DNA from: an uncultured Patescibacteria group bacterium
GTDB lineage: Bacteria; Patescibacteriota; JACMRA01
Assembly (NCBI GenBank): GCA_938041505.1
Contig: CALITC010000016.1
Span: 1 to 54,961 of the forward strand
Length of the DNA: 54,961 nucleotides
Reading direction: 5' to 3'
A program made the position numbers and the translations under genes. The stretch's first letter is position 1; every line of letters begins with the position of its first letter. Below the pieces are notes generated by a model. The model was given only the letters and a program-made list of their open reading frames with translations. It made no database searches and was not told where the DNA came from. This document shows positions 1-54,961 of this stretch, one piece after another.

Positions 1-113
1 TGGCTTAATCGATAGTACTGATGTTGCGGCATATCAAAGATATACCACAACAGGAAGATTCAACCAACACTACATCCCCGAGCTTACGCTCGGGGCATTG
101 GGTGTGGAGTAAA
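1..113. repeat. Direct repeat, copy 1 (at least 113 bp)
   Basis: Bases 1-113 are identical to 1489-1601. Identity stops at 114 (T here, A at 1602). The left limit is unknown because the window starts inside the repeat. It contains the palindrome CCCCGAGC-TTAC-GCTCGGGG at 76-95. Immediately to its right lies the remnant of uppP, whereas copy 2 is followed by an ABC transporter ATPase domain, so the same sequence joins two unrelated genes. It could be the end of a mobile element, a duplicated fragment, or the reason the assembly begins here. Confidence 0.9.
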
Positions 114-391
114 TATCCAGCCCAGAAGCTGGGGCGGTGGATGCGATCCGTTATGTACTTGATTTTGATACTATGAGCTTACTTCCTCGCGGGGAGTCTT
201 GGACTGATACTACAGTATCTCTGTCATTCGCCGCCCTTGTTTTTGCAGTTGTTGCTGCTTACTTTGTTGGCTATGTATGCCTGAGATAGTTGATTAAGTA
301 TCTCTCCAATAACCCTACGCTTAACTTCATACTATATAGAGTCGGATTAGCCCTCGCTATACTCTTTTTTGTTGGCATTAATATTGTATAA
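113..391 (+). pseudogene. uppP: Remnant of undecaprenyl-diphosphatase C-terminus (uppP/bacA-like)
   Basis: Reading in the frame of base 113 gives a hydrophobic helix, then 'GYVCLR', an in-frame TAG at 287-289, then 'LIKYLSNNP', 'FILYRVGLALAILFF' and a TAA at 389-391. This resembles the C-terminal end of UppP/BacA, where a membrane helix is followed by a basic loop, a Y-R-I/V motif and a last helix. UppP recycles the undecaprenyl carrier used for cell-wall synthesis. The N-terminal two thirds, including the catalytic region, is absent: the segment starts at the edge of the 113-bp repeat. There is no indel, only the stop codon. The assignment rests on weak helix and motif similarity, so it is moderate; the decayed state is clear. 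Confidence 0.5.
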
Positions 392-419
392 TAAGACACA
401 AACCAGACTAAACACAAAA

Positions 420-444
420 AAGTCACTAGCGACGCTAATGACTT
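420..444 (-). terminator. Rho-independent terminator of the 457-1044 gene
   Basis: AAGTCACTAG and CTAATGACTT pair with one G-T wobble around a short loop. On the minus strand the stem is followed by a T-rich run (complement of the A-tract at 411-419). It sits just after the stop codon of the minus-strand gene at 457. Confidence 0.7.
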
Positions 445-456
445 GATAATCAACTC

Positions 457-1044
457 TTAAATTTTGGTCTTGTCCTTTTCCATCTTCTGTTTTTCCTGCA
501 TGTATTGTTCACGCAATTCATCCGCTTCATTGTTAAATCGAAACCATTCCTGCTTATCGGGGAACAATACCCTGAATAAGACTCGATTAAACCATTTTAT
601 TTGGCACACCTTTATCCCAAATAAATTTCGCTTGAACACCCACCAAAGTGGGTTTAGGATTGTTATCTCCCACCTGCACTTTTTTTTGTAAATTTTTTGC
701 ATAAATTTACGCATTGGTTTTGGCCAAAAATCAATTAAATACTCACTGTTGGTGATATATGCTTCCACAATTTGAATTGCATACAGCATCATTAAATACC
801 ACTCCCTTGATTCTCGTGAGTCATATTTTAATAGGTATCTACAATCAGGGTAGAAACGGGCGAGTCTAACCTCTTCACCATTCCAGTAGTTTAACAAATT
901 TCTAAAACCACCGCAATCTTCGAATCCCAATCTATTTTTATAATGGAATTGAATGGGCAGTGCAAGACGACACCCACCTCTTCGAGTATCATTAACATTT
1001 GGCGTATCTAAAAAAGTGAAACAATCTTGGTTTTTGGTACTCAT
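457..1044 (-). CDS. Hypothetical protein, possible cargo between repeats (195 aa)
   Basis: I do not recognise this family. The protein is rich in aromatic and basic residues (many W, Y, F, K, R), has no clear signal peptide, and ends in a charged helix with repeated K/E. A central stretch around residues 110-150 is strongly basic and tryptophan-rich, which could suit membrane-surface or nucleic-acid binding; that is only inference. The gene is a complete unit: a TTGACA-N17-TATGAT promoter, an AGGAG ribosome site 8 nt before the ATG, and a terminator. Clear Shine-Dalgarno sites are uncommon elsewhere in the window, which fits an imported gene. It lies between the two 113-bp repeats. Confidence 0.75.
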   Translation of the reverse strand: MSTKNQDCFTFLDTPNVNDTRRGGCRLALPIQFHYKNRLGFEDCGGFRNLLNYWNGEEVRLARFYPDCRYLLKYDSRESREWYLMMLYAIQIVEAYITNSEYLIDFWPKPMRKFMQKIYKKKCRWEITILNPLWWVFKRNLFGIKVCQIKWFNRVLFRVLFPDKQEWFRFNNEADELREQYMQEKQKMEKDKTKI

Positions 1045-1071
1045 TAAAGTAACTCCTAAATGATTAGTTAA

Positions 1072-1100
1072 ATCATATCATTTCTTTTAACTATTGTCAA
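1072..1100 (-). promoter_or_regulatory. Sigma-70-type promoter of the 457-1044 gene
   Basis: On the minus strand, TTGACA (1095-1100) is separated by 17 bp from TATGAT (1072-1077). The start codon lies at 1044, preceded by AGGAG with 8-nt spacing. Confidence 0.75.
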
Positions 1101-1488
1101 TAGTATTTTATCGGTACTCTATTCCTTTTATATTTGAATTTACAGATACTCTTACTTATTTACAAACCCAAATAGCGAAACTCCACAGTTTTAATATTTT
1201 TTACCGCATACTACGCCATACAGAGCGAGGTTATAGTTAAACATATAGCAAGCACAGAACGTGATCTTGTACTCGTAAGATGATGGTTAGTTTTTAGAGT
1301 AGAGAAGATGGATTCTATTCTAGCTCGAATATGAAGTAAGTAAACTTCCCCAAGCTTACGCTCGGGGCATTAGCCTGTTTCAAACAGTTCCACTGTTTGG
1401 GCTGAATCTTCTTCCCCTTACTTTTGTATATATCTTTCTTCGATAGTGTGAAGACAAAACTATATGGTAATCACAATGATATACACAA
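1101..1488. other. Intergenic stretch with an extra palindrome copy
   Basis: No complete gene is seen. A frame open from 1406 runs into the repeat and ends at TAA 1598-1600; it reads like a protein tail ('AAYQRYTTTGRFNQHYIPEL') but I cannot assign it. At 1353-1371 is a third copy of the palindrome core (one base changed: CCCCAAGC-TTAC-GCTCGGGG). Just downstream, AAACAGT-TCC-ACTGTTT forms another hairpin. The area looks like debris from rearrangement. Confidence 0.5.
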
Positions 1489-1601
1489 TGGCTTAATCGA
1501 TAGTACTGATGTTGCGGCATATCAAAGATATACCACAACAGGAAGATTCAACCAACACTACATCCCCGAGCTTACGCTCGGGGCATTGGGTGTGGAGTAA
1601 A
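1489..1601. repeat. Direct repeat, copy 2 (113 bp)
   Basis: Identical to 1-113. It holds the palindrome CCCCGAGC-TTAC-GCTCGGGG at 1564-1583 and joins directly to the coding sequence of the ABC transporter ATPase domain. In one frame the repeat supplies the first 31 codons of that ORF; in another it supplies the end of an unassigned frame that stops at 1598-1600. Confidence 0.95.
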
Positions 1602-2285
1602 ACAGACGAGAAGCTCTTAGATAAAGTCAATCTCAAAATTAACAGTGGAGAATCAATCGCTATCGCTGGACCATCAGGTAGCGGTAAGTCTAGCTTACTC
1701 GACAGTCTCCTTTTGGTAACCAAACCTACTTCAGGAGAAATAACACTAGATAAACTTAATTACACCAATATTGACCCTCGGCAAATATCTTCACTCTTTA
1801 GTGTAGTTCCTCAGAGCGTGCAATTATTCAACACCACAATCGAAGATAATATTATTCTCGATAAAGAAAGAGACGAAACAAAATTACAAAAGATTATCGA
1901 GATTTGTAATCTATCGGAGTTTATAAAAAACCTCCCCAATAGGTTACAAACGCTAATTCAAGAAGACTCAGTAAATATCTCGGGAGGAGAAAGACAACGC
2001 ATCGGCATCGCCCGCGCTCTCTACCAAGATCAACAAATCCTTATCCTAGACGAAGCCTCCGCAGCCCTAGATCCAGCTAACGAGAAGCACGTAATCACCG
2101 AAATTCTCAAGCACTTCCAAGACAAAACAATAATCTACGTTACCCACAAATACGCCCTCCTCAACAAATTTGACAACATCCTAGTCTTCAACGAAGCCAA
2201 AATCATAGAGCAAGGCTCGTTCCATAAGCTGGTCGAGAAAAAAGGTCTTTTCAACGGCCTCTACCAGGATAGTTTGATAAAATAA
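1509..2285 (+). CDS. ABC transporter ATP-binding domain, N-terminally truncated
   Basis: A nucleotide-binding domain of the exporter (MsbA/MDR-like) type: Walker A 'GPSGSGKSS', signature 'NISGGERQRIGIARAL', Walker B 'ILILDEAS', D-loop 'AALD' and switch histidine in 'YVTHK'. Family exporters carry a six-helix transmembrane domain of about 300 residues before this domain; here only about 45 residues precede Walker A, and the first 31 codons lie inside the 113-bp repeat. The transmembrane half is missing, so the gene looks broken by the rearrangement. The frame is closed by a stop at 1494-1496. The ATPase part itself has no lesions, so the break may be recent, or the domain may be used in trans. 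Confidence 0.8.
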   Translation: MLRHIKDIPQQEDSTNTTSPSLRSGHWVWSKTDEKLLDKVNLKINSGESIAIAGPSGSGKSSLLDSLLLVTKPTSGEITLDKLNYTNIDPRQISSLFSVVPQSVQLFNTTIEDNIILDKERDETKLQKIIEICNLSEFIKNLPNRLQTLIQEDSVNISGGERQRIGIARALYQDQQILILDEASAALDPANEKHVITEILKHFQDKTIIYVTHKYALLNKFDNILVFNEAKIIEQGSFHKLVEKKGLFNGLYQDSLIK

Positions 2286-2368
2286 AACGATAACAAGCTT
2301 TTTTAGATAGACATAATTAGATATTTATCAAAACATTAATTCACATCTTTTCATATACAAAATTCTTC

Positions 2369-3151
2369 ATGTTTACGAAAACCATATTTCAATTCGTGCA
2401 GCAAAAAAATCTCATTAGTGAGATTCAAGACAAAGTAGCTAATGATATTTCGTTAAAAGATCTAAAAAACACTTTCAACGACGAAATTATCAGAACACTT
2501 CAACAAAAAGAAGATTATAAAGACACACCCTTCAATACTTCAACAAAAAACATCGAAGGAGATTCTCAAAGTAAAGTTATTTTGAGTAGTATTGTAGGCA
2601 GGAATAACCTAGATATAGAATTCAGCATGTTAGGAGGCAACTTTTCTTTTGAAAGCAAAGAAGGAAAAAGTGAGCATCTAATACTGAACTATTTTCTAAA
2701 TCAAAGCATTGGCTACGATGGTAACAAGATTATGCTAAACCGGAACAAAGTAATCACTAGCAAACCAGATTTCATTAACAACAAAGTTGTAATCTCCCAG
2801 CTGGTAGGGTTCAAGGTACACGAAAGACCACACGAAACCGCTCAAATGTACGATGAATTGCGAGTTATCCCAGGGGTAGATAGAATTGCCAAATCTTGGT
2901 GCCCGTCTGTCGATTGGATTGCGTTCTTCCGAGGTAAAATCCATACGATTACTTTATATAGGACAGACTACACAGTTATGTCAGCAGGTCTGGCCATTGC
3001 TCGCGCATTAGGTTACAAATTCGATCTAGCAGAAGAACAAGTAGAAGGCAAAACACTAGTATCCGGAATACTATCAAACCAAGAGAACTCGGAAATAACT
3101 AAGAAGGCCAACGAAATATTAAAAAGCTATACCAACAATCTAATACAATAG
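2369..3151 (+). CDS. Hypothetical protein (260 aa)
   Basis: Not recognised. The protein is soluble-looking, with a charged N-terminal helix (about residues 10-60) and a mixed alpha/beta body. A region around residues 150-200 carries a cluster of H, C, W and R residues ('HERPHETAQMYDELR', 'SWCPSVDWIAFFRGK') that could form an active or binding site. No signal peptide or membrane helix is seen. It follows the broken ABC gene after 83 bp without a clear terminator. The ATG has no Shine-Dalgarno site. Confidence 0.7.
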   Translation: MFTKTIFQFVQQKNLISEIQDKVANDISLKDLKNTFNDEIIRTLQQKEDYKDTPFNTSTKNIEGDSQSKVILSSIVGRNNLDIEFSMLGGNFSFESKEGKSEHLILNYFLNQSIGYDGNKIMLNRNKVITSKPDFINNKVVISQLVGFKVHERPHETAQMYDELRVIPGVDRIAKSWCPSVDWIAFFRGKIHTITLYRTDYTVMSAGLAIARALGYKFDLAEEQVEGKTLVSGILSNQENSEITKKANEILKSYTNNLIQ

Positions 3152-3243
3152 AAAATTTTAGATATCAAATAAAAAGCCTAGCACTTTATTCATATAGAAC
3201 AAGGTTTATCTATTACCTGTAAAATGGTGAGCTATCTTAGTGA

Positions 3244-3516
3244 TTAATCCACAATATCCAAAGAAAGCTTAAGCTCTTCATCAAACTTTTTAGCATCAAT
3301 ATAAGTTATCAAAGGAGTAATAACCCACACAATCCATCCCAACAGAAACAACCACAAGAAAAGCTGTAAAATCAAGAGTAAGAATCCTTTACCCCACCTC
3401 CCTAGGTACCAATGACCAGCACCAGTAATAAAGAGACTTAGGACTGCAGAAACCCACACTGACTTTTTTCTAAGATTATAAAGTTTTTGATTTTTTTTGT
3501 TTATATTTTCTTCCAT
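3244..3516 (-). CDS. Small TM2-like membrane protein (90 aa)
   Basis: A basic N-terminus is followed by two membrane helices with the connecting 'GAGHWYLGRWGKGFLLL' typical of TM2/DUF5683-like proteins (compare G-x-H-x-F-Y-L-G-x-x-x-x-G). The function of such proteins is not settled. A charged cytoplasmic tail ends the protein. It lies 91 bp downstream of gyrB on the same strand and may be co-transcribed or use its own promoter, since a (TA)8 tract and TATA-like hexamers lie just upstream of the ATG. Confidence 0.7.
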   Translation of the reverse strand: MEENINKKNQKLYNLRKKSVWVSAVLSLFITGAGHWYLGRWGKGFLLLILQLFLWLFLLGWIVWVITPLITYIDAKKFDEELKLSLDIVD

Positions 3517-3607
3517 AATACATAAAAGTATATATATATATATATTATGAGTAATTGTAAAACAGTCGGTATAACTAAAAGTTTACTTGAAATAAAGTAA
3601 TTACTAA

Positions 3608-5575
3608 CTAGACTAAATCAACCTCTGCGAACACCGCATTCTCTTCGATAAATGCTTTACGTGGAGCAACATCTGCGCCCATTAGATCTTCGAAGATGGA
3701 ATTAGCCGCTTCTGCTTCTCCGATAGTCACTTGCCACAACAATCGATGAGCTGGATCCATGGTTGTATCCCATAATTGTTCTGGGTTCATTTCTCCAAGA
3801 CCCTTATAGCGCTGAATTTCGAATTTCATCTCCTTCTCAGGATTTGGATTCTCTTTTTTCTTCTTGGCGATAACCGCATCTTTCTCTTCATCACTGTAAA
3901 CGTACTCAAACTTTGTCTTACTCCAACTAACCTTGTAGAGAGGTGGCCGGGCCATGTAGACATACCCTCCTTCGATAAGCTCTGTCATGTATCGATACAA
4001 GAACGTTAGCAAAAGCGTAGTGATGTGCGCTCCATCAACATCCGCATCAGTCATTAAGATAATCTTGTGATACCGTAGTTTCTCGATGTCAAACTTGTCG
4101 CCAATACCAGTCCCGAAGGCAATGATCATATTCTTGATACCTTCGTAGTTCATAATCCTATCCAAAGTCGCCCTCTCAGTATTGAGAACTTTACCTCGAA
4201 GTGGCAAAATAGCCTGTGTGTGTCGATCTCTACCCTGTTTCGCTGACCCTCCCGCAGAATCTCCCTCTACAATATAGATTTCTGATTTTTCTGGATCTTT
4301 TTCTGAGCAGTCTGCAAGCTTACCTGGAAGTGACATTGATTCCATCACCCCTTTACGCATCACACTCTCTCGAGCAGCTTTGGCAGCCATACGAGCTTTC
4401 ATGGCTAACTGCGCCTTATTCAAAATAGATTGAGCTATTTGTGGGTTCTCTTCCAGGTACGCACCAAGCTTATCTTGAACAATTCGATCCACCATCTTCC
4501 GCGCCAGTGTACTCCCAAGTTTCACCTTAGATTGCGAAGTGAATTGCGGGTCTACCATCTTCACAGACAATACTACACGCACACCTTCTTTTAGGTCTTC
4601 GCTACTAAACTTCTCATCTTTCTTGAAATAGTTTTTAGCTTGGGCATAGTTATTGATTAGTTTGGTCAGCGCAGTTTTGTACCCGGTGACATGCATTCCA
4701 CCTTCAGGATTAATAATACCGTTGGTAAAAGCAAAAAGTTTCTCCGAAGTACCGCTTTGCGAATAAGTAATTGCCATTTCTAGTCGGAATTTTTCTTCCC
4801 CACCCTCAAAAGAAATCACTGGCGTTAGAAGGCTTTCACCTTTGGTAATATCTTCAAGGTAAGTCAAAATTCCCTTAGGAAAACAAAAATCAGCTTTGGT
4901 TCCATCCCGCTCATCTTCAAACACAACTTTGAAACCTTTGTTAAGGTAAGCCATTTGCTTAAGTCCGAGAAGTATCTGCTCCCCGTCAAACTCAACATTC
5001 TCAAAAATACTGTAGTCAGGCTTGAACGAAATCACAGTACCGGTATGATCTCCTAAAATATGTTCGATGATCTCCGGGTGTTTTCCAGCAAGGAAGGCCT
5101 TTTCAAATTTATCTAATTCTTTGTGGGTTTTACCCTTAGCAAAGCTCATATAGTGGATATCGTCTGGTTTAGCCACCCAAACTTCTAGCAATTCCGAGAG
5201 AGCGTTTACTACAGATGCACCCACACCATGCAAACCTCCAGAAAATTGATACGAATCCTGGTCGAACTTACCTCCAGCATGCAGAACTGTAAGAATGGTC
5301 TCTAGTGTCGACTTCCCAGTTTTGGGGTGCATCTCTGTAGGAATTCCACGCCCATCATCTGAAATCAGCGCCGATCCATCTTTACGCAAGACAACCTTCA
5401 TTGTAGTGGCATGCCCAGCCATAAACTCATCAACTGAATTATCCATGATTTCCCCAAGGCACCGATGCAGACCATCTTTTCCAGTGTTTCCAATGTACAT
5501 TCCAGGTCTTTTGCGCACGGCCTCTAACCCTTCTAGTACGGTAATATTCTCCGCACCATAATTAGACTTTGACAT
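3608..5575 (-). CDS. gyrB: DNA gyrase subunit B
   Basis: GyrB is the ATPase subunit of DNA gyrase, which introduces negative supercoils with GyrA (not in this window). The GHKL ATPase domain shows 'EIMDNSVDE', 'DDGRGIP' and 'GLHGVGASVVNAL'. The transducer carries the ATP-contacting loop as 'QSKVKLGS', where many family members have Q-T-K. The TOPRIM domain has 'VEGDSAGGSAKQGRDR' and 'MTDADVDGAHI', and the C-terminal part 'RYKGLGEMNPEQLW'. At 655 residues it is the usual length for the short type without insertions. The ATG at 5573-5575 is preceded by a promoter so close that the mRNA should be nearly leaderless. ParE is the alternative, but gyrB is favoured. Confidence 0.95.
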   Translation of the reverse strand: MSKSNYGAENITVLEGLEAVRKRPGMYIGNTGKDGLHRCLGEIMDNSVDEFMAGHATTMKVVLRKDGSALISDDGRGIPTEMHPKTGKSTLETILTVLHAGGKFDQDSYQFSGGLHGVGASVVNALSELLEVWVAKPDDIHYMSFAKGKTHKELDKFEKAFLAGKHPEIIEHILGDHTGTVISFKPDYSIFENVEFDGEQILLGLKQMAYLNKGFKVVFEDERDGTKADFCFPKGILTYLEDITKGESLLTPVISFEGGEEKFRLEMAITYSQSGTSEKLFAFTNGIINPEGGMHVTGYKTALTKLINNYAQAKNYFKKDEKFSSEDLKEGVRVVLSVKMVDPQFTSQSKVKLGSTLARKMVDRIVQDKLGAYLEENPQIAQSILNKAQLAMKARMAAKAARESVMRKGVMESMSLPGKLADCSEKDPEKSEIYIVEGDSAGGSAKQGRDRHTQAILPLRGKVLNTERATLDRIMNYEGIKNMIIAFGTGIGDKFDIEKLRYHKIILMTDADVDGAHITTLLLTFLYRYMTELIEGGYVYMARPPLYKVSWSKTKFEYVYSDEEKDAVIAKKKKENPNPEKEMKFEIQRYKGLGEMNPEQLWDTTMDPAHRLLWQVTIGEAEAANSIFEDLMGADVAPRKAFIEENAVFAEVDLV

Positions 5576-5584
5576 ATACTCATT

Positions 5585-5613
5585 AGATTATAAAATTACG
5601 TCTATTTTGTCAA
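5585..5613 (-). promoter_or_regulatory. gyrB promoter, near-leaderless
   Basis: On the minus strand, TTGACA (5608-5613), 17 bp, TAATCT (5585-5590). Only 9 nt separate the -10 box from the ATG, so transcription should start about 2-3 nt before the start codon. Confidence 0.75.
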
Positions 5614-5669
5614 ATATATGCACACGCAACGGGATAAATGTAAGTTTTTACGATAAAATAGAAAAAAAC

Positions 5670-5698
5670 TTGCCATTAATTATTTTTATTGTTATAAT
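5670..5698 (+). promoter_or_regulatory. Strong promoter of the 56-aa gene
   Basis: TTGCCA (5670-5675), 17 bp, TATAAT (5693-5698). A GAGGA ribosome site follows about 11 nt before the ATG at 5730. Confidence 0.8.
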
Positions 5699-5729
5699 TA
5701 TAGTACTCAATTTGAGGAACAAAAAATAA

Positions 5730-5900
5730 ATGACCAACAATAATCGCAAAATCTACTCGCGAGACCTAGGTTGTTATATTTCTGTAGATCAGTATCATGA
5801 TTTACAATACAGGTATTCAATGATAAGATCGCAAAATTTCATCGAGAAAGTTAGTTTAATGACTTTGATCATCTTAGCAAACTCTCTCCTTAGGTTTTAA
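5730..5900 (+). CDS. Small protein of unknown function (56 aa)
   Basis: This short ORF has full expression signals: a near-consensus promoter 31 bp upstream, a GAGGA ribosome site with about 11-nt spacing, and a strong terminator 15 bp after the stop. The product is basic and tyrosine-rich at the N-terminus ('RKIYSRDLGCYISVDQYHDL') and ends in a hydrophobic segment ('VSLMTLIILANSLL') that could be one membrane helix or an amphipathic helix. I do not recognise a family. It sits between the divergent gyrB and the convergent hup gene. The alternative is a regulatory RNA made from the same unit. Confidence 0.6.
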   Translation: MTNNNRKIYSRDLGCYISVDQYHDLQYRYSMIRSQNFIEKVSLMTLIILANSLLRF

Positions 5901-5914
5901 AAAAGGATTTAAAA

Positions 5915-5961
5915 CAAAAAAAACAAGACCTCCCCTTACGGGGAAATTCTTGTTTTTTTTT
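5915..5961. terminator. Bidirectional terminator between the 56-aa gene and hup
   Basis: AAACAAGA pairs with TCTTGTTT around an inner CCCC-TTA-GGGG hairpin. The stem is flanked by an A-tract on the left and a T-run on the right, so it works for the plus-strand small gene and the minus-strand hup gene. Confidence 0.9.
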
Positions 5962-5988
5962 CGGCGGGTATACAACCCAGGCGAATTT

Positions 5989-6279
5989 TTATCGACCGTT
6001 AACTTCGTTCTTCAAAGTCTGACCTGCAGAGAAAGATACACGAATTGATGCAGGGATCTGAATCTTTTCGCGAGTCTGAGGATTAACCCCAGTTCTTGCT
6101 TTAGTCTTTGTAGCTTTGAAAGTACCGAAACCAGTGATGGTAACGTTGTCGCCTTTCTTCAAGCTAGAAGTGATTTGTCCTACGAAACTGTTCAACATTC
6201 GTTCAACAGCTGCTTGTGACATGTCTACATCCTTAGCGATTGCTTGGATCAATTGAGTTTTTCCTACTTTATTTGCCAT
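5989..6279 (-). CDS. hup: HU family DNA-binding protein
   Basis: HU is a small basic dimeric protein that bends DNA and compacts the nucleoid. The 96-residue product starts 'MANKVGKTQLIQ', has the HU helix-turn-helix part, the 'GDNVTITGFGTF' strand region, and the DNA-binding arm with 'RTGVNPQTREKIQIPA', where the conserved proline of the arm tip is kept. The frame is open further upstream, but the ATG at 6277-6279 is preceded by CGGAG with 4-nt spacing and matches the family start. It is followed by the bidirectional terminator. Confidence 0.95.
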   Translation of the reverse strand: MANKVGKTQLIQAIAKDVDMSQAAVERMLNSFVGQITSSLKKGDNVTITGFGTFKATKTKARTGVNPQTREKIQIPASIRVSFSAGQTLKNEVNGR

Positions 6280-6407
6280 AGTGCTCCGATTAATAGAAAG
6301 ATTAAAAAAGTTTGTCAAATAAAAACACGTTATAAACCCTATTTAATAGCTCGTGGAACTGATATATATCAGTATAATTAGAAAAGTGAAAAAATTCACT
6401 ATAATTC

Positions 6408-6436
6408 TTGCAAAATCAAGAAAAATGAGATATACT
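6408..6436 (+). promoter_or_regulatory. Promoter of the small membrane protein pair
   Basis: TTGCAA (6408-6413), 17 bp, TATACT (6431-6436). The first start codon is at 6474, and the A-rich leader has no Shine-Dalgarno site. Confidence 0.7.
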
Positions 6437-6473
6437 TAATCATAAGTTATCACAAAAAAACAAAAAACAAAAA

Positions 6474-6710
6474 ATGAAAACTATCAAAAAAATAGTAATA
6501 ATCAGCGTCCTATTTGTGGGTATTTCACTTATCGTTATCAACAAAAATAGTTTTCAAAACTGGTCTCTAAGTTATAACGATAGCATAATACAACTAATCA
6601 TACTGATCTTGGCAGTGCCATATTTTGTTGGTTTTATTATGTATTTGGGAAAAGTAAACTATCTCCAAAAAAGCACCATGAAAAAGAAAAAAGGTATTGC
6701 GCGGAAATAA
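6474..6710 (+). CDS. Small two-helix membrane protein (78 aa)
   Basis: Two hydrophobic segments (about residues 6-23 and 38-60) flank a short polar loop, and the C-terminus is very basic ('STMKKKKGIARK'), placing both ends inside by the positive-inside rule. No family is recognised. It is the first gene after a good promoter and is immediately followed by the next membrane protein gene (stop and following ATG adjacent), suggesting co-expression. Confidence 0.65.
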   Translation: MKTIKKIVIISVLFVGISLIVINKNSFQNWSLSYNDSIIQLIILILAVPYFVGFIMYLGKVNYLQKSTMKKKKGIARK

Positions 6711-6755
6711 ATGTTTAATTACAATATATATACTAAAACATATATATTTAGTCTT

Positions 6756-7016
6756 ATGACTCAAAAAAATACAACTCTTTTACCCCGAGTGTTCAGTATG
6801 CTCACCATGGCCTTGGTGGGTCTTTTTTTATGCTCAAGTTTGCTTAATATCCGAGGATTAGCCCAAAAAAAGGAGGAGGAAGTCGAACAAACTGAATTAG
6901 TAAGAACTGGTGCTCAAACACAACCTACTAATATAGTTGCGGTTTCTTTACTCTTCGTTACTTTGATGGGAATTGGTATCCACGCATACACTACTCAGAT
7001 TTATCCATCTAAATAG
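6756..7016 (+). CDS. Small two-helix membrane protein (86 aa)
   Basis: The frame opens with an ATG at 6711, directly after the previous stop, but the N-terminus is more sensible from the ATG at 6756: 'MTQKNTTLLPRVFSML'. Two membrane helices (near residues 12-32 and 58-75) flank a charged loop ('KKEEEVEQTELVR'). The ATG at 6711 remains possible and would add 15 residues. It is next to a ParA gene, but no functional link is evident. Confidence 0.55.
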   Translation: MTQKNTTLLPRVFSMLTMALVGLFLCSSLLNIRGLAQKKEEEVEQTELVRTGAQTQPTNIVAVSLLFVTLMGIGIHAYTTQIYPSK

Positions 7017-7097
7017 GTAAAAGCCACAATCAGGCTCAAAAATTCTTGACAACCCTATTCAAGTATTAAAAGATACTATGTATAAACTACATTGAGG

Positions 7098-7883
7098 ATG
7101 ACCTATACTATAGCAGTTGTAAATCAGAAAGGAGGAGTAGGAAAAACCACCAGTTCGGTTAATTTAGCCGCAGGTTTAGCAGGTAAAAAATATAAAGTTT
7201 TGCTTATTGATTTTGACCCACAAGGGCACTCAAGCGAACACTTATCAGTAAAACCTAACCCTAACAAAACAGCGTTAGAAGCATTAACTAAAAGTGAAGA
7301 ATTGGAAGCATGCACCTACCCAAGCTACATTCCAAATCTTTGGGTGTTACCTTCTAATCTAAGACTTGGACAATACAACCAAAACACACCAGTTGGCAGA
7401 CAATTTAACCTAAAAGAGGTATTAGCAGAAAAAAAATCTGAATACGATTTCATAATTATCGACTGCCAACCATCTTTGTCGCTATTGACACTCAATGCGC
7501 TTGTTGCTTGCAATAAAGTATTACTGCCTGTTCAAGCAGAATTCCTAGCCTTGGATGGTCTTAGCCAGCTAATAGTAACACTCAAGGAGATCCAATCCAA
7601 ATTACAACCCAATCTCTCTGTGCTCGGTATACTATTAACCATGTACGATCGGCGTAATAAATTAAGTTTTGAAGTCCGTAGCGAGTTAGAAAAGAATTTC
7701 AAAGAAGACATATTCTCAACTGCCATCCCTCGTAACGTAAAATTAGCCGAAGCTCCATCTTTTGGAAAAACTATCTTCGACTACGCCCCTACCTCACCTG
7801 GAGCTCAGGCGTACTTCGATCTCTCTGATGAGGTAGTAAAAAAACTTGATCTCAAAAAAAGACGAAAGGCTAAGGCCAAGTAA
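7098..7883 (+). CDS. parA: ParA-family ATPase
   Basis: ParA/Soj-type deviant Walker ATPases position chromosomes, plasmids or protein complexes. The product starts 'MTYTIAVVNQKGGVGKTT' with the signature lysine of the deviant Walker A, followed by 'LIDFDPQGHSSEHL' (A') and 'IIIDCQPSLSLLTLNAL' (Walker B). The tail is rich in lysine and arginine ('KKRRKAKAK'), suiting non-specific DNA binding. A TTG at 7092 in frame is possible, but the ATG at 7098 matches the family. No parB is adjacent, which is unusual for chromosomal partition operons. A TATAAA hexamer (7081-7086) ends 11 nt before the ATG. Confidence 0.9.
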   Translation: MTYTIAVVNQKGGVGKTTSSVNLAAGLAGKKYKVLLIDFDPQGHSSEHLSVKPNPNKTALEALTKSEELEACTYPSYIPNLWVLPSNLRLGQYNQNTPVGRQFNLKEVLAEKKSEYDFIIIDCQPSLSLLTLNALVACNKVLLPVQAEFLALDGLSQLIVTLKEIQSKLQPNLSVLGILLTMYDRRNKLSFEVRSELEKNFKEDIFSTAIPRNVKLAEAPSFGKTIFDYAPTSPGAQAYFDLSDEVVKKLDLKKRRKAKAK

Positions 7884-7916
7884 CTTCCACACCTTGGATT
7901 AAAATCTTATATCTCT

Positions 7917-8372
7917 TTAAGAATTCTCTTCTGAAACTTTTTTTACATAAACCTTCGTTCCTTCTGGAATTTTGACGAATATTGATTGCACCGCATCTCC
8001 ATTTGTTAAATATATTTGAGAATATGGGATGTCTAACAAATCGCCAAGTCTTACTCTAGTTGAGGTTCCTAGCGACCTGTAATATGCAGTTGTAGTTATT
8101 GCCATTCTCATTCCATATTCACTACTTTCAATCGGATAGTGCTTTCCTATTCTTACGCCATAATTAGATTCTTTGGGTAAAATATAATGCCTTCCTGACA
8201 AGTCTGTTTGTATATACTGATCATCTACACACCTTGTCACTTTAGTGTCCCTAGAATACCCTAACTCACTCAATCTCTCAAGAGTAATCTCATTTTCTTC
8301 AAGCACCTCTTCCATAGTAGGCTTTTTTTCTTGAGAATTCTGTTGTTCGGAATTAAATGTAAACTTTTCCAT
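7917..8372 (-). CDS. Hypothetical protein (151 aa)
   Basis: Not recognised. From the ATG at 8370-8372 it reads 'MEKFTFNSEQQNSQEKKPT'. An acidic helical region follows, then a beta-rich body with 'RHYILPKESNYGVRIGKHYP' and a C-terminal basic strand. No membrane helix is seen from this start. The frame is open 20 codons upstream, but a promoter occupies that stretch, so the shorter form is preferred. It converges with parA. Confidence 0.6.
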   Translation of the reverse strand: MEKFTFNSEQQNSQEKKPTMEEVLEENEITLERLSELGYSRDTKVTRCVDDQYIQTDLSGRHYILPKESNYGVRIGKHYPIESSEYGMRMAITTTAYYRSLGTSTRVRLGDLLDIPYSQIYLTNGDAVQSIFVKIPEGTKVYVKKVSEENS

Positions 8373-8379
8373 ATCTATT

Positions 8380-8408
8380 AGTATATCTAATAATTTATCC
8401 CAAAACAA
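8380..8408 (-). promoter_or_regulatory. Promoter giving a leaderless mRNA for 7917-8372
   Basis: On the minus strand, TTGTTT (8403-8408), 17 bp, TATACT (8380-8385). The ATG follows the -10 box after 7 nt, so the transcript should begin at or next to the start codon. Confidence 0.65.
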
Positions 8409-8477
8409 GAAAAACAAATAAATCTCTATCAAAAACTTACAAGTAAATTGTACAAAATATTGACAACCGTAAGCTAC

Positions 8478-8506
8478 TTTACCAAACAGTAAAGATGCAG
8501 TATACT
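8478..8506 (+). promoter_or_regulatory. Promoter of the 8538-9263 gene
   Basis: TTTACC (8478-8483), 17 bp, TATACT (8501-8506). The ATG is at 8538, and the A-rich leader shows no Shine-Dalgarno site. Confidence 0.65.
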
Positions 8507-8537
8507 TAGAAAATACACATCACTATAAAAACAAAAA

Positions 8538-9263
8538 ATGACCGTTGATATCTCGCACGATCAAGCTATTATTGATCTAATCCAAAAATCACCTATTCTC
8601 GTTGACCCCGAAAAAGGCTATCTTATCGATAAAATTCCAGCAATGGGGCCTTTGCAAAAGCTTAAGACCAAGAAGAACCTGGTCATGAACACCACGCCCG
8701 ACTTAATCTTAGAATTCCGAAAAACTCGAGCCAAATTCATAAAGCAAGAAAAGGCAAGCCAGGCAAAGCCAGCCGAAAGTGGAGGTTTTTTTAAACCAAA
8801 GCCAGAAGAAAAAAAGATTGTATCTTCATCAGTATTAGGAAATCCAAGGTTGCTAGGAGGACCAAGTCCAAAACCCGCACGCCTGCAATTCAAACAATTA
8901 CGATCATTAGCAGATGTTAGTGACCCAACATCACTCAACTCTCTTATACCCCCACATGTTAGCTTTTCGATTAATGAGAACGGTGATCAGAAAATTCACA
9001 GCTTTATAGAAAAAATAAGCGAACAGCTCTCAACCTTACAAAACCCTAATGAAAAACGAAATTACTTAGCTCTATATCTACAATCTCCGTTATTCAGAGC
9101 TTACAGCCACACTGGGCTCACTGCTTTAAAGCATCCCGAGATAAAACCTGCCAACACCATCCTAAACACCATCCAAAAAATCGATCGCCGCTTCTTGAAC
9201 AGAAAACAGTTCGAATATGCCTCGGAAATTACCAACGCTATTAGGACAAATTGCGGCCTTTAA
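8538..9263 (+). CDS. Hypothetical protein (241 aa)
   Basis: Not recognised. The N-terminal part (about 1-65) is followed by a low-complexity linker rich in K, P, E and S (about 70-115) and then a helical C-terminal domain (about 145-241). No membrane helix. The linker suggests two tethered domains. It has its own promoter and no evident operon partner. Confidence 0.65.
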   Translation: MTVDISHDQAIIDLIQKSPILVDPEKGYLIDKIPAMGPLQKLKTKKNLVMNTTPDLILEFRKTRAKFIKQEKASQAKPAESGGFFKPKPEEKKIVSSSVLGNPRLLGGPSPKPARLQFKQLRSLADVSDPTSLNSLIPPHVSFSINENGDQKIHSFIEKISEQLSTLQNPNEKRNYLALYLQSPLFRAYSHTGLTALKHPEIKPANTILNTIQKIDRRFLNRKQFEYASEITNAIRTNCGL

Positions 9264-9388
9264 GTTGTTAGATATATAAAGAATCTATTCTTAGTACAAC
9301 GAAAATATTATTGACAGAATACAAAGTTATCGGTAGGTTAATCAGGCATAAGACTTAAAATAAAAACTTTAACTTAACCTACATAAAT

Positions 9389-10045
9389 ATGTCAGCTAAA
9401 AAAATCGCCACTATACTAAACCTTATTGAAATCGCAGAAAACAACCTTAAAACAACCAAAAGCCTTCTCGCGCAACTTTCGACACCCGAGAAGATATCAA
9501 GTGCTCGAAGCACTACTGCAACAGGTCAATCAAGCACGGATGAAGACTCGGCTTTGGAAGTGATTGAGGGATACTTTGATGGAGAAAACATGATCGGAGA
9601 CAACGGCCAAATGTATGTTGTACCTCCAAACTACGCATCCAAAACCCAGCTTGTTGTTGGGGACAGAATGAAATGGATAATGACCCCAGAAAGGGATATT
9701 TTCAAACTCATCCAACCAGCGCCTCGAGAAAGAACAACCGGAACCTTCACTATCGAAGGTGATGCTTATCTTGTACTTGTCGATAGGTTCCCCAACCCAA
9801 TTCAAATTCTTAAGGCAAGCGCTACATATGCGATGAAGAACCTAGGATTGCAAATTGGAGATGAGGTAGCAATAACAATCCCTAAAGATGCAACACCAAC
9901 ATGGGGAGCATTTAACAGTATAGTAAAGTCAACAACCGAACAAGATATTTCTGAAGAAGATGATTTGGGCGTAGAAGCCCCAGTAGACAGATCTCAAGAT
10001 TATACCACCGAAGCAGAAATCCCTAATCAAGAAGACTTCCTATAA
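9389..10045 (+). CDS. Conserved hypothetical protein, CPR type (218 aa)
   Basis: An N-terminal helix (about 1-35) and a serine/threonine-rich linker lead into a beta-rich domain with 'EVIEGYFDGENMIGDNGQMY', 'YASKTQLVVGDRMKW' and 'ATYAMKNLGLQIGDEVAI'. Proteins with this pattern are, from memory, widespread hypotheticals in Patescibacteria; the role is unknown. The two related beta parts look like barrel-type or OB-like folds, but that is inference. The C-terminal 40 residues are acidic and probably disordered. It is followed 37 bp later by the Mur ligase gene on the same strand. Confidence 0.7.
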   Translation: MSAKKIATILNLIEIAENNLKTTKSLLAQLSTPEKISSARSTTATGQSSTDEDSALEVIEGYFDGENMIGDNGQMYVVPPNYASKTQLVVGDRMKWIMTPERDIFKLIQPAPRERTTGTFTIEGDAYLVLVDRFPNPIQILKASATYAMKNLGLQIGDEVAITIPKDATPTWGAFNSIVKSTTEQDISEEDDLGVEAPVDRSQDYTTEAEIPNQEDFL

Positions 10046-10082
10046 ATTTTGAGTTGACTAAGTAATTAAACAAAGCCTTAAT

Positions 10083-11456
10083 ATGCTCATGAAAAGAGCG
10101 AAGACTTTAGTAAAAAAACTACTCCCAACCTCCACCCTCAAGTCCATAAGACCTGTTTATCATGGCCTAAAAGGATATATCGCAGCTGCGATTAATTTTT
10201 TTCCCGCTGCTCGCTTAGAAATCATTAGTGTTACAGGCACCAAAGGTAAGACCACAACCTCAGCCTACATAGGGAGACTACTTAATACATACGGGCTTAA
10301 GACAGGTTACATAACCACCTCTGTTATTAATCTAGGCAAAGAAGAGTTTTTGAACCCTCACAAGATGACCTCTATTGATAGCTTCGAAATGCACAAGTAT
10401 CTAGCGAAAATGAAGCGAAACGGATGCAAAAGAGCTGTCATTGAAATGTCTTCACAAGGTTTGGAGCAAAATCGGCACAAAGGATTATTTGGTTTCACGG
10501 CTGGAGTTTTCTTAAATATCTACCCCGAGCACATCGAAGCACATGGTAACTGGGAAAAATATAAACATGCCAAATCTATTCTTTTCAGGAACATTCGAAA
10601 AAATGGAGTTTTCTTAGCTAATAAAGACTTTGCAGAGTACCAATATATGTGGCGAGAAACCAAACCAAAACTTCGAAGCACTATTCACAAAAAACTATTT
10701 TCGTTAACTAAAGATATTACCATCAAAAACAGTAATAACCTTACCAAGAATTTAATTTACAAAAAGCAAAACTACCCTACCAACCTAATTTCAGATTTTG
10801 ATATACAAAACGCATATGCGGCCAGTATAAGTATTGCTAATATTTTGGGGAAAACAACCAAAAAAAGAAACACGATATTAGAAAAAATTTTAGTTCTATT
10901 GCCAGAGCTCAAAACGGTACCAGGAAGAATGGAATGGGTGATTAAAGAAGGTAAAAACGTCTATAACGAACAGAAAACACCTTACAAGAAAAACCTTAGT
11001 ATTCTTGTAGACTACGCTCATGAGCCAGCTAGTATGGAATTCCTCTTAAAAACAGTAAAATCCTGGCAAAAGAAGTCATTTGATAACACAATCCATATCC
11101 TAAGTTGTGATGGTGTAGGAAGAGATGACTGGAAAAAACCCATTATGGGCAAAATATCTAGGAAATATATAGATTACACAATTTTTACTACTGATAATTT
11201 TGAAATAGGTGATAAACCCCAAGCTATTATCGATAGTTTAACAGCAAAAATAACCCTTTCTGATAAAACCTTTAGTGAAAAAAAGAGATCCAAAGCCTTT
11301 CAAAAAGCTCTAGAAATAGCTTCAAAATTAAAAGGAAAAACCCTGATTGTCTCTACCGGTGTAGGCTCTGAACAAGGACTTACACACCCAAGTGGCACTG
11401 TAAAATGGGACGAACGAGAGCAGTGGATAAACGCCTACCGCAAGTTTTCTCGATAA
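10083..11456 (+). CDS. murE: Mur ligase family protein (MurE-like)
   Basis: Mur ligases add amino acids to UDP-MurNAc-peptide using ATP. The central ATPase domain shows 'TGTKGKTTT' (residues 51-59), an acidic-His motif 'NIYPEHIEAHG' and a helix with 'YKHAKSILF'. The C-terminal domain has 'VDYAHEPASMEFLL' (MurE usually has D-Y-A-H-T-P) and 'VSTGVGSEQG'. It is closest to MurE, which adds the third residue. At 457 residues it lacks the usual N-terminal uridine-binding domain of about 100 residues, so the substrate may differ. No other mur gene is adjacent. The start could also be the ATG at 10089. Confidence 0.85.
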   Translation: MLMKRAKTLVKKLLPTSTLKSIRPVYHGLKGYIAAAINFFPAARLEIISVTGTKGKTTTSAYIGRLLNTYGLKTGYITTSVINLGKEEFLNPHKMTSIDSFEMHKYLAKMKRNGCKRAVIEMSSQGLEQNRHKGLFGFTAGVFLNIYPEHIEAHGNWEKYKHAKSILFRNIRKNGVFLANKDFAEYQYMWRETKPKLRSTIHKKLFSLTKDITIKNSNNLTKNLIYKKQNYPTNLISDFDIQNAYAASISIANILGKTTKKRNTILEKILVLLPELKTVPGRMEWVIKEGKNVYNEQKTPYKKNLSILVDYAHEPASMEFLLKTVKSWQKKSFDNTIHILSCDGVGRDDWKKPIMGKISRKYIDYTIFTTDNFEIGDKPQAIIDSLTAKITLSDKTFSEKKRSKAFQKALEIASKLKGKTLIVSTGVGSEQGLTHPSGTVKWDEREQWINAYRKFSR

Positions 11457-11484
11457 ACTAAACACTTATCAGGTAAAATACTAT

Positions 11485-11513
11485 TTGACAATAAATAAAT
11501 GATCACGTATACT
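11485..11513 (+). promoter_or_regulatory. Promoter of the DUF11 surface protein gene
   Basis: TTGACA (11485-11490), 17 bp, TATACT (11508-11513). The leader to the ATG at 11540 is about 20 nt without a Shine-Dalgarno site. Confidence 0.8.
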
Positions 11514-11539
11514 ATTAAGTATACACTTAAATATTACGT

Positions 11540-13567
11540 ATGTTTCTCCAAAAATCAATTTCTAAGATTACAGCAGTTATTTCTGCAACTTTCTTATTAT
11601 TAAGCTTATTCCCTGTTCTTAACGACTCACTAAATAATTCAATTGTTGTTGAGGCAGCAACCGAACCCTATTGTGCCCAAGACAAAGATCAGGAGCCAAT
11701 ATTTAATCCATACCCAATAACTTTTTCTAACCCTAACCCGGTTGACACTGAGGCAAATTGTTCCGATTTACCTCTATTGAGTTTCTTCCCAATCGACACT
11801 CAAGCAGGAAACCCAAGAGAGATCAATATTGTTGACAACCAGAACATCACATTCTCTGCTTATTATAACAATGGTGCAAATGCCAACGACGGTCTAGACA
11901 ATGTGACTGGTGATGCAATAATGAACCCTAACCTTAAAATCGCAGTAAACCAAGTTAGTGATACTCGATTCTGTATTGATGGAACCCTATCTGCAATGAA
12001 TGCTGCCACAGTAACATCAGCTCAAAAAGGAGGAGATCTATGTATTAATGCCCCAGCAGGAACTAATCTAGAAATCGTAGCCAACACTGTTACTCACTTC
12101 CCAACTGCCGTAGTGCGCAAAGAAGAAACAGATGCAACAGGTAGAACACCTAACGACCCTATTGCAGATAACTCTACAGGGACAACTACTTCAAACCCAA
12201 TTTATTCAGCTTTCCCAGGAACAAACCTTCCTTCAACCGATGGTTATCAAATTACCGATAAACTTCAGCCAGGTTTCTTGAACTACGGTTACATCTTAGG
12301 TCAGATTTTGGCTAAGGTTCCAGAAGCTCAAGACAATCTTCCACCAGCGCTTCCAGGACAGGAGATTACAATTGTAAGAGGTGAAGCAGGTTCATTTGAC
12401 CCATACGCAGGAACAGACCCAGACGGAGATTTACCTTTAACATACGTACCTTTAGAATTACCAGCTTTTTGTAACGAAGAAAACCTAGTTGTGTCATGTC
12501 AATCAGATGAGCAAACTCCAGTGCGCTCAACCTTCAACGTCGTTCCTTACGATAGCAAAGGTCTTGCAGGACAACCAGCAGAATTTATTGTAAATATAAT
12601 CGAAGCCGACAAAGCAGTCCTAGCCACTTCCGACAAAACATGTGTCAAAAAAGATACTGAAAATAATTGTGAAACAGCAAAGATCCAACCTACAGAAAAA
12701 GTAACCTACACTATTAGTGTAACCAACACTGGTAAAGAAACAGCTACCAACGTTACAGTTGTAGATGATTACGACGAAAGTTTGCTCGAATCTATCAACC
12801 CTGCAGAAAATGCGAACATTGATACTACAGACCAAGATGGGTTCTTATCATTCAACGTTGGAGACATTGCTCCAGATGTAACAGTTAATCTTACTTACGA
12901 TGCAACAGTAAGAGAAGATGCTGCCAATGGTACGATTGTGGTAAACACCGCAACAATCTCTGCAGATGAACTTCCTGATCATACGGTAAGCACCCAGTTC
13001 CCAGTTGTGTTGCCAAACAACCCTATTCTATCAACATCAGATAAGTCTTGTGTACAATTAGGAACTTCTACACCATGTAACCAAGCAAGTCTTAACCCTG
13101 GTGAAAAAGTAACTTATACTATCAACGTTAAGAATACTGGAGACACCGACGCATTCAACGTAAAAGTTGTAGATGATATTGACGAGAATAAGCTAGAAAA
13201 CATAACTAATATCGCTCCTGACCCAGAGTCTCTAGATAACTCTCTAGAAAAAATTACTTGGAATTTAGGAACAATCGAAGCTGGAGAAGGTAAAACAATT
13301 ACTTATAACGCCACAATTCAAAGCACAGTAACTAACGGTCAAAGAATTGAGAACCGAGCTATTGTATCTGCAGATAACTTGCCAGACACTGAGCTTGAGA
13401 CTGACTTCATCGTAACCATTGTCACAGCAACAACTTCTCGTTCAGGAGGTAGCGCAATTGCCCTGCTAGTTATCGTTTTAGCAATCGCTGGTGGAGGATA
13501 CTACTACTACAAGAAGAACGGTAAGATTGGTAAGAAATTCGACCCAAAGAGAACCGAAAAGAAATAG
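11540..13567 (+). CDS. Surface protein with two DUF11 repeats and C-terminal anchor (675 aa)
   Basis: A signal peptide covers about residues 1-40 (hydrophobic core 'ISATFLLLSLF', likely cut after 'VEAA'). A beta-rich region follows, then two DUF11-type (conserved repeat) domains at about 357-490 and 495-628. Each has the 'EKVTYTI.V.NTG' strand and a 'VVDD.DE' turn, and each begins with a cysteine pair ('DKTC...NC' and 'DKSC...PC') that could form a disulfide. A C-terminal helix ('AIALLVIVLAIAGGGYYYYK') and a lysine-rich tail anchor it. DUF11 proteins are commonly cell-surface or S-layer-like. A strong own promoter suggests abundant expression. It may be the S-layer or envelope protein of this cell; that is inference. 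Confidence 0.85.
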   Translation: MFLQKSISKITAVISATFLLLSLFPVLNDSLNNSIVVEAATEPYCAQDKDQEPIFNPYPITFSNPNPVDTEANCSDLPLLSFFPIDTQAGNPREINIVDNQNITFSAYYNNGANANDGLDNVTGDAIMNPNLKIAVNQVSDTRFCIDGTLSAMNAATVTSAQKGGDLCINAPAGTNLEIVANTVTHFPTAVVRKEETDATGRTPNDPIADNSTGTTTSNPIYSAFPGTNLPSTDGYQITDKLQPGFLNYGYILGQILAKVPEAQDNLPPALPGQEITIVRGEAGSFDPYAGTDPDGDLPLTYVPLELPAFCNEENLVVSCQSDEQTPVRSTFNVVPYDSKGLAGQPAEFIVNIIEADKAVLATSDKTCVKKDTENNCETAKIQPTEKVTYTISVTNTGKETATNVTVVDDYDESLLESINPAENANIDTTDQDGFLSFNVGDIAPDVTVNLTYDATVREDAANGTIVVNTATISADELPDHTVSTQFPVVLPNNPILSTSDKSCVQLGTSTPCNQASLNPGEKVTYTINVKNTGDTDAFNVKVVDDIDENKLENITNIAPDPESLDNSLEKITWNLGTIEAGEGKTITYNATIQSTVTNGQRIENRAIVSADNLPDTELETDFIVTIVTATTSRSGGSAIALLVIVLAIAGGGYYYYKKNGKIGKKFDPKRTEKK

Positions 13568-13580
13568 CTGACCATCACTT

Positions 13581-13871
13581 ATGGAAAGTATGAAAAATCG
13601 TATTATATCTTATCTTATTGGTTTTATTCCTCTGTTAGTTACAGCCGGATTTTATTATAGAGCATTACAAAATAATCAGTCTGAAGAAGTATCCTTATCG
13701 TTACTTTCAATTATCTTTGTTCTACCAATATTTCTAATTATTGCTGCACTAGTTAAGTTTAAACTTAAAGAAAAGTATCCTATATCATTTACTATTTATG
13801 GAATATTAACTTGGTCCATCATAACCCTAGCATTAGGATCTATCAGCTTTCTTATGAACGCAGCTGTATAA
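13581..13871 (+). CDS. Small three-helix membrane protein (96 aa)
   Basis: Three hydrophobic segments are seen at about residues 6-25, 38-60 and 70-94, with short charged loops. The first ATG is 13 bp after the surface protein stop, so it is probably in the same transcript and could assist its export or anchoring. No family is recognised. Confidence 0.6.
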   Translation: MESMKNRIISYLIGFIPLLVTAGFYYRALQNNQSEEVSLSLLSIIFVLPIFLIIAALVKFKLKEKYPISFTIYGILTWSIITLALGSISFLMNAAV

Positions 13872-13897
13872 TAGCAAAAGTAATCTTATTAAATATG

Positions 13898-13918
13898 AAC
13901 CCTTCAAGGGCTTTTTTT
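13898..13918 (+). terminator. Possible terminator after the 11540-13871 operon
   Basis: A short CCC-TTCAA-GGG stem followed by C and seven T. The stem is weak (3-4 bp), but its position 27 bp after the last stop fits. Confidence 0.4.
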
Positions 13919-14006
13919 ATTGCTCAATTTATTGACTAGAATGTTATTATGAGGTTTGTATCTAATACTACAGCAAAAAGAGGTAATCCACCTAATGACA
14001 GAAAAA

Positions 14007-14034
14007 TTGAACACTAGTGAATTTTCTGTATACT
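14007..14034 (+). promoter_or_regulatory. Promoter of a candidate small RNA
   Basis: TTGAAC (14007-14012), 16 bp, TATACT (14029-14034). No start codon follows closely; a structured stretch and a terminator do. Confidence 0.55.
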
Positions 14035-14040
14035 CAGCCG

Positions 14041-14146
14041 AAGATTATTCGACCCAAAAGAAAGAGGCTATAGTTATATAGCTTAGAGCGAGCAGTAGCC
14101 GCAACATTCTTTTAAAAAAGCACCCTCAATCATAAGGTGCTTTTTT
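14041..14146 (+). ncRNA. Candidate small RNA (about 105 nt)
   Basis: Downstream of a TTGAAC-N16-TATACT promoter is a stretch with three hairpins: CGAA-GATTA-TTCG at 14039-14051, right at the expected start; GCTATA-GTTA-TATAGC near 14067-14082; and the terminator stem GCACC/GGTGC followed by T6 (14119-14146). No known RNA family is recognised by eye (not tmRNA or a tRNA). An alternative is a peptide of 28 residues starting at the ATG 13995, preceded by AAGAGGT, but that start lies upstream of this promoter. Confidence 0.35.
14114..14146. terminator. Bidirectional terminator, small RNA and nusA
   Basis: AAAAAAGCACC (14114-14124) pairs with GGTGCTTTTTT (14136-14146) around an 11-nt loop. The A-tract and T-run make it usable for the plus-strand candidate RNA and for nusA on the minus strand. 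Confidence 0.85.
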
Positions 14147-14171
14147 ATGAATATAAACAACAAGTTTAAGC

Positions 14172-15407
14172 TTATTCTGCAGAATCTTCCACAACTTCTT
14201 GATTATCATTTTCTGGAGTCTCAGGGACCTGGGTAGAAGTGCTATCTACATTTTCTTCGATTACCTCAGCATTATCGCCAGGAGCAATTACGCCTCCCTG
14301 CTCTTCATCGTACCCTCCTTCGAGGTCAGTCTCTGTGATATCCTCTTCTTCCAACGTCTCAATATTAAGCTCTGCATTAAGTAAGTCAGAGGCAAGGCGA
14401 ATATTCACACCCTTCTTCCCTACAGCTAGGGATGCCTCTTCTGGGTAACAGAACACATCTCCGTGCCGCTTCTCCTCATCCCATTTGACATGGTCTATCT
14501 CCGCTGGCTCAAGTGCATCCATGATCATTCCTTCAATATCATCACGGTTCTCAATCACATCAATCTTCTCTTGCAAAGAAGTTGTAATCTCACGCATGAT
14601 ACTAATCAAGCGGACATTCTTACGACCAAGAATTGTACCCACTGGATCAATCGACTCATCTTCTTTTGCTGAAACAAGTAACTTTGTTCGGCTACCTGGC
14701 TCGCGCACAATACGATCAATAGTCACAACGTCACTAGCAACTTCTGGAACCTCTTTGGCAATAATAGCTCTGATGAAATCGTTATTGGTTCGAGACAAGA
14801 ATACTCGAGAGTTTCCTCTATCATCTTCACTAATGTCCACAATCAACGCTCGAATCATCTGACCTGGTTTGAATTTATCAACAGGAAGCAAATTATCTCT
14901 GTTAATGAATCCAGTTGTAGCACCTAGTTTGACAAGATATCCGCCTTTGCGGAAGCAATCAATCTCAACAGTAACAATATCCCCAATCTTATCCTTGAAT
15001 TGGTTAAGAATCTTGGTGTGACGGACATTGTTGATAGTTTGGAATAAGACCTGCTTAGCAATCTGCGAAGCAATGCGACCAAATTCAACATCGTTATCGA
15101 TACTTACTTCTTGCCGAATCTCATCCCCTAACTGAGCTCCCGGATCAGAAAGACGAGCTTCTACAACTGTCTTCTCTTTACCTTCGTTGAGAACTTCCTC
15201 AACTACTGCCCAGGTCTGGAATACAGAGTACTTACCTGTTTCCGAATTAAATTGCGAATCATAAGTACTATCTCGTTCTCCAAATTCTTTCCTATATGCT
15301 GCCGCTATCGCCACTTCAATGGCTTTGATAACCTCCTCAGGATTAAGACCACGCTCAATACAAATCAGCTCAATATGTTGTTTCAAATCAGTAATATCTA
15401 ATGACAT
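14172..15407 (-). CDS. nusA: Transcription termination/antitermination factor NusA
   Basis: NusA binds RNA polymerase and nascent RNA and tunes pausing, termination and antitermination. The 411-residue protein has the N-terminal polymerase-binding domain (about 1-130), an S1 domain ('GDIVTVEIDCFRKGGYLVKL', about 140-205) and two KH domains ('DPVGTILGRKNVRLISIM' and 'EEASLAVGKKGVNIRLA'). A strongly acidic tail of about 60 residues follows. No rimP or infB is beside it, although these usually form an operon with nusA. Its promoter gives a leader of about 65 nt containing a hairpin with a T-run. Confidence 0.95.
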   Translation of the reverse strand: MSLDITDLKQHIELICIERGLNPEEVIKAIEVAIAAAYRKEFGERDSTYDSQFNSETGKYSVFQTWAVVEEVLNEGKEKTVVEARLSDPGAQLGDEIRQEVSIDNDVEFGRIASQIAKQVLFQTINNVRHTKILNQFKDKIGDIVTVEIDCFRKGGYLVKLGATTGFINRDNLLPVDKFKPGQMIRALIVDISEDDRGNSRVFLSRTNNDFIRAIIAKEVPEVASDVVTIDRIVREPGSRTKLLVSAKEDESIDPVGTILGRKNVRLISIMREITTSLQEKIDVIENRDDIEGMIMDALEPAEIDHVKWDEEKRHGDVFCYPEEASLAVGKKGVNIRLASDLLNAELNIETLEEEDITETDLEGGYDEEQGGVIAPGDNAEVIEENVDSTSTQVPETPENDNQEVVEDSAE

Positions 15408-15437
15408 AATAAAATAATGTTAAAATTAATAGCAAAA

Positions 15438-15465
15438 AAATCTCCCACAGGGGAAATCAAAAGCT
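15438..15465 (-). promoter_or_regulatory. Hairpin plus T-run in the nusA leader (attenuator-like)
   Basis: Reading the minus strand, TCCC-CTGT-GGGA is followed by GATTTTTTT, inside the nusA 5' leader. The stem is short, but its form is that of a weak intrinsic terminator. It could give NusA-dependent autoregulation; that is inference. Confidence 0.35.
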
Positions 15466-15477
15466 TTTCTTAATTTA

Positions 15478-15506
15478 AGAATAGATAATAATATCTATGT
15501 TGTCAA
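15478..15506 (-). promoter_or_regulatory. nusA promoter
   Basis: On the minus strand, TTGACA (15501-15506), 17 bp, TATTCT (15478-15483). Confidence 0.75.
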
Positions 15507-15547
15507 TGTATGAGGTGTTTACATACGGTTAAAATTAATGAAGATAT

Positions 15548-15575
15548 AAAAAAGCACCGTATAAAACACAGTGCT
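15548..15575 (-). terminator. Terminator of the ricin-like gene
   Basis: On the minus strand, AGCAC (complement of 15571-15575) pairs with GTGCT (complement of 15553-15557) and is followed by a run of T. It lies about 33 bp after the stop codon at 15608. Confidence 0.75.
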
Positions 15576-15607
15576 AAAATAATATATACTTAAAGTAGAA
15601 TTTTAAG

Positions 15608-16174
15608 CTACCCTTCAAATTTTTCTAAATACCAATATTGATTTGAGTTCCTAAAATCACATTTTTTAGTAATTACAGGTATGTTTGGATAATAATTAAT
15701 AGAACGATTAGGTTCTAAACACAAGACACTATTATGTCTATTTGCGCTTTGCAACATAAAATAATTTGCTCGACCAGTTGGAGCTAACCTCCAATTCTGC
15801 AAGCCATCGCGATCATATATACAATCATAAGATGTTGCTTTAGTAAAATATCGAGGATATGTAAGATTAAGACAGTCAGGCTGTCCAGGATTAGTATACA
15901 CCATAAAAGTAATCGTATGGTAAGGTAAATTCTTAGATAGCCAATTTGGGTCTCTCTTAAAGAGATTGAAGCCTTGTTCATAATCTCTCCAACCTTTTGG
16001 ATAGAGCGTTAGACCTTTATAATTAGTAGGTAAACCAGGTATATATAAAGCATATCTTGATTTAGCATGTGTAATTCTATAACCAAAGTATGAGCGATTA
16101 AAATCCTGAGAAGCCTGCAATGGCAAAGTACAGCAAAGGGTGATACCAGTTGCTGTAAGTAATTTTTTGATCAT
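15608..16174 (-). CDS. Secreted protein with ricin-type lectin-like C-terminus (188 aa)
   Basis: From the ATG at 16174 the product has a signal peptide ('MIKKLLTATGITLCCTLPLQ', likely cut near 'QAS'). The mature protein is rich in Y, W, N and C. Its C-terminal 50 residues ('VLCLEPNRS', 'VITKKCDF', 'NQYWYLE') match the C-x-D, V-x-x-x-C and Q-x-W pattern of a ricin-B beta-trefoil subdomain, which binds sugars. Only one or two of the usual three subdomains are visible. The earlier in-frame ATG (16189) is rejected because it overlaps the GGAG ribosome site, which stands 9 nt before the chosen ATG. A role in binding host or neighbour glycans is inference. Confidence 0.65.
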   Translation of the reverse strand: MIKKLLTATGITLCCTLPLQASQDFNRSYFGYRITHAKSRYALYIPGLPTNYKGLTLYPKGWRDYEQGFNLFKRDPNWLSKNLPYHTITFMVYTNPGQPDCLNLTYPRYFTKATSYDCIYDRDGLQNWRLAPTGRANYFMLQSANRHNSVLCLEPNRSINYYPNIPVITKKCDFRNSNQYWYLEKFEG

Positions 16175-16205
16175 AAATATGATCTCCACATAAGTTAATA
16201 CGCAC

Positions 16206-16234
16206 TTTATAACTTACTTTATGTGATATGTCAA
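16206..16234 (-). promoter_or_regulatory. Promoter of the ricin-like gene
   Basis: On the minus strand, TTGACA (16229-16234), 17 bp, TATAAA (16206-16211). It overlaps the end of the upstream gene (stop at 16231), so the two genes are separately controlled. Confidence 0.75.
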
Positions 16235-16848
16235 GTAATAGACTTTATTTGTACCTGTGTAATATCGAGTGTATTATCGAAATTTAATATAGATACAGAT
16301 ATGGTATAACCCTCTTTGTCTCTTAATAACCACCCATTTTCATTTCTTGAATCAGCAAGAATATCATATGTATATGTTTCAACTATTTTAGATAGTTTGC
16401 GTATACTTTCTTCACTTGCTTTTTCCATAGTCCCAAACTGAAAGTCGGTAAATTTTTCAAAATTATCGTATTCAAAACCATCATTTCTAGGACTGCAAGA
16501 TATAGCTATAAAGTACTCACTGGATAAACTATCAGAACTCTCCGTATAAGTATAGTTAGGATCTAGCCGAGTATCTAAAATAATTGTTTGACTTACTTTA
16601 GAAGTCGATACTGCTCCTTCTGGCACATCAGTATACTCTTCGAAGAAAACATTCGGGTTGTATGTTACAATTGTATTTTTGTTACATTCAAAAGTTCCTT
16701 GTGATACTTCTGTTTCTTCTACAGAAATAATTTGTTCTGATTTATCGGCATCTTGATTATTAGAGCTAAACAAATGTAATGTAAGTCCTGATAGTCCAAG
16801 AATTATGCCAATACCAGTAAGAATACTGATAGTTTTTATTTTAGACAT
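16231..16848 (-). CDS. Anchored or secreted hypothetical protein (205 aa)
   Basis: An N-terminal membrane segment ('ISILTGIGIILGLSGLTLHLF') acts as signal anchor or signal peptide. An acidic linker and an extracellular alpha/beta domain with two cysteines ('FECNKN', 'AISCSPRND') follow. No family is recognised. The gene is followed by the ricin-like secreted protein gene on the same strand. A TTGACA lies about 29 nt before the ATG. Confidence 0.6.
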   Translation of the reverse strand: MSKIKTISILTGIGIILGLSGLTLHLFSSNNQDADKSEQIISVEETEVSQGTFECNKNTIVTYNPNVFFEEYTDVPEGAVSTSKVSQTIILDTRLDPNYTYTESSDSLSSEYFIAISCSPRNDGFEYDNFEKFTDFQFGTMEKASEESIRKLSKIVETYTYDILADSRNENGWLLRDKEGYTISVSILNFDNTLDITQVQIKSIT

Positions 16849-16990
16849 AAATATCTCTTATATCAAAAAAAAAACTATGTCAAGAACTTAAGGCAGTACT
16901 ATAACTTACTTATAGACTTAGTAACTAAAATATTGATCAATCTTCTGTTGCGCTCAGAAAAAAATTTGATTTCAACATATTGAGAAAAAT

Positions 16991-18817
16991 TTAGGCGGTT
17001 TGCATGAACTCTTTCTTAACATCTTCTATAAGTTCGATTCCTGTCTTCTCCACTTCTTCTTCAGTCTTAATGTATTTGAGATTGGTGAGTGCAGTCTTCA
17101 AGTCTGCATCAAATATCTTCGCCACCAACTCCTCATCTTCACCACCATCTGCCTTAAGAACTTCTTGAACTGCGTCGTAGAGACCAATAATAATATTCAT
17201 CATTAGCTTAGTCTTCTTGAACGAGCAATACGTATCAATCTCATCAAAACCATTCTGCTGTAAGAAATCCTCTCGAAGTGACTTAGAAATCTCCAGGATT
17301 AGACGCTTGTCATTATCCAGACCGTCCATACCAATCAACTTCACCAGTTCCAACAATTCCCCTTCTTCACTCAAGAGCTTCTTAGCCATAATTCGGTTCT
17401 GAATAAACTTCGCTCCTCCGGCAAAATCCTTGTAAGTGTCGGTGTGAAAGCCTGTTTTGTCAGAATCTTCGAGCGAGTTCTTAGAAATAATCTCATCAAA
17501 CACCTCATCGTATAGTGAGTAACTAGTCTGCCAGTTGATCGCCGGATAGTGTCGCTTGGCAGCTAATGCAGCATCCAATGCTAAGAACACCTGAGTATTC
17601 TTCAAAGTCGCTTGTGTAACTGGCTCTGAGAAGTCGCCACCAGCAGGAGAAACCGCTCCAATTGCTGTAACCGAACCTTCATCACCGCTCAAAGTCTTCA
17701 CCACTCCAGTGCGCTCATAGAAAGAGCTAATACGAGAAGACAAGTATGCTGGATATCCTTCCTCACTAGGCATCTCAGCCATACGAGCACTGATTTCACG
17801 CATTGACTCAGCCCACCGAGAGGTTGAATCAGCCATCATCACCACATCCAAGCCCATATCTCGGAAATATTCCGCAATGGTAATACCAGTATAGATACTA
17901 GCTTCTCGAGCCGCAATCGGCATGTTAGAAGTATTTGCAATCAAAATGGTACGTTCCATAAGCGGACGTCCTGTTCGTGGATCATCTAGAGTTGGGAACA
18001 GCTTAACCATTTCCGTCATCTCATTACCGCGCTCACCACAACCAACGTACACGACAAGCTCTGCATCACTCCACTTGGCAAACTGCTGCTGAGTAAATGT
18101 CTTCCCCGCTCCAAACGGACCAGGAGTGCACACAGGAGCGCCAAGCATGATCGGAAACATCGCGTCCACCACTCGCTGCCCAGTCTTAAAAATCTTATGA
18201 GGAGCCAGCTTCTCAACCCGGGGCCGAGCGATCTTCACCGGCCACTTCTGCTTCATGATCACAGGAATTTCTTCCCCAGCGGCATTCTTAATATGTGCCA
18301 CCACATCATTGATAGTAAACTCACCAGCATTAATACTCACGACTTCACCAGCTACATCAGGTAACAACATAATATAGTGCTTGAAGAGCTCAGTCTCTTG
18401 CACATACCCAATCTTAGCTCCAGCTTCTAGCACGTCGCCTTTCTTAACAATCGGCTCAAACTTCCATTTTTTATCTTGATCTAGACTAGGCAAGTGAATT
18501 CCAGGCGCAATAAAGACAGGACTGACTTTATCCAAAGCTTCAAGAGGTCTCTGAATTCCATCAAACATATTACCTATCAGTCCAGGCCCAAGCTCAACAC
18601 TCAAAAGTTCGCCTTTAAGCTCAACCTTCTCCCCAATTCTAATACCGGTTGTTTCTTCGTAAACTTGTACTTTACACTCTCCATTTTCGATAGAGATAAT
18701 CTCACCAAGTAATTGCCGATCACCGACAAAAACAGTTTCTAAATACTTTGGCTTATCGGTAGATTCTTCAATAACAGCAGTAACAAGTGGACCAGAGACT
18801 TTGGTAATTCTAAGCAT
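16991..18817 (-). CDS. atpA: V/A-type ATP synthase subunit A
   Basis: The catalytic A subunit of V/A-type ATPases hydrolyses or makes ATP in the A3B3 head. The product shows 'GPLVTAV' at the N-terminus, the non-homologous insertion region (about 115-190), the P-loop 'GPFGAGKT' (about residue 233), 'VYVGCGERGNEMTE', 'MADSTSRWAESMREIS' and 'SPAGGDFSEPVTQ'. At 608 residues it has the normal length, and all key residues are present. Oddly, no other subunit gene (B, D, E, G, I, K) is beside it: neighbours are hypothetical proteins. It may be separated from the rest of the complex or used alone. F-type alpha/beta are ruled out by the insertion and these motifs. Confidence 0.93.
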   Translation of the reverse strand: MLRITKVSGPLVTAVIEESTDKPKYLETVFVGDRQLLGEIISIENGECKVQVYEETTGIRIGEKVELKGELLSVELGPGLIGNMFDGIQRPLEALDKVSPVFIAPGIHLPSLDQDKKWKFEPIVKKGDVLEAGAKIGYVQETELFKHYIMLLPDVAGEVVSINAGEFTINDVVAHIKNAAGEEIPVIMKQKWPVKIARPRVEKLAPHKIFKTGQRVVDAMFPIMLGAPVCTPGPFGAGKTFTQQQFAKWSDAELVVYVGCGERGNEMTEMVKLFPTLDDPRTGRPLMERTILIANTSNMPIAAREASIYTGITIAEYFRDMGLDVVMMADSTSRWAESMREISARMAEMPSEEGYPAYLSSRISSFYERTGVVKTLSGDEGSVTAIGAVSPAGGDFSEPVTQATLKNTQVFLALDAALAAKRHYPAINWQTSYSLYDEVFDEIISKNSLEDSDKTGFHTDTYKDFAGGAKFIQNRIMAKKLLSEEGELLELVKLIGMDGLDNDKRLILEISKSLREDFLQQNGFDEIDTYCSFKKTKLMMNIIIGLYDAVQEVLKADGGEDEELVAKIFDADLKTALTNLKYIKTEEEVEKTGIELIEDVKKEFMQTA

Positions 18818-18880
18818 ACAATAATATGTGATTTATATAACAAAGTAAGATCTCACTTTCAATATTTGTCAATTTACAAC

Positions 18881-18928
18881 AAAAAATGCCCAATTATTAT
18901 TTTGGACAATCAATACAGCCCATGGGCA
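18881..18928 (-). terminator. Possible terminator of the 18972-20057 gene
   Basis: On the minus strand, TGCCCA and TGGGCA are separated by a loop of about 35 nt and followed by TTTTTT. The loop is long, so support is moderate. Confidence 0.45.
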
Positions 18929-18971
18929 AGTAAATCTAGTTAAACTACAACATTTCAACGACAGTTTTCTT

Positions 18972-20057
18972 TCAAGCGCTATTAACATAACGATGTAACT
19001 CTTGGTGAGCAAATTTCTCATAACTCTTCAATTCAAAAAGTCTTTTGTTTTCCTCAAGATCCGCAATGATGGTAATCAAAAGTTCTTTAATTTCTGGTTT
19101 TTTTGGAATTGGCGAATCACCAATACCAGGGAGGTACCTATCATTATACAAATAGCAATGTAATTGCGCTACAAAAACAATAAAAAAAGAGGTAGTGGAA
19201 AGTTGCTGGGTCATGAAGATTTCACTTTGGTTTCTAAAACACCTCGAAGCAAGACAAAGCCCAAACCAGTCATTAAGTGTCATTACATAGTCTGATTTTT
19301 CAACCACAGTTTCACTCTTACTAATCAATCTGTCAGGAGTGCTTTTGACCAGTTTATCTCCCGCTTTATTCACCAGCTCTAAGTTTCGCATATATACCTC
19401 ACTCAAAACTTTTTTAAAAGCGAGTAGTTTCTCCAGCTTATCAAGTTCTTCTCCAGAATAGAGAAAGATTTCAGCGAATCTTTTTGCTACATTCTCTTGT
19501 TTTGTTGGGCTCAGATCTCTTAAGTACTGTAGTTTTTGTTTGTTAGGATAGAGAATTGGCAAGGTAACATTCTCATCCAAATAATCAATTAACTCAGCGT
19601 ACAAAACAACTGGAGTGGTCTTCAAATGTTTTGAACTTAAAGATGCAATATGAATCCATAATATACAAATTTTATAATTACGAATCTTATCTAAATCTAT
19701 TTTCTTAGGTATTAATTGCTTTGTAGATATGTTATTCGAAGAAGCATTACCTGTAGGAATGCCACTTTTATTGCCGATAGACAATCTGTGATTAACAATA
19801 TCTGTTTTTTTATTGGAGTGTACTGGAAAAATATTGTGTCTATTATTTAACTCTTTAGTAAGCAGCATAACCATCAAGGTAGAAATAGCTCCACTAGAAG
19901 GACCGAGTAAAGAAGCAACAGGAGGATCCATATTCTTGCGAACCAGTAAACCATCATTGAACCATGTCATGATTTCTTTTCGCCTATAATTCTTATCAAT
20001 AAATGGTAGTATGTCACTGTCTATTATTGTTTTTATATCATCCTCTGATAAACTCAT
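18972..20057 (-). CDS. Hypothetical protein (361 aa)
   Basis: Not recognised. Mostly helical, with a serine/asparagine-rich linker around residues 80-115 that separates an N-terminal part (about 1-75) from a helical C-terminal part (about 125-361). A hydrophobic stretch ('TSFFIVFVAQLHCYLY') near residue 290 could be a buried or membrane helix. It lies between atpA and pilM on the same strand with gaps over 60 bp. Confidence 0.65.
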   Translation of the reverse strand: MSLSEDDIKTIIDSDILPFIDKNYRRKEIMTWFNDGLLVRKNMDPPVASLLGPSSGAISTLMVMLLTKELNNRHNIFPVHSNKKTDIVNHRLSIGNKSGIPTGNASSNNISTKQLIPKKIDLDKIRNYKICILWIHIASLSSKHLKTTPVVLYAELIDYLDENVTLPILYPNKQKLQYLRDLSPTKQENVAKRFAEIFLYSGEELDKLEKLLAFKKVLSEVYMRNLELVNKAGDKLVKSTPDRLISKSETVVEKSDYVMTLNDWFGLCLASRCFRNQSEIFMTQQLSTTSFFIVFVAQLHCYLYNDRYLPGIGDSPIPKKPEIKELLITIIADLEENKRLFELKSYEKFAHQELHRYVNSA

Positions 20058-20124
20058 CTAATAACCTCATTATATCAACAATTTCTACCACGTATTAATA
20101 TATCAAAAAGCATTAATTGTCAAA

Positions 20125-21150
20125 CTAAACATCATCCCTTATTGATAGCCCCAGCGCAGTGGAAAGCTGGTTAGCGATAGGAAACACATATGGCTGCAGT
20201 AATTCAGGCACACTTAATCTTCGTAAAGTATTAGCCTTATAGACCTTCACTGGATAGTTTGCAAAATATTCCACCAAGCCAACACTATTTACACCCCCTC
20301 CTGTGAAGACAATCTTATCAGGATCTTGAGATACTTTGTGGTTGATCTCAACAAATGTATCAAGCTCAGACTTGAGAATATCATAAGTATCCGTAATCTG
20401 CGGTGGTAATTCGTACAGATTAATCAAGCTCAAGTCCCTCTTAAAACTAGTTGCAACTTCTGCGGACACACCCAAAGCCTTTGATAAGTCTTCTTGGATT
20501 TTATCAACCCCTACATTCACATGTGAACTAGCTCGAAGAACACCCTCTACCACAATACTAAAGGTAGTATACCCACCTCCAATATCCACTATAATGGTAT
20601 TCCCAGTATCTGGAGAAATAGAGGACCGTATTTGAGAAATAGTTTGATTCTCCAAAGCTACACCATCAAGATTGATATGCTCCAACAAGTTTTTACTATT
20701 TTCTACTACAAAATCTGGCAGCGCATTAATGATGACTTTTTGCTTCCCTGTGTATTCAGCAATTCGAGGATCTTCATCGATTTTATTCCAAGAAAGCCGC
20801 ATTTCATCGGGAGGATAAGGTAAAAAATACTGTGCTTGTCGGTCGATTTCAGCTTGAATTGCGCGATCCCCCCACCCTGATTCAAAATCCAAAGTGGTCA
20901 CAAAGACATCCTTACTCTGGACACTCATCACAGTCTTAATACCTTTGAACTCCGCAGTCTTCATAATCTCTTCGATTACAATAGAAATCTGCCGCAACTT
21001 AGTACTATCCCAGTATCCGGACAAATCTATGTCATGCCGGGCTACCCCATATGTATGAAGCTCAATTTGCCCACCATGGTGATGCGATTCTGCCATCTTG
21101 ATTGATTCCGTTCCAATATCCAGACCAATAATTGTCTTATCCGAAAACAT
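20125..21150 (-). CDS. pilM: Type IV pilus assembly protein PilM
   Basis: PilM is an actin-like cytoplasmic ATPase that binds PilN and links the pilus motor to the inner-membrane platform. Actin-fold motifs are clear: 'IGLDIGTESIKMAE' (phosphate 1), 'TIIVDIGGGYTTFSIV' (phosphate 2) and 'KIVFTGGGVNSVGL' (adenosine). Length (341) is normal. Usually pilN, pilO and others follow; here it stands alone, so other pilus genes should be elsewhere. Patescibacteria commonly keep type IV pili for attachment or DNA uptake. Confidence 0.9.
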   Translation of the reverse strand: MFSDKTIIGLDIGTESIKMAESHHHGGQIELHTYGVARHDIDLSGYWDSTKLRQISIVIEEIMKTAEFKGIKTVMSVQSKDVFVTTLDFESGWGDRAIQAEIDRQAQYFLPYPPDEMRLSWNKIDEDPRIAEYTGKQKVIINALPDFVVENSKNLLEHINLDGVALENQTISQIRSSISPDTGNTIIVDIGGGYTTFSIVVEGVLRASSHVNVGVDKIQEDLSKALGVSAEVATSFKRDLSLINLYELPPQITDTYDILKSELDTFVEINHKVSQDPDKIVFTGGGVNSVGLVEYFANYPVKVYKANTLRRLSVPELLQPYVFPIANQLSTALGLSIRDDV

Positions 21151-21177
21151 GCTAGTAAAAGGTGATTATATAATCAA

Positions 21178-21206
21178 AAAATACTTTGAAATCACCCCTC
21201 TGTCAA
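21178..21206 (-). promoter_or_regulatory. pilM promoter
   Basis: On the minus strand, TTGACA (21201-21206), 17 bp, TATTTT (21178-21183). Confidence 0.65.
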
Positions 21207-21260
21207 GAAGTTTAAATATTATTTTACAGAGAGTGAAATGCCAACTACGATTTCAAATAT

Positions 21261-21908
21261 ATGATAGTTTTACCTTCACTTCTGGAATATTCTACAGAAC
21301 AACTCCAGCAAAAGATTGAGATTCTCAAAACCAAAGATATTGAAGAGCTTACCAACCAAACAGATCTCAGTCTCCATCTGGACTTCGTCATGAAACACTT
21401 TGCTATCGACCGCAAAGTTATGGAGAGTATTTCTTTTGCAGAAGTTCACGATCAGCTTATGGACAACTTCGAAGATCGAAAACTCAACCTTTCTATTCAT
21501 TTTATGGGCGACGTCACCGATTTAACAAATATTTATAAAATATTAGAAGAAACGGAATTCAATAGTGATTGGAATTACTTATTTTTGGTACCGCAGGAAC
21601 ATATTGAAACTTTTGAAGAGTTTGCTGACGACAATATTGAAATAGGAATTTGGGCAGACTTAGAAGATTGGCCAGAAGAACCAGAAGAAGATAAAACCTA
21701 TTTACTAATGACAGTTAAAGCTGGTTTGTCCGGACAAAAACTAACAACAGACACCAAAAAAAAGGCCCTCACATATATTGATGAGCACCCTAATACATTC
21801 ATCCTCGACGGTGGCTGGAGTATCGACTTCGAATCAGATAGTGAGGATTTATTCATCGTCTCACACAGCAGCTTCTGGAATACTGCTAAAAATCTTGACA
21901 CACTCTAA
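21261..21908 (+). CDS. Ribulose-phosphate 3-epimerase-like protein (215 aa)
   Basis: The start 'MIVLPSLLEYSTEQL' resembles Rpe ('P-S-I-L' strand), followed by 'LHLDFVMKHFAID' where Rpe has H-x-D-x-M-D-G, 'LSIHFMG' where Rpe has H-L-M-V, and 'FILDGGWSIDF' where Rpe has V-D-G-G. The TIM-barrel outline and length (about 220) are kept, but the second catalytic motif region is degenerate, so the enzyme may be altered or inactive. If active it would interconvert ribulose-5-P and xylulose-5-P. A transaldolase at 45182 belongs to the same pathway. The assignment is from motifs only. Confidence 0.5.
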   Translation: MIVLPSLLEYSTEQLQQKIEILKTKDIEELTNQTDLSLHLDFVMKHFAIDRKVMESISFAEVHDQLMDNFEDRKLNLSIHFMGDVTDLTNIYKILEETEFNSDWNYLFLVPQEHIETFEEFADDNIEIGIWADLEDWPEEPEEDKTYLLMTVKAGLSGQKLTTDTKKKALTYIDEHPNTFILDGGWSIDFESDSEDLFIVSHSSFWNTAKNLDTL

Positions 21909-21933
21909 AAATAAGCCTTCCTTATCCTAGATA

Positions 21934-22287
21934 ATGGCCAGTCCTGGTTTTGAGAATAGCAAAAAAATTCAATACTTAATACAAAGTAGTTTATCTGGAA
22001 TAATATTCAGTACGGCACTGTTTGTTTTATTTTTATCAGTATTAAAACTAAATATCTATGGTGCAAACAAAATACCCGCCTATCCTATATATGCATTAGG
22101 ACTTTATTCTGTCATTCCTGTTATTTGCGTTACCGGTTATTATATTAAAACCAAATTCAGAAATACTTTTTGCGTACCTGTCTTTGTCGCAGCCGCAATA
22201 CTAACAATTCCCTGTATGGTGTACTTGTTTAATTTTCTTATTAGGTTTGATTTCTTTGCTCCAGATTATTCCAGTCTAATAGAATAA
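21934..22287 (+). CDS. Three-helix membrane protein (117 aa)
   Basis: Hydrophobic segments lie at about residues 18-38, 48-72 and 80-103, with a short acidic tail. No motif identifies a family. It follows the Rpe-like gene by 25 bp and precedes dnaJ, which has its own promoter. Confidence 0.6.
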   Translation: MASPGFENSKKIQYLIQSSLSGIIFSTALFVLFLSVLKLNIYGANKIPAYPIYALGLYSVIPVICVTGYYIKTKFRNTFCVPVFVAAAILTIPCMVYLFNFLIRFDFFAPDYSSLIE

Positions 22288-22321
22288 TAAAAAACTACAA
22301 GTTAGCAGTCTTAATAAGAGG

Positions 22322-22350
22322 TTGACAATTTAGACAAGTGAATGTATGTT
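22322..22350 (+). promoter_or_regulatory. dnaJ promoter
   Basis: TTGACA (22322-22327), 17 bp, TATGTT (22345-22350). The ATG of dnaJ follows at 22366, giving a leader of about 8 nt. No CIRCE element is seen. Confidence 0.75.
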
Positions 22351-22365
22351 GATTATTATTATCTT

Positions 22366-23493
22366 ATGGCTGATTACTACGAAATACTAGGCGTTTCGCG
22401 GACTGCTACGCAAGACGAAATCAAAAAAGCGTATCGTAAAAAAGCGCATCAATTCCACCCCGATAAAAACCAGGGTGATAAATCTGCTGAAGCAAAGTTT
22501 AAGGAGGTCAACAACGCGTATGAAGTATTAGGCGACGCAAAAAAACGTTCTGACTTCGACCGGTTCGGGAAAGTTGGTGGACCGGGAGGCTTCCCTGGAG
22601 GAGGTCAATCTTATGGATTTGATGGTTTTGACGTTAACTTTGGGCAAGGTCAAGGTGGCGCTAATCCATTTGAGGATCTCAATGACGTGTTTGAAACCTT
22701 CTTTGGTTCTGGTTTTAGCTCTACGGGAAGGCGGACTAAAGGTTCTAGCAGCTCAAGAATGAGAGGGGTTGATATCGAAATGGTGGTAGAGCTAACCCTA
22801 GAAGAGGCTGCCACCGGCGCCAAGAAGACAATCAATTACGATCACAAAGTAAAGTGCTCACACTGCTCAGGAAAAGGTCACGAGCCAGGATCCAAAGTCG
22901 ACACCTGCTCCACCTGTAAAGGACGCGGGCGTGTATACCAAAGAGTCGAAACCATCTTCGGAATCGTCCAGCAAGAGACTGTGTGTCCAACGTGCGACGG
23001 AACAGGAAACACCTACGAAAAAAAATGTCATGTTTGCACAGGCAAAGGCTACAATGAAGAAAGCGAAGAGTTGGAGGTTACTATTCCAGTTGGCGTCGAC
23101 AATAGCGACAAAGTCCGTATAAGTGGCAAAGGCGAAGCCGGGTACAAAGGCAGTGAATCAGGAGATCTGTTCTTGATCGTAAAAATCAAAGATCACAAAA
23201 CTCTCGAACGAGAAGGAACCAATATCAATTCCACTCTGGAAGTAGATTATTTTGATGTTTTACTTGGCACAAGCCTGGACGTAGCGACTGTTTGGGGTGA
23301 TGTTGAAATCAAAATCCCGCCTCTTACCAACCCAGAAGGCAAACTCCGCCTCAAAGACCAAGGAATGCCCGAACTCAACAACACTAAGAACAAAGGTGAT
23401 CACATGATCAAGATTAAGGTAAAAATGCCAAAAAAACTCTCTGGCAAACAAAAGCAGCAACTAGAAGCTATTCGTAGTGAGCTAAAAAAATAG
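22366..23493 (+). CDS. dnaJ: Molecular chaperone DnaJ (class I Hsp40)
   Basis: DnaJ delivers unfolded proteins to DnaK and stimulates its ATPase. From '[10 protein letters not shown]' the protein has the J domain with 'HQFHPDKN', a glycine/phenylalanine-rich linker (about 75-115), a zinc-binding region with four repeats ([32 protein letters not shown]) and C-terminal substrate-binding domains. Length about 375 is typical. An upstream in-frame ATG at 22342 lies inside the promoter and is rejected. Neither dnaK nor grpE is adjacent. Confidence 0.95.
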
Positions 23494-23538
23494 CCTGCAA
23501 CGCTTTACAACTACGTAGATTTGTGGTTGAATAAGCTC

Positions 23539-24393
23539 ATGAACACCTATCAATTACTAGACTCTGGAAACCGCCAAAAATTAGAACAAGTCGGACCTTA
23601 CAAAATCATTCGCCCTGCCCCTCAAGCAATCTGGGAACCATTCAATCCTAGCTTATGGAATGACATCGACAGTGAATTTGTCAAAGAAAAAGGAGAAAAA
23701 GGAAGCTGGAAGCCTCGCAAAAACCCAGAAGGAGTCAAGCGCAAGAAGCTGGGGACTGGACTTCCAGAGAACTGGTTTGTCGACTCTCCTTCAGGCTTAC
23801 AATTCAAAGTAGAACCTAACGACTATGGGAATATCGGAATTTTCCCGGAGCACTGGATCTATTCGAACGAACTCAACAACCTTCTACCCAAAAAGTCTAA
23901 AGTTCTTAACGTCTTCACCTACACTGGATCGAATTGCCTCGACTTGGTAAAGTCAGGTCATCTTGTAACTGTAGTAGACTCAGCAAAAACAGCAATTTCA
24001 GGATACACTTTCAACCTTGGGCTAAACAAGTTATCAAGGCAGGGTCAAAGATTAGTCTTAGAAGATGCTATCAAGTTTCTCGATAGAGAAATCCGCCGTG
24101 AAAGCAAATACGACTGCGTGATGATCGACGCCCCAAGCTATGGACGTGGCACCAAAAAAGAAGTTTTTGATATCGACGAATCACTTATCAAATTATTTCA
24201 AAACGCCAAACGATTAGCAAAAAAAGATGGAATAGTGATCTTCACACTCCACTCTCCTCGCTACACTCAAGCAGCCCTCAAGCAATCGCTAGAACAGATT
24301 TTTGAAGGTAAGAACATCAATATTCAAGAACTAATGTTAGAAGCAGAGTCAAAATCTTATCTTACCAGCGGTACGTTCGTGCAGATACAATAG
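23539..24393 (+). CDS. RlmI-like class I SAM methyltransferase (284 aa)
   Basis: The C-terminal domain resembles RlmI/RlmK-type 23S rRNA methyltransferases: motif I region 'VLNVFTYTGSNCLDLVKSG', the acidic 'VTVVDSAKTAI', and 'DCVMIDAPSYGRGTKKEVF' in place of the D-P-P motif. The N-terminal PUA domain of RlmI is absent, and a different short N-terminus is present. I infer an RNA (or less likely protein) methyltransferase. A frame extension to a TTG at 23521 exists, but the ATG at 23539 is preferred. It follows dnaJ by 45 bp. Confidence 0.75.
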   Translation: MNTYQLLDSGNRQKLEQVGPYKIIRPAPQAIWEPFNPSLWNDIDSEFVKEKGEKGSWKPRKNPEGVKRKKLGTGLPENWFVDSPSGLQFKVEPNDYGNIGIFPEHWIYSNELNNLLPKKSKVLNVFTYTGSNCLDLVKSGHLVTVVDSAKTAISGYTFNLGLNKLSRQGQRLVLEDAIKFLDREIRRESKYDCVMIDAPSYGRGTKKEVFDIDESLIKLFQNAKRLAKKDGIVIFTLHSPRYTQAALKQSLEQIFEGKNINIQELMLEAESKSYLTSGTFVQIQ

Positions 24394-24398
24394 CTTTT

Positions 24399-25001
24399 CT
24401 ACACTTGAGATAGATTGGCGAAATGCCAAAAAACGACAATCAACATCACGTGAAAAACTAAACCAAGAAGTATCAGCATTGTTTGCTGATTAAGGTGTGA
24501 CATCTGATATTTTGAAACGTTAAGCTTATCTTTAAGTGCAGTCTTCATTAAACCATTAAGAATACTATCATATGATATTCTTGGGAATCTAATCAAACTA
24601 CCTTCTTTTGATACAACCAAAAGAGAAGAAGGAACATTGGTTCTAACAATATTATCAGTAAGTTCAAATTTGTTATCATTTTTCATAAATAAGTTTCTTT
24701 TTGCAACCCTAAACTCAATAGACTTAATTGATGAAATATCAATAGATGACTCAGTCTTACCATACAAGTTTTGCTCCAAAAGATGTATATTTTGTTTAGT
24801 AATCGTAATTTGATGAACACTGGTAACGTAGAATATAATAATTACCAACAGTACCATTACCATAATACCAATACTTAGGATAGCGTTTTCATTGAGCAGC
24901 AAATAAATAGTAAAAAAGAAAGGAGAGAAAAGAACAGGTAGAAAAAGGTATATAAGTAATATTGTTCTAAAAATTTCTACTTTTGATCTTTTGATAATCA
25001 T
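24399..25001 (-). CDS. Membrane protein with PH-like domain (200 aa)
   Basis: Two N-terminal membrane helices (about residues 12-32 and 38-60) are followed by a beta-rich cytoplasmic domain ('SVHQITITKQNIHLLEQNLYG', 'IDISSIKSIEFRV') resembling bacterial PH (bPH2/DUF304) domains, and a C-terminal helix ('MLILLGLVFHVMLIVVFWHF'). The function of this group is not defined. It converges with the methyltransferase gene (5-bp gap). Confidence 0.6.
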   Translation of the reverse strand: MIIKRSKVEIFRTILLIYLFLPVLFSPFFFTIYLLLNENAILSIGIMVMVLLVIIIFYVTSVHQITITKQNIHLLEQNLYGKTESSIDISSIKSIEFRVAKRNLFMKNDNKFELTDNIVRTNVPSSLLVVSKEGSLIRFPRISYDSILNGLMKTALKDKLNVSKYQMSHLNQQTMLILLGLVFHVMLIVVFWHFANLSQV

Positions 25002-25096
25002 ATTACAGAAAGTTTAGACAGCCAGGATAAATATGTAAAGAAAAACCATTTCTTAAAGGCAGAATTTTCATCAGTCGAAGTTATTTATTGCTGTAG

Positions 25097-28000
25097 CTAT
25101 CTCACCCTTCTCTTAATTGTCTTCCAAGTCACGAACACAACAGCACCAGCCAAAATCCCAAGCGGAATAAAGAGTAAACCTCCAGTACGCGGCGTGACTG
25201 TAGAGCCATTACCGTCCTCATTCACAAATGGGCTTTCGCTACCCTGCTGACGTTCTTGAAAACTACTAAGTCCATCTCCATCACTATCCAAAAAACTTGA
25301 TGGATCATTAGGATCTGTGCCATCCCGTATCTCAACAATATTTGGTATACCATCTCCATCACTATCTAAGAAACTCGAAGCATTTGCTGGATCTGTACCC
25401 TGCTCACTTTCTAAAGCGTCAGGAACTTCGTCACCATCACTATCTAAAAAACTCTGAACATTGCTCGGGTCTGTGCCATCGAGAATCTCTTGTTCATCTG
25501 AGTTGCCGTCTCCGTCTGTATCAACGTCATTATCTTGATTTGTAAATACCAAATCAGCAATATCACCACCTGCAATCACATCAAAGGTAGTATCGTCAGA
25601 TATTGGGTTTCCTGTAATGAGTCTAAAGTTCTGATCACCGTCAATTTGAGGATCATTGTTGCCTTTGATGGTCACAGTGTTAGCCGAAGGATTGTTCCAA
25701 TTACTATTTTTAATCACCAGGTCGTAATTCCCTACTGCATGAGCAGTAACACCTGCTAGGAAAGAGTTGGACACAGCCACAGGCTGTATATCCCCTTCAT
25801 CCGGGTTATCAATACTCAACGGAATAATCACATCAGCATTATTAATTGGTTGTTTGCTAAGCTCAAAAGAAACCGTAGCTGTTTGACCCGCTTCAGAAGT
25901 CTGCTGCGCAGTAGAAGTAACAATAACTTGAACACTTTCGTTATCCTCATTAACCAGCTCAACATCAAGCACATCAGTTGCACTCAAGGCGTCATATCGT
26001 GTATCGTTAGAGACTACATTGTTGGTTAGAATTGAATAATCCTGATTATCATCATTATCGGCGTCATCTACACCGTTAACTACAATACTTTGGGGCACAT
26101 CCCACTCTTCAATCTCTATCTGAATGGCGCCTTGAACAGTTCCCTCTTCAACATCACTACTCGTAAATTCTATCTGCACAGGGGCGATAGGCTTCGAAGT
26201 AAGTTGCACGGTAAATTCACCTGCATCTCCTGATTCGGAAGTTATACTATCGAGTAGAGTAACTTCTACCCCAGCCACATCATCATCCTCATTCACTAGG
26301 CCAAAATCCAGTATATCCGTATCCGTCAAAGCAGCATAACCAGGATCAGAAGTGGTAGGAGCCTCAGTCAATAGATTGTAGCTCACATCCCCATCATCTA
26401 ATTCATCATCCACGCCAGAAATAACCACAAAATTACTAGTCGGATTATTCCAATTTTCAGGAGTTATTGTAATTTGAGAAACACCTCCTAAAGACCCTTC
26501 ACTCACATCATCTAATATTACCGGTATTGTAACCTCTGTTGTCGGCTCTGAAGAAAGAGTGAAAAACACATTCGCGATATTACCATTCTCTTGAGTAACA
26601 TTATCATTGGAGGTAACAACGACACCCGCAACTTCGTTATCAGTAATATCCACAACAATATCCGCCATCACCAGAGCATTAAAAGTCGTATCTGTTGAGC
26701 TAACCAAATGGGAAATAGTAGCTGTATGATTGCCTTCTTGTATAGAATCATCTATAGTTTCAACTTCCACAACCTGAGCTTGGTTCCAATTACCAGGTGT
26801 GAAAATAACTTGAATTGGCTGACCATATCCAGAGCCATTAAGCTGAATCTGTTCTTCAGGGTCGACAACAATATTCACATCGTGAGTTGGCTGCACCGAT
26901 AACACGAGTCTATAGATATCTAAGGAATTTGATCCTTCCACCCCAATTGTTGAGTCACCAGTTTCCGTAACCAGGACACCTACCGAATCGTTATCAATAA
27001 CCGTTGCCACTACAGCCTGACTAGACAAACCAGTGAATGCTGAGTCAGACGCATTATCAACGGCGACGTCAATCTGAACCTGCCTATCCCCAATCTGATT
27101 ATCGTTAACCCCAGTGATTGTAAACTGGTTACTAGAAGCATTGTTCCAATTGGTTGGTGTAATTGTAAGCGAAGCTGGTGTCACTTCCACTATGCCCTCA
27201 TCATTACTATTAATTGTGAGAATTACATCAGTTTGTGGTATTGCCGTCAACTCGACACTCACTGAAGCTGTTCCACCATTTTCATCAACTGTAACACTAA
27301 AAGTATCCAGAACAAAACCAGCATTCTCATTATCTACTATATCAACTAAGAAATCATTTGGGTTCAGTAGAGTGTACGCTGGGTCTGATGTAATAATATC
27401 AAAGTCAATAATCTCAGAATGTCTTCCTTCTATGATCGAATCATCTACAGCTTCAATAAATACGGGCTGAGCTTGATTCCAGTTTGCAGGTGTAAACACG
27501 ATCGAAGTGGAAGATCCTCCCTCAACTACAATCTCAGCACCCGCATTCAGTTTCAAAGTAACATTTTGCTGCGGCATGGTATCTAATGCAATATTAACAA
27601 AATCTCCAGTACCATCCTCAATTACTGTCGTGTCCCCGTCAGTTGAAGCGACTGTAATTCCAGCGCCGTCGTTATCTATGATCGTAAGACCATAACTAGA
27701 GCTATTCAACCTATAATTTTCAGGAGATAAAGGCATGTTAGACGTTAGCACAAAATTATGAATAAAATTAGGCGCATCAACATTATCATCTTGAGCCTCA
27801 AAAGTAATCGTCTGTGGCTGATCCCAGTTATTAGGGTTAAATTCCAAATGATAACGGCAATTTAAACCGCTAGGATCACAGTCTCCAATACTTTGACTAG
27901 CTTCTTCTGGAGTAATCACAAAGCGCTCACCAACTTCTTCCCCTGCCCAAATATAAACACTACTCTCAGGCTCACTCAATAGAACAACGTCCATCACAAA

Positions 28001-31000
28001 AGCACCGGCGAACTCAGATATCTGACCATTAACTGGTATAAAACTATTCACCACAATTCCCCCTTGATCATTATCCAGCAAATCCACCACAATCGTCTGA
28101 TCAGGCATCACTGAATAAGTGACGTCACTCAGAGGATCGACCGAAAGTATAATCTCTGTAGAGTCATCTCTAACAACCTCATCATCAACTGAAGTAATTA
28201 TGACAATCTGAGGAATATTCCAATTCGAAGAAGTAAACACAAGAGAACTGTTTGACAAACCAACCTCCGAAGTATCCGTAATAGTTAAATCGATTGTAAC
28301 TTCGTTTAAAGGTGCTTGTGTTAAACTAATCTCAATATTTTCTGATGCGCCGTTCTCTTGTAACTCAATAGAGTAATCACTTGCAACAAAACTTGCTGAC
28401 TCGTCATCAATAATAGTAACCACAATAGCTTCGCCTTCAATAGGAAGGTTAATAAAATTTGAAACTGTGGCATCTGTAGATATTATCGATGGGGTTAACG
28501 TCGACATATGCAATCCTTCGTTATCAGTATCATCTTCTGCTTGGACAAAAACAGTGACACCATTCCAATTATTTTCATTAAAGACTATGTTTAATGATTC
28601 ACTTGGGTTATTATATGAAACCCCATCTGTAGAAAGCCGTACCTCAGAATTATCCAGTGCTATCTGAGCAATAACATTTTCTCCAGTTGCCGGCTGAGAA
28701 TCAACACTCAATACTACACTATCTGTACCTCCACCAGCTTCTTGAATTGTAACAGAAATCTTATCTGCATTCAATCCAACTTCGTCATTATCTTGGATAT
28801 CAAAAGATTGCGTGGATAAGCTAAAATTATCATACAAAGAATCTGTGCTAGTAACAACAAAACTTACATCCGAGCTATGTGGATTTAGCTCAGTAATCTG
28901 ATCATCAATCGGAAATACCTGTATAAACTGTTCAACATTCCAGTCATCCTGTCTAAATTGTAATGAGCTTGTACTTTCCAAGGAACCTCCTAACAACATT
29001 TGATTAGAATCAGTAGAAAAATCAACGTTAACACCACCCAAAGGTCTTGAGGTCAAAGATATTCTCAAATAATCACCCTTCGAAGGATGGCTTTCATCAA
29101 GCTGATTGACTGCATCTTGAGAATTATTTTCTGAATCATAACGAACTACATTTACACCAACTTGGTCATTATCAGTAATTTGATAAACCTGATTCGGCAC
29201 ATTAATCAGTCCATATTCTCTATCGCTGCTAAAGCTAGAAACATATATTTCTGAATTGTAAGTGCTTCCACGATCCACATCATCAATTACAGCGAATACA
29301 TCGACAATTTGCTCAACATTCCAATTCGAAGGGGTGAACGACAAAGAAATTAAATTGCTATTATTAGTATCAAAAATAATATTATTATCGATAGACTGCA
29401 AAAATATAGTTACATTATCAGAGGGTTGTGCGTCCAGTACATAACCAAGTTTATCTCCAATATTTGGCAAGTCCTCATCAAGAAGATTTGTATTGTCTAA
29501 TACCCCCGAGCTATCAAGCGGTCTTACTGTTACACCAGGTACATCGTCATCAAGAATTTTTATTTCAAACCCACTCGAGTTTATTTCATATTCGGGTTGA
29601 GTAAGGGAGTCAATAGAGGTTACAAATAAGTTTACAAGAGAATCATCAATCGTATCGTTGTTAACTGAAGTTAAAGATATCGTTTGAGGCTCGTCCCAGT
29701 TTGAACTGTCAAATACCAGAGGATTTTGAGCGGTGTCTGGCGCATCAATAAAATTATCGCCATGGACACTTTGTACATAGACAGCTCCTTGTGGCTCAGA
29801 ATCTAATACGACGTCATAAGATATCTCACCTGAATCTTCACTAACCTCGTATGGTAACGTCAGCGCCCCACCCAAACTATCAACAAAATTACTAATTGTA
29901 ATACCAGGTTCATCATCATCAATAATCGAAGCCTCTACTCTTGGGAAATTTGTTAATCCTATATACCCAGAGTCATTTGTGGCGGCTCCAAGGGATGTTG
30001 AGATCAAACTTGTATGGACGCCACCCAGCAAATCAGACTCCACTATACCATCATTAACAGCAACAATATCCAAATCGACAAACTGTGAGGAGTTATCAAG
30101 CATAACACTTGTATTACCTGTCACCGAACCATTCACACTAATTTGCGAACCATCATATACAAGATCAATTTGAACCTGATCTCCAGGGTTGGGAATTGTT
30201 GTAATTCCAACTGTAAGAGGTTTTGAAATCACTCCAGCTTCATCAACAACCAACCCATCAATAGCATTCAAAATAACCCCAGTTGTATCCTCATCAATTG
30301 CATCAACTTGGATCGCTCTAATCAAATTATTATTCGAAGGATTGTACGGAGATGTAGAATCTGCAGATTGAGTATTCGTGAATAATACAGTATCAGCTAA
30401 CAAGCCATCTGTATTAGTATCATCAACAGCCCTTACAAACACCTGTTGGGCATTATCTCTACCCCAAGCATTGTTATCAAAAACAATAGCTTCGGAAGCG
30501 CTAAATTCAACCCCATCAGTACTTAGCTCAACTTCTGTACCAGCCACATTACCAGTAACTGTAACAATGTTGCCTAATTTTGGTTCGCTAGCTAACCACA
30601 CTTCTACAAAGTCTACAGACCCCCCTTCTACTGTCGAAAGTTGGCCCCTACTTACCTCAATACCAGCTTCGTCATTGTCAATCAAAGTAATATTTACAGC
30701 CTCATCTGATACGGTGCTAGCACTATACTGAGTATCAGTAGTGTTCCCAATATCAACTGAAAAGGTGATTACAGTGCTTTGATCAAAATCAATATTGTCA
30801 TCAACAGCTGTTATATCAAAAAAAACTTCCTTATTCCAGTTAGTCTCGTTAAAAATTAATTCAGAAGATGACGTACTAGAAATAACCTCATTTGAATCAA
30901 AATTTCTTAGAACCCTAACCACAGTACCAGGTTCAGGTTGGGAATCTAACCTTACACCAACACTTTTGACACTCCCACCTTCAAACATCGAAATAGAGTT

Positions 31001-31801
31001 TTCACTTACTATTATTCCAGGAAGATCATTATCCTCAATATTAATAGTTACATCTGGTAAAGTCAGGGTATTAAAAATAGCATTACTTGAAGAAACACTT
31101 AAGCTTAACGGTGCATTATGTTCGCCTTCTGCAATTACATCATCCACAGCTTGTAAGCTTACCGTTTGAGGCTCTTCCCATGTATCTGAATTAAAATCTA
31201 TTGAATATGTAGATTCTCCATAGATACTACTTTGCGTACCCCCATCCAAAGTCACAGACACTCCTTCGGTACCAGGGCTGGAATTCATAGCTATTGATAA
31301 ATCATAGAAATTACCACCTTCAGCAACCGATAAAGAAGTATTATAAGTAAATGGATCAACAACCTCAGCAGCTAGGCTAGTGTCAAACTCCCCACCTCCA
31401 TCAAATTGACCTAGAATAGGAGCATCGGTAACCGCCAACAAAGGGGTTGAGATATCTAAACACTCAAAATTCTGTCCTGTAAACGAACACTCCTCAAGAG
31501 ACCCGCTAACCAAGCCTATTAGCATTGTCGTTTGCGGTTCGGTTAAGTTCTCATCTATAGCGCCAACGCAATCAACCATGCTATTAGTCAATGCGGGTTC
31601 AGGAATACAACTAAAACTCTCCAATGCAAAGTTGCTTTCGTTTATCGGGTCTCCATTAGCTACAACACCGGATCTTTTGAATTCAGCCCCGCCTTGATTG
31701 TTAAGCAGCCAAGCAACAGCGATCCCTGCAAGTATTACACCTGCAAAAATTAAAATTAGGATAAGTTTTTGTTTAAAAAAACGCTGGGCGCGGATTAGCA
31801 T
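25097..31801 (-). CDS. Giant Calx-beta/TSP3 repeat surface protein (2234 aa)
   Basis: An N-terminal membrane segment ('LILILIFAGVILAGIAVAWLL', about 13-33) directs export. A short cysteine-containing region follows, then about 16 tandem Calx-beta-type domains of some 115-130 residues (about 140-2090). Each has an N-W-N/D-x-P-Q-like strand, a 'V.DD' turn and a 'DND.AGI' linker; such acidic turns usually bind calcium. From about 2094 come thrombospondin type 3 units of 26 residues ('DSDGD...GTDP'), also calcium-binding. A C-terminal helix ('FIPLGILAGAVVFVTW') and 'KTIKRRVR' tail anchor it. It is probably a rigid, calcium-stiffened adhesin or stalk; attachment to a host cell is inference. It has its own strong promoter. 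Confidence 0.9.
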   Translation of the reverse strand: MLIRAQRFFKQKLILILIFAGVILAGIAVAWLLNNQGGAEFKRSGVVANGDPINESNFALESFSCIPEPALTNSMVDCVGAIDENLTEPQTTMLIGLVSGSLEECSFTGQNFECLDISTPLLAVTDAPILGQFDGGGEFDTSLAAEVVDPFTYNTSLSVAEGGNFYDLSIAMNSSPGTEGVSVTLDGGTQSSIYGESTYSIDFNSDTWEEPQTVSLQAVDDVIAEGEHNAPLSLSVSSSNAIFNTLTLPDVTINIEDNDLPGIIVSENSISMFEGGSVKSVGVRLDSQPEPGTVVRVLRNFDSNEVISSTSSSELIFNETNWNKEVFFDITAVDDNIDFDQSTVITFSVDIGNTTDTQYSASTVSDEAVNITLIDNDEAGIEVSRGQLSTVEGGSVDFVEVWLASEPKLGNIVTVTGNVAGTEVELSTDGVEFSASEAIVFDNNAWGRDNAQQVFVRAVDDTNTDGLLADTVLFTNTQSADSTSPYNPSNNNLIRAIQVDAIDEDTTGVILNAIDGLVVDEAGVISKPLTVGITTIPNPGDQVQIDLVYDGSQISVNGSVTGNTSVMLDNSSQFVDLDIVAVNDGIVESDLLGGVHTSLISTSLGAATNDSGYIGLTNFPRVEASIIDDDEPGITISNFVDSLGGALTLPYEVSEDSGEISYDVVLDSEPQGAVYVQSVHGDNFIDAPDTAQNPLVFDSSNWDEPQTISLTSVNNDTIDDSLVNLFVTSIDSLTQPEYEINSSGFEIKILDDDVPGVTVRPLDSSGVLDNTNLLDEDLPNIGDKLGYVLDAQPSDNVTIFLQSIDNNIIFDTNNSNLISLSFTPSNWNVEQIVDVFAVIDDVDRGSTYNSEIYVSSFSSDREYGLINVPNQVYQITDNDQVGVNVVRYDSENNSQDAVNQLDESHPSKGDYLRISLTSRPLGGVNVDFSTDSNQMLLGGSLESTSSLQFRQDDWNVEQFIQVFPIDDQITELNPHSSDVSFVVTSTDSLYDNFSLSTQSFDIQDNDEVGLNADKISVTIQEAGGGTDSVVLSVDSQPATGENVIAQIALDNSEVRLSTDGVSYNNPSESLNIVFNENNWNGVTVFVQAEDDTDNEGLHMSTLTPSIISTDATVSNFINLPIEGEAIVVTIIDDESASFVASDYSIELQENGASENIEISLTQAPLNEVTIDLTITDTSEVGLSNSSLVFTSSNWNIPQIVIITSVDDEVVRDDSTEIILSVDPLSDVTYSVMPDQTIVVDLLDNDQGGIVVNSFIPVNGQISEFAGAFVMDVVLLSEPESSVYIWAGEEVGERFVITPEEASQSIGDCDPSGLNCRYHLEFNPNNWDQPQTITFEAQDDNVDAPNFIHNFVLTSNMPLSPENYRLNSSSYGLTIIDNDGAGITVASTDGDTTVIEDGTGDFVNIALDTMPQQNVTLKLNAGAEIVVEGGSSTSIVFTPANWNQAQPVFIEAVDDSIIEGRHSEIIDFDIITSDPAYTLLNPNDFLVDIVDNENAGFVLDTFSVTVDENGGTASVSVELTAIPQTDVILTINSNDEGIVEVTPASLTITPTNWNNASSNQFTITGVNDNQIGDRQVQIDVAVDNASDSAFTGLSSQAVVATVIDNDSVGVLVTETGDSTIGVEGSNSLDIYRLVLSVQPTHDVNIVVDPEEQIQLNGSGYGQPIQVIFTPGNWNQAQVVEVETIDDSIQEGNHTATISHLVSSTDTTFNALVMADIVVDITDNEVAGVVVTSNDNVTQENGNIANVFFTLSSEPTTEVTIPVILDDVSEGSLGGVSQITITPENWNNPTSNFVVISGVDDELDDGDVSYNLLTEAPTTSDPGYAALTDTDILDFGLVNEDDDVAGVEVTLLDSITSESGDAGEFTVQLTSKPIAPVQIEFTSSDVEEGTVQGAIQIEIEEWDVPQSIVVNGVDDADNDDNQDYSILTNNVVSNDTRYDALSATDVLDVELVNEDNESVQVIVTSTAQQTSEAGQTATVSFELSKQPINNADVIIPLSIDNPDEGDIQPVAVSNSFLAGVTAHAVGNYDLVIKNSNWNNPSANTVTIKGNNDPQIDGDQNFRLITGNPISDDTTFDVIAGGDIADLVFTNQDNDVDTDGDGNSDEQEILDGTDPSNVQSFLDSDGDEVPDALESEQGTDPANASSFLDSDGDGIPNIVEIRDGTDPNDPSSFLDSDGDGLSSFQERQQGSESPFVNEDGNGSTVTPRTGGLLFIPLGILAGAVVFVTWKTIKRRVR
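25200..25540 (-). repeat. Tandem repeat encoding thrombospondin type 3 units
   Basis: At DNA level a 78-bp unit (26 codons) recurs about 3.5 times with similar bases (for example the repeated 'ccatcactatc' on the plus strand). It encodes D-x-D-G-D calcium-binding loops. Such repeats can expand or contract by recombination. Confidence 0.8.
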
Positions 31802-31849
31802 AAATGCCTATTTTTTTGTTTTTATATTTATTGCTTTGTTCTATAACCA

Positions 31850-31878
31850 ATTATACCTCACAATCCTTAATCTTGCAA
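31850..31878 (-). promoter_or_regulatory. Promoter of the giant surface protein gene
   Basis: On the minus strand, TTGCAA (31873-31878), 17 bp, TATAAT (31850-31855). The leader to the ATG at 31801 is about 42 nt, A-rich, without a Shine-Dalgarno site. Confidence 0.8.
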
Positions 31879-31918
31879 GGTCTATAGGGAATTCTTTAGT
31901 AATTCAAACCTTTGAATT

Positions 31919-32632
31919 TCAAATTTCCAAAAACTTCTGTTTTCTAAGCTGTTCAGTTAAGGCATATTCGCCATGCTGACATCTAATCAATCTATAAACG
32001 CTATACCCTTTTTTGCTGCACATTTTTCGAATTTGATTATTCCGGCCCTCATTCAAATTAAAGAAATACCAAAACTTTCTAGAGTCTAGCTTCAAATAAT
32101 AATAATCTTTTATATCACTATTTTTCATAGGAGTTACGTCTACAGACCGAAGTTGATAGTCATCAATTACTATACCTCGTCTATAATCATTGATATCGGT
32201 AAGTTTTAACTGTTCATTTAACCCTACTACATATTTTTTTAAAGTATTGTGTTTAGGATGGGTTAGCGTATGAAGCAAATCACCATCTTGTGACATAACA
32301 AGCAATCCTTCGCTCATATAATCTAATCTACCTGCGGGTTTGAATGATCTATATTTTGGCGGTAAAGAATCGTAAATAGTTTTTTTATTACCCTCACGCC
32401 TTGCTGAAACTAAGCTAAAAATTGGCTTATAATAGAGTATTGTAGACCTTTTTTGGATATCTATTTGCTCCCATTTATTATCTTTTTTATAGCATATTTT
32501 AGATGTTAAACCGACCTGATCCCCTAGCACAGCAACCCGACCATCAATTGTTACTAACTCTTTTTCAATAAGATGGTCAGCCTGTCTACGGCTGATCCCA
32601 AGATAATTTCCTATATATTTATTTATACGCAT
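31919..32632 (-). CDS. Pseudouridine synthase, RsuA/RluB family
   Basis: These enzymes convert specific uridines of rRNA to pseudouridine. The N-terminal S4 RNA-binding domain ('MRINKYIGNYLGISRRQADH', residues 1-60) is followed by the catalytic domain with 'PAGRLDYMSEGLLVMSQDG', where the Asp of 'RLD' is the nucleophile, then 'KKYVVGLNEQL' and 'NEGRNNQIRKMC'. At 237 residues it is the size of RsuA/RluB/RluE/RluF. The target site cannot be told from sequence alone. It is transcribed divergently from the glycosyltransferase operon. Confidence 0.9.
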   Translation of the reverse strand: MRINKYIGNYLGISRRQADHLIEKELVTIDGRVAVLGDQVGLTSKICYKKDNKWEQIDIQKRSTILYYKPIFSLVSARREGNKKTIYDSLPPKYRSFKPAGRLDYMSEGLLVMSQDGDLLHTLTHPKHNTLKKYVVGLNEQLKLTDINDYRRGIVIDDYQLRSVDVTPMKNSDIKDYYYLKLDSRKFWYFFNLNEGRNNQIRKMCSKKGYSVYRLIRCQHGEYALTEQLRKQKFLEI

Positions 32633-32917
32633 ATGAATTATTATCTATACATATAACATATATTATCAGATAAGACCATACCTTAATATTTTTTTTTCTT
32701 GACAACATAGTCAAAATAAGACCAATTTAACAGTATATTTTAATAAAAAGTTGATATAACTCAACAAATTCTTAAAATAGTATCGCGACAACACAACCAA
32801 ATAAGTTTCTTTTGAAAAATTTAAGAAAATTACCACATCAAATACGACATCAAAAGAGTGTAAGAAAAGCAGTAAATAATTTTACTGCCATCATTAGTAT
32901 GAATCAATCTAACCAAT

Positions 32918-35080
32918 ATGCCGAAAATGAAAAGTCGAACAGTAACAGCTAAAAGCGCAGAAAAAATTAATTTAAAAAAAGTTAAAAACATCAAAAAACA
33001 CAATGTTGTGGTAATTTTGCCGACTTATAATGAAGCTGAAAACATTTCAGATATTATCTCAACAGTTGCCATTCAACAACAATCTTTACCAAACCATTTA
33101 CTTCAAATATTAGTTGTTGATGACAAATCACCAGACGGAACAGCTGACATTGTTAAAGATTTTGCGACCACTAATCCTTTCATTCACCTTATTTTAGGAA
33201 ACAAGAAAGGATTAGGAGTTGCCTACAAAAGAGGTATAAAATACGCTATAAGCGTTTTGAAGGCTGACTATATTTTCGAAATGGATGCCGACGGTTCTCA
33301 TGACCCAAATCTTATTCCAAAATTTGTAAATGAGCTTGAAAATGGAAATGACTTTGTAATCGGATCAAGATACGTTAATGGAGGAAGTATCCCAAACGAT
33401 TGGCCAACCTCACGCAAATTAAATAGCAGATTTGGAAATCTATTTGCCAACATTGTTGCAGGTTTAAAAGGAGTAAAGGACACTACAAGTGGCTATAGAG
33501 CAATCAAAACAAGTATTCTTAAAAAAATAAATTTGGAGAATCTCAAGGTAAAAGGATACGGATTTCAAATTAATATTTTACACGAAGCAATTACTCAAGG
33601 AGCTATAGTAAAAGAGATACCAATCCAATTCAAAGATAGGACCAAAGGACAGTCTAAAATGAGCCTATCAGACCAACTCGGGTTCGTTTTATTCACACTT
33701 AGTCTAAGACTTAATTCCTTCAAAAAGCCAAAATTATTCATTATTTTGGGGATTTTGGGGATTTTATCAGCCTTAGGCTTTACCATAGCTAAACTTCTAT
33801 CTTTAAGACCGACTGAAGCTATAGGTGTAGTCTTAGTAACCATCTCTTTGGTATTGGTAATTCAAGGTCTTTTCACCCTCTATTTGTCCCTCTATACTTG
33901 GGCAGATCCAAAACGAGTACACACAAATCGCTCACCTAAAAAATTTACTAAACCTACTAGATCTTTCACAGCCCTTTTGCCAGCAAGAAATGAAGAGAAT
34001 GTGATTGGACATACCATTGCAGCTGTTCACGGGGTTGACTACCCAGACGAGCTCAAAGAAACAATTGTTTTATGTAGAAAAGACGATGTTGGTACAATAG
34101 CAGCAGCACAAGCCGCAATTGATAAATTAGGCAAAAAAAATATTCGAATCATTGCAGACACCTTGCCAAATAGCAAACCTATGAAGCTTAATATTGGTGC
34201 AGCAGAAGCTAAAAATGAAGTTATTTGTATTTTTGACGCTGAAGATGAACCTCACAAAGATATCTACAACATCGTAAATACTGTTATGGTAAGAAAAAAT
34301 GCAGACGTAGTCCAATCTGGAGTGCAATTAATGAATTTTGCTTCGCACTGGTTCTCAGCGCTTAACGTTTTAGAATATTATTTTTGGTTTAAATCAGCAC
34401 TCAGATTCTTTGCGAAAGTTGGTTTGATAACCTTAGGAGGCAACACTGTCTTCTTTAAAAAGGAATGGATGCAGAAGATTGGTGGCTGGGATGAAACATG
34501 TCTAACAGAAGATGCAGATGTCGGCTTGAGGCTGAGTAAGATGGGGGCTAAAATTGAAGTATTGTACGACCAAGAACATGCGACACAAGAAGAAACCCCT
34601 CACAACCTTGAGAATTTTATCAAACAAAGAACTCGCTGGAATCAAGGGTTTATTCAAGTACTGTTAAAGGGTGAATGGCTAAGCCTGCCAAAGCTGAGTC
34701 AGAGATTTCTGGCATTTTACTTGTTGTTCTGGCCAATTGTCCAATCATTACTGTTTTTGTATATACCAATTTCTTTGGCATTAATGTTCTTTTTAAAGCT
34801 ACCAGTTTGGGCTACTATGATAACAATTCTTCCAGTGTATATGCTAGCATTACACCTTATTACAATAATTGTAGCATTCTATCAATTTGTAGGAGAATAC
34901 AACTTAAAACACTCAAGGTTATTCCCATTACAAATCCTTTTTTGGTATTTCCCTTATCAATTTATCTTGGGTTTATCAGCTTACAGGGCAGTGTATAGAT
35001 TGGTTTCAAATCAAGCCTCATGGGAGAAAACAACTCACGTTGGAGCGCATAGAAAAACACTAGCATACACAAACAATTAA
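32918..35080 (+). CDS. Fused double GT2 glycosyltransferase (720 aa)
   Basis: Two family-2 glycosyltransferase domains are joined in one chain. The first (about 30-265) resembles dolichyl-phosphate mannose synthases: 'VVILPTYNEAENI', 'VVDDKSPDGT', a D-x-D at 123-125 ('FEMDADGSHDP') and 'VIGSRYVNGG'. Two membrane helices (about 275-335) follow. The second (about 350-600) resembles processive cellulose/hyaluronan-synthase-like enzymes: 'ALLPARNEENVIGHTI', 'IFDAEDEPHKD', 'LTEDADVGLRL' and the Q-x-x-R-W motif at 570-574. More helices follow (about 610-690). I infer one domain makes a lipid-linked sugar and the other polymerises or transfers sugars. It is the first gene of the putative polysaccharide operon, ending 11 bp before the next gene. 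Confidence 0.88.
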   Translation: MPKMKSRTVTAKSAEKINLKKVKNIKKHNVVVILPTYNEAENISDIISTVAIQQQSLPNHLLQILVVDDKSPDGTADIVKDFATTNPFIHLILGNKKGLGVAYKRGIKYAISVLKADYIFEMDADGSHDPNLIPKFVNELENGNDFVIGSRYVNGGSIPNDWPTSRKLNSRFGNLFANIVAGLKGVKDTTSGYRAIKTSILKKINLENLKVKGYGFQINILHEAITQGAIVKEIPIQFKDRTKGQSKMSLSDQLGFVLFTLSLRLNSFKKPKLFIILGILGILSALGFTIAKLLSLRPTEAIGVVLVTISLVLVIQGLFTLYLSLYTWADPKRVHTNRSPKKFTKPTRSFTALLPARNEENVIGHTIAAVHGVDYPDELKETIVLCRKDDVGTIAAAQAAIDKLGKKNIRIIADTLPNSKPMKLNIGAAEAKNEVICIFDAEDEPHKDIYNIVNTVMVRKNADVVQSGVQLMNFASHWFSALNVLEYYFWFKSALRFFAKVGLITLGGNTVFFKKEWMQKIGGWDETCLTEDADVGLRLSKMGAKIEVLYDQEHATQEETPHNLENFIKQRTRWNQGFIQVLLKGEWLSLPKLSQRFLAFYLLFWPIVQSLLFLYIPISLALMFFLKLPVWATMITILPVYMLALHLITIIVAFYQFVGEYNLKHSRLFPLQILFWYFPYQFILGLSAYRAVYRLVSNQASWEKTTHVGAHRKTLAYTNN

Positions 35081-35091
35081 TATTTTATATT

Positions 35092-37698
35092 ATGTTAAAA
35101 AAATTATTCAAACTCGAATACCTGAATTACCTCCTTATAACAATGGTATCACTTGTATCCCACTGGAACACATTTTTCTTCCCTGCATACAGAGAGGATG
35201 AAGGTACTTACATCTCCCAGGCATGGGCATTAGTAAATTCAGGGTCTTTAGCACCGTATACCTATTGGTATGACCACTCCCCTGTTGGTTGGTTTTTTAT
35301 CGCATTCTGGAATATTATATCAGGTGGATTTCTAGAAAATACTAATAGTATAATTGCTGGTAGGATATTTATTGTAATACTAAATGTTTGTTCCGCCTTA
35401 CTTGTATATACAATTGCGAAACAATTAACCCACAGTAAATTATACTCAGGCCTATCTTCCCTACTTTTCATATTAACACCTTTGGCTATTGAGTTTCAAA
35501 GAAGGGTCTTCATAGACAATATCATGATCTTTTGGTTGCTTTGGTCTATATACTTCTCTATTAAGCCGACTAAACTACCTAATGTTGTATTGAGTGCGAT
35601 AACTTTTGCAATTGCTGTATTAAGCAAAGAATCTGCTATTGTATTCTTGCCTGTGTTGATAACTTCTATATATTTCAACTCCCACAAAAACAACCGACCA
35701 TTTGTTACTGCTGCCTGGCTCGCTTTTAACATAGGGATTATTTCATTCTACCCTTTATACGCTTTAATCAAAGGTGAGTTTTTTGTATACGGATCTTTTT
35801 TGGGAGGAGAACAGCCTCATGTTAGCTTACTACAAGCACTAGCTTTTCAATCAGGGCGCTCAAGCGGTCTTTTCTGGGAAGCAGATAGTGCGTTTAGGCA
35901 AAATCTAGAACAAGCATGGATAAGTAAAGATGCCATTTTTATTGGTCTTGGTATAGTAGCTGCTCCTTTAATTAACTTCATCTTTTATAGGAAATATAAA
36001 TGGACAGGCTTTATTGCTATGATGGCAATCATATATATCCTGTACTTAATGAGAGGGCAAGTATTAGATTGGTATATTATTCCTTTGCTTCCTTTAGGTG
36101 CAATTAATCTAGCTCTCTTACTGCAAAACCTCCACGTCTCGATGAAGAAGTATCTACCCAACTTTGAGAAATTATATGTTGGTGCGGTAACTTTGTCTCT
36201 TGTAGCAATAATAGGATTGGGAGTCAATAAGAATGTCGACGCCTACAGATATAATCAAACCGAGAATCAAAGAAGAACAGTAGAATGGATCAAGAACAAC
36301 ATTAAAGGAGAAACAACACTTCTTATTGATAACTATGCATTCCAAGATTTAAATAGTGACTTAAAAAAGATAACCGACACTAATATCCACTACTATTGGA
36401 AAGCCGACACAATCAATGACCCAGAAATCGCTAGTGAGGTATTTGATAATGACTGGAGAAATGTAGACTATGTAATGTTAACTCCAGCAATCACGACAAC
36501 TTTGAATGCTAGCGGAGATGCAGACTTTCAAATAGTTAGATCCGCTTTAGAAAATTCCAATCGAGTAATACAATACAATGAATTCGCCATCGAAGGGGAT
36601 CCAATAGCAAATTATCCAGTCGAAATTTTAGAAGTAAATAATTTTGATTTCAGACTAGACAGAACCTGGCAACAATACAAGAAAAACTTTATCACCGAAG
36701 CCGGCCAGGTAATCGATCCTCAAGAAGACAATACCACCTCAAGAGGGCAAGCCTATGCTTTACTGCGATCAGTGTGGACAGATGATAAAGCGACATTTGA
36801 TAGTGTTCTAGATTGGACAGAGCTTAACCTACTCAAACCAAATAACTTACATGCATCTAAGCTAACTATAGAGGAAAACAATGAAAAAAATATATCTAAT
36901 GATAACTCATCAACAGATGCTGATATAGACATCGCCTTTTCTTTAATTCAAGCAGCGAACAAATGGAATTCGCCAGATTACCAAGAAAAAGCACAAAAAA
37001 TACTAGACTCAATATGGGTATACAATGTTGCAGAACTAAATAACACATTATATTTGGGTAGTGGTGATGCCGCTAGAAAAGATACTGGTATTCTTGTAAA
37101 CGCTTCTCACTACTCTCCAGGGATGTTTAGAGTTTTCGCACAAACCGACCCTAATCATGACTGGAGCAAACTCGCAGACGACTCCTACGACTTCCTAAAT
37201 GCTACTCGGGACTCTCGAACCGGACTTGTACCAAACTGGAGTTTGGTTGATAGCATTGGAACAGTTCTTACTGCTGAAGACTACATAGAAGAAGATTCTA
37301 ATATCTATGGCTATGATGCATCCAGAACATACTTTAGGGTTGCATTAGATAAGCTATGGTTTAATTCTCAAGAAAGTAAAGATTTCTTAAACTATTCGAA
37401 AAATAATTTCTTTCAACCATATTGGGAAAATAATTACGATATAGGTACTCTATACACACTTGACGGCAGAGAAATAGAAAATTACTCTGATATAAGTACT
37501 TCTGCAGCTGCAATTTCAGTTTTCCATGGGGAAGAATCAACACTGGATACTGAGATCTATCTTAACCTCTTAAAAAATCAAGAACATTCCGGCCACTGGG
37601 GTAATCAAAATAATTTTGATGACCAGAACTGGGGCTGGTTTGCAACAGCATTATATGGAGATAAATTAACAAATTATTCGACCGTTAACAATGAATAA
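35092..37698 (+). CDS. GT-C (ArnT/PMT-like) glycosyltransferase fused to a GH8 domain, catalytic Glu replaced (868 aa)
   Basis: The N-terminal 370 residues hold about ten membrane helices with the GT-C signs of PMT/ArnT-type, lipid-linked-sugar-using enzymes: the acidic first loop 'REDEGTYISQAWAL' and 'YDHSPVGW'. An external alpha/beta linker domain (about 385-520) follows. The C-terminal 345 residues match glycoside hydrolase family 8 (BcsZ/CelA-type endoglucanases): 'TEAGQVIDP', 'TDADIDIAFSL' (D609, D611, D613) and 'YDASRTYFR' (D742). The family motif T-S-E-G-Q is 'TSRGQAYAL' here: the catalytic acid Glu is Arg551. The domain is probably inactive as a hydrolase and may bind glucan. It overlaps the next gene by 8 bp (ATGAATAA), implying coupled translation. 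Confidence 0.85.
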   Translation: MLKKLFKLEYLNYLLITMVSLVSHWNTFFFPAYREDEGTYISQAWALVNSGSLAPYTYWYDHSPVGWFFIAFWNIISGGFLENTNSIIAGRIFIVILNVCSALLVYTIAKQLTHSKLYSGLSSLLFILTPLAIEFQRRVFIDNIMIFWLLWSIYFSIKPTKLPNVVLSAITFAIAVLSKESAIVFLPVLITSIYFNSHKNNRPFVTAAWLAFNIGIISFYPLYALIKGEFFVYGSFLGGEQPHVSLLQALAFQSGRSSGLFWEADSAFRQNLEQAWISKDAIFIGLGIVAAPLINFIFYRKYKWTGFIAMMAIIYILYLMRGQVLDWYIIPLLPLGAINLALLLQNLHVSMKKYLPNFEKLYVGAVTLSLVAIIGLGVNKNVDAYRYNQTENQRRTVEWIKNNIKGETTLLIDNYAFQDLNSDLKKITDTNIHYYWKADTINDPEIASEVFDNDWRNVDYVMLTPAITTTLNASGDADFQIVRSALENSNRVIQYNEFAIEGDPIANYPVEILEVNNFDFRLDRTWQQYKKNFITEAGQVIDPQEDNTTSRGQAYALLRSVWTDDKATFDSVLDWTELNLLKPNNLHASKLTIEENNEKNISNDNSSTDADIDIAFSLIQAANKWNSPDYQEKAQKILDSIWVYNVAELNNTLYLGSGDAARKDTGILVNASHYSPGMFRVFAQTDPNHDWSKLADDSYDFLNATRDSRTGLVPNWSLVDSIGTVLTAEDYIEEDSNIYGYDASRTYFRVALDKLWFNSQESKDFLNYSKNNFFQPYWENNYDIGTLYTLDGREIENYSDISTSAAAISVFHGEESTLDTEIYLNLLKNQEHSGHWGNQNNFDDQNWGWFATALYGDKLTNYSTVNNE

Positions 37699-39856
37699 AA
37701 AACTAATAGCCCTTATAGGCATACTTACACTTGTAGCAAATTATAATATACTACAAACCCCTCTAGTAAAAGCCCTCGAGGGTTATATCTTTGTTTTTCT
37801 AAACAATATTATACCTCCTTCATTATCGTTATTTCTTATCAGAAGCACTGCTTTGGCTCTATATTTTTTTGTTATTCTTGGGTTCGCTAAGCTATCAATC
37901 AAACTCAAAACTTCTGAATATAAGTTTTACGGAATAATTACGCTACTTATCCTACCCTATTTTACTAAGAAACTTAGCGGCTTAACAGTAGAAACTATAC
38001 TTTTTGGAATAATATCTTTTTTCTATGTGGTGTATCCGAATTCATACAACTCACTGGTTAAACTCTGGAATAGATTAAAAAAGAAAAACACTCTCACCAA
38101 AGCGATAGTTCTCAACACAAGCAAGGCAAAAACAACACTTATTGAGAGCATAAGCTCAAAACTATATATCTGGTTACTATTTGGTATTGCAATCATATAT
38201 GTCTTACCAAAAAATAACATCTCATTGTATAACACATCGATAATGATAGCCAGTGCATATTTGGTGTATTACGCTTATAAAAAAAGAAGCAAGGCAGTCT
38301 TAATATTATCTCTTATAACTTTTTTGTCGGCAGCAATAACGTCATTTTCATATTTAAATACCAGCTTAATACATGCTTTAAGCTCACTATTACTAATCCA
38401 AATAATTATAAAATGGATAGAAAATAGATTTGATCTACTCAAGGACTATTATATTACTAAACTAGGTGTGGTCGTATTGTTAATCGCCTTGACAGCCACC
38501 AATATATCTACGTTAAGTGGACGATGGAATGATCAAGATAACCAGCCATATCTAGATACAATTTCTGCTTACAACAACCTTGTAAAAAACTCCGATTCCA
38601 AAATAATCTACAATAACAACCTTTACAAAACAAAGTCGGCACTATCACATAAAGAGGTCGATTTGGAGAACCTGTTAGATGACCAATATTACTTGGCTAT
38701 TGATACCAGAATAAATGATACAGAAACTCAACAAATACTTGAACTTAAGGATAATTTTAATACTGTAGTAACATCAAAAAATGGAGAGGTGATTATTTTC
38801 AGCACCTTAGAGAAAAATCCTGCTGCTCTACAAGAATCATGGGAATTCTACAAAGAAATGTACATTACGGATAAAGGGCAAGTTATTGATATTGAAGAGA
38901 ACATTTCAACATCAGAAGGGCAGGCCTACGCCATGTTACGTGCCGTAATCTTAGAAGATAAGCAAACGTTCGATAAGGTTTGGGAATATACTCAGAATAA
39001 ATTTCAAGCCAGAGAAGGAGATAAATTACTATCTTGGAAAATTCAAGCTGATACTGAAGAAGTTACTGACTACACTATAGCCACTGACGCTGACATTGAT
39101 GCCGCCACCGCTCTACTCTTAGCATCGAAAACATGGGGAGAGTCCTACCTTAGCGATGCCAAAATTCTAATAGCAGATATTTGGCGAAAAACAGTTTTCG
39201 AAATAGACGGTCTATACTACCTCGGGTATTCCGACAATCCATTTAGCGGAGAACAGATAATTCTAAACCCTTCATATTTCTCGCCTTATGCATATAGAAT
39301 GTTCCAAACAGTTGATGACAACAATTGGACTCAACTCGCAACCGATTCATACACGGTACTGGATCAAATAAGCAAACGCACCGGTTCAACCACACTACCG
39401 CCAAACTGGATTGGGTTAAATACGACCACAAAATCCTACGAATCAGCTAATCTATCTAATAAAAACAAAGATGATTATAGTTTTGACGCATTTAGAACTT
39501 ATTTCAGAGTCGCCTTAGATTATCAACAATTCGAGTCATATGAGGCACAGACTTACCTTGAAGAGCAAAGCAAACTTATTACTGATATATTCGAAAAACA
39601 GGGATATCTGCCTTCAATTTTGGAAGTAAATGGAGAACCCAATAGTGATTTTGAAAGTGTAAGCACGAATATTGGACTAATAAGTACCTGGATTACCGAT
39701 CAAGACAAAGAAATAAAAGCCAATACAATTCTATTCAAAGATTATAACAAAACGCATTGGGGTAAATCAAAGAACTATTATGATCAAAACTGGGGATGGT
39801 TTGGCCTAGCATTGTACAATGATAAATTTAACCTTAATCAGAACTTTGACAATTAA
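37691..39856 (+). CDS. Membrane protein fused to a GH8 glycosidase domain, catalytic residues intact (721 aa)
   Basis: A paralogue of the preceding protein with the same order: membrane region (about 1-275, eight or more helices), external linker domain (about 280-380) and GH8 domain (about 385-721). Here the GH8 motif keeps the acid, 'TSEGQAYAML' (Glu409), with 'TDADIDAATAL' (D466, D468, D470) and 'FDAFRTYFR' (D599). I cannot find the acidic REDE-type loop of GT-C enzymes in its membrane part, so that half may be inactive or only a scaffold. GH8 enzymes cut beta-1,4-linked glucans and related polymers; in cellulose operons BcsZ (GH8) trims the nascent chain. The external side is the expected site of action. 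Confidence 0.82.
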   Translation: MNKKLIALIGILTLVANYNILQTPLVKALEGYIFVFLNNIIPPSLSLFLIRSTALALYFFVILGFAKLSIKLKTSEYKFYGIITLLILPYFTKKLSGLTVETILFGIISFFYVVYPNSYNSLVKLWNRLKKKNTLTKAIVLNTSKAKTTLIESISSKLYIWLLFGIAIIYVLPKNNISLYNTSIMIASAYLVYYAYKKRSKAVLILSLITFLSAAITSFSYLNTSLIHALSSLLLIQIIIKWIENRFDLLKDYYITKLGVVVLLIALTATNISTLSGRWNDQDNQPYLDTISAYNNLVKNSDSKIIYNNNLYKTKSALSHKEVDLENLLDDQYYLAIDTRINDTETQQILELKDNFNTVVTSKNGEVIIFSTLEKNPAALQESWEFYKEMYITDKGQVIDIEENISTSEGQAYAMLRAVILEDKQTFDKVWEYTQNKFQAREGDKLLSWKIQADTEEVTDYTIATDADIDAATALLLASKTWGESYLSDAKILIADIWRKTVFEIDGLYYLGYSDNPFSGEQIILNPSYFSPYAYRMFQTVDDNNWTQLATDSYTVLDQISKRTGSTTLPPNWIGLNTTTKSYESANLSNKNKDDYSFDAFRTYFRVALDYQQFESYEAQTYLEEQSKLITDIFEKQGYLPSILEVNGEPNSDFESVSTNIGLISTWITDQDKEIKANTILFKDYNKTHWGKSKNYYDQNWGWFGLALYNDKFNLNQNFDN

Positions 39857-39882
39857 ATTGAAGCTAGGTTGATTTAAATATA

Positions 39883-40218
39883 ATGAAGATCAAAGAATCT
39901 ATACGCATCACTCTAATTCTAACTGTAATTTTTGTACAGTTTTTAGTTGTTGTTACCAATATTAACAATTCCACCTCTTTGCACAATCGCCATAAGGAAC
40001 TTCGCAGTTCCATTGAGAGAGAAGAAGGGGAAAGGGTAAATCACTTGGCTGACGTAAAAAGAGAACTTGGAAACGACTTTAATCAAGAAAATATTAATGA
40101 GTCTTTACTAAAAGTATTTCCTTCTGAAATCGAACAAATCAAAACACAAGAACAACAAGCTGCAGAAGAAAGAGAGAGACGGGAAAAGAATAACGCAAAC
40201 ATAATAATCGCTCAATAA
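39883..40218 (+). CDS. Single-helix coiled-coil membrane protein (111 aa)
   Basis: One membrane helix ('ITLILTVIFVQFLVVVTNI', about 9-28) is followed by an external charged helix of about 75 residues with E/K/R-rich repeats ('REEGERVNHLADVKRELG', 'EQQAAEERERREKNN'), likely a coiled coil. The architecture recalls FtsL/DivIC-type or accessory subunits of polysaccharide machines, but there is no sequence identification. It follows the GH8 gene by 26 bp and closes the putative operon. Confidence 0.6.
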   Translation: MKIKESIRITLILTVIFVQFLVVVTNINNSTSLHNRHKELRSSIEREEGERVNHLADVKRELGNDFNQENINESLLKVFPSEIEQIKTQEQQAAEERERREKNNANIIIAQ

Positions 40219-40219
40219 C

Positions 40220-40240
40220 TCAACTTCTATGATAAGTTGA
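40220..40240. promoter_or_regulatory. Inverted repeat overlapping the prxQ promoter
   Basis: TCAACTT (40220-40226) and AAGTTGA (40234-40240) form a perfect inverted repeat with 7-bp spacing. The right arm covers the first four bases of the -35 box, so it may be a repressor operator, or a short hairpin ending the upstream operon (no T-run follows). Confidence 0.4.
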
Positions 40241-40265
40241 CACCAGGTCCATTTTAAAACACAAT
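40237..40265 (+). promoter_or_regulatory. prxQ promoter, leaderless type
   Basis: TTGACA (40237-40242), 17 bp, CACAAT (40260-40265). The ATG at 40272 follows the -10 box after 6 nt, so the transcript should start at or near it. Confidence 0.6.
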
Positions 40266-40271
40266 TTTACT

Positions 40272-40748
40272 ATGCAAGAAAAAACCCCAATTACACAAAA
40301 AATTCAAGTCGGAGATACAGTAAAACCATTTACAGCCAAGATACAAGATGGCTCAGAAATCGAATCATCTAAGGTATTAGCTACAAACAATTTTATTTTG
40401 CTAGTCTTCTACCCCGGAGATGACACACCAGGATGTACAAAACAGTTATGTGGCATAAGAGACATTTATCAAGAATATAAGACACTTGGTGTAAAGATTT
40501 TTGGAGTAAATCACGGCAATGAAGAATCTCACAAAAAATTTATAAATAAGTATGATTATAAATTCGATATAATTGTAGACGAAAATAAAAAGTTAGTCGA
40601 AGAATTCGGAGCAATTGGAAGTTTTTTTGGTAACCCTACAGTAAAAAGAGGTGTATTTTTAATAGATAAAGACCATAAAATAGCGTTCAAGCACTGGGGA
40701 CAACAAAACAATGAGAAAATTATTGACATGTTAAAAGATAATTCTTAA
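40272..40748 (+). CDS. bcp: Thioredoxin-dependent peroxiredoxin (PrxQ/BCP type)
   Basis: PrxQ enzymes reduce peroxides with a peroxidatic cysteine. The thioredoxin-fold protein has 'VFYPGDDTPGCTKQLCGIRD': the peroxidatic Cys of T-P-G-C and a resolving Cys five residues later, the usual PrxQ arrangement. 'GVFLIDKDHKI' and 'HWG' lie near the C-terminus. Length 158 is typical. It starts a run with hsp20 and an alkyltransferase-like gene, a stress-defence group. Confidence 0.92.
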   Translation: MQEKTPITQKIQVGDTVKPFTAKIQDGSEIESSKVLATNNFILLVFYPGDDTPGCTKQLCGIRDIYQEYKTLGVKIFGVNHGNEESHKKFINKYDYKFDIIVDENKKLVEEFGAIGSFFGNPTVKRGVFLIDKDHKIAFKHWGQQNNEKIIDMLKDNS

Positions 40749-40759
40749 TATATAAATAT

Positions 40760-41158
40760 ATGGCCTACGAATCAGATAACAAGAAAAGTAAAAACGAGGA
40801 TACTAACAACAACTGGAAACCAGATGAGGTGCCACAGTTAACAGTAGATGTCTATAAAAAGAACGATAAGATATTTGTCGTATCTACTGTCGCAGGTGTC
40901 CAACCTGAGAATCTCGACATATCGATTAACAATAATACATTATCCATCAAGGGTTTGCGCAAAAAACCTTACGGAGAAAATGATAATGAAATATTGCTTC
41001 AAGAGTGTTTTTGGGGTGAGTTCAGTCGTGAAATTACTATCAACGAAACTCTTAATGTGGACGAAATCAAAGCCAATCTCAATAACGGGGTACTAGAAAT
41101 CGAAATACCAATTTACAAAATTACTGCACAACGCAAAATTGAAGTAAATAAAAGTTAA
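40760..41158 (+). CDS. Small heat shock protein (Hsp20 family)
   Basis: Small heat shock proteins hold unfolding proteins without ATP. An alpha-crystallin domain covers about residues 25-130: 'VDVYKKNDKIFVVSTVAGV', 'SINNNTLSIKGLRKK', 'FSREITINETL' and 'ANLNNGVLEIEIPI', the last matching the A-x-L-x-x-G-V-L signature. The N-terminal arm is short and polar, and the C-terminal I-x-I motif is represented by 'IEIPI'. Its stop overlaps the next start (TAATG), indicating coupled translation. Confidence 0.92.
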   Translation: MAYESDNKKSKNEDTNNNWKPDEVPQLTVDVYKKNDKIFVVSTVAGVQPENLDISINNNTLSIKGLRKKPYGENDNEILLQECFWGEFSREITINETLNVDEIKANLNNGVLEIEIPIYKITAQRKIEVNKS

Positions 41159-41496
41159 TGGCCCGAATACCTTCACCTACTCTAAAGGAAAAAGTTCTTA
41201 ATCAAGTCTCTTCCATCCCCTCAGGGATGGTTGTAACATATGGAGATATCGCCAACCATACAAACCTAATTGCACGGACAGTTGGCTGGATAATGGCAAG
41301 TCTTACCGATAAAGAAATGGAGCTAGTACCTTGGCATAGGGTTGTGGGCAGTAACGGAACAATTCCTGCTCTTAAATACGGATTCAGAGGTAATATTCAG
41401 ATCGAAATGTTAAAAGATGAACAAATTGAATTCACAAAATCCTTGAAAATTAAAAATTATACTAAGCATAGATTTGACCTAGATTCCTTGGTCTAA
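41158..41496 (+). CDS. Alkyltransferase-like protein (ATL)
   Basis: The protein is the DNA-binding domain of O6-alkylguanine-DNA alkyltransferases: 'IPSGMVVTYGDIANHT' and the helix-turn-helix region, then 'VPWHRVVGSNGTI'. In active MGMT the motif is P-C-H-R-V; here the acceptor cysteine is tryptophan, as in Atl1-type proteins. These bind alkylated guanine, do not remove the group, and hand the site to nucleotide excision repair. Length 112 matches ATL proteins. It is coupled to the hsp20 gene by a 1-bp overlap. Confidence 0.9.
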   Translation: MARIPSPTLKEKVLNQVSSIPSGMVVTYGDIANHTNLIARTVGWIMASLTDKEMELVPWHRVVGSNGTIPALKYGFRGNIQIEMLKDEQIEFTKSLKIKNYTKHRFDLDSLV

Positions 41497-41903
41497 TATT
41501 TTCGTATAAAACCAGCTTTTTCTAAGGCAAATTGCTCAGAAGCAAGGCATATATGAGGCTTAACATTATCAAATTGTGGGTAATCTTCACGATAATAAAC
41601 ATTCACATTGCTATCAAACTTCCCTTTTAGAGGGTGTGTCTCAGGACAAACAGGAGGCTCACCAACTTTAATCCAGTGGACACCTTCTAAGGATAGAACA
41701 TTAACTGCTGGAGGTGTAGTAATTTCTGAGTCCAAACTCACCTCTCTGGCAAAACTAGCTATAGAAGAATCATACTCTCGATCCTTTTCAATTGTCGCTT
41801 GGGCACTCTTCCCGCCAAAATAAAAACCACCAACAAAAATCACAACTCCTACGAGAACTAAACCGGCAGTATGTAGCCACTCTTGAACAATTTCATTTTT
41901 CAT
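41493..41903 (-). CDS. Membrane-anchored sunset-domain-like protein (136 aa)
   Basis: From the ATG at 41903, an N-terminal membrane helix ('AGLVLVGVVIFVGGFYFGG') is followed by an external region. The C-terminal 50 residues ('CPETHPLKGKFDSNVNVYY', 'HICLASEQFALEKAGF') match the small domain found at the end of many secreted nucleases and CPR proteins (sunset/SH3-like: C-P-x-x-x-P-I-K-G ... C-F ... A-G-F). Its role is thought to be surface binding, but this is not established. It overlaps the ATL gene tail-to-tail by 4 bp. Confidence 0.65.
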   Translation of the reverse strand: MKNEIVQEWLHTAGLVLVGVVIFVGGFYFGGKSAQATIEKDREYDSSIASFAREVSLDSEITTPPAVNVLSLEGVHWIKVGEPPVCPETHPLKGKFDSNVNVYYREDYPQFDNVKPHICLASEQFALEKAGFIRKY

Positions 41904-41970
41904 ATACAAAATTTATAAAAACAAATCGAGCCCATATGGGCCTGTATTCGTTTAACTTCTTTAATTAATA

Positions 41971-42168
41971 TTAAACAGATTTTTTTATTCCTTTATCTGC
42001 TTTTCTCTTGAGGGTTCTCAGTGCCCTCACACTGATCTTGACTCTCTTGTTACCAATCTTTACTCTTTGTAAGTTAGGCTTAACTCTTGTGATTGTAGAT
42101 TGCATTGACTTACTTCTCTTCTTGACTCTCTTGTAAGTTACTCCCGTAATCGCACATTTCGCAGGCAT
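41971..42168 (-). CDS. rpmB: 50S ribosomal protein L28
   Basis: The 65-residue product starts 'MPAKCAITG' (L28 usually M-x-x-x-C-x-x-x-G), continues with a very basic body ('KPNLQRVKIGNKRVKISVR'), and ends with 'ALRTLKRKADKG', typical of L28 (A-L-R-T-L-x-K). It stands alone under its own promoter. Confidence 0.9.
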   Translation of the reverse strand: MPAKCAITGVTYKRVKKRSKSMQSTITRVKPNLQRVKIGNKRVKISVRALRTLKRKADKGIKKSV

Positions 42169-42200
42169 AATATAATTTCTTAATTTGGTTTATTACAGGA

Positions 42201-42229
42201 ATTAAAACCTAATATATAATTTTTGTCAA
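42201..42229 (-). promoter_or_regulatory. rpmB promoter
   Basis: On the minus strand, TTGACA (42224-42229), 17 bp, TTTAAT (42201-42206). The leader before the ATG at 42168 is about 26 nt. Confidence 0.65.
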
Positions 42230-42238
42230 GATATATGA

Positions 42239-44089
42239 CTAACCTTTTTTCAAGGTATTCAGCTTCTTGAGCAAACCCTCTGCAATGTCAACAGAAGACT
42301 TATCTTGGCTGTTAGAAGATTTAGAACCTTTACTAGGCGAATTAGAATGATGGCTATTACGCCCCTCATTACGTCTTGGTTTCTCAAATTTGTTAGTGTT
42401 ATTTTTAAACGCTGATCGACTTCGATTTGCTTGCTTAGTCGCTGTTGTATGATAAGGTTTTTGCACTCGAGAATCTACAGACTTTGGTTGCGCAGTCTTA
42501 CTCACAGAACGGTTAGGTTTGCTATAACCACTCTTCGAATCAGCTGAATCATTTTTTTTACCAGCGTTGAGGTAGGCGTTCGAAGCAAGTTTTCGCTTCC
42601 TTTTTTCTTTTGCTTTTTCTTCAGGAGACATCTTAGACCACTTACTAACCTCACCCTTAGCTTCCATTTCCGCCTTCTTTTTCTCATATTCAGCTTGTTT
42701 AACTCGTTTTTCTTCTTCTAATTCTTCAGCAAAGTCAAACTCAAGCCACTTATTTATCCTGTCCCTAACCAAGGTTTTAGACTTAGAGTATCTTTCTTGA
42801 GACTGTGCAACAACAGCATCATACGAACCAGCATGCTCATCAAATAATGGTGGGAGAGTGCTCGACATAAATGGTATAGATGGTTTTCCATTAATTGATA
42901 ACTTCATCATTACCTGATATTTATTAAGACCAAGAAGTTGAGGCCCTGTAAAAATTGGCTCAAACTCCTTTTCCATGAATTCAGCATCGTCAGTCCCTAT
43001 TCTAAAGACAACCATTGTACTCACATTACCAAATATTGCATTACGCACCTTCTCATTCCCCGACTCTGTTAGTTGAGCAATATATTGATGAGCCAAAGTC
43101 AAACACAATCGATATTTACGGGCCTCTGACAAGATAGTTGCAAACGAATCAGTAGTGAAGTTCTGAAACTCATCAACATAAAGGTAAAAATCGTTTCGTG
43201 CACTCTCGGGAATATCTACTCTACTCATCGCTGCAAGTTGAAGTTTTGTAATAATAAAGGAACCAAGAAGTGTCGAATTATCCTCCCCTATCCTACCTTT
43301 AGAAAGATTAACTATTAGAATCTTTTTGTTATCCATAATCTCTCTAAAATCTATAGTAGATTTTGGCTGGCCTAATATATTTCGTATTAAATCAGTTGAA
43401 AAGAATTGTCCAATCTTGTTAAGAATCGGGGCAATGGCCTCTGTTCTATATTTATCATTAAAGCTACCAAATTCCTTAATCCAAAAATTCCGTACCATCG
43501 GATCTTCACAGTTATTAACAATTTTCGTCATAAAATCCTTATCTGTAAGCATCCTTACAACACCAAGAAGAGTATTCCCTGGCGTATCCAACAAAGCCAA
43601 TAATGTGTTATTCAGAATATATTCCATACGAGAAGACCACATCCCTGCCCAAATACGACCAAAAACAGCCATCATGCCCGATGCAATCAAAAAAGCTTGC
43701 TCACCTCTTTGCGCCTCAAGCATATTAAAACCAATAGGGTTCTCCATATCGGCAGGATTAAAATATATAACATCATTTTTTCTCCAAGAAGGAATTCGAT
43801 CAAGTATCGTCTCCGAAGAATCCCCATGAGGATCCATAAAACAAACTCCATGACCATTATATATATCTTGAAGGATCATATTCTCCAAAAGCGTAGATTT
43901 CCCCATACCAGACTTACCTAGTATGTACATATGCCTTCGTCTATCATCTTGCAAGATACCAAATTTTTTTGATAAACCTCTATCATTTACTTGCCCAAAA
44001 TAACAAATATCAGGCCGAATTTTGACCATCAATTCTGGAGTAATTGTACGCTCTTGGGTTTGGGTTGAGGCAACTTGATTCTCTAGCAT
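42239..44089 (-). CDS. Type IV secretion-like ATPase (TraD/VirD4-VirB4 superfamily, CPR type)
   Basis: A hexameric FtsK/HerA-type ATPase: 'RHMYILGKSGMGKSTLLENM' (Walker A), 'CFMDPHGDSSETIL', 'ILIVNLSKGRIGEDNS', Walker B 'FYLYVDEFQNF', and 'EARKYRLCLTLAHQYIAQL' (sensor/Q motif). Proteins with this 'DPHGD' and 'LAHQY' pattern are annotated in Patescibacteria as type IV secretion DNA-binding or conjugation ATPases and may couple to type IV pili or DNA transport. From about residue 440 a coiled, charged segment and a basic, serine-rich disordered tail of about 130 residues follow, unusual in length. No relaxase or channel gene is near. Confidence 0.85.
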   Translation of the reverse strand: MLENQVASTQTQERTITPELMVKIRPDICYFGQVNDRGLSKKFGILQDDRRRHMYILGKSGMGKSTLLENMILQDIYNGHGVCFMDPHGDSSETILDRIPSWRKNDVIYFNPADMENPIGFNMLEAQRGEQAFLIASGMMAVFGRIWAGMWSSRMEYILNNTLLALLDTPGNTLLGVVRMLTDKDFMTKIVNNCEDPMVRNFWIKEFGSFNDKYRTEAIAPILNKIGQFFSTDLIRNILGQPKSTIDFREIMDNKKILIVNLSKGRIGEDNSTLLGSFIITKLQLAAMSRVDIPESARNDFYLYVDEFQNFTTDSFATILSEARKYRLCLTLAHQYIAQLTESGNEKVRNAIFGNVSTMVVFRIGTDDAEFMEKEFEPIFTGPQLLGLNKYQVMMKLSINGKPSIPFMSSTLPPLFDEHAGSYDAVVAQSQERYSKSKTLVRDRINKWLEFDFAEELEEEKRVKQAEYEKKKAEMEAKGEVSKWSKMSPEEKAKEKRKRKLASNAYLNAGKKNDSADSKSGYSKPNRSVSKTAQPKSVDSRVQKPYHTTATKQANRSRSAFKNNTNKFEKPRRNEGRNSHHSNSPSKGSKSSNSQDKSSVDIAEGLLKKLNTLKKG

Positions 44090-44171
44090 AATATAAATTA
44101 ATTAAAAAAAATGTTATAGGCGATATGATAATATCTCCATTTTAATGGAAGAAAAGTATGTTGTAAAGACG

Positions 44172-44999
44172 TTATAAATTGTTTGCACGAGTATACAACA
44201 CCGACCTATTTATCATCTTACGAATCGTTTCTAAGTCTTCTTCAGTATCAACTCCTTGAGCCGTAATATTAACATAATTAGAGATAACAGCGACCTGATT
44301 CGTATCAAATAACTCTTGACCCACGATAGCTTGGTAAATATCATTAGAATCATAGCTTGCCGCTCCATTCAAATAAGTATCAGTATTACATCCCGGCACA
44401 AAACCGTAATCATAAGTACTGTTACTACGAAACTCAGATAAACCATTTCCTGCACTGTACCCTGTAGCTGAAAAACCTCTCGTTCCTCCACAACTCAAAG
44501 GCTCTACTGGATTAGCTTGAATTGTAAGTTTTGTAGATCCGTGAGATATGGTTACAGTTTTCCCAAATAACCCATCATAACTAGAGGTAGTATCAATAGA
44601 ACTAACTTCCCAAGCCTCAGGATACTCTATATATAGCGTAGGTAGCAAATTAGTTGTGTACGACTTCCATACAACCTCTTCTTCAGTTAATAGCTCTATA
44701 GCCTCCTCAGCAACCACTTCAACGGCAGTAACTGGCGAAATAGGAATTTCAATTGTTTCATCATCAATAATAACGTCCGCTTCTTCCACCAAAGGCGTGT
44801 CTTCCTTCTCTTCATCAACAATAAAAGGTGATGATTCATCAGAAATTTCATTAACTTCGGAATCTTCTGTTAACACTATTGCACTCAGATTATTATCTGC
44901 CACTTTCTCTTCTGGACGGGATATCGCATAAATTGCGCCAACTCCAACCACTAAAAACACTAATGTAGTGTACATAAACACTTTGAACTGATCAGTCAT
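44172..44999 (-). CDS. Membrane-anchored hypothetical protein with acidic linker (275 aa)
   Basis: One N-terminal membrane helix ('FMYTTLVFLVVGVGAIYAI') is followed by an acidic, glutamate/aspartate-rich linker of about 80 residues and an external beta-rich domain (about 115-275) with a cysteine pair ('LSCGGTRG', 'VPGCNTD'). The domain resembles PsbP/lipoprotein-like folds in its 'YIEYPEAWEV' strand, but the match is weak. It is upstream of the T4SS-like ATPase with an 82-bp gap. Probably a cell-surface protein. Confidence 0.6.
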   Translation of the reverse strand: MTDQFKVFMYTTLVFLVVGVGAIYAISRPEEKVADNNLSAIVLTEDSEVNEISDESSPFIVDEEKEDTPLVEEADVIIDDETIEIPISPVTAVEVVAEEAIELLTEEEVVWKSYTTNLLPTLYIEYPEAWEVSSIDTTSSYDGLFGKTVTISHGSTKLTIQANPVEPLSCGGTRGFSATGYSAGNGLSEFRSNSTYDYGFVPGCNTDTYLNGAASYDSNDIYQAIVGQELFDTNQVAVISNYVNITAQGVDTEEDLETIRKMINRSVLYTRANNL

Positions 45000-45145
45000 A
45001 ATACAAGATAATTTAATGCAATATTAGCTTATTTTTAATCTTCTGTCAAATATTATATTTACCACCCTCTTGAAAAGAGAATTTGATACCTAGAAGATAA
45101 ATTAACAATAAACTGACACAATACTCATTTATTACTAAATAAAGT

Positions 45146-45174
45146 TTGACATAAGATATCACAAAAACTATACT
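45146..45174 (+). promoter_or_regulatory. Transaldolase promoter, leaderless
   Basis: TTGACA (45146-45151), 17 bp, TATACT (45169-45174). The ATG at 45182 follows the -10 box by 7 nt, so the transcript should start at the ATG. Confidence 0.8.
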
Positions 45175-45181
45175 ATATAAT

Positions 45182-45832
45182 ATGCAAATTTATCTTGATA
45201 CAGCAAATCTATCAGAAATAATAAAATATTCCGAATACGGCTTTATCGACGGGGTAACAACTAATCCGGCTTTAGCAGCAAAAGAAGGAGTATCTCCAAA
45301 CAAAATAGTCGAGCATCTTCAACAAATTACCAATTCAGTCTCTGGCCTAGTTAGTATTGAAGTATATGCAACCACGTACAACGAAATGATAGCAGAAGGA
45401 AAAAAATACAGCACCATTGCACCAAATATAGTGATTAAGCTTCCTACAACAGAAGATGGTCTAAGAGCATGCAAAACTCTTACAGATAACAATATAAAGA
45501 CAAATATGACCTTGGTGTTTTCACCTACCCAAGCATTGATGGCTGCCAAAATGGGAGCCACGCTAGTCAGTCCATTTGTAGGAAGGGTTGAGGATGCACA
45601 ATTCGATGGGTTATCGCTTATTGCCGAAATAAGAGAAATATTCGACAACTTTCAATTCAAAACTAAGATATTATCTGCATCGTTTAGATCGATAAAACAA
45701 ATATCAATCGTTGCTCAATTAGGATCAGATATTGCTACCATCTCTCCAACATTGCTAAGCAAGCTATATAAACATCCTTTTACCGACAAAGGATTGGAAG
45801 ACTTTTTGAAAACTGCAAGTCAAGTAAGTTGA
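45182..45832 (+). CDS. tal: Transaldolase / fructose-6-phosphate aldolase family
   Basis: A small TalC-type TIM barrel that moves dihydroxyacetone units in the pentose phosphate pathway or cleaves fructose-6-P. 'YLDTANLSEI' (Asp in strand 1), 'VTTNPALAAKEG', 'IVIKLPTTEDGL' with the Schiff-base Lys, 'TNMTLVFSPTQAL' and 'SPFVGRVED' are all present. Length 216 is typical of this subfamily. With the Rpe-like protein at 21261 it suggests a partial non-oxidative pentose phosphate pathway. Confidence 0.92.
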   Translation: MQIYLDTANLSEIIKYSEYGFIDGVTTNPALAAKEGVSPNKIVEHLQQITNSVSGLVSIEVYATTYNEMIAEGKKYSTIAPNIVIKLPTTEDGLRACKTLTDNNIKTNMTLVFSPTQALMAAKMGATLVSPFVGRVEDAQFDGLSLIAEIREIFDNFQFKTKILSASFRSIKQISIVAQLGSDIATISPTLLSKLYKHPFTDKGLEDFLKTASQVS

Positions 45833-45863
45833 CAGGCAAATCAATCCTATACAAAATAACTAT

Positions 45864-46784
45864 ATGTCCAGCACTAAGCGAAATCTATTTTTTATTTTTT
45901 GGATCATTCTCTTAATTGTAGTGATGGCAATTATAGGTTTTAATTTTGCAAGCCCAAAATCAATATCGGTCCCGCAAAAATCAAACGATATTGTCCGAAT
46001 TCAAGTAATTATTAATGGTGAAAAAGTAGATTTTGCGAATTCAATCTATCAAGATAGTGATAAAAGCTTAGTTTGCAATGATGAGTTAGCTACAAAACCA
46101 ATGGCATTTTTAGCAAACCAAAATCAAATACTTCACTTAAAATGGCAAGATATAAATGGTAAAATATTTTTGAAAAACTACGGTTTCGAAAATACAGGAC
46201 CATTCAAAGATTACTTAGGTATTCGAATAGATATGCTACCAAATATCAAACCTGTAAGTATCTTTGAAGAGGCTCTACCAAAGCCAAAGAAACCGTATAA
46301 TTTATTCGTTTACACTGGAGATAAATTTTCCTATGAGCAGCGCGACGAAAATAGCTTTTTACTTAAACCCTTTGATCGCTTCTTATCAGAAGTAGACAAA
46401 AAGCCTGTGCACGAATCACTAGATTTAATTACCAATGCTCAAGTAGGCCTCGAAGATGGTAAAGATTTAAACGAATCAACATTTTTAAAAGAAGTGATGG
46501 ACAACACCGAACCAATCAATTCGTCGCAAGTACAAACTCCCAAAGCAGAATTTATCAGCGACAACCCTACTCAAGCAAACCAAACACCTGAGCAAGAGGA
46601 AGTGATTGTTGACGAAGAAATAATTGAAATAACAAATGAAGTAATTTCCATTAGTGATGAAAACAGTGAAGATGAATTATTAGGAAATATAGTTGTCTTT
46701 ATACAAGAAACAGAACCGACTACTAAAGAAATCGAAGATCGGTTTTTAAATCTTAATCCCTACAATAAACCAAAATGTGAATAA
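45864..46784 (+). CDS. Membrane-anchored hypothetical protein (306 aa)
   Basis: An N-terminal helix ('LFFIFWIILLIVVMAIIGF', about 8-27) anchors an external domain (about 40-170) of mixed alpha/beta type with one or two cysteines, then a long acidic tail (about 200-290) rich in E, D, N and T, probably disordered. No family is recognised. It follows the transaldolase gene by 31 bp and precedes another hypothetical gene by 16 bp. Confidence 0.6.
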   Translation: MSSTKRNLFFIFWIILLIVVMAIIGFNFASPKSISVPQKSNDIVRIQVIINGEKVDFANSIYQDSDKSLVCNDELATKPMAFLANQNQILHLKWQDINGKIFLKNYGFENTGPFKDYLGIRIDMLPNIKPVSIFEEALPKPKKPYNLFVYTGDKFSYEQRDENSFLLKPFDRFLSEVDKKPVHESLDLITNAQVGLEDGKDLNESTFLKEVMDNTEPINSSQVQTPKAEFISDNPTQANQTPEQEEVIVDEEIIEITNEVISISDENSEDELLGNIVVFIQETEPTTKEIEDRFLNLNPYNKPKCE

Positions 46785-46800
46785 GTCATAACAATAGCAT

Positions 46801-47193
46801 ATGCAGAACAAACCGACATACAACCCAAATCAGTTCAATCCCAACATCAAAGGTTCTGGTAGTGTAGAGACTATAAATGAGAGTTTTGGGAGGTCAGTTG
46901 CACGCTCCCACCATATCAAAGCAACGGCAACAACAATCATCAATACACGTGAAGACTTAGCCGTTGTTCTAAAAAAACAAAATATAGACTTACTTACAAA
47001 AGCAACTGTATTTCAAGAAACTGGAGATTTTATATCTTCAAGTTATGTTATATACAGAAAACATAATAACCACCAAGAATCACTCTCAGCTTTTCTAGAA
47101 CGTTATCCTCAGATAAAACCTTTCGCCGAAAAAATAAACCAAGATTTAAAACCACAAAAAGGGAACTTACAAGTCAGGACAAGTAGCAAATAA
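46801..47193 (+). CDS. Hypothetical protein (130 aa)
   Basis: Not recognised. The N-terminal 40 residues are rich in N, P, S and G ('YNPNQFNPNIKGSG') and likely disordered; residues 40-120 look helical. No signal or membrane segment. Cytoplasmic or DNA-associated by composition (basic C-terminus), but this is weak. Confidence 0.55.
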   Translation: MQNKPTYNPNQFNPNIKGSGSVETINESFGRSVARSHHIKATATTIINTREDLAVVLKKQNIDLLTKATVFQETGDFISSSYVIYRKHNNHQESLSAFLERYPQIKPFAEKINQDLKPQKGNLQVRTSSK

Positions 47194-47208
47194 GAAATAG
47201 AATTAAGC

Positions 47209-47237
47209 TTGACAATACGATATAACTGGCACTTAAT
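47209..47237 (+). promoter_or_regulatory. frr promoter, near-leaderless
   Basis: TTGACA (47209-47214), 17 bp, CTTAAT (47232-47237). The ATG at 47248 is 10 nt after the -10 box. Confidence 0.6.
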
Positions 47238-47247
47238 ACATGTTAAT

Positions 47248-47790
47248 ATGACCTTCCAACACATCGATGGTGACAAAGTAATTAGACACTTAGAATCAAA
47301 ACTTTCGAGCATTCGCACAGGGCGAGTTAACAGCAGTGTGCTTGCTTCAATAACCGTGGAAGCTTACGGGTCACAAATGAATTTTGTTGAGCTTGCAACC
47401 ATCACAGTACCTGAACCCTCTCAGCTACTTATCACACCTTTTGATAAAACACTTATTCCGAATATTGTAAGTGCAATTCAAAACTCAAATCTTGGAGTAA
47501 ATCCAGTTGACGACGGAGCTGGTGTAAGACTAAACTTCCCACCTCTTACAGAAGAAACTAGAGCTTTAAAGGCAAAAGAAATTGGCCAAGAACTAGAAGA
47601 ATCTAGAATAATGATGCGATCGATTCGTCAAGAATTACTCAAATCAAAAAAGCGTGCTCATGAAAATGACGAAATTAGTGAGGACGATTTGAGAAGGTTT
47701 GAAAAAGATCTACAAAAAGAAATTGATGAGCTAAATGCACTACTCCTAAACAAAGCTAAAGCCAAAGAAGAAGAAGTAATGACAATATAA
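47248..47790 (+). CDS. frr: Ribosome recycling factor
   Basis: RRF splits post-termination ribosomes with EF-G. Features are 'LSSIRTGRVNSSVLASITVE' (conserved R-T-G-R), 'TITVPEPSQLLITPFDK', 'GAGVRLNFPPLTEETR' (family: R-L-x-x-P-x-L-T-x-E-x-R) and a long C-terminal helix 'DDLRRFEKDLQKEIDELN'. Length 180 is normal. An upstream start at 47209 overlaps the promoter and is rejected. The usual neighbours rpsB, tsf and pyrH are absent. Confidence 0.95.
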   Translation: MTFQHIDGDKVIRHLESKLSSIRTGRVNSSVLASITVEAYGSQMNFVELATITVPEPSQLLITPFDKTLIPNIVSAIQNSNLGVNPVDDGAGVRLNFPPLTEETRALKAKEIGQELEESRIMMRSIRQELLKSKKRAHENDEISEDDLRRFEKDLQKEIDELNALLLNKAKAKEEEVMTI

Positions 47791-47939
47791 AAAATATAAT
47801 CACCTTCTAATTGACAACATTCTCATAATTGAGGATTTTTATGGTATACAAACAACTTTAAAAAGTCACACTGCTAAGTTTTTCATCAAACAAGTAAAGT
47901 AGAAGAAAAACAAACACACTAATTATATCACCGCAACAT

Positions 47940-48611
47940 ATGGATTACGAGAAAGCATTAGAAGTATTTGAACTAGAGTCTTTAAACTCATTGACGTTTA
48001 ATGACTTCCGTGTCTTATACAAAAAACTTGCAAAACAAAAACACCCAGATACCAAAAGCGGATCAGAAAAAGAATTCGTAAAATTAAGAGAGGCCTATGT
48101 ATTATTAAGTGAATATGGCGAATTTTCTGATGAACAAAAAAAACATAAAAACGCTCTAAAAATTTCAAAAAAATCAAAAAATCACTTAAAATCCCTTACA
48201 AAAGATGAAATAATTAATAAGTATTTTAAAGACACTCGAAAGCTAGAAAATGAAGTAGGTGTATTCAAAGGGTATGTAGAGAATCAAGAAACTGTGATTT
48301 CAAAAATTAAAAGAAAGGTTAAAAAAATAACTTCGGATTTTGATAAAGAAAAAGATATTTTGAAATCAGACTTGAAAAAAGAAATCAAAAAAATTGAACG
48401 GCAACACAAACCATCTATATTTCATCGTATTCTATTCTTCCTACCTCAAAAAAATGAAGAGGAATATTGGGATGAGTATAATAAACACTTGGAAGAATAC
48501 TCGACCAAATATGCAGAACTAAGTATATCATTTTTTAAGTTAATGTTAACTTGTTATGGAGATGGTTTAAACACAATCACAAAAGAGAAAAATCCTAAGA
48601 AAAAAGAGTAA
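47940..48611 (+). CDS. J-domain protein with coiled-coil tail (223 aa)
   Basis: The N-terminal 60 residues form a J domain with the HPD triad in 'AKQKHPDTK', so it should stimulate a DnaK/Hsp70. The rest is a long basic/acidic coiled coil ('LKKEIKKIERQHKPS') with no zinc region, unlike the canonical DnaJ at 22366. Client or location is unknown. It precedes an anchored surface protein gene by 27 bp; both may be in one transcript. Confidence 0.75.
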   Translation: MDYEKALEVFELESLNSLTFNDFRVLYKKLAKQKHPDTKSGSEKEFVKLREAYVLLSEYGEFSDEQKKHKNALKISKKSKNHLKSLTKDEIINKYFKDTRKLENEVGVFKGYVENQETVISKIKRKVKKITSDFDKEKDILKSDLKKEIKKIERQHKPSIFHRILFFLPQKNEEEYWDEYNKHLEEYSTKYAELSISFFKLMLTCYGDGLNTITKEKNPKKKE

Positions 48612-48638
48612 GAAATCAATAACATTGGAGCAGCACCT

Positions 48639-49979
48639 ATGAAAAAGCGTAAATTTAAGAATTTAATCAATTATTTTAGAGGATCTAGAAAAAACAATTC
48701 AATATTGCTTTTTTTGGCATGTATATTATTCGTTACAGCTGTAGGATTTGTTAGTCTTTCAATTCATTACTACAGTATCACAAAAAACCTCTCCCTACCC
48801 GAGATAATAACACCATCAGAAATAACAAATGACAAAATTACTTTCGAATCAAATAAACCTTTTGTTGCAAAAATAAATAGCAAAAAGCATTTTGCTGATA
48901 AGATTGCTGATGATAAGTTTATAGTAGATATAGAAGAGAATTCCGGAATTTATAATTACGAACTATATGGTCATCATAAAAGCAAGGTATTCGATATTTT
49001 GTCAAAAGAAACTTCTAAAGGAGAGATTCTCGCTGATTACGAAGAACCAGAAGTATCAAAAATTGAGTTAAAAAAAATGTACAATCTTCCAAAAGAAGAT
49101 TTCACCATAAGTAGTAATGAAGAAATTATAATTGAACAAAATAATAAAGAATTACAATGCCAATCAACTCCAGCCTCAAATATTCTCGAATACAACTGCC
49201 CTTTAGAGTTTGAAAAAGAAGGTGAAATAAATCTTAACTATTCGTTTAAAGACACAGCCGGTAATATTACAAGTCAAGAAATTTCAACGATTTACACACC
49301 TTCCCCAGAAATATCATGTAATGTGATACCTTCAATCACTAAAGAATCTACCATTGAAGTAGAGTGCACACCCAATAAAGAAGGTCTCGTTACAATAGAA
49401 GAAAAGGAGTTTGATATCAACGCAAATTCACAAAATACTTTTCCGATAAACTTGGTTGAAGAAGGAGAAAATAATATTAACATAGTCTTTACTGATACAT
49501 ATGATCTAAAAACTGAACAAAATTTAAAAATTATTAAAGATACAACGGCACCTTCTGCAGAGTTTACATTCTTAGACGATAAAAAAGAGTTTCAAACAGG
49601 AACTATAGGAATAGGTTTTAAAACCTCTGAAAATGCAAATATAAAAGTAAATTTTTATCCTATCAACAATTTTTTTGAGACAGACGAACTTGCACAGCAA
49701 ATATTAAATTCTGGTAATTTTGTTTATGAAGGTGGCCAAACCTTTGAACAAAGCATAGTCGCAGGAGAGGAAGTTAATTTATCGACTCCAAATAATTTTG
49801 CCTTATGCCAAATCCTGACCGCTAATAACAAAAACTGCTTCTCCCCTGGAGTTGTTGGAATTGATATTAACCTAACAGACGAGTTAGGAAATTCAAGAAA
49901 TTACTTATGCAACAACTGGCTAACTTCTTCCACAGCACAACTCGATGGATTAGAATCCACAACCTGCCAAGAAAAATAG
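48639..49979 (+). CDS. Membrane-anchored protein with Ig-like repeats (446 aa)
   Basis: A basic N-terminus is followed by one membrane helix ('ILLFLACILFVTAVGFVSLSI', about 23-43), and then beta-rich domains with recurring 'EGEINLNYSFKDTAGN', 'EGENNINIVFTDTYDL' and 'GIDINLTDELGN' strands, as in bacterial Ig-like surface domains. Cysteines are spread through the external part. GGAG stands 8 nt before the ATG, one of the few clear ribosome sites here. Probably a surface protein; the function is unknown. Confidence 0.7.
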   Translation: MKKRKFKNLINYFRGSRKNNSILLFLACILFVTAVGFVSLSIHYYSITKNLSLPEIITPSEITNDKITFESNKPFVAKINSKKHFADKIADDKFIVDIEENSGIYNYELYGHHKSKVFDILSKETSKGEILADYEEPEVSKIELKKMYNLPKEDFTISSNEEIIIEQNNKELQCQSTPASNILEYNCPLEFEKEGEINLNYSFKDTAGNITSQEISTIYTPSPEISCNVIPSITKESTIEVECTPNKEGLVTIEEKEFDINANSQNTFPINLVEEGENNINIVFTDTYDLKTEQNLKIIKDTTAPSAEFTFLDDKKEFQTGTIGIGFKTSENANIKVNFYPINNFFETDELAQQILNSGNFVYEGGQTFEQSIVAGEEVNLSTPNNFALCQILTANNKNCFSPGVVGIDINLTDELGNSRNYLCNNWLTSSTAQLDGLESTTCQEK

Positions 49980-50019
49980 AATTTTTGACAAACAGCAATA
50001 ATTATATTTCTATTGTATA

Positions 50020-50600
50020 ATGTCTAAAAATAAAACAAAGAAAGAGATCGAAATGAAGTTAAGAATAGATAAAACGATATAGATAATATTGAAAAAGTTT
50101 TAATCGGGAAAGGTTTTATTTTAAAGAGGGAATCAACTCAAGAAGTCGACACATATTTTGACGCACCTCGATTTATTGAAAACAAAATTTGTTTAAGAAT
50201 CAGAGAGAAAAACGATAACAAAACTGTAACCTACAAAGGACCAACCGACAAACTAAATAGTCATTCTGGAGTATTTGCCAAAGAAGAAATCGATATCGAA
50301 ATCTCCAATAAAGATAATATGGAAAAGTTATTTGAAATTCTAGGATATCAAAAACTAGTCGAGGTCGTAAAACATAGAAAAGAATACCACACAGAGATTA
50401 ACAATCAACGAGTTGCTGTCGCTATCGATGAAATAAAAAATGGGGGATGGTTTTTAGAAATAGAAGTAAATTGTTCCGAAGAAAACATAGCCAGGGACAC
50501 AATCAACAATTTACGAAAAGAACTTAAAACTGGAGAAATAACAGATTTGCCATATCGAGACATCGTCTTGCAAAATATTAAAAATAACAAAAATTCATGA
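50020..50600 (+). pseudogene. CYTH domain protein with N-terminal frameshift
   Basis: CYTH (CyaB/thiamine-triphosphatase) proteins act on triphosphate substrates through an E-x-E-x-K motif. The first frame gives 'KEIEMKLRIDKT' and then a TAG at 50080-50082. The frame in which the rest is written, from about 50079, gives 'IDNIEKVLIGKGF', 'DTYFDAP', 'LRIREK', 'VTYKGP', 'EEIDIEI' and 'VAIDEIKNGGWFLEIEV', all CYTH-like. The two parts fit if two extra bases (AT within GATATAGAT) are removed. It is a pseudogene, a sequencing error, or a programmed shift. The intact tail alone could start at the ATG 50319 but lacks the substrate motif. Confidence 0.7.
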
Positions 50601-50601
50601 T

Positions 50602-51111
50602 TCAATAAGTTCTAATAATTTTCAAAAAATATTTTGCAAATTCGCATATATAAGTGTCACCCTCATTTCTATTCTCTAATAACCGATCCACAGTATCAAG
50701 ATCTACCCAGAAAAATTCTACAGCTTTACCTTTTTCTTATTCTGGAGGCTCCGTTGATTCTGCTTCAATTTCAGTTTGTATAACTTCCATCTTTTTCCTC
50801 TTCCCTTCTCTGGAAGCTTCTTAAGGGACAATCCAATCTTTAGTTTGTATAATTCTCTTAACTCCATTTTCTTTCAATCCAGTTTCTTCCATAGTATCCT
50901 TGATAATTGTAGAATACAGAGTATCGCCATCATCAATATGACTTCCAGGAAAATCATAACACCCTAGGTATAGTCTACGATCAATTGATCTTTTTTGAGT
51001 TAACTATTGCCCTTTCATATTTTTAATAAAACAGTCAAAGGCTACATCATACCTCCCGCTTCTATATTTACAATCTATTTTATTCAGGTATTCTTCATAT
51101 AAATATTGCAC
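50602..51111 (-). pseudogene. Decayed Nudix hydrolase
   Basis: On the minus strand one frame reads through a Nudix fold: 'YDVAFDCFIKN', 'RRLYLGCYDFPGSHIDDGD', 'KDTMEETGL' and 'VEFFWVDLDTVDRLLENR'. In the Nudix box the conserved R-E is K-D and the earlier Glu is Asp. Three in-frame stops interrupt it (TAG 51004-51006, TAA 50821-50823, TAA 50737-50739), yet there is no frameshift. The likely GTG start is at 51109-51111. It fills what would otherwise be a 590-bp gap between the CYTH remnant and rpsL. Nudix enzymes cleave nucleoside diphosphate linkages; this copy should be inactive. Confidence 0.75.
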
Positions 51112-51192
51112 AAAAAAATCTTAACAAAGCATTTATATAATTACAATAACAAAAAACACCCTATCGGGTGAATAAGAAATTTATATGAAAAA

Positions 51193-51606
51193 CTATTTCT
51201 TTGGTTTCTTGGTTCCATACTTTGACCGAGACTGGTTTCGGTCTTGAACTCCAGCAGTATCCAATTTTCCGCGGACAATATGATATCGAACACCTGGAAG
51301 ATCTTTAACACGACCTCCACGGATCATAACTACTGAGTGTTCTTGCAAATTGTGTCCAACACCTGGAATATAAGCAATTACTTCCATCTTATTAGAAAGT
51401 TTTACCTTTGCCACCTTACGTACAGCTGAGTTAGGTTTCTTAGGTGTTGTCGTATAAACCTTAGTACAAACACCTCTTTTAAATGGATTTTTTCCTGCCA
51501 ATGATCTAGTTTTTAGGGAATTCCAATCTACAGCTAATGCTGGAGACTTTGTTTTTTTAGTTACTTTAACACGAGGTTTTCTAATAAGTTGGTTAATTGT
51601 CGGCAT
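51193..51606 (-). CDS. rpsL: 30S ribosomal protein S12
   Basis: S12 lies at the decoding centre. '[12 protein letters not shown]', '[20 protein letters not shown]', '[13 protein letters not shown]', '[18 protein letters not shown]' and '[11 protein letters not shown]' are diagnostic. The streptomycin-site lysines in 'PKKPNSA' are wild type. Last gene of a minus-strand operon. The usual partners rpsG and fusA do not follow. Confidence 0.98.
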
Positions 51607-51625
51607 ACTCTATATAATATAATAA

Positions 51626-52075
51626 TTAGTTGGCAGTGATCATTTTTTGGGTTAAACCATGATTTTCGTCTTTGAAAATATGTAATAATTGATTCATTCT
51701 GATATCCTTAAGTCTATTTCGTGGAATCATATTTCGAATTGCTTTATAGATTGGTACAGTAGAATCTTTTTTCATTTGCTGTGGAAGCGTTACAACTTTA
51801 AGGCTACCTGGACGTCCAGTATGTTTAAAGTAGTTCTTTTTCTCAGGCTTTTTACCAGTGAATACTAGCTTATCGGAATTAATGATGACTACTATTCCAC
51901 CCATATTTACATCAGGTGAATAATCAGCACGATTTTTGCCCATGAGAATACGCGCAGCTTTAGTAGCTAAGCGCCCTACTGGCTCTTTGGAAGCATCGAG
52001 AACGTATACATCACGTACATAACCGTTGGTCTTTGGTCGAAAAGTTTTTGTAGAATTAATAATAGATTGAGACAT
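51626..52075 (-). CDS. rplM: 50S ribosomal protein L13
   Basis: L13 is an early assembly protein of the 50S subunit. 'VLDASKEPVGRLATKAA', 'MGKNRADYSPDVNMGGIVVI' and 'KKNYFKHTGRPG' followed by 'AIRNMIPRNRL' are typical. The usual partner rpsI is not next; rpsL follows after 19 bp. No Shine-Dalgarno site is seen. Confidence 0.96.
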   Translation of the reverse strand: MSQSIINSTKTFRPKTNGYVRDVYVLDASKEPVGRLATKAARILMGKNRADYSPDVNMGGIVVIINSDKLVFTGKKPEKKNYFKHTGRPGSLKVVTLPQQMKKDSTVPIYKAIRNMIPRNRLKDIRMNQLLHIFKDENHGLTQKMITAN

Positions 52076-52087
52076 AATAAAAATAAA

Positions 52088-52444
52088 TTATTCGGATATA
52101 AGAACTACTGATTTGTCATGAGTATTAAAATCCTTATCAATCTTGTATTGACGAGTGTATCCTCCTGATCGGTCTTTTAATTTTGGGACTACTTCCTCCA
52201 CGAGTTTTTTTGCTACTACCTCAGGAAAGTAAGGTCTCACTCTTCGTAAAGCTAAAACTTTATCATCACCTGCTTTCTTAACAAGTGTTACCAACCGCTC
52301 AAATTTAGGGCGAAACCACTTGGCTCTAGCAGTAAAAGTAACAATTTTTCCATTTTCGATTAGGCCTCGAGAAAGATCAATCCAAAGTCGTTTTCGTTCT
52401 TCAGGAGTTCTCTTAAATTTTTTAGTGTTTTTTTGATGTCGCAT
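52088..52444 (-). CDS. rplQ: 50S ribosomal protein L17
   Basis: The start 'MRHQKNTKKFKRTPEERK' and 'LIENGKIVTFTARAKWFRP' match L17 (family: M-R-H-x-x-x-x-x-x-L-x-R), followed by 'RVRPYFPEVVAKKLVEEV' and 'GGYTRQYKI'. Normally it ends the alpha operon after rpoA; here it stands between rplU and rplM with 10-12-bp gaps, so the gene order is rearranged. Confidence 0.95.
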   Translation of the reverse strand: MRHQKNTKKFKRTPEERKRLWIDLSRGLIENGKIVTFTARAKWFRPKFERLVTLVKKAGDDKVLALRRVRPYFPEVVAKKLVEEVVPKLKDRSGGYTRQYKIDKDFNTHDKSVVLISE

Positions 52445-52454
52445 AAACTCAATT

Positions 52455-52730
52455 TTATTTCAAAATTTCTAATATAGTTTCTTCCTGCCTTGGACCATAC
52501 GATCTCTTGTAGTTAGATTTAGATTTATATTTGACTACACGGATCTTCTCACCAAGTTGGTGCTTAATCACTTTGGCTTGAACTTTCTTCTTAGCTTTGT
52601 GGTCTCCGTAGGCATATATAAAATCTAAGTCAACCACCTCTTCAACAGGTGCATCGATCTTATTTACGATAATCTTTTGTCCGGGCTCTACTAAATACTG
52701 GCGTGATCCAGATTGAATTACAATGGGCAT
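52455..52730 (-). CDS. rplU: 50S ribosomal protein L21
   Basis: 'MPIVIQSGSRQYLVEPGQK', 'VQAKVIKHQLGEKIRVVKYK' and 'KSNYKRSYGPRQEET' match L21 (family K-x-K-x-x-Y-x-x-x-x-G-H-R-Q), although the H of G-H-R-Q is P here. Usually it is paired with rpmA (L27), which does not follow. The gap to greA is 3 bp. Confidence 0.93.
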   Translation of the reverse strand: MPIVIQSGSRQYLVEPGQKIIVNKIDAPVEEVVDLDFIYAYGDHKAKKKVQAKVIKHQLGEKIRVVKYKSKSNYKRSYGPRQEETILEILK

Positions 52731-52733
52731 ACT

Positions 52734-53204
52734 CTAACCTAAAATTTCTATAATCTCTATATTGATTGGATTATTATTTATTACAAATTGTGCTTGCTCA
52801 CCTTCTTCTTTTCCAAGAATAGACTGTGCAAGTGGTGATTCATTACTTATCTTGCCTGAAATCGCATCAGACTCACTACTACCAACAATAGTTAATTCGA
52901 AAGTAGAATTATCATGCAAATATTTGAGTTTGACCTTACCTCCAATATCAACTGTTTTGGATGGCTTACCTTTGTGCTCTTCGATGATTTCATAGTCCAT
53001 GAGGATCTCCTGAATTTCACTTTCGCGAGCAACTAAGTTATCTCTCTCTAATTTTGCAGAATCTAAAGCGGCGTTTTCTCTTAAGTCACCTTCAGCAAGA
53101 GCCTTATTGATGGCATCAAGCACACGAGGCAAATCTGTCTCTCGGACTTGTACAAGCTCTTTCTTCAGATCCTTAAGACCTTCTTTGGTAATATAATTAG
53201 TCAT
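52734..53204 (-). CDS. greA: Transcription elongation factor GreA
   Basis: GreA rescues backtracked RNA polymerase by stimulating transcript cleavage. From 'MTNYITKEGLKDLKKEL' the coiled coil carries the tip motif 'AEGDLRENAALDSAK' with the conserved D and E (canonical D-x-x-E-N-A), then the C-terminal domain 'DIGGKVKLKYL' and 'ISNESPLAQSILGK'. A longer frame to 53279 overlaps the promoter and is rejected. First gene of the ribosomal operon. Confidence 0.95.
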   Translation of the reverse strand: MTNYITKEGLKDLKKELVQVRETDLPRVLDAINKALAEGDLRENAALDSAKLERDNLVARESEIQEILMDYEIIEEHKGKPSKTVDIGGKVKLKYLHDNSTFELTIVGSSESDAISGKISNESPLAQSILGKEEGEQAQFVINNNPINIEIIEILG

Positions 53205-53226
53205 GGATAAGTAATAGACTTCTCTA

Positions 53227-53255
53227 AATAAACAGGATTTTAAGTTTTTTGTCAA
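53227..53255 (-). promoter_or_regulatory. Promoter of the greA-rplU-rplQ-rplM-rpsL operon
   Basis: On the minus strand, TTGACA (53250-53255), 17 bp, TTTATT (53227-53232). The greA ATG is 22 nt downstream of the -10 box. Confidence 0.7.
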
Positions 53256-53441
53256 GAGGATAGCGGTAATCGAGTACAAAGACCAGTTCTGTTTAAGAGC
53301 CGGCCAAACAAGGCTTGACTCACTACGGAGAATATAGACTCAGAATATATTCGGAAAAGCCTACATTAGATTAACTCTGATTACACTATATCCTCATGCA
53401 CCCACTCGACAAAAACAACTAATAATGCCACTATAAAACAT

Positions 53442-54236
53442 ATGATCACCTTCTTAGAATATTCATTTCTTGAAGAAGCTCACTATTATATCCAGTCTCA
53501 AGAAAATAGAGGCTTAGATCTAGTACTTAATCCTAACCAATACATCGAAAAACTAAAACCAACCAGGTGGAAAGATATCGATAACCTTGGCAGTCAGTCT
53601 ATTTTTGAAGAAGACGGATCTATGGACTTAACACCAATGGTGGATATATCCAGTCTTAAAATTAATACTAAGCTATCCGAACTTACAAAATCATTAGAAA
53701 ATTCAATTAATATCTATCTCTATAATCCCGATAATAGAAAACTAATTGCAACCGATAAGCAGATCCTAAAAAAAGCAGGTATAGAATACAAGATCTTAAA
53801 GCAGATTCCATCATCAACCAAAGAAGAATTACTTGAAAAATACTTATCCACACATCAAGTAGACAAATCCAAACTTAATGTAAAAAAAATTCTACAACTA
53901 ACCTCAACCCTTCATGAGGCAATAGATGTTATAGATCTATGCACACTAGAGCCAGAATATTTAAAGACTCTGCAATCCCCTACTCTAACCCAACTCTATA
54001 TGCAAAACTTCAGACCAGGCAACAAGCACGATATCAGAACCTGGCACAGAGAGACAAAAGAACAAGAGTTACAATTAGCAATCAGTCTAATCCTAACCAA
54101 GCTCAAAAAGCAACACAATGTATCTAGCAGTGTTCAGAACCTAATCAATCTAGATCACAGAATCAAAACCTTATCCAAAACCAAGCCACATACTTGGTAC
54201 AAGTACTTCCTATGGCAATCAGCCCAAAAAACCTAA
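53442..54236 (+). CDS. Hypothetical protein, possibly a divergent DNA polymerase III delta subunit (264 aa)
   Basis: Not firmly recognised. The order of an N-terminal alpha/beta part (about 1-130) and helical C-terminal parts ('LTSTLHEAIDVIDLCTLEP', 'QLYMQNFRPGNKHDIRTWHR', 'LINLDHRIKTLSKTKPHTW') recalls HolA, whose last domain has an 'I..D..IKTG' type helix. The clamp-loader P-loop-like region is not visible, as in real delta. It ends 4 bp before trmD, so the two are co-transcribed. A helical adaptor protein is an equally good description. Confidence 0.55.
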   Translation: MITFLEYSFLEEAHYYIQSQENRGLDLVLNPNQYIEKLKPTRWKDIDNLGSQSIFEEDGSMDLTPMVDISSLKINTKLSELTKSLENSINIYLYNPDNRKLIATDKQILKKAGIEYKILKQIPSSTKEELLEKYLSTHQVDKSKLNVKKILQLTSTLHEAIDVIDLCTLEPEYLKTLQSPTLTQLYMQNFRPGNKHDIRTWHRETKEQELQLAISLILTKLKKQHNVSSSVQNLINLDHRIKTLSKTKPHTWYKYFLWQSAQKT

Positions 54237-54240
54237 GCGT

Positions 54241-54961
54241 ATGAATTTCCGAATTTTCACCCTTCACCCTGATATATTTACCTCGTTTCAAAATAACTCT
54301 TTAATCGCCCGCGGTATCGATCAAGAGGTCATCTCGATCCAAGCTATCAATTGGCGAGAAAAGCATGGCCTTGGGAATTACAAACAAGTGGACGACAAGC
54401 CCTATGGCGGCGGTAGTGGTATGGTCTTACAAGCCGAACCTATATACAGAGCCCTACAAGAATACGAAGCGGTTTCACCGTTGTATAAGCCGCCAGCAAA
54501 GATAGAGGCATATACAAAAATAACACCTAACAATCATAATTTTTTTGAGTATAAGCAAAATAATCCAGACCATCGCAAAGTAACCATCTCCCTAACACCG
54601 CGAGGCCATAGATATAATCAAAAAACAGCCGAGTGGTTAGCCAAAGAATTCAATGAGATCAATCTAGTATGTGGACGCTACGAAGGGTTTGATGCCCGAG
54701 CTGATTCCTGTTTTGATCTAGAATTATCCATCGGAGATTTTGTACTCAACGGAGGAGAGGTAGGAGCAATGAGTGTTATTGAATCTGTATCCCGTTTAGT
54801 TCCAGGCTTTATAACCAAAGATACTTCGGTACAACACGACTCCTTCTCCTCCACCCTGAACTACTACAATGAAACCCACGAATATATAGTTGGTAAAAAC
54901 AGACTGCATAAGCTCAATCAAAACAAATCAACAAAACCAATAATTCAAAACCTCTTCGACA
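54241..54961 (+). CDS. trmD: tRNA (guanine-N1)-methyltransferase TrmD, 3'-truncated by the window
   Basis: TrmD makes m1G37 in tRNAs with G36, which prevents +1 frameshifting. The SPOUT domain shows 'FRIFTLHPDIFTSF', 'VDDKPYGGGSGMVLQAEPIY', 'LVCGRYEGFDAR' (family G-R-Y-E-G-V-D-E-R) and 'ELSIGDFVLNGGEVGAM', which forms the trefoil knot for SAM. The frame is open to the last base, giving 240 residues; the family is about 240-260, so only a short C-terminal piece is missing. The ATG stands 4 bp after the preceding stop. Confidence 0.95.
   Translation, partial: MNFRIFTLHPDIFTSFQNNSLIARGIDQEVISIQAINWREKHGLGNYKQVDDKPYGGGSGMVLQAEPIYRALQEYEAVSPLYKPPAKIEAYTKITPNNHNFFEYKQNNPDHRKVTISLTPRGHRYNQKTAEWLAKEFNEINLVCGRYEGFDARADSCFDLELSIGDFVLNGGEVGAMSVIESVSRLVPGFITKDTSVQHDSFSSTLNYYNETHEYIVGKNRLHKLNQNKSTKPIIQNLFD

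Follow-up and report, generated by a model that had tools for sequence, protein, structure and literature searches.

Multi-component transmembrane glycosylation systems, such as GtlA-GtcA-GtlB and CsbB-GtcA-YfhO, comprise a GT-A polyprenyl-phosphate-glycosyltransferase, a GtrA flippase, and a GT-C glycosyltransferase, and some of the large GT-Cs in these systems bear acceptor-binding domains (PMC8035078). Cellulose (Bcs) systems (BcsA, BcsB, BcsZ) instead combine a processive GT2 glycosyltransferase with a GH8 endoglucanase. The four-gene operon analysed here, which lies in a window of 54,961 nt (the whole stretch of DNA that was analysed) from an uncultured Patescibacteria bacterium, consists of known families and resembles multi-component transmembrane glycosylation joined to a synthase-dependent polysaccharide system. 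Like the multi-component systems, the operon has a GT-A lipid-sugar synthase and a PMT-type GT-C predicted to act outside the membrane; unlike them, it has its GT-A fused to a polymer synthase, its GT-C fused to a GH8 domain, no flippase gene, and, as proposed acceptor, a polymer made by the operon itself. Like Bcs systems, it pairs a processive GT2 with GH8, and, among solved folds, BcsZ is nearest to one of its GH8 domains and one of the nearest to the other; unlike Bcs systems, it lacks PilZ and BcsB, tethers its GH8 domains to membrane proteins, contains a GT-C and a dolichol-phosphate-mannose-synthase (DPM)-type enzyme, and has one GH8 without its catalytic acid.

Two further systems share single features with the operon. 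The CslA-GlxA apical glycan system of Streptomyces (PMC3543389, PMC9040799) has a GT2 with a galactose-oxidase-like partner, as do several actinobacterial relatives of the locus, whereas the window contains no oxidase gene. PssZ, of family GH126, is a GH8-like-fold glycosidase made with the polysaccharide on which it acts, the Pss exopolysaccharide of Listeria, and a PssZ-type structure (6r2m) is a distant fold match of the third protein of the operon; however, the GH8 domains of the operon belong to another family, and PssZ is a separate protein with no GT-C fusion. A study of Actinoplanes describes GtrA-dependent and Wzx/Wzy clusters, and the GT2/GT-C/GH8 unit is not among them (PMC13390465). 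Within the open-access full texts searched, a scope that leaves subscription papers outside, we find no description of the unit or of GT-C-GH8 fusions. The preliminary description of this locus, which knew of no described system with its architecture, therefore holds for the literature searched; the architecture is not isolated, however: it is a fused version of genes that occur together in three major lineages.

The operon consists of four intact open reading frames on the plus strand, P1 (32918-35080, 720 aa), P2 (35092-37698, 868 aa), P3 (37691-39856, 721 aa), and P4 (39883-40218, 111 aa), separated by 11, -8, and 26 nt, exactly as first described. The 285 nt intergenic region upstream (32633-32917, +), beyond which lies a divergent pseudouridine synthase gene (-), is the likely promoter region of the operon; it contains a promoter-like site at 32751-32778 (+) matching at 10 of 12 positions, although such sites are no commoner here than in shuffled sequences. 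Downstream, on the same strand, are genes for a peroxiredoxin, a 132-aa protein that reads by eye as a small heat-shock protein, and a short MGMT-like protein. The host assembly comprises 1.12 Mb in 26 contigs and is 69% complete; linkage beyond the window was checked through family searches. Searches of this 69%-complete genome yield no match to PilZ, which is likewise absent by Pfam from P1, and no match to BcsB (PF03170). The contrast with Bcs operons drawn in the preliminary description is thus upheld, and we conclude that the operon is not a Bcs system. The genome has two GtrA genes, both unlinked to the operon, and no GtrA or flippase gene lies within the operon. Searches of the 69%-complete genome give no match to undecaprenyl diphosphate synthase (PF01255), either because data are missing or because the route to the lipid carrier is unusual. 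Elsewhere in the genome is a second GT-C (G000:C21; L054, 8143-9648, -) that is not fused; it shares 37% identity with the GT-C of P2, and neither a GT2 nor a GH8 was detected near it. The window also encodes a 2234-aa surface protein (25097-31801, -) that has numerous repeats resembling one another (Calx-beta-like by eye), TSP3 repeats in Pfam, and a C-terminus (TPRTGG-hydrophobic-KRR) that looks like a sortase signal; two sortase genes are present elsewhere in the genome.

P1 contains two GT2 domains, in agreement with the double fusion first noted. The N-terminal domain (residues 1-270; 32918-33727, +) matches Glycos_transf_2 in Pfam at residues 32-204 (1.4e-37), has dolichol-phosphate mannose synthase 5mlz as its best solved relative (6.8e-32), and carries DD and DAD motifs (VVDDKSPDG and MDADGSHDP); it is a predicted polyprenyl-phosphate hexose synthase. 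The C-terminal part (residues 271-720; 33728-35080, +) comprises transmembrane segments and a second GT2, which matches Glyco_tranf_2_3 in Pfam at residues 350-576 (9.7e-39) and which has, within residues 340-720, the motifs FDAED, TEDAD, and QRTRW, all kept in relatives. Its best NCBIfam match is the poly-GlcNAc synthase PgaC_IcaA (1.1e-35), at 123.4 bits, far under the equivalog cut-off of 422.3, and nothing points to PNAG as the product of the operon; matches to BcsA chains have E-values of 6.5e-9 to 7.8e-9. From these motifs and profiles, the second GT2 is predicted to be processive and PgaC/BcsA-like. Full-length P1-type fusions scoring near P1 occur in about 6 of 361 genomes of the phylum. 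In an Andersenbacteria homologue of P1 (L049, 5834-7981, +), the DPM half lacks the DD and DAD motifs and the processive GT2 half is intact.

P2 joins a GT-C to a GH8. The N-terminal 500 residues (35092-36591, +) match PMT in Pfam at residues 70-194 (9.5e-7) and contain an Asp36-Glu37 motif in the first outer loop, invariant across 30 fused relatives, and the motif YTYWYDH; an AlphaFold2 model has a mean pLDDT of 86.6 and a full-length fold, and Foldseek matches of the membrane part include the archaeal oligosaccharyltransferase AglB. The C-terminal domain (36592-37698, +) matches Glyco_hydro_8 at residues 525-833 (2.2e-41) and has BcsZ as its top Foldseek match (TMt 0.83). Reading the catalytic residues from an alignment with Clostridium thermocellum CelA and its E95Q mutant (1kwf), we find that the general acid, Glu at the CelA E95 position, is replaced by Arg551 (codon AGA at 36742) and that the other catalytic Asp residues, D609 and D742, are kept. 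Two substitutions separate GAA from AGA, so that one miscalled base does not account for Arg551. Two cleft residues conserved in the family, W589 and Y673, are missing from P2 as well, and its GH8 domain retains 42 of 51 family-conserved positions, as compared to 48 of 51 for P3. In a GH8 tree, P2 clusters with Magasanikbacteria fusions that retain Glu (support 100/99), indicating that the acid was lost on the lineage of P2 itself. With the general acid absent, trimming by P2 is unlikely; the idea of a minimal system first put forward accordingly stands insofar as a few chains unite sugar activation and transfer across the membrane with a glucanase domain, but does not extend to trimming by P2.

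P3 also carries a GH8 domain (38807-39856, +), which matches Glyco_hydro_8 at residues 368-655 (8.1e-41), keeps all three catalytic residues (E409, D466, and D599), and has Foldseek matches to CMCax/BcsZ (TMt 0.83-0.84). The reported fusion of GH8 to membrane proteins is thus borne out by significant GH8 profile matches in both P2 and P3. The N-terminal 372 residues of P3 (37691-38806, +) comprise roughly 8-10 hydrophobic helices together with a short soluble linker, with no Pfam match and no GT-C Asp-Glu motif. AlphaFold2 pLDDT for this half is mostly below 50, although GT-C rows stood in the alignment, and its match to a GT-C profile (hhalign E 0.014) is no better than that of many membrane-protein controls, several of which are themselves GT-Cs. 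The assignment of both membrane parts to the ArnT/PMT type therefore holds for P2 and is unsupported for P3. We conclude that P3 is a predicted membrane-tethered glucanase. A candidate account that derives P3 from P2 by duplication, with the GT-C now dead and the GH8 live, is attractive in view of the tandem fusions at other loci, but the GT-C identity of the membrane half is unsupported by profiles, shuffles, controls, and structure prediction, and the GH8 of P3 does not group with that of P2 in the tree. When P3 was searched against the six genomes of its own class, matches were limited to its GH8 part. Tandem GT-C-GH8 fusions occur at other loci (L065, L066, and L069); in one of these (L065), the acid is lost in one copy and kept in the other. 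P4 (39883-40218, +), which the preliminary description counted into the system as a coiled-coil protein, is predicted to have one membrane helix at its N-terminus, and the rest of the chain is charged and coiled-coil-like; it has no Pfam match and no relative in the compared Patescibacteria loci, and it appears to lie outside the conserved unit. P3 and P4 are known from this one contig.

Searches across the phylum reveal GH8 in 22 of 380 genomes, and in 21 of these 22 genomes the adjoining partners of GH8 are a GT2 and either a GT-C or a GT-C-like protein, which answers the proposal that related genomes be surveyed for the same order. The arrangements are DPM-GT2 plus GT-C-GH8 fusions; a GH8-GT2-GT-C triad, the third gene of which is a GT-C by iterated search and an RLDE motif; and a split form (L051). 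The P1+P2 pair recurs in several Patescibacteria, in independent assemblies, and the fusions are therefore not assembly joins. Of 80 loci of Patescibacteria, Chloroflexota, and Actinomycetota chosen by GT-C sequence alone, 73 have a GT2 on the same strand as the GT-C and no more than 600 nt upstream of it, a result unaffected by ranking on the fused query, and 43 have a DPM within 3 kb. GH8 is present in 45 of the 80 loci (fused in 27, nearby in 18), the fused share being inflated by ranking on similarity to a fused query. Unfused versions occur in Chloroflexota and Actinomycetota, for example as GT2-GT-C-DPM-GH8 in Mycolicibacterium and GT2-GT-C-DPM in Arthrobacter, and related gene sets are present in the culturable genera Curtobacterium, Arthrobacter, Streptomyces, and Mycolicibacterium. 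We conclude that the operon represents a fused variant of a GT2 + GT-C + DPM (+ GH8) set that spans three major lineages.

Neighbours of the relatives provide further context. A GH5 gene adjoins the unit at one locus (L080), and galactose-oxidase-like or kelch proteins are neighbours of GT2-GT-C genes at six (L092, L098, L100, L103, L104, and L117), in Arthrobacter, Pseudonocardiaceae, Nocardia, Streptomyces, and Actinospica. In Magasanikbacteria, a GH113 gene (beta-mannanase family; L035, 10621-12345, +) lies directly 3' of a GT-C-GH8 fusion, a possible sign of mannose in the polymer. The GH5, GH113, and galactose-oxidase-like neighbours fit a beta-glycan. The galactose-oxidase-like neighbours in actinobacterial loci resemble GlxA beside CslA; we know of no GT-C component of the CslA-GlxA system. 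At one of the loci with tandem fusions (L066), a GtrA-domain protein is encoded directly 5' of the DPM-GT2 fusion. One GT-C-GH8 fusion lies on an 8.4 kb contig labelled Methylophilaceae (L060, JACMMS010000049.1), which is probably a mis-binned patescibacterial contig. Scans of viral contigs and plasmids, and a single-sequence scan of genome contigs, led nowhere.

The loss of the GH8 acid is not peculiar to P2. The acid is absent from 11 of 32 non-redundant GT-C-GH8 fusions, where it is replaced by R, S, A, Q, or L, as compared to 0 of 23 unfused GH8s (Fisher p = 0.001, a statistic that ignores relatedness). On a GH8 tree built with the catalytic columns masked, the acid states require 8 parsimony changes, with 7-8 in bootstrap trees and at least 4 forced by strong branches, suggesting that the acid has been lost independently several times in fusions. 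In contrast, no fusion whose N-terminus can be read has lost the Asp-Glu motif of the GT-C. With Asp-Glu always kept and the acid often lost, GT-C function in the fusions looks indispensable and hydrolase function dispensable. Acid-less fused GH8 domains remain nearly full length in several lineages. Four genomes with an acid-less fused GH8 have no second GH8, and one metagenome-assembled genome has two acid-less copies (L070 and L076); these cases rule out the candidate rule that a live GH8 invariably accompanies a dead fused copy. A membrane-GH8 fusion beside a lone GT2 (L050, 9030-11765, -) has no GT-C DE motif and has K at the GH8 acid site, and is perhaps a fully non-catalytic scaffold.

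We consider it probable that the product of the operon is a beta-glycan of the cell surface and that the chain is decorated outside the membrane. From the gene order, domain identities, motif states, and recurrence that we observe, we infer a polymer type, a donor sugar, a lipid carrier, a flippase, an acceptor-grip role for P2, and a working hydrolase in P3, as follows. The second GT2 of P1 would polymerise an NDP-sugar and thread the chain outward, as PgaC/BcsA-type synthases do. The first GT2 of P1 would load a sugar onto polyprenyl phosphate at the cytoplasmic face, and a flippase, possibly one of the two unlinked GtrA proteins, would turn the lipid-linked sugar over. The GT-C of P2 would then move the lipid-linked sugar onto the emerging chain, and the GH8 of P2, with its acid changed to Arg and no longer cutting, would most likely hold or orient the acceptor chain. 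P3, membrane-anchored and with an intact GH8, would perform endo-cleavage for length control, release, or clearing.

According to one alternative, the operon is a reduced cellulose-type system, in which the product of the second GT2 of P1 is plain cellulose, GH8 corresponds to BcsZ, and the DPM and GT-C do a separate job, such as protein O-mannosylation, having become fused by chance during genome reduction. The folds of the GH8 domains, closest to BcsZ and cellulases, and the BcsA-like motifs of P1 are as this alternative predicts, yet we regard it as unlikely given that GT2-GT-C adjacency extends to three major lineages even where the genes are unfused and that BcsB and PilZ are not found; moreover, the fusion of the DPM to the polymer synthase and of GH8 to the GT-C argues for one pathway. 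In another alternative, the GT-C itself builds or primes the chain: both GT2s of P1 would make lipid-linked sugars or a lipid-linked disaccharide, the GT-C would polymerise them outside, and GH8 would trim or transglycosylate. The GT-C is the most conserved member of the set, and the lipid-linked step varies among units, as the fused DPM is sometimes degenerate (L049) and a DPM is absent near many units; nevertheless, the second GT2 of P1 has the QxxRW motif and matches processive PgaC/BcsA-type enzymes rather than DPM, and we judge this alternative quite improbable. That the locus is an artefact of assembly or binning, as might be feared for a genome that is incomplete and in 26 contigs, is refuted for P1+P2 by the independent assemblies and is very improbable overall.

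The remaining alternative bears on just the GH8 of P2, and the other parts of the preferred account, that of a decorated beta-glycan, can stand alongside it: Arg551 and the cleft losses could reflect plain decay of a redundant, functionless domain once P3 took over hydrolysis. With W589 and Y673 lost as well, the domain may be decaying instead of binding, and decay is a serious rival; the lower number of conserved positions in P2 than in P3 and the tandem fusions elsewhere are in line with it. However, the frame and full-length fold of P2 are intact, and acid-less fused GH8s stay nearly full length in several lineages where the genome has no second GH8, and on balance we doubt decay while giving it real weight. 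Binding of the acceptor by the fused GH8, for its part, cannot be the sole role of the domain family-wide, since the acid is kept in 21 of the 32 fused GH8s.

More generally, and as a tentative extension that we do not yet favour outright, the gene set may represent a widespread, so far undescribed route to a glycan, with a processive GT2 and a GT-C acting on one chain and with a cellulase domain that became, independently in several lineages, a non-cutting, GT-C-fused acceptor clamp, a pseudo-hydrolase guiding the decoration of a nascent beta-glycan. Many Patescibacteria are believed to grow on the surface of other microbes, and, to our knowledge, almost nothing has been established experimentally about their surface polysaccharides. 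The operon offers a small set of genes for a predicted Patescibacteria surface glycan, in which the partners can be named and the sequence of steps predicted; because the set is also present in culturable genera, deletions in common laboratory strains could put it to the test. Should the fused GH8 prove to act as an acceptor clamp, it would offer a clear example of a hydrolase domain that has been repurposed to guide a glycosyltransferase.
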